DNA of 64,000 nucleotides, from the NCBI GenBank assembly GCA_009694745.1, contig SHUF01000004.1, positions 1 through 64,000 of the forward strand, written 5' to 3'. Source of the stretch: Acidobacteriota bacterium. Its GTDB lineage: Bacteria; Acidobacteriota; Vicinamibacteria; Vicinamibacterales; SCN-69-37. The notes beneath the pieces were generated by a model. It was not told where the DNA came from. It made no database searches and saw nothing but the letters and a program-made list of their open reading frames with translations. Below are positions 1 through 64,000 of the stretch, piece after piece; within the stretch, counting starts at the first letter, position 1, and the number at the start of each line of letters is the position of its first letter. The position numbers and the translations under genes are program-made.

Positions 1-1
1 G

Positions 2-118
2 GAGTTGTTCGATTACATCGACGTGTGCTATCACCAGCAGCGGCGACATTCGTCGGCGGGTCGGATCAGTCCTGCCGCCTACGAAAAGCAGTATGTGCAG
101 ATGACTCAGGTAGCGTAG
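2..118 (+). pseudogene. IS3-family transposase, C-terminal tip (cut by window start)
   Basis: The window opens inside a reading frame ending at TAG 116-118. Its 38 residues contain LFDYIDVCYHQQRRHS and SPAAYE, the typical end of the integrase core of IS3-family OrfB transposases (pattern F-YI--YN--RRHS---SP--YE). The DDE catalytic residues would lie upstream, outside the window, so it cannot be judged whether the element is intact. The TAG is followed at once by a sequence resembling an IS3 terminal repeat. What is seen is the conserved tail; the family assignment rests on that motif alone. Confidence 0.75.
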
Positions 119-120
119 TT

Positions 121-151
121 AACCCGTCCACGCGATCGGATCAACCTCACA
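121..151. repeat. Probable right terminal inverted repeat of the IS3-type element
   Basis: Directly after the transposase stop comes CCGTCCACGCGATCGGATCA followed by ACCTCACA. Many IS3-family right ends have the form TGTCCAC-N-TCGGGTCA--(C)TCA ending in CA. The left end is outside the window, so neither the exact boundary nor a target duplication can be verified. From here to base 298 I see no gene. Confidence 0.45.
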
Positions 152-298
152 TCGACATTCCCGCCATCACCGACGGCCCGGTGCAGATGGCCGGTGTGCG
201 ATTTCCAGTGAAGGCGTCTGTCTCATGCGTGTTCGCTGCGAACGGCCGGTTGTGGATCGGTTTACACGTCGAGGTCACTCAAACCCGGAAGGGAAGCC

Positions 299-1291
299 GT
301 GACTCGCCGGCAGGTCACCGTCCTTGTGGCGGCATCGGCTGTGGTCGCGACCGCTGCAACGGCGTGGATGATGCTCGGCCGGTCGCGCGCCGGGAAGCGG
401 AAGACGACGGCGTTACAGGCCGATGTGGTGGCGCTCACGGCGGAACGCGATCGGCTCCGGTCGCAGGTCGTCGGCGCCGTGCACCTCGACAATCGTCTGA
501 CCGGCGGTTCCGACATGCCGCTGCGCATCGGCATCCCGACCACCCTGGCGCACGGGGTGGTCTCGACGCTCGTCGCCGGTGTGGCCGACCAGGTCTCGCT
601 CATGTTGGGCAACCTTCGCGTACGTAGGCAGGGTGAAGTGCGGCGCGTCGTGTCGCTGAGCGACTTCGACCTCACGCTTCGCGTCAAACAGGTCAACGTC
701 AAGCTGGGCACAGGCACCCCAGACCTCCAATTTGGCGGCAACCAGATGCGCATGGCCATGCCGGTGCGCGTGGAATCGGGTACGGGCTCGGCGGAGATCG
801 ATTGTCTCTGGCGCGCGCGAGGTATCAGCAACGCCGTGTGTGGCGATATTTCAATGCTCGAGGTCGTCACCGGCACCGTGACGCCGGCGGTCTACCGCCT
901 CGCCAGCACCCTGCAGCTTTCCACTACAGACGACGCGATCATCGTGACTCCTCGCATGCCGGCGCTCCGGATTCGGGTGCGGGTGGTGCCATCAAACGCC
1001 TCGTGGGATCTCGTGCAGAAAGCACTAGACGCAAAGAGGGGCCTGTGCGGATTCGTGCTCGACCGCGTGAATATTCCCGAGGGGCTTGAAGGGCTGCTGG
1101 CCAGAGGTTTCAGCGTGCGTCTACCGATCGAGAAGATGCGGCCGATGGCCGTGCCGATCGGATTTGCCCAGACGGTGATGGTGCGGCGCATGCCTGTGCA
1201 GACCGGCATCAAGGCAGGCGGTCTCATGATCACGAGCGACATGATCTGGCTTGGCGCCGACGTGACGCTCGTCACGGGCGGCCGGTCGTAG
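299..1291 (+). CDS. Membrane-anchored protein of unknown function
   Basis: GTG start; 330 aa. Residues about 5-27 form one hydrophobic segment (VTVLVAASAVVATAATAW), followed by a short basic stretch and a probable coiled coil (about 35-57, heptads of L/V). The rest is a soluble, beta-rich domain with alternating hydrophobic residues and no Cys cluster or catalytic motif I recognise. The pattern is like exported lipid- or ligand-binding beta proteins, but I cannot assign a family. It stands alone between the IS remnant and a glutamine cyclotransferase on the same strand. Localisation as a periplasm-facing anchored protein is inferred from the N-terminus. Confidence 0.6.
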   Translation: MTRRQVTVLVAASAVVATAATAWMMLGRSRAGKRKTTALQADVVALTAERDRLRSQVVGAVHLDNRLTGGSDMPLRIGIPTTLAHGVVSTLVAGVADQVSLMLGNLRVRRQGEVRRVVSLSDFDLTLRVKQVNVKLGTGTPDLQFGGNQMRMAMPVRVESGTGSAEIDCLWRARGISNAVCGDISMLEVVTGTVTPAVYRLASTLQLSTTDDAIIVTPRMPALRIRVRVVPSNASWDLVQKALDAKRGLCGFVLDRVNIPEGLEGLLARGFSVRLPIEKMRPMAVPIGFAQTVMVRRMPVQTGIKAGGLMITSDMIWLGADVTLVTGGRS

Positions 1292-1330
1292 GCGCCGCCA
1301 ATCCGGCTCCGTGTGTGCGATGCTGACGTC

Positions 1331-2131
1331 ATGCATCGGCGACTTATTGTGAGCAGTCTTGCGGTTGCGGCGATCAGCGTCGCGACGTTCGTCGCGGTCC
1401 GTGGCGTCAGCCCTGCGTTGGACGCCCAACGTCGCAGCGCGCCCGTCCAATCCTTCACCGTCGTCAAATCGTTCCCGCATGACCCGGGCGCGTTTACGCA
1501 GGGGCTGGTCTACGCCGACGGGGAGTTTCTTGAAAGCACCGGGCTGTTCGGCGAGTCAACCCTGCGCCGCGTGGAACTTGCCACGGGCAAGGTGTTGCAG
1601 CGCAAGGCGATCGATGCTCAGTACTTCGCTGAGGGTCTCGCGTTGGTGGGCGATGCGCTGGTGCAACTGACCTGGCAGACTAAGATCGGATTTGTGTACG
1701 ACCGCAAAACGTTTGCGCAGCGCCGGACGTTTCAGTACCAGACCGAAGGATGGGGAATCGCCTACGACGCGAAGGGCGGCCTCGTGATGACCGATGGATC
1801 CGATCGGCTCCTGTTCCTCGATCCCAAAACGTACGCGGTCACCCGCACGATCCGCGTGACCGACGCGGGTCGCCCGGTGGCGCAGCTCAATGAGCTGGAG
1901 TGGATCGAAGGCGAAATCTGGGCGAACGTGTGGCAGACCGATCGAGTGGCCCGCATCGCACCGGCCACCGGTGTGGTCGCCGCATGGGTGGACTTCTCGA
2001 CCTTGTGGCCCCAGGCCCGCCGCACACCACCTGCCGACGTCCTCAACGGCATTGCCTACGACGCCGCCGGCAAGCGCATCTTCGTGACCGGCAAGAAGTG
2101 GCCGAAGGTGTATGAGATAAGAGCGCAGTAG
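1331..2131 (+). CDS. Glutaminyl-peptide cyclotransferase (plant/bacterial beta-propeller type)
   Basis: 266 aa from ATG 1331; an in-frame GTG lies 18 bases upstream at 1313. N-terminal signal segment (RLIVSSLAVAAISVATFVAV), then the family hallmarks FPHDPGAFTQGLVY and ESTGLFGESTLRRV, later TDGSDRLLFLDP, LNELEW and VLNGIAYD, matching the five-bladed propeller glutamine cyclotransferases. Such enzymes convert N-terminal Gln to pyroglutamate. Full length. Its TAG stop (2129-2131) is immediately followed by a dispersed repeat starting TCCAGGGCTTG, a pattern repeated elsewhere in this window. Confidence 0.88.
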   Translation: MHRRLIVSSLAVAAISVATFVAVRGVSPALDAQRRSAPVQSFTVVKSFPHDPGAFTQGLVYADGEFLESTGLFGESTLRRVELATGKVLQRKAIDAQYFAEGLALVGDALVQLTWQTKIGFVYDRKTFAQRRTFQYQTEGWGIAYDAKGGLVMTDGSDRLLFLDPKTYAVTRTIRVTDAGRPVAQLNELEWIEGEIWANVWQTDRVARIAPATGVVAAWVDFSTLWPQARRTPPADVLNGIAYDAAGKRIFVTGKKWPKVYEIRAQ

Positions 2132-2187
2132 TCCAGGGCTTGCCCCGCCGTAGCCTTGGCGGAGGCGGGTCCAGGGTCCAGGGTCCT
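2131..2187 (+). repeat. Dispersed repeat: 36-base core plus AGGGTCC heptamers
   Basis: Starts on the last base of the upstream TAG. A core containing GTCCAGGGCTTGCC, CGCCGTAGCCTTGG and CGGAGGC is followed by three GGGTCCA-type heptamers (2168-2187). The same core, with one difference (C/T), recurs inverted at 55444-55490, again directly after a stop codon. The heptamers recur in inverted orientation at 2721-2783. Confidence 0.8.
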
Positions 2188-2312
2188 GAGTCAACATTGA
2201 AAAAATTGCCAGGGACATAGGCCCCGAGGTTGTAGAGTCTGCGACCTTCTGGCGCGGGCCTGCGATTTCCCGGCGTGTTCGCGATGGCATGGCATGTGCT
2301 GCTATCCGCACC

Positions 2313-2657
2313 ATGGGAGTGCGGCACGTTGAAGAGCTGAGGGCGTTCCAGCACGCACGCGCCTTCAAATGCGAAGTCTACGCGCTCATGCGGGCCAGTC
2401 CCGACGCGAACTCCGACTTCAAGTACCGAAGCCAACTGTTTGAATCGGCAGCCAGCGCAGAGATGAATATTGCGGAGGGCTGGCGTCGCTTTGGTGCTGG
2501 CGAGATTGCGCAGTTCCTACGGTTCTCACGCGCGTCATTGGAAGAGGCCGAACATCGGCTTCGGGATGGCGTAGACCGCGGCTATTTCACCATGGAGGCT
2601 TGTGCTCCGGCCTTCGACCAGGCCAGAAAATGTGGTGCCGCCACCATGGCCCTCTAG
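2313..2657 (+). CDS. Four-helix-bundle protein (S23 / 23S-rRNA-intervening-sequence protein family)
   Basis: About 114 aa from ATG 2313 (MGVRHVEELRAFQ); a further in-frame ATG lies at 2289. It has the family pattern of an amphipathic, all-helical small protein: ELRAFQHARAFKCEVYALM, then FKYRSQLFESAASAEMNIAEG (AE-N-AEG is the family signature) and FLRFSRASLEEAEHRL. Related proteins are encoded in 23S rRNA intervening sequences, and the accessory protein Avd of diversity-generating retroelements shares the fold. No reverse transcriptase or rRNA is nearby. It lies between inverted heptamer arrays (2168-2187 and 2721-2783), suggesting a small mobile or repeat-associated unit. Function unknown. 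Confidence 0.82.
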   Translation: MGVRHVEELRAFQHARAFKCEVYALMRASPDANSDFKYRSQLFESAASAEMNIAEGWRRFGAGEIAQFLRFSRASLEEAEHRLRDGVDRGYFTMEACAPAFDQARKCGAATMAL

Positions 2658-2720
2658 AAGAGCCTCCAACCATTCGTCAAGATGCCGCGGGCCTCGAAGT
2701 CCGGGAGGCCGTAACCTCTC

Positions 2721-2783
2721 GGACCCCGGACTCTGGACCCCGGACTCTGGACCCTGGACCCTGGACTCTGGACTCTGGACTCG
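2721..2783 (+). repeat. Tandem heptamer array, unit GGACYCY, nine copies
   Basis: Nine consecutive 7-base units alternate among GGACCCC, GGACTCT and GGACCCT. On the minus strand the array reads RGRGTCC and starts right after the TAG stop (2784-2786) of the DUF2911 remnant. Its orientation is opposite to the AGGGTCC array at 2168-2187, so the two arrays form inverted repeats around the four-helix-bundle gene. The stretch 2658-2720 holds nothing I recognise. Confidence 0.9.
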
Positions 2784-3020
2784 CTACTGGCTCTTGAATG
2801 CCACCGACCCCATGGACTTCTCCCACATGACCGTGAGGCGGCCACCGGTCTTGGTCATGTCCACGAATGCGATGGTGAACTCATCAACTGAATATGGCAG
2901 CGCGTCGAGTTTCATCGGCACGCGGAGGACGTCACGGTCCGGTGTGTAGTTGTAGGCGCCCCAGAGTTCGGCCTTGTTGGCCTGGTCGTATTTCTGTTGC
3001 GCGGGCCATGGGGAAAACAC
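2784..3020 (-). pseudogene. DUF2911-domain protein, 3' remnant
   Basis: Reads 78 aa with WGAYNYTPDRDVLRVP, LPYSVDEFTIAF and TVMWEK, the C-terminal half of the DUF2911 family (W-GAY-Y---EDVLRV--K, LPY-E-FTI-F, L-W-). Full-length members are about twice as long and have a signal peptide and an N-terminal half, absent here. The apparent ATG and first residues come from the repeat at 3010-3032, so the 5' part was lost where that repeat now sits. Probably not functional. Confidence 0.75.
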
Positions 3021-3032
3021 ACCCGTCCCCCT
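3010..3032 (-). repeat. Family A palindrome end (single arm)
   Basis: On the minus strand it reads TAGGGGGACGGGTGT followed by GTTTTCCCC, where TAG (3031-3033) is the stop of the AI-2E-family permease. The same 19-base string, GGGGACGGGTGTGTTTTCC, forms the ends of the perfect palindrome at 46565-46682, and GGGGACGGGTGT also ends the one at 12137-12268. Only one arm is present here, at the breakpoint of the DUF2911 gene. Confidence 0.8.
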
Positions 3033-4140
3033 ACTTTTCCACCACTTCCCCGTCTGGCGTCAGGATGATCGGCGTGCCGTCCACGAGTTGCTCGCGGTAG
3101 GCGATTCCGAAGATCTGCCACGACGTCACGAAGAGGCCGGCAAGCACAGGACCGATGATGAAGCCGAGCGGCCCAATGACCAGCAGGCCGCCCAGGGTCG
3201 AGAACAGGATGATGAGATCGTGCAGCCGCGTATCGCGGCCGACGAGCCACGGCCGCAACAGGTTGTCCACCGAACCCACAACCAGCGAGCAGAACAGGGC
3301 AAGGCCAATCGCAGTTCCCACTTGACCCGTGGCGAGTAACACGATGCAGGCAGGCACCCAGATGAGCGCCCCACCGATCAGCGGGATGATCGAGAGCACG
3401 ATCATCAGCACCGTCCAGAAGGCCACGTTCGGGATGCCCGCTACCCAGAACGCCAGGCCGGACATCGTGCCTTGAATCAGGCCGATCACCAGGGTCCCCT
3501 TCACCGTGGCCCTGGTGATCGACATGAAGCGCTCCGTGAGCAGCACTTTTTCATCGGCCCGCAATGGCAGGTGGTCCAGGATCTCGCGCAACATCCTCGG
3601 CCCGTCGATCAGGAAGAAAAACATCGCGTACAGTGCGATAAAGAAGTCGAAAATCAACCCCACCGTGCTCAGCGTGCCGCTCGAGAGCGAGGACATCAGG
3701 AACCCGCCGGCTGAGTTCACCACTTCACCGGTCTTGGTCAGGATTTGTTTCCGGTACGGCCTGAGGTACCGGTCATATCCCGGCAGGCGCTGCAGTGTTT
3801 GATCCAGGTACGAAGGCGAGTTGATCGACTTCTCAACAATCGGGCGGACGTTCTCCGTGATTCCCGCCGCCTGACTGACCACGAGTCCGCCTATGCCGAT
3901 CAACGGTCCGATGATCACGACCAACGTCAGCACAACCGTAGCGGCGGCCGCGGCAAGTGTATGCCCGCGCATCAGCGTCAGCAGTCGCAGGTACACCGGC
4001 CGCAACAGGCCCGCGAGCACTGCGGCAGCCACGATCGTCATCAGGAAGGCCTTCAGGATGACCACCATCACCAGGGTCATGCCGACGACGAGGAAGAGCA
4101 GGAAGGCCTTGCGGAACGAGGTATCAGCGGTTACAGCCAT
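3031..4140 (-). CDS. AI-2E transporter family permease (PerM/YdiK-like)
   Basis: 369 aa polytopic membrane protein. The N-terminus has closely spaced segments (AFLLFLVVGMTLVMVVILKA, then TIVAAAVLAGLLRPVY), a soluble middle part with the Tyr- and Pro-rich stretch around LQRLPGYDRYLRPY, and a C-terminal block with LPLRADEKVLLTERF, SIIPLIGGALIWVP, GSVDNLLRPWLVG and TLGGLLVIGPLGFIIGPVL. These are the PF01594 signatures. Members include autoinducer-2 exporters and Na+/H+ antiporters, so the substrate is open. The start overlaps the end of corA by 10 bases, so the pair is one operon. Confidence 0.88.
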   Translation of the reverse strand: MAVTADTSFRKAFLLFLVVGMTLVMVVILKAFLMTIVAAAVLAGLLRPVYLRLLTLMRGHTLAAAAATVVLTLVVIIGPLIGIGGLVVSQAAGITENVRPIVEKSINSPSYLDQTLQRLPGYDRYLRPYRKQILTKTGEVVNSAGGFLMSSLSSGTLSTVGLIFDFFIALYAMFFFLIDGPRMLREILDHLPLRADEKVLLTERFMSITRATVKGTLVIGLIQGTMSGLAFWVAGIPNVAFWTVLMIVLSIIPLIGGALIWVPACIVLLATGQVGTAIGLALFCSLVVGSVDNLLRPWLVGRDTRLHDLIILFSTLGGLLVIGPLGFIIGPVLAGLFVTSWQIFGIAYREQLVDGTPIILTPDGEVVEK

Positions 4141-5096
4141 TTAGCTTTCCTGAACCGAAACACGAGATACAGATCGATGGCGACCATCGCCGCAACTGTC
4201 ACCGGATAGCCATACGCCCAATCCAGTTCCGGCATGTGCCTGAAGTTCATGCCATAAACGCCGGCGACCATCGTGGGCACTGCCACAAGCGCGGCATATG
4301 CCGCCAGCCGCTTGGTGACCTCGTTCTCCTGCAGAGTAATCAACGACAGATTGACCGAAAGCGCCGTGCTGACCATGTCGCGCAGGTTGTCGGTGGACTG
4401 CTTGAGGCGCTGCAAGTGGTCATAGACGTCACGAAAGTAGTCCTGGAGCCCGGCGCACAAGGGCGGCACCCGCCCACCGTGAAGTTTGCTGGTCACTTCC
4501 AGCAGCGGATTGATCGCGTGATCCAGCACCATGAGGCGCTGCTTGAATGTATACAGCGCTTCCACCTGCGCCCGCGTGGTGTTGCTGGCGAAGATGCGTT
4601 CCTCGATGTCCTCGATCTCGCGCGTCAACCGGTCGATGAGCGGAAAGTAGCGATCGACCACCGTGTCCATCAGCGCGTACAACACGTACGCCGGCCCGTG
4701 CTTGAGGAGGTCGGGCTCCTCCTCGCATCGGCGGCGGACTTCTGTGAAACCCTGTCGCGAGTTGCGCCGCACCGACACCACATACTGGGGACCGACGAAG
4801 ATCGCGACCTCACCCGTCAGCAGTTCCTCGCCCTCGGCTTCAATCATGTGAAGCACGACGAAGATGGAAGAGCCGTACTCCTCGATCTTCGGGCGCTGAT
4901 GCCCCCGGCTCGCATCTTCGACCGCCAGTTCGTGCAGGTTGAACTCTTCCTGCAGGCGTTCAAATTCCTCCGGCGCCGGGTCCTTGAGCGCCACCCACAC
5001 GAAACAGCCGGGATCGGCCAGATGCGATCGGATGTCGCTGATCGGGATGTCGGCCACCCGCTCACCCCGACGATACGCCACGCAGTTGACCAGCAC
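4131..5096 (-). CDS. corA: CorA-type divalent metal (Mg2+/Co2+) transporter
   Basis: 321 aa from a GTG at 5096. A large cytoplasmic alpha/beta domain (LKDPAPEEFERLQEEFNLHELAVEDA) and the long stalk helix (LIDRLTREIEDIEERIF) lead to the C-terminal pore, where YGMNF at residues 281-285 is the GMN selectivity motif ahead of the last transmembrane helix. The C-terminus is basic (FRFRKAKWL), as usual for the cytoplasmic sphincter. Full length. Only 37 bases separate it from the divergent superoxide dismutase gene, too short for a known Mg2+ riboswitch. Metal choice between Mg2+, Co2+ and Ni2+ cannot be read from sequence. Confidence 0.92.
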   Translation of the reverse strand: MLVNCVAYRRGERVADIPISDIRSHLADPGCFVWVALKDPAPEEFERLQEEFNLHELAVEDASRGHQRPKIEEYGSSIFVVLHMIEAEGEELLTGEVAIFVGPQYVVSVRRNSRQGFTEVRRRCEEEPDLLKHGPAYVLYALMDTVVDRYFPLIDRLTREIEDIEERIFASNTTRAQVEALYTFKQRLMVLDHAINPLLEVTSKLHGGRVPPLCAGLQDYFRDVYDHLQRLKQSTDNLRDMVSTALSVNLSLITLQENEVTKRLAAYAALVAVPTMVAGVYGMNFRHMPELDWAYGYPVTVAAMVAIDLYLVFRFRKAKWL

Positions 5097-5133
5097 ATCG
5101 TCATTCTAGCTGCGCTTGGGCTAGAGTAGGCCC

Positions 5134-5838
5134 ATGTCCATGACACGACGAGAGCTTCTTTCGACGGTCGGCGCCGCTGCCGTCGCCGCCGTGGCGTCAC
5201 CCAGGCTTGCTGGCTTTGACCAGGCTCCCGCGCCGGCCGGGCCATACACGCTGGCACCTCTGCCGTATCCGGCGGCCGCACTCGAGCCACATATCGATGC
5301 GCAGACGATGACGATTCACCATGATCGACATCACCAGACGTATGTGACGGGGCTCAACACCGCGTTGGCGAAAGAGCCGGCCGTGGCCGGCCGCTCACTT
5401 GAAGACCTGCTGCGTAATCTGGGTACGGTGCCCGAGGGCATCCGGACGGCCGTGCAGAATCACGGCGGTGGGCACTTCAACCACATGCAATTCTGGGCGC
5501 TGATGGCGCCCAACGCCGGCGGCGCCCCCACGGGCGCGGCGGCCGCGGCCATCACCAGCACCTTCGGCAGTTTTGAATCGTTCCGCGACCGCTTCAATCA
5601 GGCGGCCGCGTCACGATTTGGCAGCGGGTGGGCCTGGCTGAGCGATGAGAAGGGCAAGCTGGTGATTCACAGCACAGCCAATCAGGACACGCCGCTCGCC
5701 GACGGGCGCAAGCCGATCATGGGTCTCGATGTCTGGGAACACGCGTACTACCTGAAGTACCAGAACCGCCGTGCCGAATACGTCAGCGCGTTCTGGAACG
5801 TGATCAACTGGACCGAAGTGAATCGTCGCCTGGCCTGA
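5134..5838 (+). CDS. Fe/Mn superoxide dismutase with Tat-type signal
   Basis: 234 aa. [20 protein letters not shown] is a twin-arginine-like signal, so the enzyme is probably exported folded. The mature part carries the SOD ligand set: His62 in [11 protein letters not shown], His117 in HFNHMQFW, and Asp199 and His203 in [10 protein letters not shown]. The presence of GGGHFNH followed by QFW, and of SGWAWL, fits the Fe/Mn family; Fe versus Mn cannot be decided safely. It is divergent from corA and monocistronic. An in-frame ATG at 5140 is an alternative start that keeps the RR pair. Confidence 0.93.
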
Positions 5839-5868
5839 TTCACCCACGCGCGTCGTCCCGGCGGCGTC

Positions 5869-5897
5869 TTGACTCCTTTCCGACAAGTCGCTTAGAG
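5869..5897 (+). promoter_or_regulatory. Putative sigma-70-type promoter
   Basis: TTGACT (5869-5874) and TTAGAG (5892-5897) are separated by 17 bases, close to the -35/-10 consensus, and sit just ahead of the small gene starting at 5910, which has a GGGGAG ribosome site at 5901. Initiation a few bases after the -10 box would leave a very short leader. Confidence 0.4.
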
Positions 5898-5909
5898 TCG
5901 GGGGAGCCC

Positions 5910-6257
5910 ATGCGTCTCCGTCGCCCGGTCGCCATCGTCCTCCTCGCCGCATTTTTCTGCGGCTTTGGCGTGCCATGGCTGGGCGATGCGCATCAGTTCA
6001 ACGACGACCCGCACTGGGTGGTTAAACTCGGAACTGATGCGCCCGACGGCGTCCGGTTGGGCACCAAGCGAGAGGGGGATGACAGCCACTGTGCCGTCTG
6101 TCACCTGCTTCGCACGATGCGATCGGCCAATCGCCCCATGCAGGCCGTCGCCGTCCGTGACGTCCGGCAGGTGCTGCCGCCGCACGTCACGGACCCGCGC
6201 ACCCGCGCGGCCGTCACGCGCCCTGACGGCGCTCGCGCTCCCCCTTCCGCACTCTGA
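5910..6257 (+). CDS. Small exported Cys-pair protein, DUF2946-like
   Basis: 115 aa. Residues 1-27 look like a signal peptide (RPVAIVLLAAFFCGFGVPW). The mature part contains HCAVCHLLR, a CxxC pair next to histidines, then a Pro/Arg-rich tail. Short exported proteins with this motif (DUF2946 type) are often encoded beside TonB receptors for metals. The next gene downstream, 89 bases away on the same strand, is such a receptor. A metal-handling role is inferred from the Cys/His motif and this neighbour. The family call is tentative. Confidence 0.55.
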   Translation: MRLRRPVAIVLLAAFFCGFGVPWLGDAHQFNDDPHWVVKLGTDAPDGVRLGTKREGDDSHCAVCHLLRTMRSANRPMQAVAVRDVRQVLPPHVTDPRTRAAVTRPDGARAPPSAL

Positions 6258-6346
6258 CCCGTCGCTCGTTTGATGTTGGTGAGGCCGGCGCCTTGGTGCG
6301 CACGGCCGCGCCTTGGTCGTAGTTTTGGAATGGAAGGAACAAGTTC

Positions 6347-8596
6347 ATGAATGCGCGTGTCCATATTTCGGCTCTGGTGGCCCTCTTGCTGTTTGTGGCC
6401 CCAGCCAGGTTCGTGTTTGCCCAGCCGACCGGAGGCACAATTTCGGGAAAGGTGCTGCTCGAAGGAACGAGTGCGCCCCTGCACGGCGCCGAGGTCATCG
6501 TCGTCGGAGCGCGTCGCACCGCGACCACCCGCGAAGACGGAACGTTTGAAATACCGAATGTGCCGCCAGGTACGTATCAGGTGCTGGCACAGCGCGAGCA
6601 TTTGTCGGCCGCCAGGCTGTCGGTGACCGTCGTTGCCGGGGCGACCGCGACGATCGAGTTCAAACTCTCGGTCGACGCCGTTCACGAAGAAGTGACGGTG
6701 ACGGCAAGCGCGTCGGGTACCGCCACCACGTTTGAGGCGTTCAGCGCGATCACGAGTCTTGACGCGGTGGAACTGGCCAAGAACCCTGGCGGCACAGTGG
6801 CAGATGCACTGGCGAGCACGCCGGGCGTGGCCAAGCGATCGTTTGGCCCCGGCAACGCAAGGCCCGTCATCAGAGGTTTTGACGGAGATCGGGTGCTCAT
6901 CATGCAGGACGGTGTGCGCACGGGCGATCTCTCGAGTCAGTCAGGGGATCATGGCGTGTCGATCGACCCGGCGGGATTGCAGCGCCTTGAAGTGGTCAGG
7001 GGCCCTGCCACGCTGTTGTACGGCAGTAACGCGATCGGCGGCGTGGTCAACGCGATCACGCCGCAGGATGCCTTCAGGTCCAGTCCCTTCTCGGGGATGC
7101 TGGGTGGGGTGACGCTCGAAGCCGGGAGCGCCGACGACGCTCTCGGCGCCAACGGCAGCGTGCAGTTTGGCCAGGGGGGATGGACGGGGTGGGCCGGTGG
7201 TGGGTCGCGTCGCAGCGGCGACTACAGGACGCCGAGCACGACCATTGCCAACTCTGCCACCCGTCTGCAAAGCGGCCGCGCAGGATTCGGCCGCACCGGC
7301 GCCAGGGGCTTCTTCAGCCTTGGCGGCTCGATTGAAGACAGTCGATTCGGCGTGCCGTTTGCCGGGTTGTTCGAAGGTGAGCCCGACGCCGAGATCGATA
7401 TTGACTCTCGACGCCGCGACGTTCGCCTCGACGTTGGCGCACGGCACCTCTCAGGGTCGCTCCTCGATGCGGCGAAGCTCACCGTGGGATACACGGACTA
7501 TGCGCACACCGAGCTGGAGGTTGAGGACGGTGTCGAATCTGTCGCCACGGCGTTCTCAAACGACACACTGACCGTCAGGACGGAACTGGAGCAGAAGCGG
7601 CGTGGACGGATCACCGGTCGACTGGGTGCCGAACTGTTCCGCCGCGAGTTCGCCGCGGTCGGCGCCGAGGCGCTGGCCCCGGCGGTGACCCAGTCGTCAC
7701 TGGCGGCGTTTGTCTATGAAGAGGCAGCCTTCGATCGCTTCCGGTTGCAGTTCGGTGTGCGGGCGGAGCGGAACTCCTACGCGGTAGAGCCGCGTCCGGC
7801 CGGCGCACCCGCCGAGGCCCCGGCGGTGCGTGACCGTTCGTTCAATGCATTGTCCGGGTCACTCGGCCTGCACGCCAACATCGGCACCCAGAGCGCCTTC
7901 GTCGTGAATCTGAGCGGCGCATCGCGGGCGCCCGCGCTCGAAGAGCTCTACAACTTCGGGCCGCACATCGGGAACCTGGCCTTCGAGATCGGCAACCCGG
8001 ACCTGCGCGTGGAGCGAACGCTCGGCGTGGACATCAGTCTGCGGAGTCGCGCGGAACGCGCCCAGGGCGAACTGAACGTCTTCGCCTACAACATCAGCAA
8101 CTTCGTGTTTCTCGATTTCACCGGCGAAGAGGAAGACGGGTTGCGGGTGGCCAACTACGTTCAGGCCGACAGCCGTTTTGTGGGAATGGAGGCGTCAGGC
8201 GAGTTCCAGGCGCACCCGATGTTCCATCTGCACGCCGGCGCCAGCTACGTGCGCGCGACACTCACAGGAACAAACCAGTCACTGCCGCGCATCCCCGCAT
8301 TCTCCGCCCGTTTGGGTGTGGAAGTGCCGTGGGGCGGGTTGACGCTCAGTCCTGAGGTGGTTCTCACCGCCGATCAGAACCGCGTGTTCGGAGCCGAGAC
8401 GTCCACAGCAGGTTCCACGGTGGTGAACCTCGGTGCCACGTATCTGCTTGTCGACGGCCATGCCACACACACGTTTTCGCTCAAGGCGTACAACCTGACC
8501 AACGAGGAGTACCGGCTCCACAACTCGCTGCTCAAGGACCTGGCCGCCGAGATCGGGCGCGGCGTCAAGCTGACCTACACCATCAGGTTCTTTTGA
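6347..8596 (+). CDS. TonB-dependent outer-membrane receptor, ZnuD-like, with carboxypeptidase-regulatory extension
   Basis: 749 aa with a signal peptide ending near VFAQP. Residues about 27-110 form a CarboxypepD_reg-like domain (GGTISGKVLLEGTSAPLHGA...EVTV), then the plug (ALASTPGVAKR, PVIRGFDGDRVLIMQDGVR, SSQSGDHGVSIDP, RLEVVRGPATLLYGSNAIGG) and a beta-barrel ending in aromatic IRFF. The SGDHGVSIDP stretch resembles ZnuD-type zinc receptors. The N-terminal extension is common in Bacteroidota and Acidobacteriota receptors. With the Cys-pair protein upstream, uptake of zinc or copper is plausible but not shown. AAGGAA lies before the ATG. Complete, with a 22-strand-size barrel. Confidence 0.9.
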   Translation: MNARVHISALVALLLFVAPARFVFAQPTGGTISGKVLLEGTSAPLHGAEVIVVGARRTATTREDGTFEIPNVPPGTYQVLAQREHLSAARLSVTVVAGATATIEFKLSVDAVHEEVTVTASASGTATTFEAFSAITSLDAVELAKNPGGTVADALASTPGVAKRSFGPGNARPVIRGFDGDRVLIMQDGVRTGDLSSQSGDHGVSIDPAGLQRLEVVRGPATLLYGSNAIGGVVNAITPQDAFRSSPFSGMLGGVTLEAGSADDALGANGSVQFGQGGWTGWAGGGSRRSGDYRTPSTTIANSATRLQSGRAGFGRTGARGFFSLGGSIEDSRFGVPFAGLFEGEPDAEIDIDSRRRDVRLDVGARHLSGSLLDAAKLTVGYTDYAHTELEVEDGVESVATAFSNDTLTVRTELEQKRRGRITGRLGAELFRREFAAVGAEALAPAVTQSSLAAFVYEEAAFDRFRLQFGVRAERNSYAVEPRPAGAPAEAPAVRDRSFNALSGSLGLHANIGTQSAFVVNLSGASRAPALEELYNFGPHIGNLAFEIGNPDLRVERTLGVDISLRSRAERAQGELNVFAYNISNFVFLDFTGEEEDGLRVANYVQADSRFVGMEASGEFQAHPMFHLHAGASYVRATLTGTNQSLPRIPAFSARLGVEVPWGGLTLSPEVVLTADQNRVFGAETSTAGSTVVNLGATYLLVDGHATHTFSLKAYNLTNEEYRLHNSLLKDLAAEIGRGVKLTYTIRFF

Positions 8597-9206
8597 GGGC
8601 AGCGATCACCGGCGCCAAGGCCCCGGCCATGTTCCGGTAGCCCTCCACATCGGGGTGGAGTCCATCCGGAGAACCGGCAAGCCGGTCGGGCTGTCCTGGC
8701 GCCGCCACTGCGGCGCGCGTGTCGGCCACACGAATGCGCGGGTCGCGGCGTCCCTGGGCCGCGATCCACGCATTGATCTCACGCATCTTCGAGTTCTGCT
8801 CATCGGTGGCCGTGTTGTACGGCACGATCGTGCCGGCCACGATCGGAATGCCCACGGCAATGGCGCGGTCATACATCGCGCGCAGTTGTGTCGTGACGTG
8901 TGAGACCGGCCGGCCCTGATAGACGTCGTTGACGCCGGCGATGATGATGACCACTGCGGGCTTCGCCGCTACGACATCGCGATCGAACCGGGCGGCAATC
9001 TGATCGGTGTGTTCGCCGTTGACGCCGCGATTGAGCACCGTCCATCCCGGGTGCGTCTTCATCAGCCAATAAGAGAACTGACTCTCGGGGTTGCCCGCGC
9101 CGTCGGGCGGCGCCTCAATCGGCGACTTGAACGCCGGCGTGCCCGCCGTCGTGGAGTCGCCGAGGGCGACGATGGTGACTGGCGGGGGAGGCGGAGACTG
9201 CGTCAT
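8583..9206 (-). CDS. SGNH/GDSL-family hydrolase (TesA/acyl-esterase type)
   Basis: 207 aa with all four SGNH blocks: GDSTTAG (nucleophile Ser, block I), NRGVNG (block II Gly), GVNDVY (block III Asn) and DGLHPD (block V Asp-x-x-His). The block I Ser sits in GDST rather than GDSL. Such enzymes cleave acyl esters or thioesters; the substrate is unknown. No signal peptide is evident. The ATG overlaps the stop of the M19 dipeptidase gene by 4 bases (ATGA), so the two are co-translated. The 3' end overlaps the convergent TonB receptor gene by 14 bases. Confidence 0.88.
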   Translation of the reverse strand: MTQSPPPPPVTIVALGDSTTAGTPAFKSPIEAPPDGAGNPESQFSYWLMKTHPGWTVLNRGVNGEHTDQIAARFDRDVVAAKPAVVIIIAGVNDVYQGRPVSHVTTQLRAMYDRAIAVGIPIVAGTIVPYNTATDEQNSKMREINAWIAAQGRRDPRIRVADTRAAVAAPGQPDRLAGSPDGLHPDVEGYRNMAGALAPVIAALKRT

Positions 9207-10402
9207 CGGCCGGTGCGCGCCACTTCTTCGGCGCGCTTGAGCACCCGCATGATGTTCTTGCCGGCGATCTTCCGCACGTCTTCGTCGGAATACTCGCGAC
9301 GCAGCAGTTCGACCATGAGGTCAGGATAGGTCGAGACATCCTCGAGGCCGAGTACCACTTGCGTGATGCCGTCGAAGTCGCCGCCCAGGCCGATGTGATC
9401 GATGCCCGCCACCTTGCGGATGTGGTCGATGTGGTCGGCGACTTGAATAATCGTCGCGCGCGGCGGCGTGTTGGCCGAGCGCCACATCTCCACGCCACGA
9501 GTGATCGAGTCGGTCGTGCTGTCGGCCACCGCAGTGAGCCTGGTGCGCTCGGCGTTTTCACGCACGTTGAAGTCTGCCATCTCCTGGGAAATGAACCCAG
9601 GGACGAAGGTCACCATCACCACGCCGCCGTTCTTCGGCATCTGCGACAGGACGTCGTCGGGCACGTTGCGCGGCACATTGGCGAGGGCCCGGGCCGAAGA
9701 GTGAGAGAAAAACACAGGCGCTTGCGATACCCGGATGGCGTCGGCCATGGTCTCGGGTGAGACATGACTCAGGTCCACGAGCATGCCGAGGCGGTTCATC
9801 TCCTGAATGACCTGTTCGCCAAACGGTGAGAGGCCGCCGTGCACCGGTGTGTCAGTTGCCGAATCCGCCCACGGTACGTTCAGGCTGTGCGTCAGCGTCA
9901 TGTAGCGGGCGCCGAGCCGATACATCATGCGCAGCGTGCCGAGCGAGCCGTCGATGGAGTGTCCGCCCTCCATACCGATGAGCGAGGCGATCTTGCCGGA
10001 CTTCTGGATGCGTTCCACGTCCGCCGAGGTGAGTGCCAGTTCGAGTCGATCGGGATACCGTGCGACCATCCGGTGCACCACATCGATCTGCTCAAGCGTG
10101 GCCGTGACCGCCGTGGTTCCCTGCAACGTTGAGGGCACGTAGACCGACCAGAACTGCGCGCCCACGCCGCCGCGCGCCAGTCGAGCGAAGTCGGTGTGCA
10201 GCGCCTTCTGGGGTTGTCGCAGGTCGAGCGCCGTGATGTCGCCCTTGGCCAATTCCCGAACCTGCCAGGGGTAGTCGTTATGTCCGTCGAACACCGGCAC
10301 ATCGCGCAGGATTCTGCGCGCACGTTCCACCATTGGATCTCCCTGTTGCGACGCGACCGTTGTCACACAGAGCGCACAAAGAAGCAGGGCCAGCGTTCGC
10401 AT
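9203..10402 (-). CDS. Membrane dipeptidase (peptidase family M19, renal-dipeptidase type)
   Basis: 399 aa. Signal peptide (MRTLALLLCALCVTTVASQQ), then DGHNDYPW (His41 and Asp43, first zinc pair), GMEGGHSIDG (bridging Glu), VDLSHVSPETM (His), FFSHSSARAL (His) and HIGLGGDFDG (Asp), the complete M19 ligand series. The enzyme hydrolyses dipeptides, including ones with a D-residue, in the periplasm or at the envelope. First gene of a two-gene operon with the SGNH hydrolase. Length is normal for the family. Confidence 0.92.
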   Translation of the reverse strand: MRTLALLLCALCVTTVASQQGDPMVERARRILRDVPVFDGHNDYPWQVRELAKGDITALDLRQPQKALHTDFARLARGGVGAQFWSVYVPSTLQGTTAVTATLEQIDVVHRMVARYPDRLELALTSADVERIQKSGKIASLIGMEGGHSIDGSLGTLRMMYRLGARYMTLTHSLNVPWADSATDTPVHGGLSPFGEQVIQEMNRLGMLVDLSHVSPETMADAIRVSQAPVFFSHSSARALANVPRNVPDDVLSQMPKNGGVVMVTFVPGFISQEMADFNVRENAERTRLTAVADSTTDSITRGVEMWRSANTPPRATIIQVADHIDHIRKVAGIDHIGLGGDFDGITQVVLGLEDVSTYPDLMVELLRREYSDEDVRKIAGKNIMRVLKRAEEVARTGR

Positions 10403-10422
10403 GAACCGATTATAGTCACCTC

Positions 10423-10815
10423 ATGGGTTTCCGGTTGTCGGCCATTCTCGTGGCCGGTCCCTGCCGGGCAAGGGCACAACGTGTGGTGGATGCGCTCAGC
10501 GCGCAGACCGCCCTCCTCTCCATTGAGATCATCGTCGTGGACCTGGTCGCCGAGTCAGTGCCACGCCTGACCGCCGGCGAAGAGGCGACGCTGGTGTACG
10601 TGCCGATGCCGGGCCTCGCGCGGTGGGGGAAGGCGCGAGCCGAGGGTGCGAGAGTGGCGCGGGCGCCAATCGTGGCGTTTATCGAAGACCATTAAATCGC
10701 GGTGATGTATCTGTCAGACGCGCTGGGTGAGTCGGCCGGCTACCTGTCCAGGGCCGGGGCCGCAGCGCGTGATGTGCTGAAGTACGAGCTCGAGACCGAG
10801 CGCGGTTCCGGATGA
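10423..10815 (+). pseudogene. Family 2 glycosyltransferase, internally deleted and interrupted
   Basis: The first 90 residues (LSAILVAGPCRARAQRVVDA, EIIVVDL, ARAEGARVARAPIVAFIEDH) are the N-terminal part of a GT2-like fold and stop at TAA 10693-10695. In the same frame 10696-10815 reads on as AVMYLSDALGESAGYLSRAG...VLKYELETE, which resembles the membrane-proximal tail of such enzymes (GEA-GY--G-G). The middle of the catalytic domain is missing. I infer one gene that lost an internal segment. The tail ends in an ATGA overlap with the next glycosyltransferase. Confidence 0.6.
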
Positions 10816-11636
10816 CTCGCCCTCCGCTGGTGTCCGTTGTCGTCGCGGCGTATCGCTCGGACAAGGGAATCGCCGGCTGCCTCTCTGCCTTGCAGTCGCA
10901 GACGTTCACCGATTTCGAAACGGTCGTCGTCAACAGCTCTCCGGGTGACGAGACAAAGCGGATTATCACGGAGGAATTTCCGGCCGTCACGTTTGTGGAG
11001 AGTCTCACTCGGCTGTTGCCGCACGCCGCGCGCAATCGAGGTGTGCAGATCACCAGTGGGCGGCTCCTGGTGTTCACAGATGCCGACTGCCGGCCGGCAC
11101 CTGACTGGATCGAACAATGTGTGGCCGCTCAGGCAGCCGGGCATGAGGCGGTGTGTGGCAGCATCGAGCCCGACGAACAGAACTGGTTCGGCCTGGGCGT
11201 GCACCTCTGCAAGTACTCGTTCCGGCTGAAGGGACTGCCGCCAGGTCATTGCGCGATCGCCGGAACCGCCAACGCCTGTTATTCGCGAACCGCATTCGAG
11301 GCGGCCGGGCCCTTCGATGGTGAGGTGTACTCGGGTGACGCGGTGCTGGCCTGGCGTGCGGCTAGGCGCGGCTGGACGCCGTGGTTCGAACTCCTGCGGC
11401 TCGTGGTCCGACAGGGCCTGCGTCCAGCGCGTGACCGACTCATCATCGGTCTTGCCATCGGAGTGTTGTCACGGGTCGCGCTGGGTGCGATCCTGCCGTC
11501 GGGCCTGGCGGTCGTTGACGTTTTCGCGTTTGTCGTAGTGCCCGTGGTGATCGTCGCCACCGCCGTGGCGTCAAGCATCATCCCCGCTCGCCGCGCCGCA
11601 AGCGTGGATCCCAACGTAGCGCTCAGAAATTTCTGA
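10812..11636 (+). pseudogene. Chimera: family 2 glycosyltransferase joined to the C-terminus of an FtsX/MacB-type ABC permease
   Basis: Residues 1-193 are a GT2 domain (PPLVSVVVAAYRSDKGIAGC, LVFTDADCRPAPDWI with the DxD at 90-92, then GTANACYSR and WRAARRGWTPWFE). From residue 194 the sequence changes to LLRLVVRQGLRPARDR, hydrophobic segments, and IPARRAASVDPNVALR, the standard ending of FtsX/MacB-type permeases. The two families have no functional link, so this is best read as an in-frame deletion fusion around base 11391. It lacks the permease extracytoplasmic domain and the usual GT tail. An array starts 0 bases after its TGA. Confidence 0.7.
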
Positions 11637-11676
11637 TGGGGTCCTGGGGTCCCGGAGTCCCGGAGTCCGGGGGTCG
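11637..11676 (+). repeat. Tandem octamer array, unit GGRGTCCY
   Basis: Starts directly after the TGA of the chimeric gene: about four units (GGGGTCCT, GGGGTCCC, GGAGTCCC, GGAGTCCG) and a degenerate fifth. It is related in sequence to the RGRGTCC heptamers at 2.7 kb and 55.5 kb. The rest of the gap to 11745 shows nothing I can name. Confidence 0.75.
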
Positions 11677-11745
11677 TCAGACTCCGCGTCTCGGCGCCTC
11701 CTGTGATCCGTCGTAAGGGCGGCGCGACAAGGTAAGATCGCGCCT

Positions 11746-12138
11746 ATGTCTTTGTCGCTCGACTGGAAAGGTGATCTCACGTTCGTCAACAGCGCCGGTT
11801 CGCCGGCGATTCATCTTGAGAGCAGCACACCGGGAGTGTCATCTCCAATGCACGTGCTCGCCTACGCCGCAATGGCGTGCATGGGGATGGATCTGGTGCA
11901 CATCCTGCAGAAGGGCCGTCACGACCTGAAGGGTCTCACGGTGCATTTCGACGGCGAGCGCGCCGCCGATTACCCGAAGCGCTACACCGCGATGCACTTG
12001 CGATTCGAGGTCACAGGCGACGTGCCCGAAGACGCCGTCGAGCGCGCCCTGACGCTCTCGCACGAGAAGTACTGCTCGGTGTCCAATTCCATCCGCGCGG
12101 ACATCGAGTTCAAGACTTCCTTCACGGTGACCAAGTAA
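11746..12138 (+). CDS. OsmC-family peroxidase-like protein
   Basis: 130 aa, the usual OsmC/Ohr fold length. It has SSPMHVLAYAAMACMGMD (first Cys on the central helix) and LSHEKYCSVSNSI (second Cys), the two reactive cysteines of thiol-dependent hydroperoxide reductases. Cytoplasmic, no signal peptide. Probably detoxifies organic peroxides, though OsmC relatives of uncharacterised role exist. It stands alone; the TAA stop (12136-12138) overlaps the first bases of a long palindromic repeat, which could act as its terminator. Confidence 0.88.
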   Translation: MSLSLDWKGDLTFVNSAGSPAIHLESSTPGVSSPMHVLAYAAMACMGMDLVHILQKGRHDLKGLTVHFDGERAADYPKRYTAMHLRFEVTGDVPEDAVERALTLSHEKYCSVSNSIRADIEFKTSFTVTK

Positions 12139-12268
12139 GGGGACGGGTGTCGATCTGTGGAAAAGTCCTGGAAAACGACCTCTGAGGTAGTTTTCGCGGA
12201 GGCCGAATCGAAAACTACCTCAGAGGTCGTTTTTCAGGACTTTTCCACAGATCGACACCCGTCCCCTT
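12137..12268. repeat. Family A long palindrome with family B palindromes nested inside
   Basis: Arms of 60 bases (12137-12196 and 12209-12268) match at 59 of 60 positions around a 12-base loop. Outer ends read AAGGGGACGGGTGT, followed inward by CGATCTGTGGAAAAGTCCTG and then a family B unit (ACGACCTCTGAGGTAGTTTT). It begins on the stop codon of the OsmC gene and runs into the next reading frame, where it encodes the first ~37 residues. It could fold as a strong hairpin. No transposase is nearby. Confidence 0.92.
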
Positions 12269-13317
12269 CCCCCCGCCGCCCGTACATCGACTGGCTGCGC
12301 GGTGTGGCCGTGTTGTTCATGATCGAGTGGCACGTGGTGGATGCGTGGAGCACCGATGCCTCGCGGCAGGGCACCGTGTTCACGGCACTGGCGCTTATCG
12401 GCGGCACGGCCGCGCCGCTGTTCCTGTTTCTCGCCGGCCTGGCCATTCCATTCGCCGCCGCTTCACAGCAGCGAAAAGGGAAGTCGCTGCGTGAGGCCGC
12501 CTGGGCGCTGGAAAAACGCGGCTGGCAAATCTTTCTGTTCGCGCACCTCTTCCGGCTGCAGTCATTCCTCGGCAACCCCTGGGCGCGCGTGGACAGCATC
12601 TTCAAGCCCGACATCCTCAACATCCTGGGTCTCGGCATGGTGGTCACCGCATGGTGCTGGGGGCGCAGTGACGCACTGAAACGCCGCGCGGCTTGGCTGC
12701 TGGTGCCTGCGGCCATCCTGGTCGTGATCACTCCGCTCTCACGAGTCTGGTGGTGGCCCACGGTGCTGCATCCGCGACTCGAGGCGTACATCAGGCCCAA
12801 CGGCGGATGGGGCCAGTTCGCGATCTTTCCCTGGCTGGCCTTTGTTCTGGTAGGGTGTGCCGTCGGCGTTTGGATCGCCCGGTCACGCCCAGCGACCGAA
12901 GAACGCCGCTTCCACGGCCAACTCGCTCAGGCCGGCGCCGCCCTCGTCATCGTCGGCATCATCGCTGCGTTTGTGCCGTCGCCATTCAACTCGAGTTTCT
13001 GGACCACCTCGCTGTCCTTCTTCTTCATCAGGACCGGGGTGATGACGATGGCGCTGGCGGGGGCGTGGTGGTGGATGTCACGAGCGAATGCGCACCGATG
13101 GAGCCCGGTGGTGCTGTTCGGACAGACGTCGCTATTTGTGTACTGGGTGCACGTGGAACTGACGTACGGGATGTTCAGCGCCGCGTGGAAGCGGTCGCTG
13201 ACGCTCGGCGAAACGGCGCTCGCCTATCTCGCGTTCACCGCGCTCATGCTCTTCGCCGCGAAATGGTGGGCGAAGCGCACCGAACGGCCCTGGATACCGG
13301 AGCACCTGCGGGCGTGA
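12157..13317 (+). CDS. Multi-pass acyltransferase-like membrane protein (DUF1624 / heparan-alpha-glucosaminide N-acetyltransferase type)
   Basis: 386 aa from GTG 12157. Residues 1-37 are encoded by the palindrome (KTTSEVVF occurs twice). The recognisable protein starts at RPYIDWLRGVAVLFMIEWHV, the conserved first helix of the family, followed by APLFLFLAGLAIPFA and about nine further membrane segments ending in FAAKWWAKRTERPW. No other in-frame start lies before RPYIDWL, so the native start was apparently replaced when the repeat inserted. The family transfers acyl groups to sugars or unknown acceptors across the inner membrane. Function otherwise unknown. Confidence 0.78.
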   Translation: MEKSWKTTSEVVFAEAESKTTSEVVFQDFSTDRHPSPSPRRPYIDWLRGVAVLFMIEWHVVDAWSTDASRQGTVFTALALIGGTAAPLFLFLAGLAIPFAAASQQRKGKSLREAAWALEKRGWQIFLFAHLFRLQSFLGNPWARVDSIFKPDILNILGLGMVVTAWCWGRSDALKRRAAWLLVPAAILVVITPLSRVWWWPTVLHPRLEAYIRPNGGWGQFAIFPWLAFVLVGCAVGVWIARSRPATEERRFHGQLAQAGAALVIVGIIAAFVPSPFNSSFWTTSLSFFFIRTGVMTMALAGAWWWMSRANAHRWSPVVLFGQTSLFVYWVHVELTYGMFSAAWKRSLTLGETALAYLAFTALMLFAAKWWAKRTERPWIPEHLRA

Positions 13318-13330
13318 GATCCTCCCGGCC

Positions 13331-14266
13331 ATGAGACCATTCCCAGTCGTCGCCATCACCCTCGTGTTCGGACTCGCCACCGCCGGGCCGGTGGCCGCGC
13401 ATGGCAATCCGTCGGCGTTGGCCGATCGGGCGGCGCGCGCGATTGCCTCGGGCAAGGTGGACTTGGCCCGCGACCTTGCGCCACTGGTCGGCGTGCTGCG
13501 TGCACCTGCTTCCACCGAAGACCTGCGCACCGCTATCGACAAGATCAAGACTCTGGGCTGCGCCACCGGCAGCAGCCCCGCTGAAGTCAAACACTACCTG
13601 CTCGAGCAGTCCACCCCGCTACTGCTGAAAATCGGCGCCACCGGGCCCACCGTGTTTGCCCGCGGAGATGCGCTGATGGCGCTGCGCGAGATGGGAGCCT
13701 CGCGAGCCGTGCTCGACCAGGCGGCGACGATTGCAGAGAAGGATTCCGACGACTACGTGCGCAGCCGCGGCGAGATCCTGCGTAACTTCATGAAATCGAT
13801 GCCCGCCGGCGGTGCCGCGGCCGAAGTCAAGGCCGGCGGCGGCGCAGGAGCAACGGCCGCGACCGCGGCGCTGAAGAAGAAAGACCTCGGCGTGTCATTG
13901 GACCAATTGCGCCGATCGTCGCTTGAGGGCGCCGCCGCCGACGTGCAGGCACTACTCGATGCCGGCGTCAGTGCCAATGGCGGCGCGGGCCTGAACGACA
14001 GCCCTCTCTACTTCGCCGTGTTCTCGGGCTGCGGCGCCAAGGGCGGCGAGACCGACGCCCTGGTCAGCACTGTTGGCATGCTGCTGAAGGGCGGCGCCGA
14101 CGTGAAACGCAAGGACGACAACGGCAACACGATCATGACGAGCGCCGCGCAGATGTGCGGCGGGAAGATCGTCGGCAGTCTGACCGCCGCCCAGGCAACC
14201 ATGGTGTCGGCCATGGTCACTGACCCGCGCGAGAAGGCGCTCCTGCAGCGCGCCACGCGTAAGTAG
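13331..14266 (+). CDS. Exported ankyrin-repeat-like protein
   Basis: 311 aa. Signal peptide MRPFPVVAITLVFGLATAGPVAAHG. The middle is helical and Ala-rich with a low-complexity linker (GGGAGATAATAALKKK, about residues 175-190). The C-terminal part has ankyrin-like units: SLEGAAADVQALLDAGVSAN, SPLYFAVFSGC and MLLKGGADVKRKDDNGNTIM. Two Cys in the N-terminal half (LGCATG) are unusual but no motif is formed. Likely a periplasmic protein-protein interaction module; partner unknown. It begins 13 bases after the acyltransferase gene and may be co-transcribed with it. Confidence 0.72.
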   Translation: MRPFPVVAITLVFGLATAGPVAAHGNPSALADRAARAIASGKVDLARDLAPLVGVLRAPASTEDLRTAIDKIKTLGCATGSSPAEVKHYLLEQSTPLLLKIGATGPTVFARGDALMALREMGASRAVLDQAATIAEKDSDDYVRSRGEILRNFMKSMPAGGAAAEVKAGGGAGATAATAALKKKDLGVSLDQLRRSSLEGAAADVQALLDAGVSANGGAGLNDSPLYFAVFSGCGAKGGETDALVSTVGMLLKGGADVKRKDDNGNTIMTSAAQMCGGKIVGSLTAAQATMVSAMVTDPREKALLQRATRK

Positions 14267-14273
14267 CGACGCC

Positions 14274-17225
14274 CTACCTGTCGTTCCAGTTCACGATCGA
14301 GTTGAAGATCATGTTGAACTCGCCGTGGTTCTGCCACCGGTAGATCGGGTTGTTGGCAAACAGAAGCACGCGGCCTTTGCCGTTGCGCGCACCGGGCACG
14401 TCAACCGCGATGGCCTTCTGCGAGAGCACATCCGCGCCGGTCATCAGTCCGGAGATGACCGACGAGTCGCCACCGACGTAACGCGCCAGGATGTTCTCCT
14501 GGTCCGACATGCCCACGCGCAGGAACGGACCGCTGACGTACTTCACGCCGAAGTTCTTGTTGCCGTAGCCGTAGAACACTGGGTGGTCGGGCTTTGAAAT
14601 CTCAGCCTGCACGAGCGGACGCTGCGCGGTAATTCCTGCGACCTGGTCGGTGTCCACGGTCTTCGCAAAGCCGAACTCGATCGGGAACCGCACCGCATTG
14701 TGCGCGGCGATGAGCGTGCCGCCGCCTTCAAGGAACGCCGCGAACGCATCTACGCCCACCTGGCCGAAGCCGCCGGTGATGTCGGGTGATTCGCCATACA
14801 TGCCGAGGAACTTGTACTTGTCCGTTTTCATGTAGGGCACAGGCCGTGCGCTGGCGGGTTGCATCACCGACTGCCGGTTGATGCCCTGGAACGCCATGAC
14901 AATCACGTCGTAGTCGGCCTTTAGGTTGCCCTTCATCACCCGCTCTTTGTAGATGAGGTCGAAGGGGATGCCGAACTGGTCAAACGCGTGCCGGTACCAA
15001 CCCAGTTCCTGCGTGCCGCCCCACTGCGAGTAGATGGCCACACGAGGTGCGTCGGCATCGTGCGTCGCCACGGTCGGAATCGAGGCAAGCGTGGTCGCCG
15101 TCAGTCCGAACTTCTCCACCGCAGCCCGCACCGTCGCGATATCGGAGGGTGTTGACACGATGAACGAGCCGGCAGGGAAGTCCATGCCCGAGGCCGTGAA
15201 GCTGGCCTTGGCGACTTTCATGGGGACGTTGCGTACCGCATAGCGGAACGACACCATATTGTTCGAGCCGAGGTGGGCGATGGCGATGCCGGCCGTGCCT
15301 GACCCGATGATGCGGGCCGCGTGGGTGGACGTCTTGACCACCTTCGTCCCCACTTCCAGCACGTCCTTGTTGTTGATCTCGCGCACATCCACACCCATCG
15401 CCGGGCCCATCGTCCACCCCGAGTCGTCGTAGGTGGAGAGGCGCTCGTCGGGATAGTCCTGCTTCTCAAAGAGGTTCTTCGCGAGGTTCCAGTAGGGCTG
15501 TCCGGCCTTCACGAGGTACGAACCCGCCGGGAATGTCTCTTCGCCCAGTTTGAACTCTGCGGTGGCCTGGCTCACTTCGATGCCCTGGATGCCCATGATG
15601 CGGATGAGTTCGGCCACGCGCGTCATGTCGCGCTGCACGGGAATCACATACGCGTGGGGCGGATTGTCCAGACCGCGCCGGATGGAATTGCGTGTTTTCA
15701 TGTAGAAGTTCTCGACCACGAGGTTCGGGAACATCGACGTGAGCTGCAGCGCCGAGAGCACGCCCGTCTGCATGTAGTTCGTGTTGTTCCGGCGTGTGAA
15801 GTTCGCCACCGCGTCCGGCGGCACCGGCAGGCCGCGATACCACTCGCGCGGCTGGCCTCCGCCTCGTCCGGTCGGCACGCCGCCCGCGCGGCCGCCAGCC
15901 GGCGGTGCGCCTCGTCCAGCGCCCTGGCCTGCACCCACAGCTGCATCAGGCGCACCCGCGCCACGGCCACCGCCACGGCCTGCACCGCGGCCACCACCGG
16001 CACCCGCGGCGGCAGGCGGCGTCGCGCCGCCAGCGGCAGGGGCTGTTCCAGCCGCTGCCGGAGCCGCCGGCGTCGGAAGGTCACGCCCCGACTGCGTTTC
16101 GTACATCTTCATCAGGCCGTTGTGGTTGTAGGCCAACGACCCGAGGTAACCCGGCGACCAGCCGTCCATGAACGCGTGCGTGTACACGCCAGGCATGCCG
16201 TACTTGGTCATCTGCGCCATCTCGAAGTTTGAGAAGAACGGCAGTTCCGAAAAGAGGATCGGGTCCAGGTTCGGGTTTTGGGGCGGACCGCCGCTGTAGG
16301 TGTAGAGTAGCGTCAGCGACTCGTGCAGGTCGTGCATGATCGGCGGGTGGGCGGTGAAGTACCAGTCGCCCAGGCCGCGCATCTGCATCTGCGAGAGGTT
16401 AATGTCGCGGTTGTTGTCGTGGTAGACGTACTTGCCCCAGTAGGGCACGCCTGCGCCACCACCACGGCCGCCACCACCCACGGCGCCCGGCTGACCGGCC
16501 GCTGCCGCTGCGGTCTCATCCAGCCCCTTGTAGAACCAATCGAGGTTGCGGTCGCGCCCGTCGGCATCGGCCACCGGCGTCACCGAGACGATCACTTTGT
16601 TGCGAATCTCCGAGATGAGCGGCGACGTTTCAACGGCCAGGCGGTAGACCAGCTCCATCAGCATCTCGGGGGGCCCGAGTTCGCCTGAGTGCAGACCGCC
16701 CATCAGGTGGTAGTGCGGCTTGGTGGTGGCGATGAGGTTCTTGATTTGCGGTTCGCTCAGGCCGCGGGGGTCTGCCAGCTTGGCCAGGTTGTCGCGGTTG
16801 CCCTGCAGGCCCTTGATGTTGGCGTCTGAAGACACCCAGACCACCACCAGCTCCCGGCCCTCGTCCGACTTACCGATGGATTCGATCCGGACCCGGGGCG
16901 TGGCCGCGGCCAGCGCCCGGTAGTACTTGAGGATGTCTTCGTAGTAGGTGAGTTTCCCGGGGGCTCCGATGTGGTACCCCAGCACGTCCTTGGGGGTGGG
17001 GATGCCCGGCACCTTCGGGAGGTGGTCCACCAGCGGGCTGCCGTAAATGGGGTTTCCCGTCCATTCCTTGTAGAGTTTCACGAATTCTTCGTCCTGGGCC
17101 TGTTTCGGGTCCCGGGTCTCGGTCACCGATTGCTGGGCCGGGGCCGTAGCCACTGCCAGGACAAATACTGCCAGGCCGACGGTCGACATCCACCATTTTC
17201 GGTGGGAAACTCCAGCGATTCTCAT
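14274..17225 (-). CDS. M14-family zinc carboxypeptidase, large exported form
   Basis: 983 aa from ATG 17225, preceded by GAAGGAGTTACCG (strong ribosome site); the frame is open further upstream, but this site fixes the start. Signal peptide KWWMSTVGLAVFVLAVATAPA. The zinc motif HSGE (His179, Glu182) lies in GGLHSGELGPPEM, with a later catalytic-domain block DNNRDINLSQMQ. Residues about 382-458 are a Gly/Ala/Pro/Arg low-complexity linker. The C-terminal third has a glutamine-amidotransferase-like fold (GGTLIAAHNAVRFP) without an obvious catalytic Cys. Such giant M14 peptidases are common in Acidobacteriota. Substrate unknown. Confidence 0.88.
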   Translation of the reverse strand: MRIAGVSHRKWWMSTVGLAVFVLAVATAPAQQSVTETRDPKQAQDEEFVKLYKEWTGNPIYGSPLVDHLPKVPGIPTPKDVLGYHIGAPGKLTYYEDILKYYRALAAATPRVRIESIGKSDEGRELVVVWVSSDANIKGLQGNRDNLAKLADPRGLSEPQIKNLIATTKPHYHLMGGLHSGELGPPEMLMELVYRLAVETSPLISEIRNKVIVSVTPVADADGRDRNLDWFYKGLDETAAAAAGQPGAVGGGGRGGGAGVPYWGKYVYHDNNRDINLSQMQMRGLGDWYFTAHPPIMHDLHESLTLLYTYSGGPPQNPNLDPILFSELPFFSNFEMAQMTKYGMPGVYTHAFMDGWSPGYLGSLAYNHNGLMKMYETQSGRDLPTPAAPAAAGTAPAAGGATPPAAAGAGGGRGAGRGGGRGAGAPDAAVGAGQGAGRGAPPAGGRAGGVPTGRGGGQPREWYRGLPVPPDAVANFTRRNNTNYMQTGVLSALQLTSMFPNLVVENFYMKTRNSIRRGLDNPPHAYVIPVQRDMTRVAELIRIMGIQGIEVSQATAEFKLGEETFPAGSYLVKAGQPYWNLAKNLFEKQDYPDERLSTYDDSGWTMGPAMGVDVREINNKDVLEVGTKVVKTSTHAARIIGSGTAGIAIAHLGSNNMVSFRYAVRNVPMKVAKASFTASGMDFPAGSFIVSTPSDIATVRAAVEKFGLTATTLASIPTVATHDADAPRVAIYSQWGGTQELGWYRHAFDQFGIPFDLIYKERVMKGNLKADYDVIVMAFQGINRQSVMQPASARPVPYMKTDKYKFLGMYGESPDITGGFGQVGVDAFAAFLEGGGTLIAAHNAVRFPIEFGFAKTVDTDQVAGITAQRPLVQAEISKPDHPVFYGYGNKNFGVKYVSGPFLRVGMSDQENILARYVGGDSSVISGLMTGADVLSQKAIAVDVPGARNGKGRVLLFANNPIYRWQNHGEFNMIFNSIVNWNDR

Positions 17226-17279
17226 CGGTAACTCCTTCAAGGCTTGAGATTCTACAGGCCGCAACCTACAATCACGCCT

Positions 17280-18407
17280 ATGATTTCCGTCGCCGCACTC
17301 CGGATGCAGCAATTTGGCGTCCAATTCTATCAGGCTTCGCTGACCGCGAAGGACATCGACAAGCTCGTACGCTTCGAGGTCCTGAGCTACGGCGATCAGG
17401 GCGCATCGGGCGTCCGCGGAAACGCCAGGCAGTCCAAGGTCCGGTGGGACTTCCTGGAACGCCGCATCGCCTCGAGCGACAAGGCCTACCAACGCCAAAT
17501 CATCCGGAAGAAGATCGACGAGCTGGTCGGGTACTACGACCAGTGCCGCCAGGCGCGCGACCTGCCGTCCATCCCAGGCGCCGTCATCATCTCGTGCGAC
17601 GAGGCGCTCAAGTTCGACGCGATGCCGGGCGAACCGTCGCTGGGCATCCTCAAGGTGCCTGAGCGCGAAGGCATTCTGCGCGCCATCGACGGCCAGCATC
17701 GCCTGCTCGCGCTCCACGCGGGCATCGAGCACTTTGGCGACGAGTCCTTCACGGTGCCGGCCATCATCTTCGACCGTCTCCCTGAAGACCACGTCGTCCA
17801 GATGTTTGTCACGATCAACGCGAAGCACACGCGGCTCAATCCGTCGCACCTGGTTGCGCTCTCGGGACGGCAGTTGTACCGCGACGAGAATCTCGCGGCC
17901 GCGCACGATGTGGTTCGTGCACTCAGCGAGCGGGAAGATTCGCCGCTGCTTGGCGAAATCAAGCTGCTCGGTGTGGGTCACGGACGAGTGGCGCAGGCGC
18001 CGCTGGCGCAGGAACTCAAGAAGCTGTTCGGCGCTGAGGCGTTCGGCTCGGTCAAGAAGACCAATGAGTTCCGCGATGAGGCGACGCGCTTCTTTGTGAA
18101 CTACTTCAAGCAGGTCGCCGTGGTGTTTGGCGCCGCCTGGAACGGCCGGAAGTACAGCATCAAGTCGGCCTCGGCGCTCCGTGCCTTCATCCGGGTCGCG
18201 CCAGACATCGTCAGGCACCTCGACCAGCAGCACGCCGACCTCGCAGACTTCCGCGCCATCGGCCGCATCATCGCCCCCTGGGGCCGCCGCATCGGCGACC
18301 TCCGGTTCGAAACCGACGGCGCCTGGAAGCGCTCGGGTTCGACGGTGGATCAACTGGTGAAGGAACTCCGCCTCGCGCTTCAGTACCCCGAAGGTTCGAT
18401 CGGGTAA
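17280..18407 (+). CDS. DGQHR-domain protein (DndB/DpdB-like)
   Basis: 375 aa from ATG 17280 (a TTG 36 bases upstream is possible). It contains IDGQHRLLAL with DGQHR at residues 137-141 and FVTINAKHTRLNPSHL, the two hallmark blocks of the DGQHR family, whose best-known members are DndB of phosphorothioate DNA modification and DpdB of 7-deazaguanine DNA modification. No dndACDE, dpd or other defence gene is within the window, so it is a stand-alone member. It is divergent from the M14 peptidase, and its 3' end overlaps the convergent sensor kinase gene by 28 bases. Molecular role unknown; DNA-related regulation is inferred from the family. Confidence 0.78.
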   Translation: MISVAALRMQQFGVQFYQASLTAKDIDKLVRFEVLSYGDQGASGVRGNARQSKVRWDFLERRIASSDKAYQRQIIRKKIDELVGYYDQCRQARDLPSIPGAVIISCDEALKFDAMPGEPSLGILKVPEREGILRAIDGQHRLLALHAGIEHFGDESFTVPAIIFDRLPEDHVVQMFVTINAKHTRLNPSHLVALSGRQLYRDENLAAAHDVVRALSEREDSPLLGEIKLLGVGHGRVAQAPLAQELKKLFGAEAFGSVKKTNEFRDEATRFFVNYFKQVAVVFGAAWNGRKYSIKSASALRAFIRVAPDIVRHLDQQHADLADFRAIGRIIAPWGRRIGDLRFETDGAWKRSGSTVDQLVKELRLALQYPEGSIG

Positions 18408-19762
18408 GCGCTCACTTCTGCAGTCAGGCCTGAGGGCGTGTTCGCGCGGAAGCGCAGCGTCCATCCGCTTCGCGCGATCGCCTCGGCCACGATCGCCAAC
18501 CCAATGCCCTGACCATCGGGGCGCCGTGATCGTGCGTCGTCTCCACGGAACCTCCGCGTGGCTAGGTGTGGCAGTTCCTCCGGCTTCACGCCCAGGCCAT
18601 CGTCTTCAACCGCCAGCCAGGAGCCGCCTTCTGTGCCGGTGCGATCGAGCACGACCGCCACGTGGCCACCGGGTGTGTTGTAGCGGATCCCGTTGTCCAC
18701 GAGATTGCTGATGGCCTGCTCCACCAGAGTCGGATCAGCTTCGACCACCACGCCCCCTTCGGGCACTGCGAAATTCACTTCGACGCCGGCTGCGCGAGCC
18801 AGCGGAGTCAGCCGCGCGACCACGCGTTCAATCACGCCGTTCAGATCCGTGCGGACGCGTTCGATGGGGACGCCGCCTTCCAACCGGGACGCGGTCGTCA
18901 GGTTCCGCAGGCGCGACGCCATGTAGTGCGCCTCGCGGATGGCCCCGTTGACCTCGATCGCGTGGGCCGGCGGGAGCGGAGCGCCTTCGAGACTCGCCAG
19001 ATGGCTTTGCAGCACCGTCAGCGGCGTGGCGACGTCGTGCGCCGTGTTGGCCACAAACTCCCGCAGCGTGGCCTCCCTGGCTTCAACGTCAGTGAGATGC
19101 GTCCTGACCTCGATCCCGGCTTCGTTGAACGCGCGCGCCAACGCGCCCACTTCGTCCTGACCGGTGTCAGGCACCGGGACGCCGTAGTGAGATGCGGCGG
19201 ATGAGCGCACGTGCTGGGCCAGTCTGTGAATCCTGGCAATCGTGGGCCCGACAGCAAACCAGATGGCCGCGACGACGATGAGGAGAATGGAGGCGAGACC
19301 GATCAGGAGATCGCGGGACTCACCCGGGCGCGGCCGCATCCTGGCGAGGAGAATGTCGCAGGGCCCCGTGGTGTCAGAGATGCGGACGGCCACTTGCAGG
19401 CCTCGTCCCTGTTCGTGACTGAAGACACCCACGGCGCGACCTGAGCTCATGACCGCCTCTTTGAGTGCGTCCGGGAACGCAGGGCCCGGGCCCCGTCGTG
19501 CCAGTTCGTACGTGCGCGTATAAGGGATCAACTCAATAGGGCCAGGCCCAGCGCCGCGTGGTCCACCACCGCGTCCACCTCTGCCGCCGCCCTCGGTTTC
19601 ACAGCGTCCGATGATTCCGCTGCTGAGTTCCGTCGAGAGGAACCGGTCGATGGAGTCCTCCTTGTCCGCGTGCCGCCAGCGCTCGGCGACGAAGAACAGG
19701 GCCACGGTCAGCGGGACGGCCACGGCCAAGGTGGTCAGGAGCAGGCGGGTTCGCAGGCTCAT
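18380..19762 (-). CDS. Two-component sensor histidine kinase
   Basis: 460 aa from ATG 19762. Membrane segment at residues 8-26, a ~120-residue periplasmic sensor with a Gly/Arg-rich patch (about 57-75), a second segment (153-172), a HAMP linker, and HisKA with His242 in NTAHDVATPLTVL. The ATPase domain has ISNLVDNGIRYN (N box), VEDDGLGV (G1) and GQGIGLAI (G2). Asp follows the phospho-His where most kinases have Glu. It overlaps the upstream response regulator by ATGA, so the pair is one system. Signal unknown; the Pro/Gly-rich sensor gives no clue. Confidence 0.9.
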   Translation of the reverse strand: MSLRTRLLLTTLAVAVPLTVALFFVAERWRHADKEDSIDRFLSTELSSGIIGRCETEGGGRGGRGGGPRGAGPGPIELIPYTRTYELARRGPGPAFPDALKEAVMSSGRAVGVFSHEQGRGLQVAVRISDTTGPCDILLARMRPRPGESRDLLIGLASILLIVVAAIWFAVGPTIARIHRLAQHVRSSAASHYGVPVPDTGQDEVGALARAFNEAGIEVRTHLTDVEAREATLREFVANTAHDVATPLTVLQSHLASLEGAPLPPAHAIEVNGAIREAHYMASRLRNLTTASRLEGGVPIERVRTDLNGVIERVVARLTPLARAAGVEVNFAVPEGGVVVEADPTLVEQAISNLVDNGIRYNTPGGHVAVVLDRTGTEGGSWLAVEDDGLGVKPEELPHLATRRFRGDDARSRRPDGQGIGLAIVAEAIARSGWTLRFRANTPSGLTAEVSAYPIEPSGY

Positions 19763-20438
19763 GCGTGCCCATCCAGGCGGTAGCCCACGCCCCACACGGT
19801 GGCCACCAGGGATCCGGCAGGTCCCAGTTTCTTGCGGAGTCTCGAGACATGCACATCGAGCGTGCGTTCGGCGCCGTCGCGATCGGGAGCGAGCACGTGA
19901 TCCACCAGCCACGCCCGTGAGACCGCCGGGCCGGGCCGGGCCGTCGCGCCAGTGCATGCAGCAGATCGAACTCCACGCGTGTCAGCTCTATTGGGTGGCC
20001 GTCGACCGCGATCGTGCGTCCCTCGGTGTGCAGGCGAAGGCGGCCGAACTCCAGCACGCCGGTTGTGTTGGAAAGCGTGGGCCGGCGCAGCCGCGCCTTG
20101 ACGCGAGCGAGCAGTTCCTCGGGCCAGAAGGGTTTAGTCAGATAATCATCCGCCCCCAGTTCGAGCGCACGAACCTTGTCTGACGTCTCGGTACGGGCGC
20201 TGAGGATCAGCACGGGCACCTGCTCCTGGCTCCCACGCACATGTTTCAGCACGTCGAGTCCATGCCCGCCGGGCAGCATCAGGTCGAGCACGATCAGACT
20301 CAGCCCCTCGAGCGGCGCCACCATCGCGTCGTCGCCACGTGTGACCCATGTGACGTCGTAGCCCGCGGCGGTGAGGCTCTGCTTCACCTGGCCACCGAGG
20401 GTCTGGTCATCTTCCACGAGCAGGATGCGCGGGGTCAC
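19759..20438 (-). pseudogene. OmpR/PhoB-type response regulator, frameshifted in the DNA-binding domain
   Basis: From GTG 20438 (or TTG 20450) the receiver domain is intact: ILLVEDDQTLGG (acidic pair), phosphoacceptor Asp in LIVLDLMLPGG, LSARTE and LTKPF. The winged-helix part begins (GVLEFGRLRLHTEGRTIAVD, ELTRVEFDLLHALARRPG) and then shifts frame at a CCGGG tandem tract (19926-19942). In another frame the expected end follows: VSRAWLVDHVLAPDRDGAERT, LDVHVSRLRKKLG, TVWGVGYRLDG, stopping at 19759 with an ATGA overlap to the kinase. Removing one 5-base unit restores one gene. Either a real off-state or an assembly error. Confidence 0.8.
19926..19942 (-). repeat. Pentamer tract (CCGGG x3 plus CC) at the frameshift
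   Basis: Three perfect CCGGG units lie exactly where the response-regulator frame breaks. Two units would give the continuous reading RRPGPAVSRAWLVDH, so copy number sets the frame, as in contingency loci. Confidence 0.7.
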
Positions 20439-20473
20439 GGTATGTGCCAACGATAGCTGGAGGATCTTACGGG

Positions 20474-20517
20474 ATTCTGAAGGGCGTATGCTGGCGGGTT
20501 GAAGGTGCCTTCAGAAT
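20474..20517. promoter_or_regulatory. Inverted repeat in the divergent regulatory gap
   Basis: ATTCTGAAGG (20474-20483) and CCTTCAGAAT (20508-20517) are a perfect 10-base inverted repeat with a 24-base spacer; inside the right arm GAAGG-TG-CCTTC forms a smaller one. It lies between the response regulator and the YHYH lipoprotein gene, which are divergent. It could be an operator or a hairpin; no evidence decides. Confidence 0.4.
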
Positions 20518-20562
20518 TCCGCAAGGTTGCGTCCGTATCGTTCCGTGCAAGGAGATCAACCC

Positions 20563-21303
20563 ATGCGCAACCGATTGAGCTTTTCTGTACCCGCCGTGCT
20601 GCTGGCCCTGGCGTGTTCCACACCGACGACGCCTTCGGCAGCTCCCTCGTCTACAACCACAACCACCACGACCACTGGTGCTGCGCCGGCGTGGTACTCG
20701 AAGTTCTCGTCGGCCGTCACCGTGTCGATTGATGGCAGCAACGTGCTGTTGCGATCAACAGGTGTGCCTGACCACACAAGTCCGTACTGGGGTGTGGGCA
20801 ACGCGTTGTACGAGGCGCCGCACGCGGGCATGCAGTTGAACCCCAACCGCATCAGCACGCAGTCCCTGGTGTTGCGCGTGCCCTCCGCACCCACCGCGGC
20901 AACCCCATCGGACACGCCGATGGAGCCGATGGGCATTGCCGTGAATGGCGTGGCGCTGTTCAACCAGTACGCCGCGGGTCGATCGCCCCTGACAAACGAG
21001 ATTCTCTCGTTCGACAGGTTCAACGGCCATCCCCAGCAGACCGGGCAGTATCACTACCACCTCGAGCCGCTGTGGCTGACAGCTCGTGATGGAGAAGCAG
21101 CGCTCATTGGCGTGCTGCTCGATGGGTATCCCGTCTACGGCCCGCGTGAATCCGGCGGCGCGTTGCCATCAGGGCTCGACACCTGCAATGGCCACACACA
21201 CACAACCACGGACTTTCCCTCGGGCAGCTATCACTATCACGTGACGACCAGCGTGCCGTACATCTCGGGTTGTTTCGCTGGCAGACCGGGATCCATTGGG
21301 TAG
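20563..21303 (+). CDS. YHYH-domain lipoprotein
   Basis: 246 aa from ATG 20563, preceded by AAGGAG. Signal peptide with lipobox LALAC, then a Thr/Ser-rich stretch (a run of eight Thr). The YHYH domain is defined by QYHYHLEP and SYHYHVT with GVLLDGYPVYGP and NGHTHTTTDFP between; family members are secreted and often bind metals through these His clusters. It is followed on the same strand by a YwqK-like gene and SCO1. A copper or redox role is inferred only from this neighbour. The TAG stop is directly followed by a GGGGAAGTT array. Confidence 0.82.
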   Translation: MRNRLSFSVPAVLLALACSTPTTPSAAPSSTTTTTTTTGAAPAWYSKFSSAVTVSIDGSNVLLRSTGVPDHTSPYWGVGNALYEAPHAGMQLNPNRISTQSLVLRVPSAPTAATPSDTPMEPMGIAVNGVALFNQYAAGRSPLTNEILSFDRFNGHPQQTGQYHYHLEPLWLTARDGEAALIGVLLDGYPVYGPRESGGALPSGLDTCNGHTHTTTDFPSGSYHYHVTTSVPYISGCFAGRPGSIG

Positions 21304-21345
21304 TGGGGAAGTTAGGAACTGGGGAAGTTGGGAAGTGAGGAAGTG
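21304..21345 (+). repeat. Imperfect GGGAAGTT-type array
   Basis: The 42 bases between the YHYH stop and the next start consist of GGGGAAGTTAGGAACT-like units (TGGGGAAGTT, AGGAACT, GGGGAAGTT, GGGAAGT, GAGGAAGT). A related array in opposite orientation lies at 22400-22423. The last AGGAAG also serves as ribosome site for the gene at 21346. Confidence 0.65.
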
Positions 21346-21642
21346 ATGCGTTGGATGGGACTGACCGTGGTGTTGTGGACACTGGCGCTGACGTCGCCGG
21401 CGCCGGTGTCCGTTGAGCAAGTGCGCATGCGCCATGGTGAGTTCCGCGCGTGGCACGCGAATGGTCAACTGGCGGAAGTGTGGCGCTACGTGGACGGGCG
21501 TGAATCCGGCCTTCAGCAGTCGTGGACGCCCGAGGGGGTGTTGTTCCTGAACTACGAGGTGCGTGATGGCCGGCGGTATGGACTGGTGAACTCGAAACCA
21601 TGCCTGCCCGCCGGCGATGGGGATGTGAAAGAGGTGATGTGA
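21346..21642 (+). CDS. Small exported YwqK/MORN-variant protein
   Basis: 98 aa from ATG 21346. N-terminal hydrophobic signal (GLTVVLWTLALTSPAPV), then YwqK/MORN-variant units: HGEFRAWHANGQLAEVWRY, GRESGLQQSWTPEG and YEVRDGRRYGLVN, built on the repeat G--R-WY-NGQL. One Cys near the C-terminus. Function unknown; the name YwqK-family antitoxin is used for relatives but no toxin is seen here. It overlaps the SCO1 start by one base (TGATG), so the two are translationally coupled. Confidence 0.68.
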   Translation: MRWMGLTVVLWTLALTSPAPVSVEQVRMRHGEFRAWHANGQLAEVWRYVDGRESGLQQSWTPEGVLFLNYEVRDGRRYGLVNSKPCLPAGDGDVKEVM

Positions 21643-22289
21643 TGACCCGCAACGTGATGATGGCCATCGTGGCCTGTGCTTCCGTAGGCCTTGGCGCGTG
21701 TTTGCCGCACGACGCCGACCTGCCCTATTACTCCGAGCGCACGTTCTTGCCCTCCTGGTCAGTCACCGGTCACACTGTGACCGAGGGCGCACTGGCAGAC
21801 GAGCCGTTTGTGGACCAGACGGGCGCCGGGTTCACTCTGGCCTCCGTTCGTGGCCGCGTCCACGTGGCGAGTTTCATCTTCACCCGGTGCTCGGTGATCT
21901 GTCCGCCCCTGGTGTCGTCGCTGAAGAAGGTCCAGTCGGCCGTAGCTGGCACAGACGTGGTTCTCCTTTCGTACTCTGTGACACCCGATCTGGACACCGT
22001 GGATGTGCTTCGTGTGTTTGGTGAGGATCGGGGAGTTGACCCCGTACGCTGGAAGCTGCTGACCGGGAATCCGGACGGCGTCCTGCGAGCCGCCCGCGAC
22101 CTGTATTTCGCCGATGACGATGGGATGAGGGAGTCGCTGGCCGGGCCTGACGCCTTCCTGCACACCGAGAAACTTCTGCTGGTTGATGCCGACGGCCACA
22201 TCCGGGGCGTCTACAACGGCACCCAGCCGTACGAAGTGCAGAAGCTCATTCAGGACATCAGGGAGCTACTGCCGGCTATGGGGAAGTGA
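21642..22289 (+). CDS. SCO1/SenC-family copper chaperone / thioredoxin-like protein
   Basis: 215 aa. Lipoprotein-like signal (VACASVGLGACLPHD). Thioredoxin-fold protein with FIFTRCSVICPPL (the SCO CxxxC copper motif) and the third ligand His in LHTEKLLLVD, all at the usual spacing. SCO proteins deliver copper to the CuA site of cytochrome oxidase or act as thiol reductants in the periplasm. Third gene of a YHYH-YwqK-SCO1 group; no oxidase genes are in the window. The 157 bases downstream hold an array at 22400 and otherwise nothing clear. Confidence 0.88.
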   Translation: MTRNVMMAIVACASVGLGACLPHDADLPYYSERTFLPSWSVTGHTVTEGALADEPFVDQTGAGFTLASVRGRVHVASFIFTRCSVICPPLVSSLKKVQSAVAGTDVVLLSYSVTPDLDTVDVLRVFGEDRGVDPVRWKLLTGNPDGVLRAARDLYFADDDGMRESLAGPDAFLHTEKLLLVDADGHIRGVYNGTQPYEVQKLIQDIRELLPAMGK

Positions 22290-22399
22290 CGGTCGCCTAG
22301 CCTTCGGACTCGCGGCGGACCAGTGCGCTTGCGCGCAGATGCACGCCGCGCGGGCTGGGCCACTGGATTGGAGGCCTGGTGTGGGCTGCAGAGCGCAAG

Positions 22400-22423
22400 C
22401 CCCAGTTCCTCAGTTCCCCAGTG
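22400..22423 (-). repeat. GGGGAACT-type array, inverted relative to 21304-21345
   Basis: On the minus strand it reads ACTGGGGAACTGAGGAACTG followed by GGGC, three units of the same type as 21304-21345 but in opposite orientation, so the pair brackets the YwqK and SCO1 genes. Confidence 0.55.
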
Positions 22424-22446
22424 ACAAGATCTCTTAATATCCCTAC

Positions 22447-24426
22447 GTGCATTCACGTATCGGCATCGACACCGGTGGCACGTTCACCGACTTTGTTCAT
22501 CTGGGGCCGGACGGACTCGTCGTCCACAAGCAGAGGTCTACGCCCGACGACCCGTCGCGCTCGATTCTCGACGGCATTCGACACCTCACGGGCCAGGCCA
22601 CGTCCCTCGACGTCGTCCATGGTTCCACCGTGGCCACGAATGCAGTACTGGAACGCAAGGGTGCGCGCGTTGCACTGGTCGCCACTCGCGGGTTCGAAGA
22701 CGTCCTGAAGATTGGCCGCCAGACGCGCCCCGAGCTCTACAACGTCTTCGTCGCGCCACGGCCCCCGCTGGTTGACCCGGACCTGACGTTCGGAGTCACC
22801 GAGAGACTGGATGCGTCCGGCGCCGTGCTGCAGGCCGTCAACGAAGAGGAGGTGGACCGTCTCGCCCGCCTCATCCGCGATCGCGGTGCCACCATCGTCG
22901 CCGTCTGCCTCCTGCACTCGTACGCAAACCCCGCACACGAAGAGCAGGTCGCGACACTGCTGCGGCAGTCAAGTCTCGCTGTGTGCACATCACACGAAGT
23001 GCTGCCCGAGTACCGCGAGTTCGAGCGCTGGAGCACCACGGTCGTCAACGCCTACGTGACTCCGCTCATGGACCGTTACCTGGGCACATTGGAGCGGACG
23101 TTGGCAGAGTCCCGACTGTCGATAATGCAGTCGAACGGCGGATGTATCTCAGCCGGGGCGGCACGCGCTCAGGCGGTGCGAACCGTCTTGTCCGGTCCTG
23201 CGGCCGGCGTCGTCGGGGCCAGCGCTGTGGCCCATGCCGCCGGTTTTCCGCGCGTCATCTCATTCGACATGGGCGGCACGTCCACAGACGTCAGCCTCAT
23301 AGACGATGGCATTGGGAGGACGACGGATTCGAAGGTGGGAGATTTCCCGGTGCGACTGCCCCTAATCGACATTCACACGGTGGGCGCCGGTGGCGGGTCG
23401 ATCGCGTATCTGGACACTGGTGGGGCACTCCGAGTCGGGCCGCGAAGCGCGGGCGCGAACCCAGGTCCCGTTTGTTACGGCGTTGGTGAGGAGTTGACCG
23501 TCACTGATGCGAACCTGCTGCTCGGCCGGCTCGACCCGGACTATTTCCTGGGTGGGCGCATGACGATCGACACGGGTCGCACGCAGCGAGTGGCGGCCGC
23601 GCTTGCCAAACAGACCGGACTCTCAGTACCCGAACTAGCCGATGGCATCGTGCGAGTAGCGAACGCGAATATGGAGCGCGCGATTCGTGTGGTGTCGGTC
23701 GAACGCGGTCACGACCCGCGCGATTTTGCGCTGCTGGCCTTCGGCGGCGCCGGCGGGATGCACGCCTGCGAGATTGCGCAGCAACTAGAAATCAAAACCG
23801 TGATCGTGCCCAGGCATGCGGGCGTCCTGTCTGCGCTCGGCATGCTCGTGGCCGACGTCACCAAGGACTATTCGGCCAGCGTCCTCAAGTCCAGCTCACA
23901 AGTGAGCGTGAAGGACCTGCAGCGTTTGTGCGCGCCACTCGTCGCGGCCGCAAAGGCCGAGCTCGAGGGCGAAGGGTTCCCCACGAGGCGCCAGGTGATC
24001 ACGTTGTCCGTGGACGTGCGTTACGTCGGCCAGTCGTTCGAAATCACATTACCGCTCACCGCTGACTATCGGAAAGTATTCGACCAGCAGCACGGCAAGA
24101 CGTACGGCTCCTCGAACCCGGCGCGTGCGACCGAGGTCGTCAACGTCCGCGTCTCGGCCGCAGGCATCACCGACAAGCCGAAACTGCCGTTCACCAAAGT
24201 CCGCGGCGCGTCGAAGGCTAAGCCCTCGGCGGTACGCCCTGGCCGTTTTACCGGAAAGAACGTGAAAGTGGCGTTCTACCGCTGGGATGATCTGAAACCG
24301 GGGTCATATGCATCCGGTCCCGCGGTCATCGCCGGCGGCGAAGCGACGGCTGTTGTTCCGCCAGGCTGGAAGTTCAAAGTGGATGGCCATGGCAACGTGC
24401 TGGCCCAGAAAGGGCGGGCGTCATGA
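22447..24426 (+). CDS. hyuA: Hydantoinase/oxoprolinase subunit A (HyuA-type ATPase subunit)
   Basis: 659 aa from a GTG. The N-terminus SRIGIDTGGTFTDFVHL is the ASKHA-type nucleotide-binding start of Hydantoinase_A N-terminal domains, followed by VVHGSTVATNAVLERKGA, SNGGCIS, LSGPAAGVVGA and FDMGGTSTDVSLID. Later blocks include FGGAGGMHACEIA and the C-terminal HyuA domain. With subunit B it forms an ATP-dependent N-methylhydantoinase, 5-oxoprolinase or acetone-carboxylase-like enzyme; the substrate cannot be told. The stop overlaps the subunit B start (ATGA). Confidence 0.9.
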   Translation: MHSRIGIDTGGTFTDFVHLGPDGLVVHKQRSTPDDPSRSILDGIRHLTGQATSLDVVHGSTVATNAVLERKGARVALVATRGFEDVLKIGRQTRPELYNVFVAPRPPLVDPDLTFGVTERLDASGAVLQAVNEEEVDRLARLIRDRGATIVAVCLLHSYANPAHEEQVATLLRQSSLAVCTSHEVLPEYREFERWSTTVVNAYVTPLMDRYLGTLERTLAESRLSIMQSNGGCISAGAARAQAVRTVLSGPAAGVVGASAVAHAAGFPRVISFDMGGTSTDVSLIDDGIGRTTDSKVGDFPVRLPLIDIHTVGAGGGSIAYLDTGGALRVGPRSAGANPGPVCYGVGEELTVTDANLLLGRLDPDYFLGGRMTIDTGRTQRVAAALAKQTGLSVPELADGIVRVANANMERAIRVVSVERGHDPRDFALLAFGGAGGMHACEIAQQLEIKTVIVPRHAGVLSALGMLVADVTKDYSASVLKSSSQVSVKDLQRLCAPLVAAAKAELEGEGFPTRRQVITLSVDVRYVGQSFEITLPLTADYRKVFDQQHGKTYGSSNPARATEVVNVRVSAAGITDKPKLPFTKVRGASKAKPSAVRPGRFTGKNVKVAFYRWDDLKPGSYASGPAVIAGGEATAVVPPGWKFKVDGHGNVLAQKGRAS

Positions 24427-26015
24427 AGCCGAACCCCATTGAGTTTGAAGTCTTCAAGAACCTGTTCCTCTCCATCGCCGAGGAGATGGGCGTCACGTTG
24501 TGCCGCACCGGGTTCTCGCCGAACATCAAGGAACGGCTCGACTACTCGTGCGCCGTGTACGACGCCGAGGGCAACACCATCGCGCAGGGCGACCACATGC
24601 CGGTGCATCTGGGCGCGATGCCGCTCTCGGTGCGAGCCGCCATCGACGCGGTGGACATGGAACCGGGCGACATCGTGATGCTCAACGACCCCTTCCGGGG
24701 TGGCACACATCTGCCCGACATCACGCTGGTGTCGCCGGTGTTTCTCGGCAAGGAGCAGAAGCCCGCCTTCTACGTGGCCAATCGCGCGCATCACTCCGAT
24801 GTGGGCGGCATGAGCCCAGGGTCCATGCCGGTCGCGCGCGAGATTTACCAGGAGGGGCTGATCATCCCACCGGTTCGTCTGGCACGGCGAGGGCAGATCG
24901 TGGAGGACATCATGGCGCTCCTCCTCAACAACGTGCGCACGCCCGACGAGCGCGAGGGCGACATCGCTGCGCAGATTGCCGCTAACCGCGTGGCCGAGAC
25001 TCGCCTGCGCGCGGTCGTGGCCCGTTACGGCCGCGCGCAGACGATGCGGTATGCCGCAGCGTTGCAGGACTACACCGAACGCGTGGTGCGGCACGCCATC
25101 AAGGGCATTCGCGATGGCGAGTACACCTTCGAGGACGCGCTCGATGATGACGGGTTCAGCGACGCGCCTGTACCGATTCGAGTGAAGGTCACGATTCGGA
25201 AGGACCGCGCCGTCGTGGACTTCACCGGCTCAGCGCCGCAGGTGACCGGCAGCGTGAACGCGAACTACGCCATCACGCTGTCAGCGTGCCTATATGCCTT
25301 TCGGTGTCTCGTGCAAGACGACGTGCTCTATAACGCGGGCGTGGGCCGGCCTATCCAGGTCATCGCCCCCGAAGGTTCAATCGTGAACGCGCTTCGGCCT
25401 TCCGCCGTGGCCGGCGGCAACGTCGAAACCTCGCAACGCATCACCGATGTGGTGCTGGGCGCGCTCGGCAAGGCGCAACCCGATCGATGGCCTGCTGCCA
25501 GTCAGGGCACGATGAATAACGTGACGCTGGGAGGGACCGACCCCAGGACCGGTCGGCAGTTTGCGTACTACGAGACCATGGGCGGCGGCATGGGTGGACG
25601 AAAGGGTATGGCCGGACTGAGCGGCGTGCACGTGCACATGAGCAACACGCGCAACACGCCGTCCGAAGCGATTGAGCACTATCTTCCGGTGCGCATTCGG
25701 CAGTATGGTCTACGGCAGGGTAGTGGCGGCGCCGGCGCCGCGCCGGGCGGCGAGGGCCTGGTGCGCGAATACGAGATGCTCGTGGAGACATCAGTGACCT
25801 TGCTCACAGACCGGCGACGGCTCGCCCCGTACGGAGTGCGAGGGGGTGGGCCTGGGGGATTAGGCAGGAACACGCTGATTCGTGACGGCAAGGAAACGCC
25901 GCTTCCTGGCAAAGTGCAGATCACGTTGAAAGCCGGAGATCGTCTGCGAGTGGAAACCCCCGGCGGCGGCGGATACGGTTCGTCCAAACACCCTCAGGGT
26001 TCACACGAGGCGTGA
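24423..26015 (+). CDS. hyuB: Hydantoinase/oxoprolinase subunit B (HyuB)
   Basis: 530 aa. Starts with NPIEFEVFKNLFLSIAEEMG, typical of Hydantoinase_B, and has GDHMPVHLGAMP, LNDPFRGGTHLPDITLV, ANRAHHSDVGGMSPGSMP, GSVNANYAIT and ETMGGGMGGRKGM. The C-terminus is PGGGGYG. The His/Asp-rich blocks form the metal-dependent catalytic site in this family. Translated with hyuA through a 4-base overlap. The next gene, a MFS permease 192 bases on, may import the substrate, so a catabolic unit is likely. Confidence 0.92.
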   Translation: MKPNPIEFEVFKNLFLSIAEEMGVTLCRTGFSPNIKERLDYSCAVYDAEGNTIAQGDHMPVHLGAMPLSVRAAIDAVDMEPGDIVMLNDPFRGGTHLPDITLVSPVFLGKEQKPAFYVANRAHHSDVGGMSPGSMPVAREIYQEGLIIPPVRLARRGQIVEDIMALLLNNVRTPDEREGDIAAQIAANRVAETRLRAVVARYGRAQTMRYAAALQDYTERVVRHAIKGIRDGEYTFEDALDDDGFSDAPVPIRVKVTIRKDRAVVDFTGSAPQVTGSVNANYAITLSACLYAFRCLVQDDVLYNAGVGRPIQVIAPEGSIVNALRPSAVAGGNVETSQRITDVVLGALGKAQPDRWPAASQGTMNNVTLGGTDPRTGRQFAYYETMGGGMGGRKGMAGLSGVHVHMSNTRNTPSEAIEHYLPVRIRQYGLRQGSGGAGAAPGGEGLVREYEMLVETSVTLLTDRRRLAPYGVRGGGPGGLGRNTLIRDGKETPLPGKVQITLKAGDRLRVETPGGGGYGSSKHPQGSHEA

Positions 26016-26072
26016 AGGTGCTTTGCAGGAAACCAGAATTATTGGACCGTATTTCAGTTTACTGCTGCCGTT

Positions 26073-26104
26073 CGGAGGTCCCGGGCTAAAGCCCATGCCC
26101 TCCG
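26073..26104. repeat. Family C hairpin repeat (short copy)
   Basis: CGGAGG...CCTCCG encloses GGGCTAAAGCCC; the right part matches, in inverted orientation, the GGAGGGCATGGGCTTTAGCC segment at 27451. The two copies bracket the MFS gene. The rest of 26016-26207 has no recognisable site. Confidence 0.7.
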
Positions 26105-26207
26105 TACGATTCCCGCTACGCCGATCTGGACGACGGTCCAGGCCCTCTGAAAGAAGATCAAATGATCCTTCAGTTCTACGTGCCTCGTGTGAACCCAAAA
26201 GGTAGCG

Positions 26208-27431
26208 ATGTTTAGTTGGTGGCATGACGCAGACCGGACCGCGCGCAAAGCGCTGGTCGCAGCCTCGCTAGGCTGGATGCTCGATTCGTTCGACGTCATG
26301 TTGTACGCGCTCGTGCTGCTGGCCGTGCGCAATGAGCTGGGCATCGACGCGGCCACTGCCGGGTCGTTGCAGTCGCTCACACTGCTCGCCTCAGCCGCCG
26401 GCGGTTTGATTTTTGGCGTGCTCGCCGACAAGTGGGGGCGCACGCGCGCACTGATGTTGAGCGTGCTGGTGTATTCGGTCTTCACCGCTGCGTGCGGCTT
26501 TGCCCAGACGGTGGCGCAGTTGGCCGTGTTCCGCATTTTCCTGGGGTTCGGGATGGGCGGCGAGTGGGCCAGTGGCGCGGCGCTTGTGTCCGAGACCTGG
26601 AAAGAAAAAGATCGCGGCAAGGCACTCGGCTTCATGCAGAGTTCCTGGGCCATCGGCTACGCCCTAGCCGCCATCGTCAACTACCTGGTCCAGGATGTGG
26701 CGGGGCTGGGGTGGCGGGCGGTGTTTTTCGTCGGCGTGTTGCCCGCGTTCTACGCGTTCTGGGTGCGCCGTAGCGTGGAAGAACCGGCGATGTGGACTGC
26801 AGAGAAAGCCAAACCCACGCGAGTGTCGCTCGGTGAAGCGATGGGCGGCCCCATGCTGCGCATCACGTTGGCCGTGACGCTGATGAATGCCTGCACGATG
26901 TTCGCGTGGTGGGGGCTCAATTCCTGGATTCCGTCGTACCTGCGCGCGGCTCCTGACACCGGAGGTATCGGCCTATCCAATGCAGCGATGAACTGGTTCA
27001 TCGTGGTCATGCAGGTCGGCATGTGGTTTGGATATGTGACGTTCGGATACGTGAGCGACAGCGTCGGTCGCAGAAAGACCTATGTTGGATACCTGGTGGC
27101 CGCCGCCGCGCTCGTGTTGGCCTACGCGTACACGACCACTCCGTGGGTCTTGCTCGCACTGGGCCCCGTCGTCGCGTTCTTCGGCACCGGCTACTTCAGC
27201 GGCTTCGGCGCCGTGACAGCGGAGTTGTATCCGACGGCAGTGCGCGCGACCGCGCAGGGCATCACCTACAACGTTGGTCGTGTGGCAAGCGCCGCCGCCC
27301 CGTGGATGGTGGGCTCAATCGCGCAGACAAACGGCTACCCGAGCGCGTTGTCGATTACGGCGGTGGCCTATCTGCTTGCCGCGGCCTTCTGGTTGGTCAT
27401 CCCGGAGACGAAGGGCCGGGCGATTCAGTAA
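26208..27431 (+). CDS. MFS transporter, sugar-acid/organic-acid type
   Basis: 407 aa, 12 predicted membrane segments. After ALVAASLGWMLDSFDVMLYA (D-x-x-D-type first helix of the aromatic/organic-acid transporters) comes GVLADKWGRTRAL, the MFS loop 2-3 signature, GEWASGAALVSETW in helix 5 and GYVSDSVGRRKTY in the second half. No signal or extra domain. AAAAGG precedes the ATG. It follows the hydantoinase genes and lies between inverted family C hairpins, so it may be the importer for the hydantoinase substrate. Substrate unproven. Confidence 0.88.
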   Translation: MFSWWHDADRTARKALVAASLGWMLDSFDVMLYALVLLAVRNELGIDAATAGSLQSLTLLASAAGGLIFGVLADKWGRTRALMLSVLVYSVFTAACGFAQTVAQLAVFRIFLGFGMGGEWASGAALVSETWKEKDRGKALGFMQSSWAIGYALAAIVNYLVQDVAGLGWRAVFFVGVLPAFYAFWVRRSVEEPAMWTAEKAKPTRVSLGEAMGGPMLRITLAVTLMNACTMFAWWGLNSWIPSYLRAAPDTGGIGLSNAAMNWFIVVMQVGMWFGYVTFGYVSDSVGRRKTYVGYLVAAAALVLAYAYTTTPWVLLALGPVVAFFGTGYFSGFGAVTAELYPTAVRATAQGITYNVGRVASAAAPWMVGSIAQTNGYPSALSITAVAYLLAAAFWLVIPETKGRAIQ

Positions 27432-27450
27432 GCCCTCGGGGTCTGCGAAA

Positions 27451-27508
27451 CGGAGGGCATGGGCTTTAGCCCGTGCTGCGCGTCCCGGGCTGAAGCCCGG
27501 GACCTCCG
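27451..27508. repeat. Family C double-hairpin repeat (longest copy)
   Basis: Two stem-loops in a row, GGGCATGGGCTTTAGCCCGT and CCCGGGCTGAAGCCCGGG, enclosed by CGGAGG and CCTCCG. It stands 20 bases after the MFS stop. Shorter or diverged copies occur at 26073, 34863, 48692 and perhaps 62557. It may serve as a terminator between the convergent genes here, although no U-run follows. Confidence 0.75.
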
Positions 27509-27533
27509 GACAGAACTGGCTCCGGGACCCCGA

Positions 27534-27755
27534 TCAGCCTTTCGTGATTTCCGTCACCATGCCCATGAGGTAGTGCAGCGTCACCGTATCTCCCGCTGCC
27601 ATGTGCTGCGGTACCGCTTCGTTGCCGACGCGTGCGTGACGGATTTCGCCTTCGGGATCTTCCGGATCGGTCCAGAACACATCCAGAGAGATCTGGCCGT
27701 GAATCGACATCGGCTGAATACGGTGGATGACAGCTGTGCGGGTGCCTTTGAGCAT
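27534..27755 (-). CDS. Small conserved-looking protein of unknown function
   Basis: 73 aa, start codon 3 bases after the stop of the PQQ-propeller gene, so the two are probably one transcript. The sequence (SLDVFWTDPEDPEGEIRHAR, EAVPQHMAAGDTVTLHYLMG) suggests a small beta-barrel or SH3-like fold, no Cys, no signal. I do not recognise it. Its support is the tight spacing and the fact that it fills the gap with good codon use. The alternative is a chance frame. Confidence 0.55.
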   Translation of the reverse strand: MLKGTRTAVIHRIQPMSIHGQISLDVFWTDPEDPEGEIRHARVGNEAVPQHMAAGDTVTLHYLMGMVTEITKG

Positions 27756-27758
27756 GCG

Positions 27759-29033
27759 TTACCGCTTCACATCATAGACGTGAAGGGCATCTTGTTCGCG
27801 AAGATACATCCGGCCTCCGGTGACCACCGGATGCGACCAACTGGGGTTGCGGACGCCTGGAATCTGGAACTTGCCTTTCTCGCGGTACTGCTTGGGATTA
27901 GCCTCAATCAGCATCATCACGCCGTTCTGGTAGCGGAAATAGAGGTGGCCGTCGGCGGCCGTGACCGCAGCCGAGCCACTGCCATCGTTGCGGAAATTTC
28001 CGCCCCACACCACGTTTCCCGAGGCAAGTTCGAGGCACATCAGAAAACCGTTGTTATGACCGTGACCGGCGTACACATGGTCGCCGATGAGCACCATGCC
28101 GCCATGGTGGTTCTGGAAGGTCCCTCCGCCGAGGAAGTACTTCTCGGCCGCGGTGACACGGCCGTCAGAACCAGGCGCAAGCTGCATCAGCACTGACCCC
28201 GTGCCATATCCCGAAGAGGCAAACACCATGTCGTCCTTGACCAGCGGCGTGGGGATGTTGGCCGTCCCGTTCGCCACCCGGCCATAGGCCCACATGAACT
28301 GGCCGTCGCTGGCGCGCACGCTGATGACTCCGCGGCTGCTGAGCCGCACGTACTGCTTCACGCCGCCACCGTTCGAGATCACGACCGATGAATATTCTGG
28401 GCTGCCGCCATCTGGTTGTTGCGTGCACCAGATCTCTTTCCTCGTGGTCTTTTCCATCGCCACCATGCCCGCACCAGCGGTGCCAGGGCTCACCACCACA
28501 TGGGGGCCGTCCACGAGAGGGGATTCGGCGAACAGCCAGTTTGGCGTCTGCGCTCTGTAATCGCGCGTCAGGCTCTTGCTCCAGATGTTTCGCCCGGGCG
28601 CGGCATCGAGCGCGACGACAGTGCCGTCGGAACTGAGCACATACACCGAGTTGCCATCGACAGTGGGAGTGGCCCGCGGTCCGCCGTATTCGTCCTGATG
28701 CGTCTCACCCACACGCGCGGCCCAGATCGGCGCGCCGTCGGCTTCGTTGAAGGCAAGCGCGTATTGTCCATCGCGCCTATCACCCATCGTGTAGATACGT
28801 CCGCCCGTGACGGCGACGCTGGAAAATCCTCCGCCCATACCCATGGCAGTGAACAACTTCCGGGGGCCACCTTCAGGCCAGGTCTGCAACAAACCGGTAT
28901 CGGTGGAAATGCCATCGCGATTGGGCCCGCGCCACTGCGGCCAGTTGCCCGAGGTCGCAGGCTGGTCAAACGCAGGCAACGCCGCCACCGCGGACAGCAG
29001 CACCAATGTCGCACTCATGAGGCGCAGTCGCAT
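27759..29033 (-). CDS. Exported PQQ-type beta-propeller protein
   Basis: 424 aa from ATG 29033, with AAGGAG upstream. Signal peptide MRLRLMSATLVLLSAVAALP. The mature start NWPQWRGPNRDGIS is typical of PQQ-like propeller proteins abundant in Acidobacteriota and Planctomycetota. Several blades follow the pattern G-VVALDA--G, for example VYVLSSDGTVVALDAAPG and LYFRYQNGVMMLIEA. No cytochrome c motif, so a dehydrogenase role is doubtful; BamB-like or polymer-binding roles are possible. Followed by the small gene at 27534. Confidence 0.85.
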   Translation of the reverse strand: MRLRLMSATLVLLSAVAALPAFDQPATSGNWPQWRGPNRDGISTDTGLLQTWPEGGPRKLFTAMGMGGGFSSVAVTGGRIYTMGDRRDGQYALAFNEADGAPIWAARVGETHQDEYGGPRATPTVDGNSVYVLSSDGTVVALDAAPGRNIWSKSLTRDYRAQTPNWLFAESPLVDGPHVVVSPGTAGAGMVAMEKTTRKEIWCTQQPDGGSPEYSSVVISNGGGVKQYVRLSSRGVISVRASDGQFMWAYGRVANGTANIPTPLVKDDMVFASSGYGTGSVLMQLAPGSDGRVTAAEKYFLGGGTFQNHHGGMVLIGDHVYAGHGHNNGFLMCLELASGNVVWGGNFRNDGSGSAAVTAADGHLYFRYQNGVMMLIEANPKQYREKGKFQIPGVRNPSWSHPVVTGGRMYLREQDALHVYDVKR

Positions 29034-29098
29034 TCACATCTCCTTGTGACACGCGTCAAAGTTGGCGCGGGCCGCGTATCATCAACTACGGATAACTT

Positions 29099-31141
29099 AT
29101 GGTGACACGTTCTCATGGACGTCTGACGCGGCGGATACGCGCTTTGGTCGGCTTTCTCGCATTGGGTGGCGCCTGGGGCGCCGGAGCGTCCGCTCGCGAA
29201 CAGGATTTGCCCAGCGGCGCAAGCCTCGTCGCAAAACACCTGGCCGCGATCGGTGGCGCAGACATCGTTCGCGCCACGACATCCCTTCGCGCCACGGGCG
29301 TGACCGAACTGCCCGCGCAGAACATCCGCGGCACGTTTGAAGTGTTGGCCGGTCGCCCGGCGAAGGCGATCCTCAGACTTGAACTTGGTGGCATCGGCAA
29401 GGCCGAGAGCGGCTACAACGGCACGGTGGGATGGATGCTGGATCCGATGGTCGGGCCATCGATTGTGACCGGTCCCCAGCTCGACGAGATGCGCAACGAC
29501 GCACACTTCGACGCCGTGCTGCATCCACCTGATCTGGTGAAGTCGATCACCACGATCGCGCGCGTGGAGTTCGACGGCCGGCCTGCGTTCAAGACACACT
29601 TGGTGTTCGTCTCGGGCCAGACACGTGATCAGTTCTTCGACGTCGAGCGCGGATACCTGCTCGGTTTCTCCGCCGACAGCCAGACACCGATGGGCGTGGT
29701 GCCCACCATCGTCACGCTCAGGGGCTACAAAGCGTTTGGCGCCATGACGAATCCAGCCAGGATGATTCAGTCGGCGATGGGCGTTGAGCAACACTTCATC
29801 TTCGAGACGTACGAATACAACACGCTCAAGCCCGAGGCGTTTGACCCGCCGGCCATCATCCGCGCCATCATGAAGACCGACGCGGTACCCGCGCAGCCCG
29901 TGGAGCAATGGCGCACGGAAGGCCTGGCCAGTTTCGACGAGGCCTGGACGACGATCAACGATTCATTTTTCGATCCCACTTTTGGCGGCTTGAACTGGGC
30001 CGCGGTGCGCGACGAACTCCGCCCTCGCGTATTGGCCGCCACCAGCCCGGAAGACTCTCGCCGCCCCATCCACGAGATGCTCGCGCGCCTGAAGCGATCG
30101 CACTTTGTGCTCATGTCTTCTGCGGCGACTACGAGTGAGGATCCGCCTCGGGCGGGTGGGGCCACTGTGGGTGTCGATGTCCGCGTTCTCAAGGACGATG
30201 TGGTGATCACGCGAGTGACTGCCGGCTCAGCAGCGGCGACTGCCGGCCTTGCCGCGGGGCAGGTGCTGCTCGCGATTGACGATGAGGCCGCTTCGAAGTG
30301 GTTTCGGCCGCAGGGCTCCGGTGTCGATCCCCGTGCGCGTGCGCTGGAGGTGTGGCGCCGCGTGCAGCGAAGTCTGTCGGGTGCGCCCGGCTCCACGGCT
30401 ACCGTGCGCGTGAGCGACGACCGCGGCGAGAGAGTCATCAGGGTCAATCGCTCGGTCGAGGCGGGTGAGCGCGTAGTGCTTGGCGACCTGCCTCCGTTTG
30501 TCACTGCGGTCACCGAACGCGCGGTGGAGACGCCCGACGGCCGGCCGGTCGGTGTGATCGGATTCAACGTGTGGATGACGCCCGTCAACGACCCAGTCGC
30601 CCGCGCGGTCAATCGATTCCGCTCGGCCAAGGGCCTGGTCATAGACCTGCGCGGAAATCCCGGCGGTCTGGCCGCGATGATTTCCGGCGTGGCCGGACAC
30701 CTCTTCACGACACCCGAACTGCTGGGTCGCATGAAAACCCGGACGTCGGATTTGGTGTTTCGCGCCAATCCTCGCCTGGTGACGCCCGAGGGCGTGCCCG
30801 TGGTGCCGTACGAAGGGCCTGTGGCCATCCTGGTGGACGAGCTGACCGCCAGTGCCTCCGAGTGCTTCGCAGGAGCCCTCCAGAGCCTTGGCCGGGCCAG
30901 AGTCTTTGGTCGCCAGACTCTGGGTCAGGCCCTGCCGGCCAACACCCGGCGTCTGCCCAACGGCGACCTGCTCATGTACGCGGTCGGCGACTTTGTGACC
31001 GCCACCGGACGCCGCCTCGAAGGCGAGGGCGTCATGCCCGACCAGGTCGTCCCCCTCACGCTCCAGACCCTCAGGGCCGGGCGCGACGCAACGCTCGATG
31101 CCGCCCTGCGCTGGATTGACACGTCTTCAGGCCTGAATTGA
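29099..31141 (+). CDS. Exported S41-family peptidase with PDZ domain
   Basis: 680 aa. Signal segment at residues 12-32. Residues about 33-240 form an N-terminal domain with the GGADIVRATTSLRATG-type motif seen in acidobacterial exported proteins. Then a Tricorn/IRBP-like helical part (SFDEAWTTINDSFFDPTFGG), a PDZ-like segment (TAGLAAGQVLLAIDD) and the S41 core GLVIDLRGNPGG, VDELTASASECFAGAL (nucleophile Ser) and GRQTLGQALP. The position where processing proteases have the catalytic Lys (G--T-GK) carries Gln. Either a tetrad-type S41 enzyme or a weakened one. Periplasmic protein turnover is the family role. Confidence 0.87.
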   Translation: MVTRSHGRLTRRIRALVGFLALGGAWGAGASAREQDLPSGASLVAKHLAAIGGADIVRATTSLRATGVTELPAQNIRGTFEVLAGRPAKAILRLELGGIGKAESGYNGTVGWMLDPMVGPSIVTGPQLDEMRNDAHFDAVLHPPDLVKSITTIARVEFDGRPAFKTHLVFVSGQTRDQFFDVERGYLLGFSADSQTPMGVVPTIVTLRGYKAFGAMTNPARMIQSAMGVEQHFIFETYEYNTLKPEAFDPPAIIRAIMKTDAVPAQPVEQWRTEGLASFDEAWTTINDSFFDPTFGGLNWAAVRDELRPRVLAATSPEDSRRPIHEMLARLKRSHFVLMSSAATTSEDPPRAGGATVGVDVRVLKDDVVITRVTAGSAAATAGLAAGQVLLAIDDEAASKWFRPQGSGVDPRARALEVWRRVQRSLSGAPGSTATVRVSDDRGERVIRVNRSVEAGERVVLGDLPPFVTAVTERAVETPDGRPVGVIGFNVWMTPVNDPVARAVNRFRSAKGLVIDLRGNPGGLAAMISGVAGHLFTTPELLGRMKTRTSDLVFRANPRLVTPEGVPVVPYEGPVAILVDELTASASECFAGALQSLGRARVFGRQTLGQALPANTRRLPNGDLLMYAVGDFVTATGRRLEGEGVMPDQVVPLTLQTLRAGRDATLDAALRWIDTSSGLN

Positions 31142-31260
31142 CTCTGGGCGAAGGGGTGGGTTATCCTCCCTCGACCTACACGAACACCCGATGTATTGCG
31201 CTTTGAGGTCACGTCTGACCTTGGTTTTGGGTGGTCGCAATTGCAGGAGTACTAATACGA

Positions 31261-32007
31261 ATGGAACAGCAGCGCCCGCTGCGCTTGGGCGATCTCGTGG
31301 ACGACTACTGTCCGAGAGAACGCCGTGTTACCAACCACGCGATCGTCGCCATCGTTGAAGACGCGATTCGGCAAACTCGCTGCACTGCATGCGAGGCCGA
31401 CCACGTCTACAAGGGAGGCAAGGCGCCCGTTCGGAAGAAACCTGCTCGAACGAAAGAAGACGAGCAGGCCGCTCTTTACGACCAGGTGCTGGCGAACGTG
31501 ACCGGAGGCACCCCCGTGCCCCCGCCGCCTGAACCGGTCGTTGTACCGGTGCCGGTGGTGGTGGCCGCGCCACCTCCGCCTGTCCCCGCGCCAATAGCCG
31601 AGCCCGAACCGGAGGTTCCGGTGATAGACCACGGGTGGTCGCTCAACAGACCTCTGATACGCGCGTCCCTTCCCCGCAACGACAGCCAGCCCCCTCCCCC
31701 CAGAGCGATTCCCGAATTCACGATGCACCAGCGCAATGTGCGCGGCTCGCAGCAGTTTCGCGGCAGTGGTGGTAACGGCAACGGCAATGGTTACGGCGGC
31801 TCCGGAGGCTCCGGCGGAGGCTGGCACGACCGCAGCAGCCAGGGCGCCAACGGCAATTCCAATGGTCACCGCGGTGGTTTCCGCCCCGACCCACAAGGAC
31901 AGGGACAAGGACAGGGTGAGGGCCAGCCCGGAGCTCCGAACGGACAGCGGCCTGGCGGCGGACGCCGCCGTCGCCGCCACAAGTCACCCAGACCTCCGCA
32001 GAACTAA
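31261..32007 (+). CDS. Unknown protein: conserved N-terminal module with Cys pair, RGG/Gly-Asn-rich tail
   Basis: 248 aa from ATG 31261 (GGAG upstream). Residues 1-60 are well ordered: LRLGDLVDDYCPRERRVTNH, a helix, and TRCTACEADHVYK with a CxxC. Then basic and Pro-rich linkers (about 65-135), and from residue 160 a tail of Gly/Asn/Gln with RGG-like patches, repeated QGQGQGQGEGQ and a final GRRRRRHK. The composition resembles RNA-binding disordered tails such as those of RhlE-type or Hfq-like proteins. No helicase domain. It precedes fabI by 6 bases after its stop, so they may be co-transcribed. Family not recognised. Confidence 0.72.
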   Translation: MEQQRPLRLGDLVDDYCPRERRVTNHAIVAIVEDAIRQTRCTACEADHVYKGGKAPVRKKPARTKEDEQAALYDQVLANVTGGTPVPPPPEPVVVPVPVVVAAPPPPVPAPIAEPEPEVPVIDHGWSLNRPLIRASLPRNDSQPPPPRAIPEFTMHQRNVRGSQQFRGSGGNGNGNGYGGSGGSGGGWHDRSSQGANGNSNGHRGGFRPDPQGQGQGQGEGQPGAPNGQRPGGGRRRRRHKSPRPPQN

Positions 32008-32013
32008 TCGCTC

Positions 32014-32787
32014 ATGACACAACTCACGTCCAAAGTTGGCCTCATCGTCGGCGTGGCCAACAAGCGGTCGATTGCCTGGGCGATCGCCCAGGCCGCCTCG
32101 GCCGAAGGCGCGTCACTCATCCTCACGTATGCCGGCGAACGTCTTGAAGAAAACGTCCGCGAGCTTGCGGCAACGTTGCCCAACGTCACAGTGCTGCCGT
32201 GCGACGTGACAGACGATGTGCAGATCGATGCGCTGTTTGAAAACATCCAGACGCAGCATGGTGGGTTGGACTTCATGGTGCATGGGGCCGCGTATGCCCT
32301 GCGCGAAGATCTGGCGGCGCCGTTCTCGCAGACGTCGCGTGAGGGGTTCCGCATCGCCCTCGAGGTGAGCGCCTATTCCCTTGTGGCGCTGACGCGCCGT
32401 GCCGCGCCCCTGATGGCCGCACGCGGAGGCGGCAGCATCGTCACACTGACGTATCTGGGCAGCGACCGCGTGTTCACCAACTACAACGTGATGGGTGTGG
32501 CCAAGGCCGCGCTCGAGGCGTCGGTTCGCTATTTGGCGAGCGACCTCGGCCCGCAGGGCATTCGCGTGAATGCGATCTCGGCCGGGCCGATCAAGACGCT
32601 TGCGGCGTCCGGCGTGTCTGGGTTTTCGTCCATTCTGCAGACCTATCGCGATCGCGCCCCCCTGCGCCGCACGGTGGACACCAGTGAAGTGGCGGCTGCG
32701 GCGATCTTCCTGCTCGGTCCGGCGGGTCGCGGAATTACCGCTGAAGTGCTGATGGTCGACGCCGGCTTCCACGCCATGGGCGTGTAG
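32014..32787 (+). CDS. fabI: Enoyl-[acyl-carrier-protein] reductase (NADH), FabI type
   Basis: 257 aa SDR protein with the FabI-specific coenzyme motif (GVANKRSIAWAIAQAASAEG), HGAAYALREDL, and the active-site triad pattern with Tyr in SIVTLTYLGSDRVFTNYNVMGVAKAALE (Y-x6-Y-x6-K spacing). The C-terminus has SAGPIKTLAASGVSGF, the mobile substrate-binding loop. It reduces trans-2-enoyl-ACP in fatty-acid elongation. The stop TAG overlaps the nagA GTG start by one base, an unusual pairing of lipid synthesis with amino-sugar catabolism that both feed envelope precursors. Confidence 0.93.
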   Translation: MTQLTSKVGLIVGVANKRSIAWAIAQAASAEGASLILTYAGERLEENVRELAATLPNVTVLPCDVTDDVQIDALFENIQTQHGGLDFMVHGAAYALREDLAAPFSQTSREGFRIALEVSAYSLVALTRRAAPLMAARGGGSIVTLTYLGSDRVFTNYNVMGVAKAALEASVRYLASDLGPQGIRVNAISAGPIKTLAASGVSGFSSILQTYRDRAPLRRTVDTSEVAAAAIFLLGPAGRGITAEVLMVDAGFHAMGV

Positions 32788-33956
32788 TGTCCGTCACGCG
32801 AACCTTCCTGTCGGGCGCCGATGTGGTCCTGCCGGACCGCGTGGCGTTAGGACTCACGGTGGTGATGGAAGGTGACCGCATCGTGGACCTCACGAGCGGG
32901 CCAAGGGAACTCTCAAACAGCGAACGGCGCGTGGATGCCACCGGGCAACTGGTGGTGCCTGGGTTCGTCGATGTGCACGTGCATGGCGTGATGGGCATCG
33001 ATGTGCTGGATGGGGCCGACGCGGTCTCGGCTGTGGCCCGCGAGCTCTCCCGATTCGGCGTGACCGCTTTTTGCCCGACCTCGATCGCGTGTTCGCCCGA
33101 CACCCTCTCGGCGTTTCTGGATTCGGTGGCGGCCGCGCGAAGCGCACCTGAGCCCGGCGCGGCACGCGTGTTGCGCGCGCACCTCGAAAGCAATTTCATC
33201 AATCCCGAGTACAACGGCGCGCAGCCCGCGGAGTGGCTGTGGACGTACGAGGATGCGACAAAACGACCTCTGAGATCGTTTTTCTCCCCCGACGTCGGCA
33301 TCCTCACCATGGCGCCCGAGATGCCCGGCGGGATGGACTTGCTGCGCGCGGCGGTCCAGGCGGGCATCCGGGTGTCGCTGGGCCACTCCGGCGCCACGTT
33401 CGACCAGGCGCGCGAGGCTATCGACGCGGGCGCCCGTCACGCCACACACCTGTTCAACCGCATGTCGCCCATGGACCATCGTGACCCCGGTCTCGTGGGC
33501 GCCGTGTTGTCGAGCGACGAGGTGGCCGCCGAGCTCATCTGCGACGGCCACCATGTGCACCCCGCCGTGATGCGCGTGGCGATCGCCGCCAAAGGGCATA
33601 GCCGCGTCATGGCGATCACCGACGGCACGTCCGGCTCGGGGCTGCCCCGCGGCACTTGCGCCCGTCTGGGTGGGCGAAACATCACCGTCGGCGACGTGGC
33701 CCGGCTCGACGATGGGACGCTGGCGGGGAGCGTGGCCACCATGGATCGGGTGTTTGCAACCCTCGTGGCCCAGGCGGGGCAGTCGCTCGTCGAGGCCGCC
33801 CTGCTCTGTTCCACCACTCCCGCTCGCGAACTTGGCCTCATCGGGCAAGGGGTGATTGCCCCCGGCCGCCTGGCGGACCTGGCCATTCTGACCCCCGACC
33901 TGCGGGTGGTCCAAACCTGGGTGGGCGGTCGAACGTCGCACCCCGTACGACCGTAG
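32787..33956 (+). CDS. nagA: N-acetylglucosamine-6-phosphate deacetylase
   Basis: 389 aa from GTG 32787. Metal and substrate motifs: VDVHVHGVMG (HxH), HLESNFIN (metal Glu in HLE), LGHSGA (His), HATHLFNRMSPMDHRDPG (His) and ITDGTSGSG (catalytic Asp). The enzyme deacetylates GlcNAc-6-P in amino-sugar catabolism and cell-wall recycling. Residues 158-165 (TKRPLRSF) are encoded by a family B palindrome inserted in frame in a loop before DVGILTMAPEMPGG; the core motifs are unaffected. No nagB or PTS genes are nearby. Confidence 0.9.
   Translation: MSVTRTFLSGADVVLPDRVALGLTVVMEGDRIVDLTSGPRELSNSERRVDATGQLVVPGFVDVHVHGVMGIDVLDGADAVSAVARELSRFGVTAFCPTSIACSPDTLSAFLDSVAAARSAPEPGAARVLRAHLESNFINPEYNGAQPAEWLWTYEDATKRPLRSFFSPDVGILTMAPEMPGGMDLLRAAVQAGIRVSLGHSGATFDQAREAIDAGARHATHLFNRMSPMDHRDPGLVGAVLSSDEVAAELICDGHHVHPAVMRVAIAAKGHSRVMAITDGTSGSGLPRGTCARLGGRNITVGDVARLDDGTLAGSVATMDRVFATLVAQAGQSLVEAALLCSTTPARELGLIGQGVIAPGRLADLAILTPDLRVVQTWVGGRTSHPVRP
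33260..33283. repeat. Family B palindrome inside nagA
   Basis: AAAACGACCTC and GAGATCGTTTT (one mismatch) around a single T. It keeps the reading frame and adds about eight residues to NagA. The same unit occurs at 12.2, 39.2 and 42.3 kb. Confidence 0.85.
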
Positions 33957-33964
33957 AGGTAACC

Positions 33965-34855
33965 ATGCGCACTATCACCGCCTCGGGACTCCTGTTCTGC
34001 GCCACCTGCCTCTCTGCCTGCAGCATCAACGTCGACACAGAAGGGTTCATCGTCCGTGAGGAGAAACGTTTTGCCGTTGAAGGCGTTGCGGAACTGACGC
34101 TCCAGACGTTTGACGGCGGCGTGGAGGTGCGGGGCTGGGATCGCCTCGAGGTGGTTGTCGAAATCGAAATGCGGGCCGTGGACAAAGAGGCCGTTTCGAA
34201 GATCACGGTGCTGGCCGAACAGACCGGCCAGAAGATCTAGGTCGATGTGCGACACTCCGGCACCACCCGGTTCGTGGGCATAGGTGTGTTCACGTCGCCG
34301 AGCGCGCGCCTCATCGTGAGTGCGCCCCGAAAAATCAACCTCGACATCCGCACGTCGGATGGCTCCGTGGTGGTCGAGCGGATCGACGGCAAACTGCAGC
34401 TTCGCATCGCTGACGGCAGCATCCGGGCGACCGCGACGGCCGGGGACATGCTGGCGGAGTCGGGTGACGGATCGCTGACACTGGAAGATGTCGAGGGCCG
34501 GATCGAGGCCCGCACCACCGACGGTACGATCAGAGTGTCGGGTATCCCTGGCGTGGTTCGCGCCTGTTCGGGCGACGGCTCCATCGTTCTCAGAATTCGC
34601 CGCGGTGCGGTCATGACCGAAGACTGGATGCTCGCGACCAACGATGGTTCCATCTCGGCGGAGTTGCCTGACGACTTCAACGGGCTGATCGAGGCCGAGC
34701 CCGGCTCCGACAGCCGCGCTCGCTCGGACCTCAAGCTCGAGGATCAAGTGGGCGGCACGCGCGAACAGCGGTCCCTGCGCGGACGCCTTGGTGCCGGGGG
34801 CATGACGATGGTGCTGCGCACCGGCGACGGCTCCATTCGGTTGACGCAATACTGA
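33965..34855 (+). pseudogene. DUF4097-type lipoprotein with an in-frame amber codon
   Basis: From ATG 33965 a lipoprotein signal (LLFCATCLSACSIN, lipobox LSAC) leads into FAVEGVAELTLQTFDGGVEVRGWDRLEVVVE, then TAG at 34238-34240 after GQKI. The same frame continues without another stop to 34855 with the DUF4097 beta-helix: NLDIRTSDGSVVVERIDG, SIRATATAGDM, SGDGSLTLEDVEG and TNDGSISAELP. So one base change (for example CAG or GAG to TAG) splits a 296-residue gene. Could be a pseudogene, readthrough or a sequence error. DUF4097 proteins are exported and of unknown role. It follows nagA by 8 bases. Confidence 0.78.
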
Positions 34856-34862
34856 AAACGCT

Positions 34863-34887
34863 CGGAGGGCACGGGCTTCAGCCCGTG
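34863..34887. repeat. Family C hairpin carrying the queC stop codon
   Basis: CGGAGGGCACGGGCTTCAGC followed by CCGTG is the left half of the 27451 repeat. The stem CACGGGCT/AGCCCGTG has the TGA stop of queC (34878-34880, minus strand) in its centre. It lies between the convergent DUF4097 and queC genes and may terminate both. Confidence 0.65.
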
Positions 34888-35504
34888 AAGCGCTCACGGC
34901 ACTTGCTGCACGCTCCACAATGGCCATCGTCTGGAGTGGGGTTCATGCACGACAGCGTAAGATCCATCGGCACTCCCAATTTCATTCCCCGCTGCGCCAC
35001 CTCGGCTTTGCGTAGCGCCAGGTAAGGCGCGCAGATTTCCAGTGGGTGGCCCAGCGTCTCCGACATGGCGTCCGCCATTTCCGCAAAAAACTCCAGCGTC
35101 GCGTCGGGGAACGGGTTGCCGGCAAGCGGCGCCAGAAGCAGCCGGGTGATCCCACGCTGTTTGCACACCACGGCGGCGTTCGAGATCAGCAGCCGGTTCC
35201 GGTCTTCGAGGTAGACGTCCTCGTCGGGCGAGCTGAACACCGGCGGGCGACCCACCACCGCCCAATGATCGGCCGGGTAAAGGTGTTGGGCGTTCACCTC
35301 CACCGTGATGACCGGCTCCGATCGTCCCGCCAGCGGCGCAAGGGCGAGCAGGCGGGCCATGGTGCGCGCTTCAGCCGGCTCCCACGCCAGCCCGCATCGC
35401 ACGTGAATGGGCTGCACGACGCGCCCAGCCGACAGCTCGTCGGCCAGCAGCACCGTGCTGTCGAGCCCCCCGGACCACAGGATCGCTGAACGATCGCTCA
35501 CCAT
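34878..35504 (-). CDS. queC: 7-cyano-7-deazaguanine (preQ0) synthase
   Basis: 208 aa from ATG 35504. The ATP-pyrophosphatase P-loop SGGLDST is at residues 11-17, and the zinc site is Cys186, Cys196, Cys199 and Cys202 (CMNPTPDDGHCGACSKC), both diagnostic of QueC. Most of the body matches length and order. It ligates ammonia to 7-carboxy-7-deazaguanine in preQ0 synthesis for queuosine tRNA modification. Divergent from queD with only 15 bases between starts, so regulatory signals must overlap coding sequence. The stop lies within a family C hairpin. Confidence 0.92.
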   Translation of the reverse strand: MVSDRSAILWSGGLDSTVLLADELSAGRVVQPIHVRCGLAWEPAEARTMARLLALAPLAGRSEPVITVEVNAQHLYPADHWAVVGRPPVFSSPDEDVYLEDRNRLLISNAAVVCKQRGITRLLLAPLAGNPFPDATLEFFAEMADAMSETLGHPLEICAPYLALRKAEVAQRGMKLGVPMDLTLSCMNPTPDDGHCGACSKCRERFTG

Positions 35505-35519
35505 GGAATAATCACGCAA

Positions 35520-35930
35520 ATGTATTCCGTGACCAAGCGCCTCGATTTTTGCTACGGCCACCGCCTGCTCAACTACGATGGCGTGTGCCGGCACCTGCAT
35601 GGCCACAATGCCATGGTTGAAATCGACATCACCGCCGAGGTGCTTGACGGCCTGGACATGGTCGTTGATTTTTCCGACATCAAGCGCGTGGTCAAGGCCT
35701 GGATCGATCGCGAGCTGGACCACAAGATGATCCTGCGGCACGACGACCCGCTGGTGGACCTGCTGCGCGCGCAGGGGGAGCCCATCTACACGATGGACGC
35801 CAATCCCACCGCTGAGCGGATTGCGAGACTGATTTTCGAGAAGGTCAGGGAGCTTGGCTTCAACGTCTCAGCCGTACGCCTGTGGGAGACTCCCGGGTCG
35901 TGCGCGAGCTGGGCGCCCGCTACCAGATAG
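35520..35930 (+). CDS. queD: 6-carboxytetrahydropterin synthase
   Basis: 136 aa. Zinc His triad His14, His27 and His29 in FCYGHRLLNYDG and CRHLHGHN with catalytic Cys23, then the later MVVDFSDIK, LDHKMIL, NPTAE and VRLWETP. It converts dihydroneopterin triphosphate to CPH4, the second step to preQ0. With the adjacent queC this gives two of the four steps; queE and folE are not in the window. The 3' end overlaps the convergent feo gene by 11 bases, and the last residues (SCASWAPATR) are encoded in that overlap. Confidence 0.92.
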   Translation: MYSVTKRLDFCYGHRLLNYDGVCRHLHGHNAMVEIDITAEVLDGLDMVVDFSDIKRVVKAWIDRELDHKMILRHDDPLVDLLRAQGEPIYTMDANPTAERIARLIFEKVRELGFNVSAVRLWETPGSCASWAPATR

Positions 35931-37296
35931 ACGCGACGATAAACGTCACGAGGAAAGCGAGACCCAGCGGCATCAGCGTGCCGACCACGGTCCACTTCAG
36001 GCTGAGCGTTTCCTTGTACATCGTGATGATTGTGGTCGCGCACGGATTGTGCAGCAGCGAAAACAACATCAGGTTCACCGCAGTGAGCAACGTCCAGCCG
36101 TGTTCGGTGACCAGCAGGCGCTTGATCTCCTCAAGCGACACATCGTCGGTCATCATTCCGGTGCCGAGATACACCATCAGCAACGTTGGCACCACGATCT
36201 CGTTCGCCGGAATTGCGATGATGTACGCCAGCAGAATGACGCCGTCGAGGCCAATGGCGTGGCCGAGGGGATTCAGCGCGTTCGAGATGTGCCGCGCCAG
36301 GCTGACGTCTCCAACGAAAATGTTCGCCAGGAGCCAGATGACGGCGCCGGCGGGAGCCGCCGTCAGCACAGCGCGCCACAACACGAAGAGCGTGCGATCG
36401 ATGATCGACGTGTAGAGAATGCGCAGGATGCCCGGCCGGCGGTACGGAGGCAGCTCGAGCGTAAACGCTGAGGCCTGGCCCTTGAGTACCGTCCGCGACA
36501 ACACCCAGGACACTGCGAGGGTGACCACCACGCCGATGAGCACCACGCCGACCACTGTGCCGGCCGCGGCGATTGAGGCGACCGCACTTGGCACCAGAGG
36601 CCCCACGAAGATCGTGGCCAGCAAGATCAGGGTGGGGAAGCGGCCATTGCAGGGCACGAAGTTGTTGGTGAGGATGGCCACAAGCCGCTCGCGCGGCGAG
36701 TCGATCACGCGCGTCGAAATGATGCCGGCCGCATTACATCCGAATCCCATCGCCATCGTCAGCGCCTGTTTACCGTGCGCGCCGGCGCGTGAAAACAGGA
36801 AGTCGAGGTTGAATGCCACCCGCGGCAGATAGCCGAGATCTTCCAGCACCGTGAAGAGCGGGAAGAAGATCATCATCGGCGGCAGCATGACGCTGATCAC
36901 CCAGGCCAGACCGCGGAAGACGCCGTGCCAGATGAAACCGGTGACCCACCAAGGGGCGCCGAAGTTGGTGAAGACCGCCGCGGCCTGATCCTCGAACCAG
37001 AAGAACCCGGAGGCCAGCATCGCCGACGGCACGTTGGCTCCCGCGACGGTCAGCCAGAATACGATGGCCAGTAGCAGCGCCATGATTGGCAGGCCGAAGA
37101 TCGGGGAGGTGACGATGCGATCGATGCGCTGGTCGAAGTCATACCGCGCGGTGCCGGAGTGATGCGACGCGCGGCCGGCGATGCGCTCGGCCTCGGCATA
37201 GATCGACTTCACTGTTTCGTCACGAAACTGACCGGTGAGCGTGGCGCGCAGTTCGGCGGCGCGTTGCAGGACCGCGACGGCATTGGGGTTCGACAT
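35920..37296 (-). CDS. feoB: FeoB membrane (Gate-domain) half, separate gene
   Basis: 458 aa. N-terminal helix-rich part (RDETVKSIYAEAERIAGRA, the FeoB_associated region), RIDRIVTSPIFGLPIMALLL, then two Gate repeats: GCNAAGIISTRVIDSPRERL with TNNFVPCNGRFPTL (the FeoB PCxxR-like Cys motif), and IIAIPANEIVVPTLLMVY. This is the ferrous-iron permease part of FeoB without its G domain. The start overlaps the G-domain gene by one base (TAATG), so the two halves are made together. The C-terminal Cys in LLHNPCATTI is retained. Confidence 0.9.
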   Translation of the reverse strand: MSNPNAVAVLQRAAELRATLTGQFRDETVKSIYAEAERIAGRASHHSGTARYDFDQRIDRIVTSPIFGLPIMALLLAIVFWLTVAGANVPSAMLASGFFWFEDQAAAVFTNFGAPWWVTGFIWHGVFRGLAWVISVMLPPMMIFFPLFTVLEDLGYLPRVAFNLDFLFSRAGAHGKQALTMAMGFGCNAAGIISTRVIDSPRERLVAILTNNFVPCNGRFPTLILLATIFVGPLVPSAVASIAAAGTVVGVVLIGVVVTLAVSWVLSRTVLKGQASAFTLELPPYRRPGILRILYTSIIDRTLFVLWRAVLTAAPAGAVIWLLANIFVGDVSLARHISNALNPLGHAIGLDGVILLAYIIAIPANEIVVPTLLMVYLGTGMMTDDVSLEEIKRLLVTEHGWTLLTAVNLMLFSLLHNPCATTIITMYKETLSLKWTVVGTLMPLGLAFLVTFIVASIW

Positions 37297-38111
37297 TACT
37301 GCGTGCCCTGCAGCGAGATCTTTGCGCTGAAGCGCTGGGCCGTTTCCTGCTGACTGGCCACCAGATCGACGAGACGGCCCGACGAAAGCGCTTGTTCGAC
37401 TTCGGCATCGCCATCGAGCAGTCGAATGGCGATCCAGCGGGCGTTCGGCACACCCGGCGCCAGCGATTCGATGAGCGGTACCAGTTCCGAGATGGCACGC
37501 TGGAACTCAGGCGTTCCCTTGATTCGCAGCGGCTCGGTATGGACCGAGCCCGATGAAACACCCGCCACTGCTTCGAGCAATCCATGGATGCCGTCGCCGG
37601 TGCGTGCGGTGATGCCCACGGCCGGCACACCCAGGTCGCGCGAGAGACTGCGGACGTCCACCTCGATGTTCTTCCGCTTCGCTTCATCCATCAGGTTCAC
37701 GGCGATCACCACGCGGCTGGTGATCTCGAGCACCTGCAGCACCAGGTTCAGGTTGCGCTCGATGGCCGTGGCGTCAACGACGACGATGGTGGCATCGGGA
37801 TGACCGAAGAGGAGGAAGTCGCGGGCGATTTCCTCGTCGTGCGACGCCGAGAGCAGCGAGTAGGTGCCGGGAAGGTCCACGAGTTTGTAGCGCACGTTGT
37901 CGAACGCAAACGCGCCTTCGGCCCGTGTGACCGTCTTGCCGGGCCAGTTGCCGGTGTGCTGTTTGAGGCCGGTGAGCGCGTTGAAGAGCGTGGATTTGCC
38001 GGTGTTGGGGTTACCCGCGAGCGCGACCACACGATCGACTTTGTCGAGCGACACGCCCATGCGGGCCAACTCAGCGTTGATGCTGCACGAGCCGCAGTCG
38101 TGGGCACTCAT
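37296..38111 (-). CDS. feoB: FeoB GTPase half, separate gene
   Basis: 271 aa. Short Cys-containing N-terminus (HDCGSCS), then a G domain: G1 GNPNTGKS (residues 33-40), G3 DLPG (79-82) and G4 NLMD (139-142), plus the switch region HTGNWPGKTV typical of FeoB. The C-terminal part is the GDI-like helical domain. It would control iron flow through the membrane half encoded next. The split at this boundary is seen in some bacteria; here both parts are complete, so it looks functional rather than broken. Overlaps the upstream gene by ATGA. Confidence 0.9.
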   Translation of the reverse strand: MSAHDCGSCSINAELARMGVSLDKVDRVVALAGNPNTGKSTLFNALTGLKQHTGNWPGKTVTRAEGAFAFDNVRYKLVDLPGTYSLLSASHDEEIARDFLLFGHPDATIVVVDATAIERNLNLVLQVLEITSRVVIAVNLMDEAKRKNIEVDVRSLSRDLGVPAVGITARTGDGIHGLLEAVAGVSSGSVHTEPLRIKGTPEFQRAISELVPLIESLAPGVPNARWIAIRLLDGDAEVEQALSSGRLVDLVASQQETAQRFSAKISLQGTQ

Positions 38112-39109
38112 GAGGCTTTCTCCAGTGGCTGCACCAGCACTTGGGATGCCTGCTCGCTTCGGAGCGCGACGAGGGTGCCGCGAATTTCGTACGCGCGCGG
38201 ATCGCCGGCAAAGGTGGTGAGCGCCGCGCGAATGGTGGCCCCTTCGGTGAAGCCCAGGTCCATCAGGCGGCGCCGGCTGTAGCCCTGGCAGCGATCGTCG
38301 AGGCCAAGGATCTCGGCAGCCTGACCGGTGGAGAGTTCGGCCAGTCGCAGCGCGCCCGCGAGCGCGGGCGCTTGCGGGGCGTTTTCCAGGAAGATATTGG
38401 CCGCCACGGCAGGCGCCAGGCGAAATTCATTCTCGCCGTCGGTCAGCACCATGCGTTCGGGCGAGGAGTCGATGATGCGAATCATCTGTCCGACTTCGAT
38501 CCCTGCTGCAACGAGTTGGGCGTAGGAGATCGGCGGCTCGTCTTCAAGGTGCACGATGCGCGCGAGCCGGTCGATGGGCCAGGCCGTCGCAGGAGTGCCA
38601 GCCGCCGGCGGCACAAACCCTTCGCGGGTGGGAATTGGATCGCCGTGGGGATCGACAGACGGGTGGCCCAACGATGCCGAAAGCCGATCGGCGGCGTCGG
38701 GTGAGAGGTGATGCTCGCCGCGCTCGGCCGCCGCATGCACCTGTGGCAGGGGCAGGCGCGCTTCGTCGGCGAAGTAGCGTTCAAGCAGGCGATGCGCGCG
38801 GATGACTTGAAGTGCCAGGCGTTCGCCTTCGGGGGTGAGGTCGAACTCGGCGCCGCGAGCCACCAGGAGACCCTGGGTCTGCATCCGTTTGACTAGGTCC
38901 AGAGCCGCGCGGTCGCGCACCCGGAGTGCCCCGGTCAGGGAGGCCAGCGACCCGTGCCGGCCACGGTACTCCAGGTCAAACAGGTGCTTCAGGGCGTCTT
39001 CGAGTCGGTGGCGGCTCTGTGACGCCCGCCGCCGACTGGCCCAGGACAGGGCCAAAAACAGGCCAAAAATTGTGGCGCCAATCGCGACAGTTGTGAGAAG
39101 TGGCCCCAT
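38108..39109 (-). CDS. Membrane-anchored DtxR-like winged-helix protein fused to FeoA domains
   Basis: 333 aa from ATG 39109 (an earlier start at 39160 would read from a repeat). Residues 1-25 form a membrane segment (LTTVAIGATIFGLFLALSWA). Residues about 30-140 resemble the winged helix and dimerisation part of DtxR/MntR regulators (ALKHLFDLEYRG, GLLVARGAEFDLTPEGERLA, HRLLERYF, HPSVDPHGDPIP). The C-terminus is FeoA-like: LSTGQAAEILGLD, RRRLMDLGFTEGATIR and ALRSEQASQVLV. It leads the feo operon, with ATGA overlap to the GTPase gene. Possibly an iron sensor bound to the transporter instead of DNA; that is inference. Confidence 0.8.
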   Translation of the reverse strand: MGPLLTTVAIGATIFGLFLALSWASRRRASQSRHRLEDALKHLFDLEYRGRHGSLASLTGALRVRDRAALDLVKRMQTQGLLVARGAEFDLTPEGERLALQVIRAHRLLERYFADEARLPLPQVHAAAERGEHHLSPDAADRLSASLGHPSVDPHGDPIPTREGFVPPAAGTPATAWPIDRLARIVHLEDEPPISYAQLVAAGIEVGQMIRIIDSSPERMVLTDGENEFRLAPAVAANIFLENAPQAPALAGALRLAELSTGQAAEILGLDDRCQGYSRRRLMDLGFTEGATIRAALTTFAGDPRAYEIRGTLVALRSEQASQVLVQPLEKAS

Positions 39110-39158
39110 TTCGATTACCCATAATACAGATTTTGACCACTCAAAACAACTGTCCGAC

Positions 39159-39221
39159 AAACGACCTCTGAGGTAGTTTTTTTCTCCCCTCTGAAGAAAA
39201 AAACTACCTCAGAGGTCGTTT
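39159..39221. repeat. Family B palindrome pair (hairpin) between the DtxR and feo genes
   Basis: Perfect 27-base arms (39159-39185 and 39195-39221) with a 9-base loop CCCCTCTGA. Each arm is itself a near-palindrome (ACGACCTCTGAGGTAGTTTT). Located 4 bases after the stop of the upstream minus-strand regulator and before the feo operon start, with T-runs of seven on one side, so it may act as a terminator. Confidence 0.9.
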
Positions 39222-39225
39222 TCGC

Positions 39226-39897
39226 TCATTTGTTGGGGCGGACGAGGACCTTCGACGCCGCGCGGGTGCCGATGGTGGTGTGGCGATCGGCGTCAGACCG
39301 CAGGCGGACGGCGTCGGCGGCTGAATCGCGCGCCTCGATCACCACCGACCGTCCCGGCATGAGGTCTCGCTGCTCGACGAAGCGCAGAAACTCCGCGTCC
39401 TGATCGATCACGCGCGTAATCACCAACGGGGTTTCGAGTGGCGCGTTCAGCAGGTCCACAGATTCGCGATGCGAGATGGTGCCTTCCGCGTTTGGAATGG
39501 GGTCGCCGTGCGGGTCCACTTCTGGACGGCCGAGCATCTCGTCGATGCGATCGATCAGCTGCTCGGATACCGCATGTTCCAGGCGTTCCGCCTCGTCATG
39601 CACTTCGGCCCAGCTCATCCCCAGCACTTTGACGAGAAACAGCTCGATCAGCCGATGCCGCCGCAACACGAGCGACGCCAGCTTTTCTCCGGCGTCCGTC
39701 AGCCGCACACCCATGTACGGCTCGTAGTGCACCAGCCCTGACTCCGACAGCGCCTTCATCATCGTCGTCGCGGTGCCAGGCACAACGCCGAGCGCCGACG
39801 CCAGTTGGCCCATGGGGACCAGTGACGGGCTGGTCTGGGCGGCCTGCGCGAGGTGGATGGTCTTGAGGTAGTTCTCCACCGTTTGTGACGGAAGCAT
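39226..39897 (-). CDS. DtxR/MntR-family metal-dependent transcriptional regulator
   Basis: 223 aa from ATG 39897 (alternative ATG 39906). LPSQTVENYLKTIHLAQ is the classic start of DtxR regulators; the winged helix covers MGQLASALGVVPGTATTMMK (recognition helix) and VHYEPYMGVRLTDAGE. The dimerisation and metal-binding domain includes HDEAERLEHAVSE, with Glu/His ligands, and HGDPIP. The C-terminus is a FeoA/SH3-like domain (SDADRHTTIGTRAASKVLV). Likely represses metal uptake genes, possibly the feo operon just downstream, when iron or manganese is plentiful. Fe versus Mn selectivity unknown. Confidence 0.88.
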   Translation of the reverse strand: MLPSQTVENYLKTIHLAQAAQTSPSLVPMGQLASALGVVPGTATTMMKALSESGLVHYEPYMGVRLTDAGEKLASLVLRRHRLIELFLVKVLGMSWAEVHDEAERLEHAVSEQLIDRIDEMLGRPEVDPHGDPIPNAEGTISHRESVDLLNAPLETPLVITRVIDQDAEFLRFVEQRDLMPGRSVVIEARDSAADAVRLRSDADRHTTIGTRAASKVLVRPNK

Positions 39898-39925
39898 AGG
39901 CCCCATTATCGGCCACAATGCCCAC

Positions 39926-40675
39926 GTGAGGTTGGAGCGGGCGTTTGATTCTCCTGAGGACAAGCGGCGCTATGTCCGGCGCCTCTTCGCCACCATTGCC
40001 ACCCGGTACGACCTCATCACCCGCGTGCTCTCGTTTGGCCTCGACCAGCGATGGAAGGCGCAGCTGGTGGCGTCGACTGGGGCCAGTGTCGGCTCGCGCG
40101 CCCTCGACCTGGCGTGTGGCACGGGGGACCTCGCGCAGCGGTTGGCGGCGCGTGGCGCTTCCGTCACCGGGCTCGATGTCACACCGGTCATGCTTGTCCT
40201 CGCACGCGCCAAGCCGGCGAATGCCGGCATTCGCTGGGTCGCTGGCGACATGACCGCCTTGCCGTTGTCCAGCGCGTCGGTCGATGTGATCACCACTGGT
40301 TATGGGTTGCGGAACGTCCCGGATCTGAAGCTCGCCCTGGCTGAGGTGTACCGCGTGTTGGATGACAACGGGCGTCTGGCATCGCTCGATTTCAATCGGC
40401 CTGAGTCTGCGATCGTGCGCGGCCCGTACCTGGCGTACCTCACGGTGGTCGGTGCGGTCCTCGGATGGCTGCTGCATCGCGACCCCGACACCTATCGCTA
40501 CATCCCGGCGTCGATCAGGCGATATCCCGGCGCGGCGAGCGTGGCCCGTCTGATAGAAGACGCGGGATTTGCTGAGGTGCGAGTGGTGCCGGTGTTAGGC
40601 GGCTTGATGGCGATTCATCTGGCGGCCAAGCGGCCGATCGCAGGGATAAGGAACGGCAGCAAGTCCACGTCCTGA
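39926..40675 (+). CDS. menG: Demethylmenaquinone methyltransferase (UbiE/MenG type)
   Basis: 249 aa from a GTG. Starts with VRRLFATIATRYDLITRVLSFG, the UbiE/MenG signature, then SAM motif LDLACGTGDLAQRL, GLDVTPVMLVLAR, ITTGYGLRNVPDL and LASLDFNRPES, and the C-terminal RYIPASIRRYPG. It methylates demethylmenaquinone in the last step of menaquinone synthesis; no ubiquinone genes are seen, and mqnD at 59.7 kb supports menaquinone. The 3' end overlaps a convergent gene by 61 bases, so its last ~16 residues (IAGIRNGSKSTS) are probably not conserved. Confidence 0.9.
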   Translation: MRLERAFDSPEDKRRYVRRLFATIATRYDLITRVLSFGLDQRWKAQLVASTGASVGSRALDLACGTGDLAQRLAARGASVTGLDVTPVMLVLARAKPANAGIRWVAGDMTALPLSSASVDVITTGYGLRNVPDLKLALAEVYRVLDDNGRLASLDFNRPESAIVRGPYLAYLTVVGAVLGWLLHRDPDTYRYIPASIRRYPGAASVARLIEDAGFAEVRVVPVLGGLMAIHLAAKRPIAGIRNGSKSTS

Positions 40676-41046
40676 AGATCGGCAATCGCCTTGCCCGGCG
40701 CGATGGGGACTTCCTCCACCACCACGTTGCGGCGGCCTACTGTCGCGCTCGATCGCCCCATGACACGGGGCGGCCGCACACTCGTGTCGAGCACGAATTC
40801 GATGAAGTCATCCGCCGACGACTCGGACGCGATTCGTACGGAATCCGCAGGCGTCTGCGCCTGAAATGGCAATCGCTCAGCCCGGAGGATCTGGACGGTC
40901 TGCACCACCAGCGGCCCTGCGACCTCGACAATGAACTTGGCGTAGGCCGCGTGCGCGGCGTCACCGCTCTGGCGGCGTTCGATGGCCCCGGCCTGAGCGC
41001 GTTCAATTTCTCTGAGGATCTGCTGGCGGAGTTCGGCGACTTCCAT
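40615..41046 (-). CDS. Protein of unknown function
   Basis: 143 aa. Starts with a helical, charged stretch (VAELRQQILREIERAQAGAI, about residues 1-25), then a mixed domain (YAKFIVEVAGPLVVQTVQIL) and a C-terminal EEVPIAPGKAIADLQDVDLLP. No Cys cluster, signal or membrane segment. Not recognised. It begins 14 bases after the stop of the CoA-transferase gene on the same strand, so it is likely the last gene of that transcript, and it ends inside the convergent menG. Confidence 0.62.
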   Translation of the reverse strand: MEVAELRQQILREIERAQAGAIERRQSGDAAHAAYAKFIVEVAGPLVVQTVQILRAERLPFQAQTPADSVRIASESSADDFIEFVLDTSVRPPRVMGRSSATVGRRNVVVEEVPIAPGKAIADLQDVDLLPFLIPAIGRLAAR

Positions 41047-41060
41047 AGCCCTTCAGCGTA

Positions 41061-42308
41061 CTACGTTCGCAGCACGCCCACCGCGCCGGATGCAGCCAGG
41101 GCAGCAATTCGTTCAGGCGCGTACCCGAGGTCGCTTTCGAGCACGGAGGCCGTATGCTCGCCCAGTCGCGGCGGCGGCGTGCGCACCGCCCCAGGCGTTT
41201 CCGAGAGCTTGACCGGCACACCAAGCACCTGCAAAGGACCGATGGTGGGATGGACGACCGACTCGACCATGGCCCTGGCCAGGATCTGGGGATCCTCGAG
41301 CGCTTCTCCCACCGAACGCACGGCGCCGCACGAGACGCCGGCCTCACGAAGGCGCGTGGCCCATCCCGCAGCGGTATCAGTGGCCAGCGCGCGGTTGACG
41401 ATCAGTTCAAGCGCGTCGATGTGCTCGACGCGACCGGTATTGGTGGCGAATCTGGCGTCGGCGCCCACCTGCGGGAGTCCGGCGACGACACAGAAGCGCT
41501 GGAACTGGTCGTCGTTGCCCACGGCAAGGACCAGCACACCGTCGGCAGTGGCAAACGTGTTGTACGGCGCGATGGCCGCGTGTTTGTTGCCGAGGCGATT
41601 GGGCGAGACGCCGGTGGCGAGATAACGCCCGGCCTGATAGGTCAGCAGTGCCGCGCACGAATCCAGCAGGCTGATGTCCACATGCTGGCCTTTGCCCGTG
41701 CGGCCTTTGGCAATCATCGCGAGCAGCATGCCCTGGAACGCAAACATGCCGGCCGCGATGTCGGCAATCGCCACTCCCAGACGCACCGCAGGACCGTCGC
41801 GCGCGCCGGTCACACTCATCAGTCCGCCCTCGGCTTGAATCACCGCGTCGTAGCCCGCTTCTTCTCGTCGTGGTCCGGTGTGCCCGAAGCTCGAGATTGA
41901 GACGTAAATCAATCCCGGATGCTTTTCCGAGACAGCGCCGTAACCCAGGCCACGATCATCCAGCGTGCCGGGCCGGAAGTTCTCGGCGAGGACGTCGGCG
42001 CGGGCGATGAGGGCGTCGAGCACGGCGCGGCCATCGGGCGTGGTGTAGTCGAGCGCCACACTTTCCTTGTTGCGATTGACGCTCAGGTAATACGAGCTCT
42101 CGCCTTCAAGGAACGGCGGACCCCACGCGCGGGTGTCGTCGCCGCGGCGCGGGTGCTCGATCTTGATGACGCGGGCGCCCATGTCTGCGGCGAGCATCGT
42201 GCAGTACGGACCCGACAGGACGCGCGTCAGGTCGAGGATGGTGACGCCAGAGAGTGGTCCCGTGCTTGGATCGGAGCCGTTTGAAACGACCTCAGAGGTC
42301 GTTTTCAT
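41061..42308 (-). CDS. CaiB/BaiF-family (class III) CoA transferase
   Basis: 415 aa. After residues 1-15, encoded partly by a family B palindrome (MKTTSEVVSNGSDP), the family starts with GVTILDLTRVLSGPYCTMLAADMGARVIKIE. Further: YLSVNRNKESVALDY, DVLAENFRPG with Asp/Glu, the catalytic Asp region in AGYDAVIQAEGGLMSVTG, and the C-terminal GVPVKLSETPG. Transfers CoA between carboxylic acids (formyl-, succinyl- or 2-hydroxyacyl-type substrates). Its start overlaps the stop of the homoserine dehydrogenase gene (ATGA), created within the repeat. Substrate unknown. Confidence 0.88.
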   Translation of the reverse strand: MKTTSEVVSNGSDPSTGPLSGVTILDLTRVLSGPYCTMLAADMGARVIKIEHPRRGDDTRAWGPPFLEGESSYYLSVNRNKESVALDYTTPDGRAVLDALIARADVLAENFRPGTLDDRGLGYGAVSEKHPGLIYVSISSFGHTGPRREEAGYDAVIQAEGGLMSVTGARDGPAVRLGVAIADIAAGMFAFQGMLLAMIAKGRTGKGQHVDISLLDSCAALLTYQAGRYLATGVSPNRLGNKHAAIAPYNTFATADGVLVLAVGNDDQFQRFCVVAGLPQVGADARFATNTGRVEHIDALELIVNRALATDTAAGWATRLREAGVSCGAVRSVGEALEDPQILARAMVESVVHPTIGPLQVLGVPVKLSETPGAVRTPPPRLGEHTASVLESDLGYAPERIAALAASGAVGVLRT

Positions 42309-42343
42309 GGTGTCCCCTCTGAAAACGACCTCTGAGGTCGTTT
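42284..42343. repeat. Family B palindrome pair at the homoserine dehydrogenase/CoA-transferase junction
   Basis: Two perfect palindromes, arms AAACGACCTC and GAGGTCGTTT around one base (42284-42304 and 42323-42343), separated by a spacer containing TCCCCTCTGA, the same linker as at 39186-39195. The minus-strand TGA and ATG of the two flanking genes lie in the spacer. Confidence 0.9.
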
Positions 42344-43387
42344 CGGCACCGCTTTCGACGTCGCGTTCGCCACCGCGATCAAATCCACAAACAGCGCGTA
42401 CGCGGTCTTCTCCAGCCCTCCGTCGCGTTGTGTGATCACCACACGTCCCAGAATGTCCGTTTCGATCTCCAGAGCGTTCGCCTGTCCTTCGAGGCTCCCG
42501 AGCGGGTCACTCACGTCCAGGGTTTCCAGCTGCACACTTGCACGCACGCCAACATTCGTCCGCGTGGCCCGGCCCACCAGCTTCACGTGGTGGCCCACTG
42601 CAACCGCGGCCAAAAGGCGCGGGGCGTCGACAGCCGAAATTCCTTCGCGCTCCACATCGCGCGGCGTGATGCCGGCATCCATCCAGACGTTGGCCATCGC
42701 CGCCACCTTCGCGGCCGCGTCCCAGCCATCCACATCCAGTGACGCATCGGCCTCCGCCACCCCGGCGGCCTGCATGCGCGCAAGGGCCGCATCGAAGGCT
42801 TCGCCGCGTTCCATGGCCGTAAGAATGTGGTTGGTGGTGCTGTTCACGACGCCGCGAAACGAGCCGATTTTCACTCCCGGCATGGTCTCTCGCACGAGGT
42901 TGAAGATCGGGATGCCGTCCATGACCGCACCTTCGAAGAGGAACTGCAGGCCGGCGGCACGAGCCTCGGCAGCAAGCGCGCGATACGCATGCGCCACGGG
43001 TCCCTTGTTCGCGCTGATGACATGCGCGCCTGCGGCAAACGCCGCCCGGATGTGAGAAATCGCGGGCTCTCCAGACTGCACATCCAGAGGTGTCGTCTCA
43101 ACCATTACGCGGGCCTCGGTGTCGAGGGAACCAAGCTGGTGGATGAGGTCATGTGCTGTGAGCGATGCCGAGCCTGGCCCAACCAGGCCGCCGCCGGCCA
43201 CTCGTTGTGCCGCTTGTACGGTGTCGAGGCCCGCCCTGTCGAACACGGCGCCATGATGACCAGTCGCGATCGCCACCACGGTGACCTCGATGCCTCGCCC
43301 GTCGAGCGCCGGCTTGAGTTCCTGCAACAGAAGCGCAAACCTGCGGCCGACGTGGCCGAACCCGATGAGTGCCAGCGCAATACGCAA
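42305..43387 (-). CDS. hom: Homoserine dehydrogenase
   Basis: 360 aa from a TTG (MRIALALIGFGHVGRRF, Rossmann GFGHVG). Then TTPLDVQSG, AGAHVISANKGPVA, QFLFEGAVMDGIPIFNL, FRGVVNSTTNHILTAM, ADASLDVDGWDAAAKVA (catalytic Asp-Asp-Lys region with the K in AAAKVA). It lacks a C-terminal ACT domain, as in short monofunctional forms. Reduces aspartate semialdehyde to homoserine. The last nine residues (RPQRSFSEG) are encoded by the family B repeat, so the native C-terminus was probably replaced. Start codon is non-ATG; the context is divergent from the SIMPL gene. Confidence 0.88.
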   Translation of the reverse strand: MRIALALIGFGHVGRRFALLLQELKPALDGRGIEVTVVAIATGHHGAVFDRAGLDTVQAAQRVAGGGLVGPGSASLTAHDLIHQLGSLDTEARVMVETTPLDVQSGEPAISHIRAAFAAGAHVISANKGPVAHAYRALAAEARAAGLQFLFEGAVMDGIPIFNLVRETMPGVKIGSFRGVVNSTTNHILTAMERGEAFDAALARMQAAGVAEADASLDVDGWDAAAKVAAMANVWMDAGITPRDVEREGISAVDAPRLLAAVAVGHHVKLVGRATRTNVGVRASVQLETLDVSDPLGSLEGQANALEIETDILGRVVITQRDGGLEKTAYALFVDLIAVANATSKAVPKRPQRSFSEGTP

Positions 43388-43419
43388 TCGGCGTAAAGTG
43401 TATCGAGGATTCCATCACC

Positions 43420-44160
43420 ATGCGAAATACAGCCCGTTCGTTGTCTGCCTTGTCGTTCGCCGTCGTCCTCGCAGGAGCCACGCCGGCGCTCGCGCAGCCG
43501 GCCGCTCCGGCGCCGTCCGTGGTCGTGGCCTCTGGGGAAAGCCGCATCAAAGTGGCGCCCGATCAGGCGTGGGCTACCGTGTCGCTCGAGACGCGGGATT
43601 CGCGGGGAGCCGAGGCGCGACGCCTGGGCGCGGCCGCGATGACGTCGGTCATGGCCACGCTCAAAAAGGCCGGCCTCGACGGCGATGCCGGGCAGACCAT
43701 TGGCATCTCTTTGCATCCGGAATACGACTACGCGAACGGCCGCCAGCGAATGAAGGGGATGATCATGTCGAATCAGGTCCAGGTGCGGATCGACGACATC
43801 TCGAAGGTGGCCGATGTGCTTGATGCGGTCGGCGGACTGACCCTGCCGGCGTCTTCAACGCTGACAGTCGGCGGATTGCGATTTGATTTGAAGAACCGCG
43901 CGGGGGTTCAGCGCGATGCCCTTCGTCTGGCCGTGGAGGATGCCGTGGCGCGTGCCAAGGCCCTGGCAGCCGGAGCCGGCATGAGCGTTGGCCGCACCCT
44001 TCGCATCGAAGAGGCGGGCGCCGAAAGTCAGATGAAGTTCCCCCAGGAGCAGTTCATGATGGCGCGGGCCGGCCAGGCCGATGCTTCGATGCCGACGCCC
44101 ATCTCACCGTCGGACATCGAGATTCGCGCGCAGGTGACGGTGACCGTCGAGATCAAATAG
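43420..44160 (+). CDS. Exported SIMPL-domain (DUF541) protein
   Basis: 246 aa from ATG 43420. Signal peptide RSLSALSFAVVLAGATPALAQ. The SIMPL fold shows as VVVASGESRIKVAPDQAWATVSLETRDS, IGISLHPEYDYANGRQRMKG, VQVRIDDISKVADVLDA, and AVEDAVARAKALAAGAGMSVG. Proteins of this family are periplasmic or secreted and their role is poorly known (signalling and stress links reported). The final part ends exactly in VTVTVEIK. It is convergent with rmuC, overlapping it by 8 bases. Confidence 0.86.
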   Translation: MRNTARSLSALSFAVVLAGATPALAQPAAPAPSVVVASGESRIKVAPDQAWATVSLETRDSRGAEARRLGAAAMTSVMATLKKAGLDGDAGQTIGISLHPEYDYANGRQRMKGMIMSNQVQVRIDDISKVADVLDAVGGLTLPASSTLTVGGLRFDLKNRAGVQRDALRLAVEDAVARAKALAAGAGMSVGRTLRIEEAGAESQMKFPQEQFMMARAGQADASMPTPISPSDIEIRAQVTVTVEIK

Positions 44161-45397
44161 GCCGCGCGCGTCCCGTGTCGTCGTTCTCGTCGCTGCCCAG
44201 ATCGAGCAGCGTCAATTCGTCCTTCTGCACACGCCGCATCGAGAGGCGAAGTGGGTCGGGCGCTTCAAGTTCCTTGGTCGAACTCACGCCGAGCTCCTTG
44301 AACCGCCGTGCGCCTGGAAGCACTTTCTGCTCCAGTGACCCGATGAACCGGTCGTAGCTGTCGGCCGCCTGCTTGATGCCGTACCCCACCTTGTCGAGGT
44401 GGTCCACCATGGTGGCCAGGCGGTCGTAGAGCTCTCGGCCCAGCTGCTGAATCTCTTCCGCGTTGACGGCCAGTTGCTGCTGCTTCCACCCATAGGCCAC
44501 CGCGCGCAGCACGGCGACCAGGGTCATCGGCGTGGCCGGCACCACCCGCATGGTGGACGAAAACTCCAGCAGCGTCGCGTCGCGCTCGAAGGCCGCGGCC
44601 AGCAGCGGTTCGATCGGTAGGAACATCACGACGAACTCGGGCGATGGCTGGAATTGCGCCCAGTATTCCTTGCTGCCGAGCGATCGCACGTGTTCGCGCA
44701 CCTGCCGTGCATGCGCGTCCAGCTGCACGTCGCGCTCCGCATCATCGCGCGCGGTCGAGGCGCGAAGGTAGGCGTCGATGGGCACCTTCGAGTCGATGAC
44801 GATGCTCGCGCCGCCGGGGAGGCGGACGATCATGTCGGGCGTCAACCGCGCGCCGCTGTCGGTGGTGGCCTGCGGCTGTTCCTCAAAGTCGCAGTGCGCG
44901 AGCATGCCCGACATCTCCACGACACGGCGGAGTTGGACCTCGCCCCACTTGCCGCGAGCGTTCGGTGAGCGCAGGGCCTGCGAGAGGCCTTCGGTGGTTT
45001 TGCGCAGCTGTTCCTGCGAGACCGCAAGCCCGCTCAGTTGCGACGCTACGGCCTGGAAGGAGCCTTCTCGCTCGCGATCCGCCGAGGCCACCTGCGTCTG
45101 GACTCGCCCGAGAGTCTCGCGCATGGGTTGCAGCAGCGCCTCGGCGCGCTGAACGAATTCCGTGCGATTTTCGCGCAGCGCATCCTGCGAGAGAGCCGCG
45201 AAGGATTCGCGCAGGCGCGACTGAGTTTCGGCAGCGGCTTGCCGCTGCTCGTCGGCCGAGCGTCGCGAGGTGTCGAGTTCAGCCGCCAGGCGGGCCAGAT
45301 CGGCCAACAAACGCTGCCGTCCGATAAGGAACCAGATGGCGGTGGCGGCCGCGCCGAGCGCGGCACCGACGACAAGAAAGAGCAGGTTCTGGGTCAT
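44153..45397 (-). CDS. rmuC: RmuC-family DNA recombination protein
   Basis: 414 aa. N-terminal membrane segment (LLFLVVGAALGAAATAIWFL), a long coiled coil (about residues 25-140, ELDTSRRSADEQRQAAAET...), then the RmuC core: NARGKWGEVQLRRVVEMSGM, PDMIVRLPGGASIVIDSKVP (nuclease-like D-x-K) and VVMFLPIEPLLAAAFER. RmuC limits inversions and other rearrangements of inverted repeats in E. coli, of interest in a genome rich in such repeats; that link is inference. Single gene, divergent from the DUF1624 gene. Confidence 0.9.
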   Translation of the reverse strand: MTQNLLFLVVGAALGAAATAIWFLIGRQRLLADLARLAAELDTSRRSADEQRQAAAETQSRLRESFAALSQDALRENRTEFVQRAEALLQPMRETLGRVQTQVASADREREGSFQAVASQLSGLAVSQEQLRKTTEGLSQALRSPNARGKWGEVQLRRVVEMSGMLAHCDFEEQPQATTDSGARLTPDMIVRLPGGASIVIDSKVPIDAYLRASTARDDAERDVQLDAHARQVREHVRSLGSKEYWAQFQPSPEFVVMFLPIEPLLAAAFERDATLLEFSSTMRVVPATPMTLVAVLRAVAYGWKQQQLAVNAEEIQQLGRELYDRLATMVDHLDKVGYGIKQAADSYDRFIGSLEQKVLPGARRFKELGVSSTKELEAPDPLRLSMRRVQKDELTLLDLGSDENDDTGRARPI

Positions 45398-45420
45398 GAA
45401 AACTGTTTTATGCTCACCGC

Positions 45421-46566
45421 GTGACAGCCCCGGTCACAGCGCGAGTCACGGCATTCGATCGCCTTCGAGGACTGATTATGGTCCTGATGGCGATCGATCA
45501 CGCGGCTTTTTTCATTGCGCGTGTGCATCCTGCCGAGACCTGGGCGGCCCCGCCGCCCTACTACGCCGACGTGCCGGCGTTCCTCACGCGATGGCTCACA
45601 CACCTGTGCGCGCCCGGCTTCTTCATGCTGATGGGCATAGGCCTGGTGTGGTTTGCCGAGAGCCGGGGCCCGGCAGGATGGTCCTCCGGCCGGATCACGC
45701 GGTTCTTTGTCACGCGTGGCGCCATGTTGCTGCTCGTGCAGCACGTGCTGGAGAACCCAGCGTGGTTGCTGGGGTTGGCGTCGATGGACCCGACGGTTGG
45801 GGCCGCCCAGCCCGGGTTGCCGGGTGTGCCTGCCAATGTCATGTTGGCCTTTGCGGTTCTTAGCGCACTCGGCATCGCCATGATCTTCTGGGGCATGTGC
45901 CGGCGGCTGCCGCTGTGGGCGATCGGTGCGGTCTGTGGCGTGGCGTTCTGGTTGAGTCGTGTGATGCTGCCGGACATTTCGGAAAGCGCCGAGGCCATTC
46001 CCGTCTGGAAGTTGCTGCTCTTCGTCCCCGGTCAAGGTGGCATTGTCCAAAACATGTATCCGTGGGTGATCTGGCTTGTGCCGGCCGGCGTTGGGGTCGC
46101 GCTCGGTCGCGTGTTCTTGCGAGAGCCACAGCGCGTCAGTGCCGTGGCTGCGGCGGCGGCGGTTGTCGGCGTCACTACATTTGTCATGATGCGACTCGCA
46201 GGTCTGGGCGACGTGCATACGCCTGCCGATGGTGTGATGGGCTGGTTGAGCGTGACGAAGTACCCGCCCTCGGAGAGTTTCCTGGCGCTCATGCTCGGAC
46301 TGGACCTGGCGATCATCGCGGCGCTCTCGAAGTGGCCGTCACGTTGGCTGGCCCCGCTCGGGGTCTTCGGCCGCGTGCCGTTCTTCTTCTACCTCGCGCA
46401 CCTCTGGGCGTTTGGCGTTCTCAGTTGGGCGTTCCCGTCAGGCACGTCGTTTGCGGTGATGTATCTGGTATGGGCCGTCGTGATCGCCGCGCTCTACCCC
46501 GCCTGCGCCGCCTACGCCCGCTTCAAGTTCGGGAAACCTTCGACATCGGCTTGGAGGATTTTTTAG
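45421..46566 (+). CDS. DUF1624/heparan-alpha-glucosaminide N-acetyltransferase-type membrane protein
   Basis: 381 aa from GTG 45421. Starts with FDRLRGLIMVLMAIDHAAFFI, the typical first helix (LRGL-M-LM--DH), then APGFFMLMGIGLVWFAESR and about nine more membrane helices, ending in FFFYLAHLWAFGVLSWAF. It belongs to the same broad superfamily as the protein at 12157, though of another subgroup. Catalysis of an acyl transfer to a sugar is the family precedent. The stop TAG (46564-46566) coincides with the left end of a family A palindrome, which may have cut a few C-terminal residues. Confidence 0.82.
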   Translation: MTAPVTARVTAFDRLRGLIMVLMAIDHAAFFIARVHPAETWAAPPPYYADVPAFLTRWLTHLCAPGFFMLMGIGLVWFAESRGPAGWSSGRITRFFVTRGAMLLLVQHVLENPAWLLGLASMDPTVGAAQPGLPGVPANVMLAFAVLSALGIAMIFWGMCRRLPLWAIGAVCGVAFWLSRVMLPDISESAEAIPVWKLLLFVPGQGGIVQNMYPWVIWLVPAGVGVALGRVFLREPQRVSAVAAAAAVVGVTTFVMMRLAGLGDVHTPADGVMGWLSVTKYPPSESFLALMLGLDLAIIAALSKWPSRWLAPLGVFGRVPFFFYLAHLWAFGVLSWAFPSGTSFAVMYLVWAVVIAALYPACAAYARFKFGKPSTSAWRIF

Positions 46567-46682
46567 GGGGACGGGTGTGTTTTCCACAGAAACGCTCGAA
46601 ATGGGGACAGGTCTCTCACGGAACCAGAAGAGAGACCTGTCCCCATTTCGAGCGTTTCTGTGGAAAACACACCCGTCCCCCT
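46565..46682. repeat. Family A long perfect palindrome
   Basis: Arms 46565-46617 and 46630-46682 are identical over 53 bases around a 12-base loop (ACGGAACCAGAA). From outside in: GGGGACGGGTGTGTTTTCC, ACAGAAACGCTCGAA, ATGGGGACAGGTCTCTC. The left end is the TAG stop of the upstream gene. Ends and loop length match the palindrome at 12137-12268, while the middle differs. Confidence 0.95.
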
Positions 46683-46694
46683 TACCATCATTGA

Positions 46695-47801
46695 ATGAGC
46701 TCGCCTGACGCGGTTCGGTATGCACGGCACTTGTTGCTGCCGGAACTTGGTCGGCAGGGGCAGCAGCGATTACTCGACGCACGAGTGCTCATCGTTGGCC
46801 TGGGTGGTCTGGGGTCGCCGGCCGCGTTGTACCTGGCCGCGGCGGGTGTCGGCACGCTCGGCCTTGTGGACTTCGACGTGGTGGACGAGTCCAACCTGCA
46901 CCGGCAGATTATTCATGCTACCGCCGACATCGGTCGCTCCAAGCTCGCCTCGGCCGCTGCGAAAATCGCATCCGTGAACCCCGATGTCGCCCTGGAACTG
47001 CACGAGGTCTCGTTCGGTGTGTCGAACGCCCGCGCGCTGGTGGACGCGTACGACGTCGTGCTGGACGGCACGGACAACTTTCCCACCCGTTATCTGGTCA
47101 ACGACGCGTGTGTCATGAGCGGCACACCAAACGTCTACGGCAGTGTGTTCAGGTTCGAAGGACAAGCCGCTGTGTTTGCGGCCCCGGGTGGCCCCTGCTA
47201 CCGGTGCCTTCACCCCGAGCCTCCCCCGGATGGCCTGATTCCGAATTGCGCCGAGGCCGGCGTGCTGGGCGTACTGCCGGGCATCATCGGCACCGTGCAG
47301 GCGACTGAAGCCATCAAACTCGTCACCGGAATGGGTGAGTCGCTGGCAGGGCGCCTGCTCTTGTACGACGCGCTGCGCATGACATTCCGCACCATCACCT
47401 TGCCGCGCGACGCGGACTGTCCGGTGTGCGGCGATGCGCCAACAATTGACACCCTGGTCGCTTACGATCAGGTGTGTGGACCATCGGAGACCACTGCAAT
47501 GAAAGACGAAATGACCGTTGACGAACTCCACCAGTGGCGCGAGTCGGGCCACCCGCACATGTTGCTGGACGTGCGGGAACCGTTCGAACACGCGTCGGCC
47601 CACATCGAAGGCGCCGTCCTCATCCCCATGGGGGCGGTCATGCAGCAGCTCGAAAGCCTGCCCAGGGACCGGACGGTGGTGGTCCAGTGTCAGTCCGGGG
47701 GGCGAAGCGCCAGGGTGACGGCGGCACTCCGACAGAAGGGTTTTGAGGCGGTAAACCTTGCCGGGGGCATTCACGCCTGGCGAATGGCCGGGCACAAGTA
47801 G
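46695..47801 (+). CDS. moeB: MoeB/ThiF-type adenylyltransferase with C-terminal rhodanese domain
   Basis: 368 aa. Residues 1-250: ARHLLLPELGRQGQQRL, GLGGLGSPAALYLAAAGV (ATP site), DFDVVDESNLHRQI, DGTDNFPTRYLVND and NCAEAGVLGVLPG (Cys position of the adenylyl-transfer site), with zinc cysteines in CYRCL and CPVCG. Residues about 270-368 are a rhodanese domain with active Cys in VVQCQSGGRSAR. It activates the C-terminus of a ubiquitin-like sulfur carrier (MoaD/ThiS) and may load sulfur via the rhodanese. Just upstream of the suf operon but separated by a promoter-like gap. Confidence 0.88.
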   Translation: MSSPDAVRYARHLLLPELGRQGQQRLLDARVLIVGLGGLGSPAALYLAAAGVGTLGLVDFDVVDESNLHRQIIHATADIGRSKLASAAAKIASVNPDVALELHEVSFGVSNARALVDAYDVVLDGTDNFPTRYLVNDACVMSGTPNVYGSVFRFEGQAAVFAAPGGPCYRCLHPEPPPDGLIPNCAEAGVLGVLPGIIGTVQATEAIKLVTGMGESLAGRLLLYDALRMTFRTITLPRDADCPVCGDAPTIDTLVAYDQVCGPSETTAMKDEMTVDELHQWRESGHPHMLLDVREPFEHASAHIEGAVLIPMGAVMQQLESLPRDRTVVVQCQSGGRSARVTAALRQKGFEAVNLAGGIHAWRMAGHK

Positions 47802-47840
47802 ACCCGGCCGCCCTTGCAACAACCCGCCGGTACCTCTAAG

Positions 47841-47862
47841 ATGGACTAGTTCGGTCGGATAT
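47841..47862. promoter_or_regulatory. Possible Rrf2-type operator/promoter of the suf operon
   Basis: ATGGACTAGTTCGGTCGGAT AT shows a GGAC...GTC half-dyad resembling type 1 IscR/Rrf2 sites (GACT-N-AGTC). It lies about 30 bases ahead of the rrf2 gene in an 89-base gap. The symmetry is imperfect, and the -10/-35 boxes are not clear. Confidence 0.3.
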
Positions 47863-47890
47863 CCTGAATCCGTCCAGTAAAGGCCCCGCG

Positions 47891-48358
47891 ATGTTACGGC
47901 TCTCAAAAAAGACAGACTACGCGCTACTCGCGGTGCGGCACCTTGCGGCAAATGCCGATCGGGGCGCTGTTTCGGCAAGGGAATTGGCCGAAACCTACGA
48001 TATTCCGCCCGAATTGCTGGCCAAGGTGCTCCAGAAGCTTGTGCGGGGGCGCCTGCTTGAATCACAGCAGGGTATTCGAGGCGGGTATGCGCTGGCTCGC
48101 GCGGCCTCCGCGATGTCGGTGGCTGATGTGATTCAGGCCGTGGATGGTCCGTTAATGGTCACGGCGTGTTCGGAAGAGGACCACAGTTGCGACCAGTACT
48201 CGAAATGCAACATCCGTGATCCGCTCTGGCGCATCAAGGACCGCATTATTGCCACCCTGGCGGCCACCTCGGTAGCTGAACTGGCGATGGAAATGCCGGC
48301 GCCGCTGCCACCCCTTCCCTCCGGCGTCATGCCGATGCAGATGGTGAAACGACCATGA
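47891..48358 (+). CDS. Rrf2-family iron-sulfur transcriptional regulator (IscR/SufR-like)
   Basis: 155 aa. Winged helix LSKKTDYALLAVRHLA, RELAETYDIPPELLAKVLQKL and SQQGIRGGYALAR; the cluster-binding cysteines are Cys in VTACSEEDHSCDQYSKC (C-x6-C-x5-C), typical of cluster-sensing Rrf2 proteins. Long Pro/Met-rich C-terminal tail. Likely senses Fe-S cluster status and represses the operon it heads. ATGA overlap with sufA. Promoter region upstream discussed separately. Confidence 0.88.
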   Translation: MLRLSKKTDYALLAVRHLAANADRGAVSARELAETYDIPPELLAKVLQKLVRGRLLESQQGIRGGYALARAASAMSVADVIQAVDGPLMVTACSEEDHSCDQYSKCNIRDPLWRIKDRIIATLAATSVAELAMEMPAPLPPLPSGVMPMQMVKRP

Positions 48359-48681
48359 TTGCCGTGACCCCGATCGCCGCCACGCAGATGCACAAACTGC
48401 TGGCGAAACACGAAGCTGCCCGGGGCCTGCGCGTCGGCATCAAGGCCGGCGGCTGTTCCGGCTTTGAGTACGTGTTTGAGTGGGAAGCCGCGCCGAAGTC
48501 GGACGATCTGGTGTTTGACGGTCCCGCCGGCGTGAAGGTGTGGGTTGACCCCCGCAGCCATCGCCTGCTCGACGGCACCACGCTCGACTACGACACGAGC
48601 CTGGTCAGCCGCGGTTTTGTGTTCCAGAACCCGAACGCAAAACAGACGTGCGGCTGTGGGACGTCGTTTAGTGTCGCCTGA
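48355..48681 (+). CDS. sufA: A-type Fe-S carrier (SufA/IscA/ErpA family)
   Basis: 108 aa. Three conserved cysteines: GGCSGFEYVF (first) and QTCGCGTSF (second and third), with the VTPIAATQMHKLL start and RGFVFQNPNAKQTCGCG end typical of HesB-type carriers. It receives clusters from SufBCD and passes them to target proteins. Overlaps the regulator by 4 bases. After its TGA a family C repeat separates it from sufB. Confidence 0.92.
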   Translation: MIAVTPIAATQMHKLLAKHEAARGLRVGIKAGGCSGFEYVFEWEAAPKSDDLVFDGPAGVKVWVDPRSHRLLDGTTLDYDTSLVSRGFVFQNPNAKQTCGCGTSFSVA

Positions 48682-48691
48682 TGTGACGGGA

Positions 48692-48746
48692 CGGAGGCTG
48701 CGCTTTGAGGCCCGGCGTCACGCCGGAGCTGAAGCCCCGGCCTCCT
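48692..48746. repeat. Family C hairpin repeat between sufA and sufB
   Basis: CGGAGG...CCTCCT enclosing CTTTGAGGCCCGGCGTCACG and CCGGAGCTGAAGCCCCGG, aligned end to end with the 27451 repeat but diverged. It is within the operon and ends just before the sufB ribosome site (AAGGA). Confidence 0.6.
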
Positions 48747-48758
48747 AAGGAACCACGA

Positions 48759-50201
48759 ATGTCCACGCAAGAAGAAACCATCGAACAACTCGCGACACGC
48801 GAGTACAAGTACGGCTTCGAGACCATTCTCGAATCCGACACCTTCCCCCCCGGCCTCAATGAGGACGTCGTTCGCGCCATTTCGGCGAAGAAGGACGAGC
48901 CGGCGTGGATGCTCGAGTTCCGCCTGAGGTCGTTCCGCACCTGGCAGAAGATGGCTGAGCCGACGTGGCACAACCTGCACATTGAGCCCATCGACTACTA
49001 CGGCATCAGCTACTACTCGGCGCCCAAGGCCAAGCCGCAGCTGGCCAGCCTGGATGAACTCGATCCGGAAGTGCGACGGACGTTCGAAAAATTGGGCATC
49101 CCGATCGAAGAGCAGAAGATGCTCGCGAACGTGGCCGTGGACGCCGTCTTCGACAGCGTCTCGGTGGCCACCACCTTCCGCGCGAAGCTTGGGGAGATGG
49201 GCGTCATTTTCTGCTCATTTTCCGAGGCCGTGAAAGATCACCCCGACCTGGTTAAGCAGTACCTCGGCTCGGTCGTCCCATACACCGACAACTACTTCGC
49301 CACGCTCAACTCCGCGGTCTTCAGCGACGGGTCGTTTGTGTACATCCCCAAGGGTGTGAAGTGCCCGATGGAACTCTCCACGTACTTCCGCATCAACGCG
49401 AAAAACACGGGACAGTTCGAGCGCACGCTGATCATTGCAGACGAGGGATCCCAGGTCAGCTACCTCGAGGGCTGCACCGCGCCGATGCGCGATGAGCACC
49501 AGTTGCACGCGGCCGTCGTGGAACTGGTCGCGCTTGATCGGGCCACGATCAAGTACTCCACCATCCAGAACTGGTACCCGGGCGACAAAGAGGGCAAGGG
49601 CGGCATCTACAACTTCGTCACCAAGCGCGGCCGGGCAATGACCGACTCAAAGATCACCTGGACCCAGGTGGAAACCGGGTCGGCGATTACCTGGAAGTAC
49701 CCGAGCTGCATCCTGCAGGGCGACAATTCGGTGGGCGAGTTCTACTCGGTGGCCACCACGAACAATCGCCAGCAGGCCGACACCGGCACGAAGATGATCC
49801 ACCTCGGCAAGAACACCCGCAGCACCATCGTGTCGAAGGGCATCTCGGCGGGCTTCGGCCAGAACACGTATCGCGGCGCAGTGAAGATTGGCAAAAACGC
49901 GCACGGCGCCCGCAACTATTCGCAGTGCGACTCCCTGCTCATCGGCGACAAGTGCGGTGCGCACACGTTCCCATACCTGCAAATCAAGAACTCCACGGCC
50001 ATGGTCGAACACGAAGCGTCAACGTCGAAGATCGGCGAGGACCAGATTTTTTACTGCCGCCAGCGCGGCATTGCCACTGAGGACGCCGTGAACATGATCG
50101 TCAGCGGCTTCTGCAAAGAGGTCTTCCGCGAGCTCCCGATGGAGTTTGCCGTGGAAGCCCAGAAACTTCTCTCAATCAGCCTGGAAGGAAGCGTCGGTTA
50201 A
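48759..50201 (+). CDS. sufB: Fe-S cluster assembly scaffold SufB
   Basis: 480 aa from ATG 48759 (AAGGA upstream). Typical start [20 protein letters not shown], then [47 protein letters not shown], a long beta-helix core and [18 protein letters not shown] with the conserved Cys and His residues of the SufB-SufD cluster site. The end [19 protein letters not shown] matches the family. Forms the SufBC2D complex that builds clusters on SufB. Three bases before sufC. Confidence 0.95.
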
Positions 50202-50203
50202 GT

Positions 50204-50965
50204 ATGTTGCTCGAGATTTCGGATCTGCGTGTCAGGGTTGAGGAGAAGGAAATCCTCAAGGGCTTGAGCTTGTCGGTGAATCCAGGGGAAGTGCACGCCA
50301 TCATGGGGCCCAATGGCTCAGGCAAAAGCACGCTGGCTCGCATCCTCTGCGGCCACCCCGGCTATGAAGCCACGGGCGGCACCGCGACCTACGACGGCAA
50401 GGACCTGCTGGATATGGACCCCGAGGAGCGCGCCCGTGAGGGCGTGTTCATGGCGTTCCAGTATCCGGTGGAAATTCCCGGCGTCAACAACTCCTACTTC
50501 CTCAAAGCCGCGCTCAACGCCGTGCGCAAGCACCGCGGACTGCAGGAACTGGACGCCGTCGAGTTCCTCCAGGTGATTCGCGAAAAGGCGAAGTTGCTCG
50601 AGATGGATCAGTCGATGCTGCACCGCGCGGTCAACGAAGGGTTCTCGGGCGGCGAAAAGAAGCGCAACGAGATCTTCCAGATGGCGGTGCTCGAACCAAA
50701 GCTGGCGATTCTCGACGAGACCGATTCCGGCCTCGACATCGACGCCCTCCGCATTGTTGCCGCCGGCGTCAACGCGCTGCGCAGCCCCGACCGCGCCATC
50801 ATCGTGGTCACGCACTATCAGCGCCTGCTCGACTACATTGTGCCGGACTTCGTCCATGTTCTGAGCGGCGGCCGCATCGTGAAGTCGGGTGGCAAAGAAC
50901 TGGCGCTCGAGCTTGAAGACAAGGGCTACGGCTGGGTGGATGCCGTGGCCGGAGCCCGGGCGTAG
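50204..50965 (+). CDS. sufC: Fe-S assembly ATPase SufC
   Basis: 253 aa ABC ATPase. Walker A GPNGSGKST, Q-loop MAFQYPVEIPGV (characteristic of SufC), signature SGGEKKRNEIFQ, Walker B LAILDETDSGLDIDAL (Asp after Glu as in SufC) and H-loop VVTHYQRLLDYI. It drives conformational change of SufBD. Start follows sufB by 2 bases and the stop precedes sufD by 2 bases, all in one operon. Confidence 0.95.
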   Translation: MLLEISDLRVRVEEKEILKGLSLSVNPGEVHAIMGPNGSGKSTLARILCGHPGYEATGGTATYDGKDLLDMDPEERAREGVFMAFQYPVEIPGVNNSYFLKAALNAVRKHRGLQELDAVEFLQVIREKAKLLEMDQSMLHRAVNEGFSGGEKKRNEIFQMAVLEPKLAILDETDSGLDIDALRIVAAGVNALRSPDRAIIVVTHYQRLLDYIVPDFVHVLSGGRIVKSGGKELALELEDKGYGWVDAVAGARA

Positions 50966-50967
50966 TC

Positions 50968-52272
50968 ATGCCGCAGGTTGCCGAGCGTCACGAGACTTAC
51001 GCGGCCGACTTCGAGGCGTTTCGCGAAACACCGGCCTTCGGACCCGAGTGGCTTGGCACAGCGCGCTCCTCGGCCTTTGCCCGGTTCATCGCGGGAGGAT
51101 TTCCGACCACGCGCGACGAAGAGTGGAAGTTCACGAACGTGGCCGCGATTGCCGCCACGCCGTTTCGCCGAATTGGCGCGGCTGAAGGCTTTAGCCGCGC
51201 CGACCTCGAGCCATTCCTGTTTACCGACGCATCCAGGTTGCTGGCAGTCGTGATCAACGGCCGATTTTCGGCGAGACTCTCGTCGCTCGACAGCCTGCCG
51301 GCCGGTGTCACCATTTCCGGGATGGCCGAGGCCATGACCGACCAGCCGCCCTTGGAAGGCCCGAGCCTCAAGAGCGCTCATCCGTTTGTCTTGCTGAACA
51401 CGGCCTTCTGCGAAGGCGGCGTCTTTGTTCACATCGAACCAAAAGCGGTGGTGACCGAGCCCATCCATGTGCTCTTCATCTCGGCGCCCGGCGCCGATCC
51501 CGGCCTCGTGGCTCCGCGCCTCTTCGTCGTCGCCGGTGAGCAATCGCAGTCATCGATTGTAGAGAACTACGCCGGCGTCGGCGACGCGCCGGTCCTGACG
51601 ACCGCCGTGACCGAGTTCCTGCTGGGACCCGGAGCGATGATGGATCACGTCAAGGTGCAGCGCGAAACGGCCGAAGCCTTCCATATGGCCAGCACGTTTG
51701 TGCATCTGCACCGCGCCAGCACGTTTACATCGCAAGCCATCACGTTCGGCGGGCGCATCGCGCGCAATGACATCACGGCCACGCTTGCAGGGGACGGCGC
51801 CGAGTGCACGCTCAACGGCCTGTACGTGGCCGACGGCGAAACGCTCGTGGACACGCACACCACGATCGACCACGCCATGCCGCACTGCCCGAGCCACGAA
51901 GTCTACAAGGGCATTCTGGCCGGCCGCGCCAAGGCGGTGTTCAACGGGAAGATCATCGTGCGGCCTGACGCGCAGAAGACCGACGCCAAACAGACCAACA
52001 AAGCCCTGCTGCTCTCAGATGAGGCCTCGATCAACACCAAGCCTCAGCTCGAGATCTTTGCCGACGATGTGAAGTGTACGCATGGGGCCGCCATCGGCCA
52101 GCTCGACGCCGACCAGCTGTTCTACCTTCGCGCCCGTGGCATCGGTCTGCAGGATGCGCGCAACATGCTGATTCATGCGTTTGCCAGTGACGTCCTCAAC
52201 GGGATCAAACACGACGCCGTGCGAGAGCGCCTCGAACAGGTTCTGGTCGAGAAGCTGCACCTGCCGGTATGA
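50968..52272 (+). CDS. sufD: Fe-S cluster assembly protein SufD
   Basis: 434 aa. N-terminus includes FPTTRDEEWKFTNVAAIA, the SufD signature, then a beta-helix core (LFVVAGEQSQSSIVENYAG, HVKVQRETAEAFHMA, QAITFGGRIARND) and C-terminal blocks VRPDAQKTDAKQTNKALLLS, CTHGAAIGQLDADQLFYLRARG and LIHAFASDVL, including the conserved His. Partners SufB and SufC in the scaffold complex. The end overlaps the sufS start by 4 bases. Confidence 0.94.
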   Translation: MPQVAERHETYAADFEAFRETPAFGPEWLGTARSSAFARFIAGGFPTTRDEEWKFTNVAAIAATPFRRIGAAEGFSRADLEPFLFTDASRLLAVVINGRFSARLSSLDSLPAGVTISGMAEAMTDQPPLEGPSLKSAHPFVLLNTAFCEGGVFVHIEPKAVVTEPIHVLFISAPGADPGLVAPRLFVVAGEQSQSSIVENYAGVGDAPVLTTAVTEFLLGPGAMMDHVKVQRETAEAFHMASTFVHLHRASTFTSQAITFGGRIARNDITATLAGDGAECTLNGLYVADGETLVDTHTTIDHAMPHCPSHEVYKGILAGRAKAVFNGKIIVRPDAQKTDAKQTNKALLLSDEASINTKPQLEIFADDVKCTHGAAIGQLDADQLFYLRARGIGLQDARNMLIHAFASDVLNGIKHDAVRERLEQVLVEKLHLPV

Positions 52273-53522
52273 CACCTCACGCCGCTTCCGCGTCGCCGGC
52301 GTCACCACTGGACGTAGTGGCAGTGCGCGACCAGTTCCCCGCGCTGCATCAACTGGTGCACGGCAAGCCGCTTGCCTATCTCGACAACGCGGCGACGACT
52401 CAGAAGCCGCAAGTGGTGCTGGACGCGCTGCGCAATTATTACGAGCGCGACAACGCCAACGTCCACCGGGGCGTCCACGCGCTCAGCGAACGGGCAACGG
52501 CTTCCTACGAGTCGGCCCGCCGCAGTGTGCAGCGATTCCTGAACGCCAGGAGTGAACGCGAAATCATCTTCACGCGCAACGCCACCGAAAGTATCAACCT
52601 GGTGGCCCGCGCATGGGGCGACTGGCAACTGAGGCCGGGCGACGAGGTGCTCATCACCGCGATGGAGCACCACTCGAATATTGTCCCGTGGCAGATGGCC
52701 TGCGCGCGGACAGGCGCCATCCTCAAAGTGGCGCCTATCGACGATCGCGGCGACGTGATCCTGGAAGAGTTTGCGACACTCCTGACGCCCAGAACGAAGA
52801 TGCTGGCAGTGGTGCATCTCTCCAATGCGCTCGGTACGATCAATCCGATCGAAGACATGATCGCGGCGGCGAGGCGCGTGGGCGCCACGGTGCTCATTGA
52901 CGGGTCGCAGGCGGCGTACCACATGGCCGTGGATGTGCAGGCACTGGACCCCGATTTCTACGTGCTCACAGGCCACAAGGTGTACGGCCCCACAGGCATC
53001 GGCGTCCTGTACGGCCGCGAGTCGCTCCTGCAGGCCTGCCCGCCGTTCCTGGGCGGCGGCGACATGATTAGTTCGGTGACGTTCGAGAAAAGCGAGTGGA
53101 ACGAGTTGCCGTACAAGTTTGAGGCCGGCACACCGAATATCGCTGATGCCATCGGTCTGGGCGCGGCCATCGAGTTCGTACGTGGCATCGGCTTTGATGC
53201 CATCGGCGCGCACGAATCCATGCTTCTCGCATATGCCACGGCCCGGCTCTCTTCTGTGCCTGGCCTGACCATCATTGGCACCGCGCGGCGCAAAGCCAGT
53301 GTCGTGTCGTTTGTGATGGACGATCTGCACCCACACGACATCGGGACCATCGTGGATCGCGAGGGTGTGGCGATTCGGACCGGGCATCACTGCGCGCAAC
53401 CGGTGATGGACCGCTTCGGGATTCCGGCCACCGCTCGCGCGTCGCTCGCGATGTACAACACGACGGACGACATCGACGCGCTGGTTGTCGCGCTCGATCG
53501 CGTCCGTCAACTCCTAGGGTAA
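52269..53522 (+). CDS. sufS: Cysteine desulfurase SufS (group II)
   Basis: 417 aa. PLP enzyme: AYLDNAATTQKP, NVHRGVHALSERAT, NATESINLVARAWG, AMEHHSNIVPWQ, VLIDGSQAAYHMAVDVQ, the Lys in LTGHKVYGPTGIGVLYG, and active Cys in RTGHHCAQPVM. The RTGHHCAQP loop identifies the SufS/CsdA group rather than the IscS type. It abstracts sulfur from cysteine for SufU/SufBCD. Overlaps sufD by 4 bases and precedes sufT by 3. Confidence 0.95.
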   Translation: MTPHAASASPASPLDVVAVRDQFPALHQLVHGKPLAYLDNAATTQKPQVVLDALRNYYERDNANVHRGVHALSERATASYESARRSVQRFLNARSEREIIFTRNATESINLVARAWGDWQLRPGDEVLITAMEHHSNIVPWQMACARTGAILKVAPIDDRGDVILEEFATLLTPRTKMLAVVHLSNALGTINPIEDMIAAARRVGATVLIDGSQAAYHMAVDVQALDPDFYVLTGHKVYGPTGIGVLYGRESLLQACPPFLGGGDMISSVTFEKSEWNELPYKFEAGTPNIADAIGLGAAIEFVRGIGFDAIGAHESMLLAYATARLSSVPGLTIIGTARRKASVVSFVMDDLHPHDIGTIVDREGVAIRTGHHCAQPVMDRFGIPATARASLAMYNTTDDIDALVVALDRVRQLLG

Positions 53523-53525
53523 GGC

Positions 53526-53999
53526 ATGGGCATGTTTTCATTTCTCACGGGCAAGAAAGACCAGGCGGAAGACGAGGCGGTGTCGCAGACGCCATTCACG
53601 GCGCCCGACGCCTGGACGTCTGAGGCATTAACGAGCCCGAAGCCCGAAACGACGCACGACGCGTTGCAGGTGGGGCCACTCGACACCGAGCAGACGGCGG
53701 AGTTCCAGGGCAAGATCGTGGAAGCCATCAAGACCGTCTACGACCCTGAGATCCCCGTCGATATCTTCGAACTCGGTCTCATCTACGACATCATCGTGGA
53801 CGCGGAGAAGCGCGCGCTGATCAACATGACGCTGACCAGCCCGGCATGCCCGTCGGCGCAGCAGCTGCCGCTTGAGGTGGGATTCAAGGTGAAGGCCATT
53901 CCCGGCATCACCGACGCGAAAGTCGAAATTGTCTGGGAGCCCGCCTGGACGAAAGAGCGGATGTCGGAAGCCGCGAAGCTCACGCTCGGCTTCTTTTAG
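53526..53999 (+). CDS. sufT: SufT-type MIP18/DUF59 protein
   Basis: 157 aa. A long low-complexity N-terminus (about residues 1-60), then the MIP18 domain: KIVEAIKTVYDPEIPVDIFE, LGLIYDIIVD, MTLTSPACPSAQQLP (the conserved Cys in SPACP) and VEIVWEPAWTKERMSEAAK. SufT proteins help mature Fe-S enzymes under iron stress. Placed between sufS and sufU, a common order in Gram-positive and Acidobacteriota operons. The N-terminal extension is longer than usual and unassigned. Confidence 0.9.
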   Translation: MGMFSFLTGKKDQAEDEAVSQTPFTAPDAWTSEALTSPKPETTHDALQVGPLDTEQTAEFQGKIVEAIKTVYDPEIPVDIFELGLIYDIIVDAEKRALINMTLTSPACPSAQQLPLEVGFKVKAIPGITDAKVEIVWEPAWTKERMSEAAKLTLGFF

Positions 54000-54006
54000 G
54001 ACCCCC

Positions 54007-54459
54007 ATGCAAGACCTCAACGACCTCTATCAGGAGGTCATCCTCGATCACAATCGCCGGCCGCGCAACTACGGGCCGCTGCCCGACGCGACGCAATCGG
54101 CGAAGGGGCACAACCCCCTGTGTGGCGACAAGCTGACGCTGTTGCTCAAAGTGGAGGGCGACCGCATTACAGGGATCTCGTTCGAAGGCTCGGGGTGCGC
54201 CATCTCGAAGTCGTCCGCCTCGCTTATGACCGACGCGGTCAAAGGCCACACGATTGATGAGGCGACTGCACTGTTCGACAAGTTCCACCGGATGGTGACC
54301 ACGCCCATCGACCAGCCTGTAGACGAGGAAGCCGTCGGCAAACTCGCCGTGCTCGCCGGTGTCCGCGAGTTCCCCGCTCGCGTCAAGTGCGCGTCGCTCG
54401 CCTGGCATACGCTCAAGGCCGCGCTCACGAACGCGCCCATCCCCGCCAAAACGGAATAG
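54007..54459 (+). CDS. sufU: SufU-type scaffold / sulfur-transfer protein
   Basis: 150 aa from ATG 54007. YQEVILDHNRRPRNYGPL, then the three zinc/cluster cysteines NPLCGD, GSGCAISKSSAS and RVKCASLAWHTL with the SufU insertion between the second and third Cys, as opposed to the shorter IscU. It takes sulfur from SufS (zinc-swapping mechanism) and hands it to SufBCD. Last gene of the operon; a convergent gene ends 6 bases beyond its stop. Confidence 0.93.
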   Translation: MQDLNDLYQEVILDHNRRPRNYGPLPDATQSAKGHNPLCGDKLTLLLKVEGDRITGISFEGSGCAISKSSASLMTDAVKGHTIDEATALFDKFHRMVTTPIDQPVDEEAVGKLAVLAGVREFPARVKCASLAWHTLKAALTNAPIPAKTE

Positions 54460-54465
54460 CGGCCC

Positions 54466-55331
54466 TCAGAACTTCCAGACGAAGTTCACGATCGGAAACG
54501 CGAACGCCTCGCCCACCCCGAGGGGAGTGAACAGCCCGATGTCGGCCGACAGTGATTCACCGAGGAAGCGCCCGCCGCCAGAAATCACGGCGTCGCCACC
54601 GATGAAATAGTTTTCTGTGATGAACTTGATGCGGCGACTCACGCGTCGTTCGGCGCCGACCATCAGCATCGCGGTCCCGGTGTTATCCTCCCCGTAGACT
54701 TCATACGCCCATCCCGCTCCCACTGTCACCGCATCGTTGCGCGAGCCGAATGTGCCTGCAGCGTAGGCGATGCCGAAGCTGCCGTCGCCGACGTGCAGGA
54801 AGTGCAAGGCACCTACCGAGACGCTGGCCTTCCGGCCTTCGTAAAGCTGGAACTTGGGCGTGAACCAGAAGGGGTGATCGCCCCCGCCGATGTAGAGCGG
54901 CGTGCCGCCGCCAATCGAGAATCGATCCGTCACCCCGAACTGGATCGTCGGCATGAACAGTTCGTAGGTGCCGAAATAGCCTTCACCCTTCTTCAAGGCA
55001 TGGCCCGTGGGACCAAAGAAGAGCCGAGTGGGATTCGGATCGGCCGGGTAATAGTCTTGACCGACTAGCGTTCCCGCCGCGACGGTGACGGAGGCTACAG
55101 CAGCCCGGGCCAACTCGATGACCGCGCCGCCAGGGGTCCGGAGCACTATGCGCTCAGGCGTGTCGATCTGCAGGTAGCCGTAGTACCGCACGCCGTCCTT
55201 CGTTCGGACCTCGTACATCTGCTGATCGGCGACGGCCGGCACGACTTGCGCAAAGCCGGTGCAACGCTGCTGCCCAGGCCGGGGGCCAGCAGGAATCCCA
55301 GGGCGCAGAAGGATGGTTGCATGAGGCGCAT
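54466..55331 (-). pseudogene. Outer-membrane beta-barrel-like protein with a frameshift behind its signal peptide
   Basis: An ATG at 55331, with GGGAGA 8 bases upstream, starts a signal peptide (MRLMQPSFCALGFLLAPGLG) but this frame ends at 55146. About 20 codons in, another frame takes over (TGFAQVVPAVADQQMYEVRT) and runs to 54466 with GGAVIELARAAVASVTV and many amphipathic strands, for example SIGGGTPLYIGGGDHPFWFT and ending in VNFVWKF (aromatic C-terminus). A one-base indel near 55243-55270 would join them. Otherwise a GTG at 55242 gives 258 aa without a signal. Function unknown. Confidence 0.68.
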
Positions 55332-55443
55332 ATCAAAGTCTCCCTCGATTCGTCGCCGGTATGACGACAGTCCAAGACTGCCGCACATTGCCATGAGAAG
55401 TCGTGAGAAAGTGGTGAGGACTGCTTGAATTGCCGCCTCCGGA

Positions 55444-55490
55444 GCCTCCGCCAAGGCTACGGCGAGGCAAGCCCTGGACCCTGGACCCTA
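55444..55490 (-). repeat. Dispersed repeat core with GGGTCCA units, directly behind a stop codon
   Basis: On the minus strand: TAGGGTCCAGGGTCCAGGGC, TTGCCTCGCCGTAGCC and TTGGCGGAGGC. The core matches 2131-2166 with one difference. The TAG (55488-55490) is the stop of the gene at 55488-56102. Confidence 0.82.
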
Positions 55491-56102
55491 TTGTCCCCAC
55501 GGTGCGGGCGGTACCGGCACCGGCGTAGTCAGGTCGAACTCCACCCGAAACCGGCGACCCGGCCGCGTTAGCTCGTCGCCGACCATCCGGCTAGGGTGAA
55601 TTTCCATGGCCCAGACATTGGTGTTTGAGACGGCGCGATTCTCACGCGTGAACATCGTTCTTGAGAACTCATCCACCGGGAATTCCTGGCGGGTCGCGGT
55701 GCCCGGCGAGGTCGAGTCACCGCCATACATTGAGACCGTATCCGGCGTTCCGTCCTGATGACGATGGTCGTGTTTGAGCCGCAGGCGGTCAGTCACAAGC
55801 GTCAGTACCCAGGTGCGGGAGCGATCCTCTCCCACGTGAAACGGCACCAGCACCTGCTTGGCTGAGTTGCACGTCTGCACATACATGACCAGCGCCTTGC
55901 CTTCGAACGGGTCATCGGGCGCAGCCGGCTCGTTCGCGACCACCTTACCGGCGAACGCCTGACCACACAGGGCGCCAACAGACAGCAAGAACTGCGACGC
56001 CGGCGAGACTGGAGCGACTGCCGGCGCTGCGCTGCAGGCGGACATCAACAGTAATGAGCCAATGAGCCAATGAGCCAATGAGCCAATGGGGCAATGGGGC
56101 AA
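55488..56102 (-). CDS. Exported (lipo)protein of unknown function
   Basis: 204 aa. The start and signal peptide (GSLAHWLIGSLLLMSACSAA, lipobox LMSAC) are largely encoded by an octamer repeat array. A start inside MSACSAAP would give no signal. The mature part (CGQAFAGKVVANEPAAPDDP, YVQTCNSAKQVLVPFHVGED, DRLRLKHDHRHQDGTPD, EFPVDEFSRTMFTRENRAVS, FRVEFDLTTPVPVP) looks like a beta-rich protein conserved in exported proteins, but I do not recognise a family. It follows the BNR-propeller gene by 3 bases on the same strand, so likely co-transcribed. Confidence 0.66.
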   Translation of the reverse strand: MPHCPIGSLAHWLIGSLLLMSACSAAPAVAPVSPASQFLLSVGALCGQAFAGKVVANEPAAPDDPFEGKALVMYVQTCNSAKQVLVPFHVGEDRSRTWVLTLVTDRLRLKHDHRHQDGTPDTVSMYGGDSTSPGTATRQEFPVDEFSRTMFTRENRAVSNTNVWAMEIHPSRMVGDELTRPGRRFRVEFDLTTPVPVPPAPWGQ

Positions 56103-56107
56103 TGCTC
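56053..56107. repeat. Octamer array (AATGAGCC x4, AATGGGGC x2)
   Basis: Perfect period of eight: four AATGAGCC and two AATGGGGC units, then AATGCTC. It spans the start and signal peptide of the gene at 55488-56102 and the stop of the BNR gene (56106-56108). Because eight is not a multiple of three, gain or loss of a unit would shift the reading frame of the signal peptide. Confidence 0.92.
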
Positions 56108-58550
56108 ATCGAATCCCCGAGACATCAAGTGTATACATCCCACGCCCGTAGGTGGAGATGACCAGCACCTGATCCCCAGGGTGATACTGCAGGTCCGACA
56201 CCTGCGTGGACGGCAGGTTGGCGCCGAGCACTTCCCACTTCGCCCCGCCGTTGGTGGTCACATACACACCGAAGTCCGTGCCCACGAACAACACGTTCGG
56301 GTTGGTCGGATGTTCGCGGATGACGTTCACCGGACCTGCGGGAATGTTGTTCACGATGCTGGTGAATGTCTTGCCGTAGTCGGTGGACTTGTAGATATAC
56401 GCCGCGAAGTCGTCGTCTTCACGACCGCGCTGCACCACGTACACCGTGCCCTCGGAGTAGCGAGAGGGCACGAGTCCTGAGAACCACTTCCGCATCGGCA
56501 ACTTGCTCGTGAGTTCGGTCCACTCCTTGCCGCTGTCAATCGTCGTATGCAACCGCCCATCATCGCTCCCGACATACATCAAGCCAGCTTTCCTCGGTGA
56601 CTCGGCCAAGGCGACGATGGTCTGGTAGGGGATGGCGTTGGAGTTCTTGATCAGCATCTCCGCCGCGTTGTTGTTCGTGAGGTCCGGGCTCATGATTTCC
56701 CACTTGTCGCCGCGGCTCGTGGACTTGTAGACCGACTGGTAGCCCGCGTAGATGATCGTGTTGTCGTGGGGCGAGATGATGATCGGCGCCATCCACTGCG
56801 CGCGCAGTTCCGCGTCCGGCGGATTCTCGGGCTGGATGTTCGTCACCCGTTGCGGACCCTGAGGCGCAGGCGGCTGGGCGGGTGTGGCCGCGCCGGCGCC
56901 GCGGCCTCGGCCTCGCGCGGCGGCAGCCACGCCCAGGTCGGTGCGGCTGAAGTTGCCATAGAAGCCGTGCGTATAGACGATGTTCGGGTTGGTCGGGTCG
57001 ATGGAGTGGTTCGAGCCTTCACCACCGGGCGCACCCTCCCACGCCACGGCCGGGATGGCGCCGCGGCCCTTCGAGACGTCCACCAGCCCACGACGACTGC
57101 CATGGTCTTGAATCGAGCCGTACGCCCATGACGCGGGTCGAGTGGTGTCGAGCGACACGTTGTAGAACTGCGCGCCTGCGGCTGATACGGCAAACACCCA
57201 CGTCTTGCCGTCGTCGAGCGAATGATAAACACCGCCGTCGTTTGCGTTGTAAAGCTTGAGCGGATCCTTCGGATCGATCCACAGGCCGTGGTGGTCGCCG
57301 TGCACGCCGCCGGTTGCGCTGCCATCGATATTGCTGGTGGAGGCACCTGTGGCGTTACTGAACGTTTTGCCGGCATCGACCGATCGGTTCATGCCCAGAC
57401 CCAGTGTGTAGATCGTGTTCTCGTTGACGGGATCAACCCGAATCTGGCCAAACACCCATCCGTACGTGCCTGAGTGCTGAATCATGAAGTTGTTGTTCTC
57501 GCTGACCTTCCGCCAGCTCGCACCCTTGTCGTCAGTGCGGTAGATCTCGGCGGCCTTTATGCGGCCGTTGGTGATGGCACGGCCGTACGCGTCGCGCTCG
57601 CCTGCCTGCGGACCGCGGCCCTCTTCATAGTTGTCCACGAACGCGTAGAGCACGTTCGGGTTCGACCGCGCGATGTCGATACCGATGCGCCCACGGAACT
57701 GTGGCGCCGGCAGCCCCTGGCTCAAGTCCTGCCACGTCCGGCCACCGTCGGTGGACTTCACCACGCCGCCCTCGTTGTAACCGGGTTCCACGCGCGGGTC
57801 GCTCCACTTGCGACGGATGCGCTGCCACATGGCGGCGTACAACACGTTCGGGTCAGTCGGGTCCATCACCAGGTCGATGGCGCCCGTGCGCGGACTCTTG
57901 TAGTGCACCTTGGTCCAGTTGCGCCCGCCGTCGGTCGTCTTGAACACGCCGCGCATGGCGTTGTCAGTCCATTCATGCCCTGACGCCGCCACATACACGA
58001 TGTCCGGATTGGTGGGATGCACGATGATGCGCGCGATGGTCTGTGTGTCGGCCAGCCCCATGTGCGTGAACGTCTTGCCGGCATCCGTGGACTTGTAGAT
58101 GCCCACGCCGGCCATGGACGCGCGGAAGATATTGGCTTCGCCCGTGCCGACCCAGACGATGTTCGGGTTTGAGGGAGCAACCGCAACGTCGCCGATGCTC
58201 GTGGAGGCCTCATGTTCGAAGATGGCGCGCCACGACTTGCCGTGGTCTTCGCTCTTCCAGAGGCCGCTGGTGGCGTAGGCCGCGTAAATGTGCCGCTGGC
58301 CGCCCACGTCCACCACCGCCACGTCCGTGGCGCGTCCGCTGATATTGGTGGGGCCCAGGGACTGCCAGGTGGCGCCCCGGTACGGGGAGGCCCGGCGCAT
58401 CGACTGATAGGTGCCCCACGCCTTCAGGAGGCCGTCGGCATCCATGCGGGCCAGGGCCTGGGCCCAGGGCGTTGCGATTCCCGCTGCGGTGACGAACGCG
58501 GCACCAGCCAGCACACTGCCAAATAAAAATCGACGCATGGGTGTCCTCAT
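56106..58550 (-). CDS. Exported BNR/sortilin-like beta-propeller protein (glycosidase-like)
   Basis: 814 aa, signal MRRFLFGSVLAGAAFVTAAG (ATG 58538 is an alternative start, 12 bases in). Many BNR-type repeats: SGLWKSEDHGKSWRAIF, VGIYKSTDAGKTFTHMG, GVFKTTDGGRNWTKV, GVVKSTDGGRTWQDL, GVYHSLDDGKTWVFA, built on S-DGG-TW. It lacks the acidic residues I could assign to an active site. Such proteins (VPS10/xyloglucanase-like propellers) are very abundant in Acidobacteriota and may bind or cleave polymers. A Gly/Ala/Pro-rich linker lies near residue 560. Confidence 0.85.
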   Translation of the reverse strand: MRTPMRRFLFGSVLAGAAFVTAAGIATPWAQALARMDADGLLKAWGTYQSMRRASPYRGATWQSLGPTNISGRATDVAVVDVGGQRHIYAAYATSGLWKSEDHGKSWRAIFEHEASTSIGDVAVAPSNPNIVWVGTGEANIFRASMAGVGIYKSTDAGKTFTHMGLADTQTIARIIVHPTNPDIVYVAASGHEWTDNAMRGVFKTTDGGRNWTKVHYKSPRTGAIDLVMDPTDPNVLYAAMWQRIRRKWSDPRVEPGYNEGGVVKSTDGGRTWQDLSQGLPAPQFRGRIGIDIARSNPNVLYAFVDNYEEGRGPQAGERDAYGRAITNGRIKAAEIYRTDDKGASWRKVSENNNFMIQHSGTYGWVFGQIRVDPVNENTIYTLGLGMNRSVDAGKTFSNATGASTSNIDGSATGGVHGDHHGLWIDPKDPLKLYNANDGGVYHSLDDGKTWVFAVSAAGAQFYNVSLDTTRPASWAYGSIQDHGSRRGLVDVSKGRGAIPAVAWEGAPGGEGSNHSIDPTNPNIVYTHGFYGNFSRTDLGVAAAARGRGRGAGAATPAQPPAPQGPQRVTNIQPENPPDAELRAQWMAPIIISPHDNTIIYAGYQSVYKSTSRGDKWEIMSPDLTNNNAAEMLIKNSNAIPYQTIVALAESPRKAGLMYVGSDDGRLHTTIDSGKEWTELTSKLPMRKWFSGLVPSRYSEGTVYVVQRGREDDDFAAYIYKSTDYGKTFTSIVNNIPAGPVNVIREHPTNPNVLFVGTDFGVYVTTNGGAKWEVLGANLPSTQVSDLQYHPGDQVLVISTYGRGMYTLDVSGIR

Positions 58551-58575
58551 GTAAATCTCGTAATATTACCGGGCG

Positions 58576-59724
58576 ATGTCGCGCCCGCCCATCTACCTCG
58601 ACTATCACGCCACGACGCCCGTGGACCCGCGGGTCCTCGAGGCCATGCTGCCTTACTTTACCGAAGTCTTCGGTAATCCCGCATCTTCAAGCCACCAGTG
58701 GGGCTGGAAGGCCCAGGAGGCGGTGGAAGAGGCCCGCCGACGCGTCGCGGCCCTCATCGGGGGCACCGCCCGCGAAATTACGTTCACGAGTGGCGCGACC
58801 GAATCGAATAACTTCGCCATCAAGGGCGTGGCGGCGTCGGCTCCGGAAGGACGCCGGCATATGGTCTGCTCTGCCATCGAGCACAAGTCTGTGCTTGAGG
58901 GCTGCAAGAGTCTCGAGAAGCAGGGCTGGACGTGCACCGTCGTGCCGGTGGGCCGCGACGGCCGGCTGGACCTGAATGCGCTCGACGATGCCGTGACCGA
59001 TGCCACCGCGCTTGTCAGTGTCATGGCCGCCAACAACGAAGTGGGCGTGTTGCAGCCCATGGCCGAAATCGCGTCCGTCGCCCACGCGAAGGGCGCGCTG
59101 TTTCACACCGACGCCGCGCAAGCCGTGGGCAAGGTGCCGGTGGACGTGCAGGCGGCCCACGTGGACCTGCTCTCACTCACCGGGCACAAGATTTACGGCC
59201 CGAAGGGCTGTGGCGCACTCTACATCCGCCGGCGCACGGAGCTGGCGCCGCTCATCATTGGCGGCGGCCAAGAGCGCGGCATGCGGTCTGGCACCCTCAA
59301 CGTCCCCGGCATCGTCGGCCTGGGGTACGCCTGTCTCATCGACAAGCGGGACATGGCGGTGGAGAGCGCAAGGCTCGCCGGTTTGCGTAATCGTCTGCTG
59401 GACGGTTTGCGTACGCAGGTTGGCGGCGTCACGGTGAGCGGGTCGATGGAACATCGCCTGCCGCACAACCTGCACGTCGGGTTTGAGGGCGTGGACGGCT
59501 CGTCGCTGATGATTGGCATCTCCGACATTGCAGTCTCTTCAGGCTCGGCGTGCAGCTCGGCCTCGGCCACCCCATCGCATGTCCTGCTGGCGCTGTTTGG
59601 ACCTGACCACGTGCCATCGGCTACGATCAGGTTTGGGCTCGGTCGCCACACGACCGACGCTGACATCGACTACGCCATCGAAAAATTTGCGGCGGTGGTC
59701 AGGCGCTTGCGCGAGGCGGAATGA
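58576..59724 (+). CDS. Cysteine desulfurase, NifS/IscS type (group I)
   Basis: 382 aa. IYLDYHATTPVDPRVLEAM, FTSGATESNNFAIKG, AIEHKSVLEGCKSLE, AANNEVGVLQPM, FHTDAAQAVGKVPVDV, PLP Lys in LTGHKIYGPKGCGAL, and active Cys in SSGSACSSASATPSHV, the extended loop of IscS/NifS enzymes. Distinct from SufS at 52.3 kb, so this genome has both classes. It overlaps the mqnD start by 4 bases (ATGA). No iscU or iscA beside it; it may serve thiolation of tRNA, cofactors or general sulfur supply. Confidence 0.92.
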   Translation: MSRPPIYLDYHATTPVDPRVLEAMLPYFTEVFGNPASSSHQWGWKAQEAVEEARRRVAALIGGTAREITFTSGATESNNFAIKGVAASAPEGRRHMVCSAIEHKSVLEGCKSLEKQGWTCTVVPVGRDGRLDLNALDDAVTDATALVSVMAANNEVGVLQPMAEIASVAHAKGALFHTDAAQAVGKVPVDVQAAHVDLLSLTGHKIYGPKGCGALYIRRRTELAPLIIGGGQERGMRSGTLNVPGIVGLGYACLIDKRDMAVESARLAGLRNRLLDGLRTQVGGVTVSGSMEHRLPHNLHVGFEGVDGSSLMIGISDIAVSSGSACSSASATPSHVLLALFGPDHVPSATIRFGLGRHTTDADIDYAIEKFAAVVRRLREAE

Positions 59725-60548
59725 AGATCACCGTTGCTCACAGTCCGGATTCCGATGACGCGTTCATGTTTTTTGGTTTGGCCAGCGGCGCCGTGCAGGT
59801 GTCGGGCATTGAGGTAGACCAGGTTCTGTCAGACATCGAAACCCTCAATCGCGCTGCGTTCGAGGGCCGCTACGAAGTGACCGCCGTGTCCTTCCATGCC
59901 TACGCGCACCTGCTCGACAAATACGCGCTGCTGCCGCACGGCTCGAGCATGGGCGACAACTACGGGCCCATCCTGGTCTCCACTAGGCCGCTGCCATCGG
60001 ATTCGCTGAAGGGCGTCAAGGTCGGCGTGCCAGGTCTGCTGACCACGGCGTTCCTTGCTCTGAAAATGTACGACCCCGACTTCGACTACGAGGTCATTCC
60101 CTTCGATGAAATCCAGCAGGCCGTGCTCGAAGGTCGCGTGGACGCCGGGCTGCTCATCCATGAGGGCCAGCTCACGTACCAGGCCGAAGGGTTCTGCAAG
60201 ATTGTGGACCTGGGGGAGTGGTGGTTCGAACGCACGGGCGGGCTGCCCCTGCCGCTCGGTGGCAACATCATCCGTCGCGATATGGGACCCGAGTTGATGC
60301 GCACGGTCTCGACCATGCTGCACGACAGCATTGCGTATGCGCTCAACAATCGAGAGGCGGGCGTGGAGTATGCGCAACAGTTTGGGCGCGGTCTCGACCA
60401 GAAAGACACCGACAAATTTGTCGGCATGTACGTGAACGCGCTCACGCTCAACTACGGCACTCGCGGTCGCGCAGCACTCGAACGCTTCTTCGACGAAGCG
60501 TTTGAAAAGGGACTGATCCCGAATCGTGTGCCCGTCGAGTTCGTCTGA
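59721..60548 (+). CDS. mqnD: 1,4-dihydroxy-6-naphthoate synthase (futalosine pathway)
   Basis: 275 aa. MKITVAHSPDSDDAFMFFGL is the MqnD start (HSPDPDD-like motif), then NRAAFEGRYEVTAVSFHAYA, GDNYGPILVS, VGVPGLLTTAFLAL, VDAGLLIHEGQLTY and RGLDQKDTDKFVGMYVN. Substrate-binding-protein fold; converts cyclic dehypoxanthine futalosine to the naphthoate in menaquinone synthesis. Translationally coupled to NifS. mqnA, mqnB and mqnC are not in the window, and menG is 20 kb away. Length is normal. Confidence 0.92.
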   Translation: MKITVAHSPDSDDAFMFFGLASGAVQVSGIEVDQVLSDIETLNRAAFEGRYEVTAVSFHAYAHLLDKYALLPHGSSMGDNYGPILVSTRPLPSDSLKGVKVGVPGLLTTAFLALKMYDPDFDYEVIPFDEIQQAVLEGRVDAGLLIHEGQLTYQAEGFCKIVDLGEWWFERTGGLPLPLGGNIIRRDMGPELMRTVSTMLHDSIAYALNNREAGVEYAQQFGRGLDQKDTDKFVGMYVNALTLNYGTRGRAALERFFDEAFEKGLIPNRVPVEFV

Positions 60549-60561
60549 CCTGAGACCAGAC

Positions 60562-61176
60562 TTACTGAGTACGGTCGTAGACGCGCTTGATCTCGACTTT
60601 GGGCATCCGAACCATGATGTTTGAGGTCTCGACCGTCACCACGAGCTGCTTGCCGTCGGCGCTCACGGTGTAGTCCTCAACGACCTTCAGTGATTCCTTC
60701 GTCTCCATCTCGCGGCGAAGGACCTTGCCGTTCCACTTCACCTTGATGTCCACGGGACCCGCCGGGGTCGTCATCACGGACTTCTTGCTGTCCGTCGTGT
60801 ACTTGTACATCAGCCCCCTGGCCGGGTCGGGATCGTAGGCGAGCACGACGTCTTTGGCCGTGGCTTGAATGCCCAGCAGGGATGGCGCCGTACGGAACAT
60901 CTTCAGGTGCGCGTTGAAGCGCTGCAGTTCTTCCGGACCCAAATCGCCGCCGGGCGCCGGACCCCGGCCCGGCGCGGCAAAATTGTCGCCGCGGCCACCG
61001 CCACGACTGCCCCTGGCGCCTGCGCCGGCGGGACCATTCGGATTGATGCTCTCGTCCATGTTCAGTTTCCATCCGCCCGAGAGTGCCGCGGCCGGATCGG
61101 CCGCCTGGGCCAACACGGACGCGTGGTGCGCGAGTAACGATATGGCCAGCGTGGTGAGGACACGTTTCAACTGCAT
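60562..61176 (-). CDS. Exported protein of unknown function with Gly-rich linker
   Basis: 204 aa from ATG 61176, preceded by CGGGAGTC. Signal peptide MQLKRVLTTLAISLLAHHAS. Short segment SGGWKLNMDESINPNGPAG (a motif shared by many acidobacterial exported proteins), then a Gly/Arg/Pro-rich stretch (about residues 49-78) and a beta-rich domain: IQATAKDVVLAYDPDPARG, PVDIKVKWNGKVLRREMETK, VEDYTVSADGKQLVVTVETS. Probably periplasmic. I do not recognise a named domain. Convergent with mqnD and divergent from the MFS gene. Confidence 0.7.
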   Translation of the reverse strand: MQLKRVLTTLAISLLAHHASVLAQAADPAAALSGGWKLNMDESINPNGPAGAGARGSRGGGRGDNFAAPGRGPAPGGDLGPEELQRFNAHLKMFRTAPSLLGIQATAKDVVLAYDPDPARGLMYKYTTDSKKSVMTTPAGPVDIKVKWNGKVLRREMETKESLKVVEDYTVSADGKQLVVTVETSNIMVRMPKVEIKRVYDRTQ

Positions 61177-61310
61177 GATCTGACTCCCGGCTGTGGATGC
61201 TACCTCTGGAGTGCCCTGACGGGCAATCCATGGGTCTGTAACCGTATCGAACCGTGCCATCAGCTGCCCCCTTCTGTTGACGGGCAGCAGATGGTGTACC
61301 GTCCCAGTCC

Positions 61311-62567
61311 ATGCCGGACCCTTCACTTCGCCGCGGAAGGCGAACGCTGCTTGCGTTTACGTTTCTTCTCTCGCTGATTACCTTTCTGGACCGTGTCGCG
61401 ATAGGTGCCGCGGCCGGGCCGATTCGTGAGGAGCTACAGCTTAGCCCTGCGGCGCTTGGGTGGGCCTTCAGCGCCTTTACGTTTGCCTATGCGGCCTTTG
61501 AAATTCCTACCGGGTGGATGGGGGATGTATTTGGGCCCCGCAAGATCCTGGCCCGCATCGTGCTGTGGTGGTCGGCATTTACAGCGGCCACGGGTCTGGC
61601 CTGGAATTTTTCGTCGCTCGTCACGGTCCGATTTCTCTTCGGCATGGGTGAGGCGGGCGCCTACCCGAATATCTCCCGCAGCTTCGCGCGGTGGTTTCCG
61701 GTCAGCGAGCGCGGTTTTGCCCATGGCGTCGTGTTTATGGGTAGTCGCGTGGGTGGCGCGATCACCGTGCCGCTCGTGGCCTACCTGATTGGTGCCATTG
61801 GCTGGCGCGAAGCGTTTTATGTTCTCGGAGCGATTGGCGCCGTCTGGAGCGTGTTCTGGTGGCGCTGGTTCCGGGATGAGCCTGCAGGTCATCCTTCCGT
61901 GAGCCCGGCAGAACTCCAGGAGATTCAATCCGGCCTCGTGGTCCATCACACCAAAACGCGCCTCAAGAGCCTGCTCAACCTGAACCTGCTGCTGCTGTGT
62001 CTGATGTACTTCTGCGTCATCTATGGTCTGTACTTCTATCTAACCTGGCTGCCGACGTACTTCAAAGAAGCCCGGGGCTTCACCACCCAGCAAGCGGCTC
62101 TGCTCTCGTCGATGGTGCTGCTCACCGGTGGCGTCATGACGATTGTCGGCGGCTGGTTGACCGATTACCTCGCGAAGCGGTACGGACTCAAGGTGGCGCG
62201 CTCGCTTGGCGCAATCGCGTTGCCGCTCAGTGGGACGTGCCTGATTGCGGCGGCGCTCACGGGGCATCCGCTTCTCGCCGCATTTTTCTTCGCCGGCGCG
62301 GCAGGCCTTGCCGACATGTGTCTCAGCCCTTCATGGGCGATGTGTCACGACATCGGCGGCGATGCCGCCGGCACCGTGTCCGGCGCCATGAACACCTTTG
62401 GCAATCTGGGTGGCGCGCTCAGCCCATTGGTGGTGGGTTACGCGCTTGAGTGGTTCCAGTCGTGGCATACGCCACTGCTCATTGGAGGCGGCGTCTACAT
62501 CCTCGGTGGCATCCTGACGCTGTTGGTGAATCCCAATAAACCCCTCGAGACGGACACTCGGGCTTGA
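61311..62567 (+). CDS. MFS transporter, anion:cation symporter (hexuronate-type) family
   Basis: 418 aa, 12 membrane segments. AFTFLLSLITFLDRVAIGAA (helix 1 with Asp-Arg), GPIREELQLSPAALGWAFSA and WMGDVFGPRKIL (loop 2-3), GEAGAYPNISRSFARWFP and GRVFMG-like GSRVGGAITVPLVAYLI, signatures of the ACS family that imports hexuronates, galactonate and tartrate. In the second half, GWLTDYLAKRYG is the repeated loop motif. Substrate unknown. Single gene. The stop TGA lies in a hairpin (CTCGGGCTTGAGCACC AGCCCGAG). Confidence 0.88.
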   Translation: MPDPSLRRGRRTLLAFTFLLSLITFLDRVAIGAAAGPIREELQLSPAALGWAFSAFTFAYAAFEIPTGWMGDVFGPRKILARIVLWWSAFTAATGLAWNFSSLVTVRFLFGMGEAGAYPNISRSFARWFPVSERGFAHGVVFMGSRVGGAITVPLVAYLIGAIGWREAFYVLGAIGAVWSVFWWRWFRDEPAGHPSVSPAELQEIQSGLVVHHTKTRLKSLLNLNLLLLCLMYFCVIYGLYFYLTWLPTYFKEARGFTTQQAALLSSMVLLTGGVMTIVGGWLTDYLAKRYGLKVARSLGAIALPLSGTCLIAAALTGHPLLAAFFFAGAAGLADMCLSPSWAMCHDIGGDAAGTVSGAMNTFGNLGGALSPLVVGYALEWFQSWHTPLLIGGGVYILGGILTLLVNPNKPLETDTRA

Positions 62568-62581
62568 GCACCAGCCCGAGC
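62557..62581. terminator. Hairpin across the MFS stop codon (terminator-like)
   Basis: CTCGGGCT and AGCCCGAG form an 8-base-pair stem with an 8-base loop that holds TGA 62565-62567. No U-run follows, so termination is uncertain. It resembles the family C hairpins (GGGCT..AGCCC) and is placed like the one over the queC stop. Confidence 0.4.
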
Positions 62582-62600
62582 TACGTACTGCCAAAGCCCC

Positions 62601-64000
62601 CTAGCGTCCCACCCGCACGCGAATGCCGCCCGTCACCAGCCGCGGCGAACCGACCGTCGTCGGCAGCGTGCCGACGATGTACTCGCGATTGAAGAGGTTT
62701 TGCACGCCGACAAAGGCGCTGAGGCGCGGGCCGATCGCGCGTGACACGGACAGCGACACGACCGCATATTTCGGCAGGCCAGCCGCGGTGTTGCCCGGCA
62801 CGGCGCGCGCATTGAGGTCGTCGTCAAATTGGCGACCCATCGCCAGCAGTTCAAGACTTGCGGTCACCAGCCGCGCATTGGCGAAGGTGACCTGCAAAGA
62901 GCCGCGATGGCGAGGTACCTGCGGCAGCAATTTGTCCACCAGGGCCGTGTTGGCGTCGTTGGCTGTCACGCGAGCGTGTTGATAGATGTACGCGCCAGAC
63001 ACTTTCCACGATCCGCCGGCGCGATAGTCCACACTCGTCTGCACACCGGAGACTCGCGTGGCCCCCAGGTTCTGGCGTTGCTGCGTGACGTTGGCGCCGC
63101 TCGCACTCAGTGTCACGTTGGACACGGGGTCCGTGATCCGGTTGTCGAACCAGGTGGTGCGCCACGCGACCTGGCGGAACGGCGATACCTGCAGGCCCAC
63201 CTCGCCGCCGCGCAGCCGCTCCGGGCCCAGTTGGTTGTTGGCCAGTGTGAGCACCGTGCCCACCCTGAACTGGCGATACAGCTCGTTGAGTGTCGGCGCG
63301 CGGAAGCCTTCGCCGATGTTCGCCCACACGCTCACGAGGTCCGTCACCCGATAGATGGCGGCCACGCGCGGACTGATCACCGTGTCACGCTTGTCCGGCA
63401 ACGCCGCGTTGTTGTTGATGGTGGGCAGGCCGCTCGGGACGCTGCTCTCCAGGTTGTGGGCGTGATAGTTGCGCCAGCGATCGATGCGTACGCTTCCAGT
63501 GATCGTCAATGCGGGCGTCACCGCGAAGATATCCTGCACAAAGGCGCCGAGGCCGTTCTGGGTGCCACCTGAAATACGCTGCACCGTGACGGTGGTACCC
63601 GTCGTGGCGTCCAACCCGTCTTCTTCACTGCCGCCATCCACCCAGCGCCAGTCTCCGCCGATCGTAATGGTGTGTGAACCCGACAGCAGGCGCCACCGCG
63701 CCATTCCGCTGTACGACGTCGTCGGCACCCGCTGATTGAGCGTCATGCGTCCGATGCTGCGGGGAGGTGTGGCCGCCGGCACGGCCAGAAAATTGCTGCG
63801 CAGTGTTCCCCGGCCGAGAGAGGCAGAGACCTGCACGTCGCTGTTGTCCGAGATTCGCGCCGTGAGTGACCCGCTCGCGGATGTCCAGGTCGTGTCGTTC
63901 TCCTCGGCGGCTCCGGTGAAGGTGCTGTGTTTGCCGTTGTTCCGCTCTTCATTGAAGTAACCGGCTCTCAACACCCCTCGCACACGGCCAGAAGGTGTGA
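62601..64000 (-). CDS. TonB-dependent receptor, C-terminal part (cut by window end)
   Basis: About 466 aa of the barrel, open to the window edge at its N-terminal side. Strands alternate with loops: SVRIDRWRNYHAHNLESS, FRAPTLNELYRQFRVGT, NQLGPERLRGGEVGLQVSP, FDNRITDPVSNVTLS, VFGVQ-like ALSAFVGVQNLFNREYIVG, ending in GGIRVRVGR. The motifs FRAPTLNELYR and QNLFN-EY are typical of TonB receptor barrels. Plug and signal peptide would lie beyond base 64000. No substrate clue. Confidence 0.88.
   Translation of the reverse strand, partial: TPSGRVRGVLRAGYFNEERNNGKHSTFTGAAEENDTTWTSASGSLTARISDNSDVQVSASLGRGTLRSNFLAVPAATPPRSIGRMTLNQRVPTTSYSGMARWRLLSGSHTITIGGDWRWVDGGSEEDGLDATTGTTVTVQRISGGTQNGLGAFVQDIFAVTPALTITGSVRIDRWRNYHAHNLESSVPSGLPTINNNAALPDKRDTVISPRVAAIYRVTDLVSVWANIGEGFRAPTLNELYRQFRVGTVLTLANNQLGPERLRGGEVGLQVSPFRQVAWRTTWFDNRITDPVSNVTLSASGANVTQQRQNLGATRVSGVQTSVDYRAGGSWKVSGAYIYQHARVTANDANTALVDKLLPQVPRHRGSLQVTFANARLVTASLELLAMGRQFDDDLNARAVPGNTAAGLPKYAVVSLSVSRAIGPRLSAFVGVQNLFNREYIVGTLPTTVGSPRLVTGGIRVRVGR

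Follow-up and report, generated by a model that had tools for sequence, protein, structure and literature searches.

TIRYT (terminal-inverted-repeat-associated tyrosine) transposases are accompanied by TIRs that contain GGGGWSAS, have copies dispersed as dimers and include a group in Acidobacteria (Di Nocera, De Gregorio and Rocco 2013, PMC3733652). Most TIRYTs belong to subclass 2.1 and possess a DnaA-like C-terminal domain (PMC6006769). In related strains, one REP class can replace another together with the RAYT (PMC3686654), and REPs are known targets of insertion sequences (PMC1525189). Template switching both creates and repairs hairpins (PMC8794818). The palindrome described here, for which a TIRYT/REPIN-RAYT system is the closest described kind, was found in a 64,000-nucleotide stretch of contig SHUF01000004.1 from an uncultured Acidobacteriota bacterium (hereafter the window). 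At a probability of roughly 0.75, we read it as a mobile hairpin that is non-autonomous, made of two inverted copies of the terminal repeat of RAYT-1, a REP-associated Y1/HUH transposase that would mobilise it in trans.

The window contains four long near-perfect palindromes, at 46.5 kb, 12.1 kb, 39159 and 42283 (Table 1). For the 46.5-kb palindrome, coordinates, pairing and DNA fold all agree with the perfect 53-base arms and 12-base loop described in an earlier note on this DNA. When folded as DNA, its strand forms a single uninterrupted hairpin of -72.6 kcal/mol (z = -21.8; 200 shuffles with a mean of -17.0 kcal/mol). The earlier note had paired this copy with the one at 12.1 kb, and the two have a common end, GGGGACGGGTGT, a loop of 12 nt and unlike middles, as it stated; the middles reflect two arm types and the nested insertion of another REP family. 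A 10-mer, TGTGGAAAA(C/G), is present in the arms of both copies in opposite orientation. It is followed by a variable spacer and then GGGGACAGGTCTCTC in the 46.5-kb copy, and by the inner hairpin of another family in the 12.1-kb copy.

Table 1. Positions of the palindromes and associated features in the window.
Feature	Position	Strand	Remarks
Solo A end AGGGGGACGGGTGTGTTTTCCCC, no partner arm	3019-3030	-	
A-I palindrome with family-B hairpin nested at apex	12137-12268	.	Orthologous site in G086 without palindrome
Family-B palindrome (AAACGACCTCTGAGGT...)	39159-39221	.	Empty site in G086 and G051
Family-B palindrome	42283-42344	.	Orthologous site: family C in G086, family B in G080, other RAYT-type in G021 and G032
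TAG stop codon of upstream gene (45421-46566)	46564-46566	+	T from the gene, AG the first two bases of the element
A-II palindrome, two perfect 53-nt arms and 12-nt loop	46565-46682	.	Pairing, DNA fold
A-II arm blocks: AGGGGGACGGGTGT / GTTTTCCACAG / variable spacer / GGGGACAGGTCTC	46565-46682		
Left arm	46565-46617	+	Blocks match the RAYT-1 5' flank in order
TTTTCCACA, DnaA-box-like, left arm	46580-46588	+	Identical to the 9-mer clustered beside dnaA
Apical 12-nt loop ACGGAACCAGAA	46618-46629	.	Length near constant among copies, sequence free
Right arm	46630-46682		100% complementary to 46565-46617
Mirror TTTTCCACA, right arm	46659-46667	-	

The end GGGGACGGGTGT is repeated well beyond the window: the 2.79-Mb host genome (G000) has 28 exact matches, 14 per strand, against 0 for the reversed control, which bears out the expectation of further copies. 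Together with the 53-nt arms and the z-score of the fold, this count rules out a chance origin of the palindrome. Most of the matches pair up to form palindromes of approximately 36-180 bases. Palindromes were located by motif searches and inspection of the stretches around the matches, a procedure that surely missed some, and the resulting figure of about 16-17 dispersed A hairpins in the host genome is, like our other palindrome counts, a lower bound because the assemblies are drafts in which palindromes tend to lie at contig ends. Copies of the A element are dispersed as single, dimeric or grouped units, as TIRYT copies are, and many are extragenic and in inverted pairs, as in REPIN-RAYT systems; many are located at gene ends. 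Solo half-ends occur at window position 3019 and at C56 and C71. We also observed an A palindrome with a nested family-C hairpin (C28:58514 to the contig end) that lies apparently inside the reading frame of a gene similar to histidine ammonia-lyase and may be either an in-gene insertion or an assembly break.

Two arm types can be distinguished. A-I arms have GGGGACGGGTGTCGATCTGTGGAAAACTC followed by a variable stem; A-II arms, including those of the 46.5-kb copy, have GGGGACGGGTGTGTTTTCCACAGA, a variable spacer of approximately 11 nt and GGGGACAGGTCTC. Elements are bounded by A|GGGG(G)AC, with A at position -1 in 90 of 102 ends, and the loops are mostly 11-14 nt in length and free in sequence. 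When the 46.5-kb copy is compared over its full sequence with the spacer, its nearest relatives are palindromes that G080 (88%) and G086 (86%) carry at other sites, so the different middle of this copy is a subfamily mark.

The absence of a transposase stated in the earlier note holds for the window but not for the genome, which contains two Y1_Tnp (PF01797) genes with scores above the PF01797 cut-off. One of these, RAYT-1 (C65:2812-3423, 203 aa), is directly preceded by AGGGGGACGGGTGTGTTTTCCACAGAATTAGCCATTTCGGGGACAGGTCTC, in which the blocks are arranged as in a single arm of the 46.5-kb palindrome; the two GGGGAC motifs are 36 nt apart in both the left arm and the RAYT-1 5' flank. In a within-genome search, the left arm and this flank (C65:2724-2775) are 82% identical over 52 nt (E = 1e-5). 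A Y1 gene bordered by palindrome ends, proposed earlier as the thing to look for, is thus present, with the end on its 5' flank; no 3' copy of the A end or GTCCCC follows the RAYT-1 stop codon in G000 or in the orthologues.

RAYT-1 has a fixed place between purN and purM, and orthologues were found in 4 of 7 genus members (identity to RAYT-1: G086, 95%; G051, 80%; G091, 73%). All adjoin purM; at G051 both purN and purM were read. There is one copy per genome, in the same purN-purM place where checked, rather than the multiple copies typical of IS200/IS605. The HUH and Tyr motifs are intact (MPNHWHLV and CRYVERNA), and a dN/dS of 0.11-0.16, computed from the orthologues other than that of G051, indicates purifying selection. 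Y1_Tnp is the only Pfam domain in the protein, which has no DnaA-like C-terminal domain; its sole NCBIfam match is the RAYT model NF047646, below the cut-off (68 versus 80 bits), and a sequence search found no matching solved structure.

The distribution of the A-end motif was compared with that of the gene. The motif is found 28 times in G000, 29 in G086, 26 in G051 and 3 in G091; these are the four RAYT-1 genomes, and in the last the 5' end of RAYT-1 has decayed. Other genus members have 0, 1 and 3 motifs, and genomes elsewhere in the order have 6 or fewer. In other genera of the family, the purN-region homologue lacks the HUH motif (LPNAWHLV in G059, LTDECHLV in G042), and genomes with such a homologue have 0-2 motif copies. 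The frames of the G042 and G059 homologues are open and conserved, and these proteins appear to be catalytically dead yet retained.

The true mobiliser could instead be another transposase, missing from the incomplete assembly, with RAYT-1 merely lying beside one copy of the repeat. At 83% completeness, the host genome assembly may lack another cognate transposase; in G080, whose assembly is 85% complete, A palindromes occur and no RAYT-1 orthologue was found, which counts against RAYT-1 as the mobiliser, as do the restriction of the A end to the 5' side of the gene, its 3' side being without a repeat, and our failure to find a family-B transposase. We nevertheless consider this explanation improbable. 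Across the orthologues the 5' end is conserved or decaying, and the repeat persists there down to 80% identity. The other Y1 gene, RAYT-2 (C24), and its counterparts in G032 and G080 have a palindrome of another kind, family C, on either flank, and RAYT-2 is therefore rejected as the A mobiliser on the simplest reading. Y1 genes of G021, G067, G074 and G096 likewise each carry palindromes of their own. Family B (ACGACCTCNGAGGT) has 47 + 46 exact matches in the genome, in which no Y1 gene bordered by this family was found.

Mobility of the A hairpins is apparent at orthologous sites. The flanks of 12 A sites were located in the genus and the orthologous stretches aligned. In G086, the sites corresponding to 12.1 kb, C2 and C79 are without a palindrome, C42a shows only a short remnant and C55 has family C without A; A is present in G086 at C26, C42b, C43, C65:44.1k and C66. 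Because several sites are empty in this sister species, the A hairpins are dispersed elements and not fixed terminators, and the alternative named in the earlier note, a terminator of constant position, is at odds with A sites that vary between related species. At the 46.5-kb site, where the flanks are approximately 87% identical in G086, that species has kept the right arm and right junction, whereas the neighbouring gene end has gone together with the left arm. The element therefore predates the species split, and a fresh duplication is ruled out.

Orthologous sites are often occupied by palindromes of different families, as at C55, C43 and window position 42283. The loops of the palindromes orthologous to 42283-42344 are partly similar in appearance, suggesting turnover of the arms in place. 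Unrelated long palindrome families (TGCGGGTGGAGGGCGG... at G021:C8 and CGACGTTCCGAAGTCC... at G032:C22) were also seen where the host genome has A.

The perfect arms had earlier been attributed to recent origin or gene conversion. The right arm at the orthologous G086 site speaks against the former; the latter agrees with homogenisation of the arms. Among nine A-II copies from three species, arms within a copy differ at a mean of 1.2 of 45 positions, as compared to 8.4 of 45 between copies. Symmetric double substitutions are frequent between orthologous copies (5 double versus 8 single at C26, C43 and C66), and the C66 loop in G051 differs almost wholly in sequence while keeping its length of 12. 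Four of the 11 unpaired arm cells are G-T pairs, indicating that RNA-level wobble tolerance is not dominant. The arms of A hairpins thus evolve in concert, for which homogenisation is a better fit than recent origin. Template switching within the hairpin, we infer, may explain arm identity without a recent birth (PMC7202029, PMC8794818), and selection for the hairpin could contribute.

A stronger version of this idea is that the palindromes arose mainly by replication template switching, as fold-back duplications at a dispersed half-repeat, and not by transposition of a dimer. It would accommodate the identity of arms within copies whose spacers differ, the solo half-ends listed above and the symmetric extension of stems around nested inserts, and template switching is known to make and mend hairpins (PMC8794818). 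It leaves unexplained why the copies are dispersed with conserved A-GGGG ends, why some sites are empty and why high copy number is restricted to RAYT-1 genomes, and we regard it as unlikely. Transposition of a RAYT-1 repeat dimer remains the preferred reading of these three features.

In 10 of the approximately 17 A palindromes of the host genome, counted by eye on the sequences, another REP family sits exactly at the apex. Family B is nested at 12.1 kb, C2, C18, C42a, C65:44.1k and C79, and family C at C28 and C43; at C51 and C59, the A-II spacer and inner motif are followed by B. The 10 nested insertions observed compare with 0.01-0.09 expected for approximately 70 B and C loci (our own estimate) and a loop target of approximately 340 nt. 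At two of these loci, C43 with C nested in A and C65:44.1k with B nested in A, just the outer A hairpin is present in G086; this gives the order of events if a gain in the host's own lineage is simpler than a precise loss in G086. In the host, all bases of the C43 stem that separates A from C are paired, and the same bases form a loop in G086, as expected if the insertion was followed by templated correction.

The succession of families at orthologous sites would be explained if one hairpin were inserted inside another and the outer layer then eroded; alternatively, permissive gene ends may have received insertions repeatedly. We tentatively suggest, at somewhat less than even odds, that the extruded, single-stranded loops of REP/TIR hairpins are landing pads for REP dimers of other RAYT families, with subsequent zipping of the stems by templated correction, erosion of the outer layers and family succession, and that in the A family a DnaA box in each arm may link these events to replication. 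No report of REP dimers nested in REP hairpins was found in the open-access literature text.

The link to DnaA arises from the 9-mer TTTTCCACA, which clusters near dnaA in seven genomes of the genus. Most A-I and A-II arms contain it as a module, oriented oppositely in the two types, and A elements account for about half (21/41) of its genomic copies. Given also that a DnaA-like domain is common at the C terminus of TIRYT transposases (PMC6006769), the A arms might carry DnaA boxes and act as a DnaA-binding or titration site, or couple transposition to replication initiation. This is doubtful: substitutions in the 9-mer neither follow DnaA-box degeneracy nor avoid the positions critical for DnaA, RAYT-1 is without the DnaA-like domain and the match was noticed post hoc. 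DnaA titration as the main function is accordingly a lead only, since the substitutions depart from DnaA-box degeneracy. As a side observation, all four copies of the 9-mer in the window (12156-12164, 12241-12249 and the two in Table 1) are inside the two A palindromes.

Least probable, and very unlikely in our judgement, is the reading that selection keeps the palindrome at this gene end to terminate transcription or, as a 3' hairpin, to stabilise the mRNA, with only incidental spread. In its favour, the element begins inside the upstream gene's stop codon, many A copies are at gene ends and A arms remain paired. Against it, the hairpin lacks a following T-run, a search for terminator-like sites found none on it, orthologous gene ends in sister species are without it, and the A ends are conserved in sequence and not in structure alone. 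An intrinsic terminator is rejected on the missing T-run and the variation in position between species, and a known RNA family on an Rfam search without a match. The G021 orthologue of the upstream gene ends with TGA at the same codon.

According to the preferred reading, a single, vertically inherited RAYT-1 between purN and purM would mobilise the A hairpins in trans. It would recognise the hairpin in single-stranded form, probably at the replication fork, and move it into sites that are often at or just after stop codons. The arms would then be kept identical by quasipalindrome correction, in which replication switches template from one arm to the other, and the single-stranded loop of the extruded hairpin may offer a preferred landing place for other REPs; such landings would produce Russian-doll palindromes in which one REP family succeeds another at the same site. 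From sequence comparison we infer transposition, insertion targeted to the apex, and template switching. The earlier proposal of a REP-like palindrome moved in trans by a Y1 transposase is borne out by the copies, the RAYT-1 end and the presence/absence pattern, but the element is not a classical REP, as it has no GTAG foot. That core idea is well supported; what it missed were the transposase in the genome, the likeness to TIR dimers, the two arm types and the nesting at the apex.

How REPs and REPINs spread and why their arms stay perfect are open questions. The genus offers a natural series, from genomes with RAYT-1 and many copies, through one with a decayed end and few copies, to HUH-less genera, and orthologous sites represent all the stages, from empty sites through single and nested hairpins to half-eroded ones. 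Apex insertion and template-switch homogenisation are thereby open to testing.

With TIRYT/TIRtron elements, the A system has in common a Y1/HUH transposase, long inverted repeats, the lack of a GTAG foot and dispersed TIR dimers; of its GGGGWSAS-like motifs, the inner GGGGACAG is an exact fit and the outer GGGGACGG is one letter off. TIRYT/TIRtrons have TIRs at both gene ends, whereas the RAYT-1 repeat is on the 5' side only, and the DnaA-like C-terminal helix-turn-helix domain of subclass 2.1 is absent from RAYT-1. RAYT-1 therefore works in the manner of a TIRYT/REPIN-RAYT system but lacks some of the defining features. Unlike TIRYT/TIRtrons, A dimers also host nested insertions of other REP families. 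REPIN-RAYT systems (PMC2817692; PMC3116915) are similar in their single-copy, vertically inherited RAYT under purifying selection, their extragenic inverted repeat dimers and their species-specific copy number, and probably in the cognate ends of the RAYT gene, which RAYT-1 has on its 5' flank only. Their foot is GTAG/GTGG (or CGTC) rather than the A-GGGG(G)AC of the A element, in which, moreover, the arm is itself no hairpin, arms reach 53-60 nt and families are nested concentrically. RAYT-1 is unlike the transposase of IS200/IS605, which is multicopy and mobile between LE and RE.

IS1397 and ISPpu9 (PMC1525189, PMC8450116) resemble the nested families in that palindromic repeats are preferred landing sites for mobile DNA; here, in contrast, the incoming element is a REP dimer, the landing is concentric and the palindromes become multi-layered. 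Quasipalindrome template-switch mutagenesis (PMC7202029, PMC8794818) gives the same identical arms and symmetric change, but it is a host replication process and not an element, and would here act on mobile hairpins. Finally, different REP classes also succeed one another in the REP orthoswitch (PMC3686654); unlike in that case, the succession seen here takes place at single orthologous intergenic sites (window position 42283, C43 and C55).
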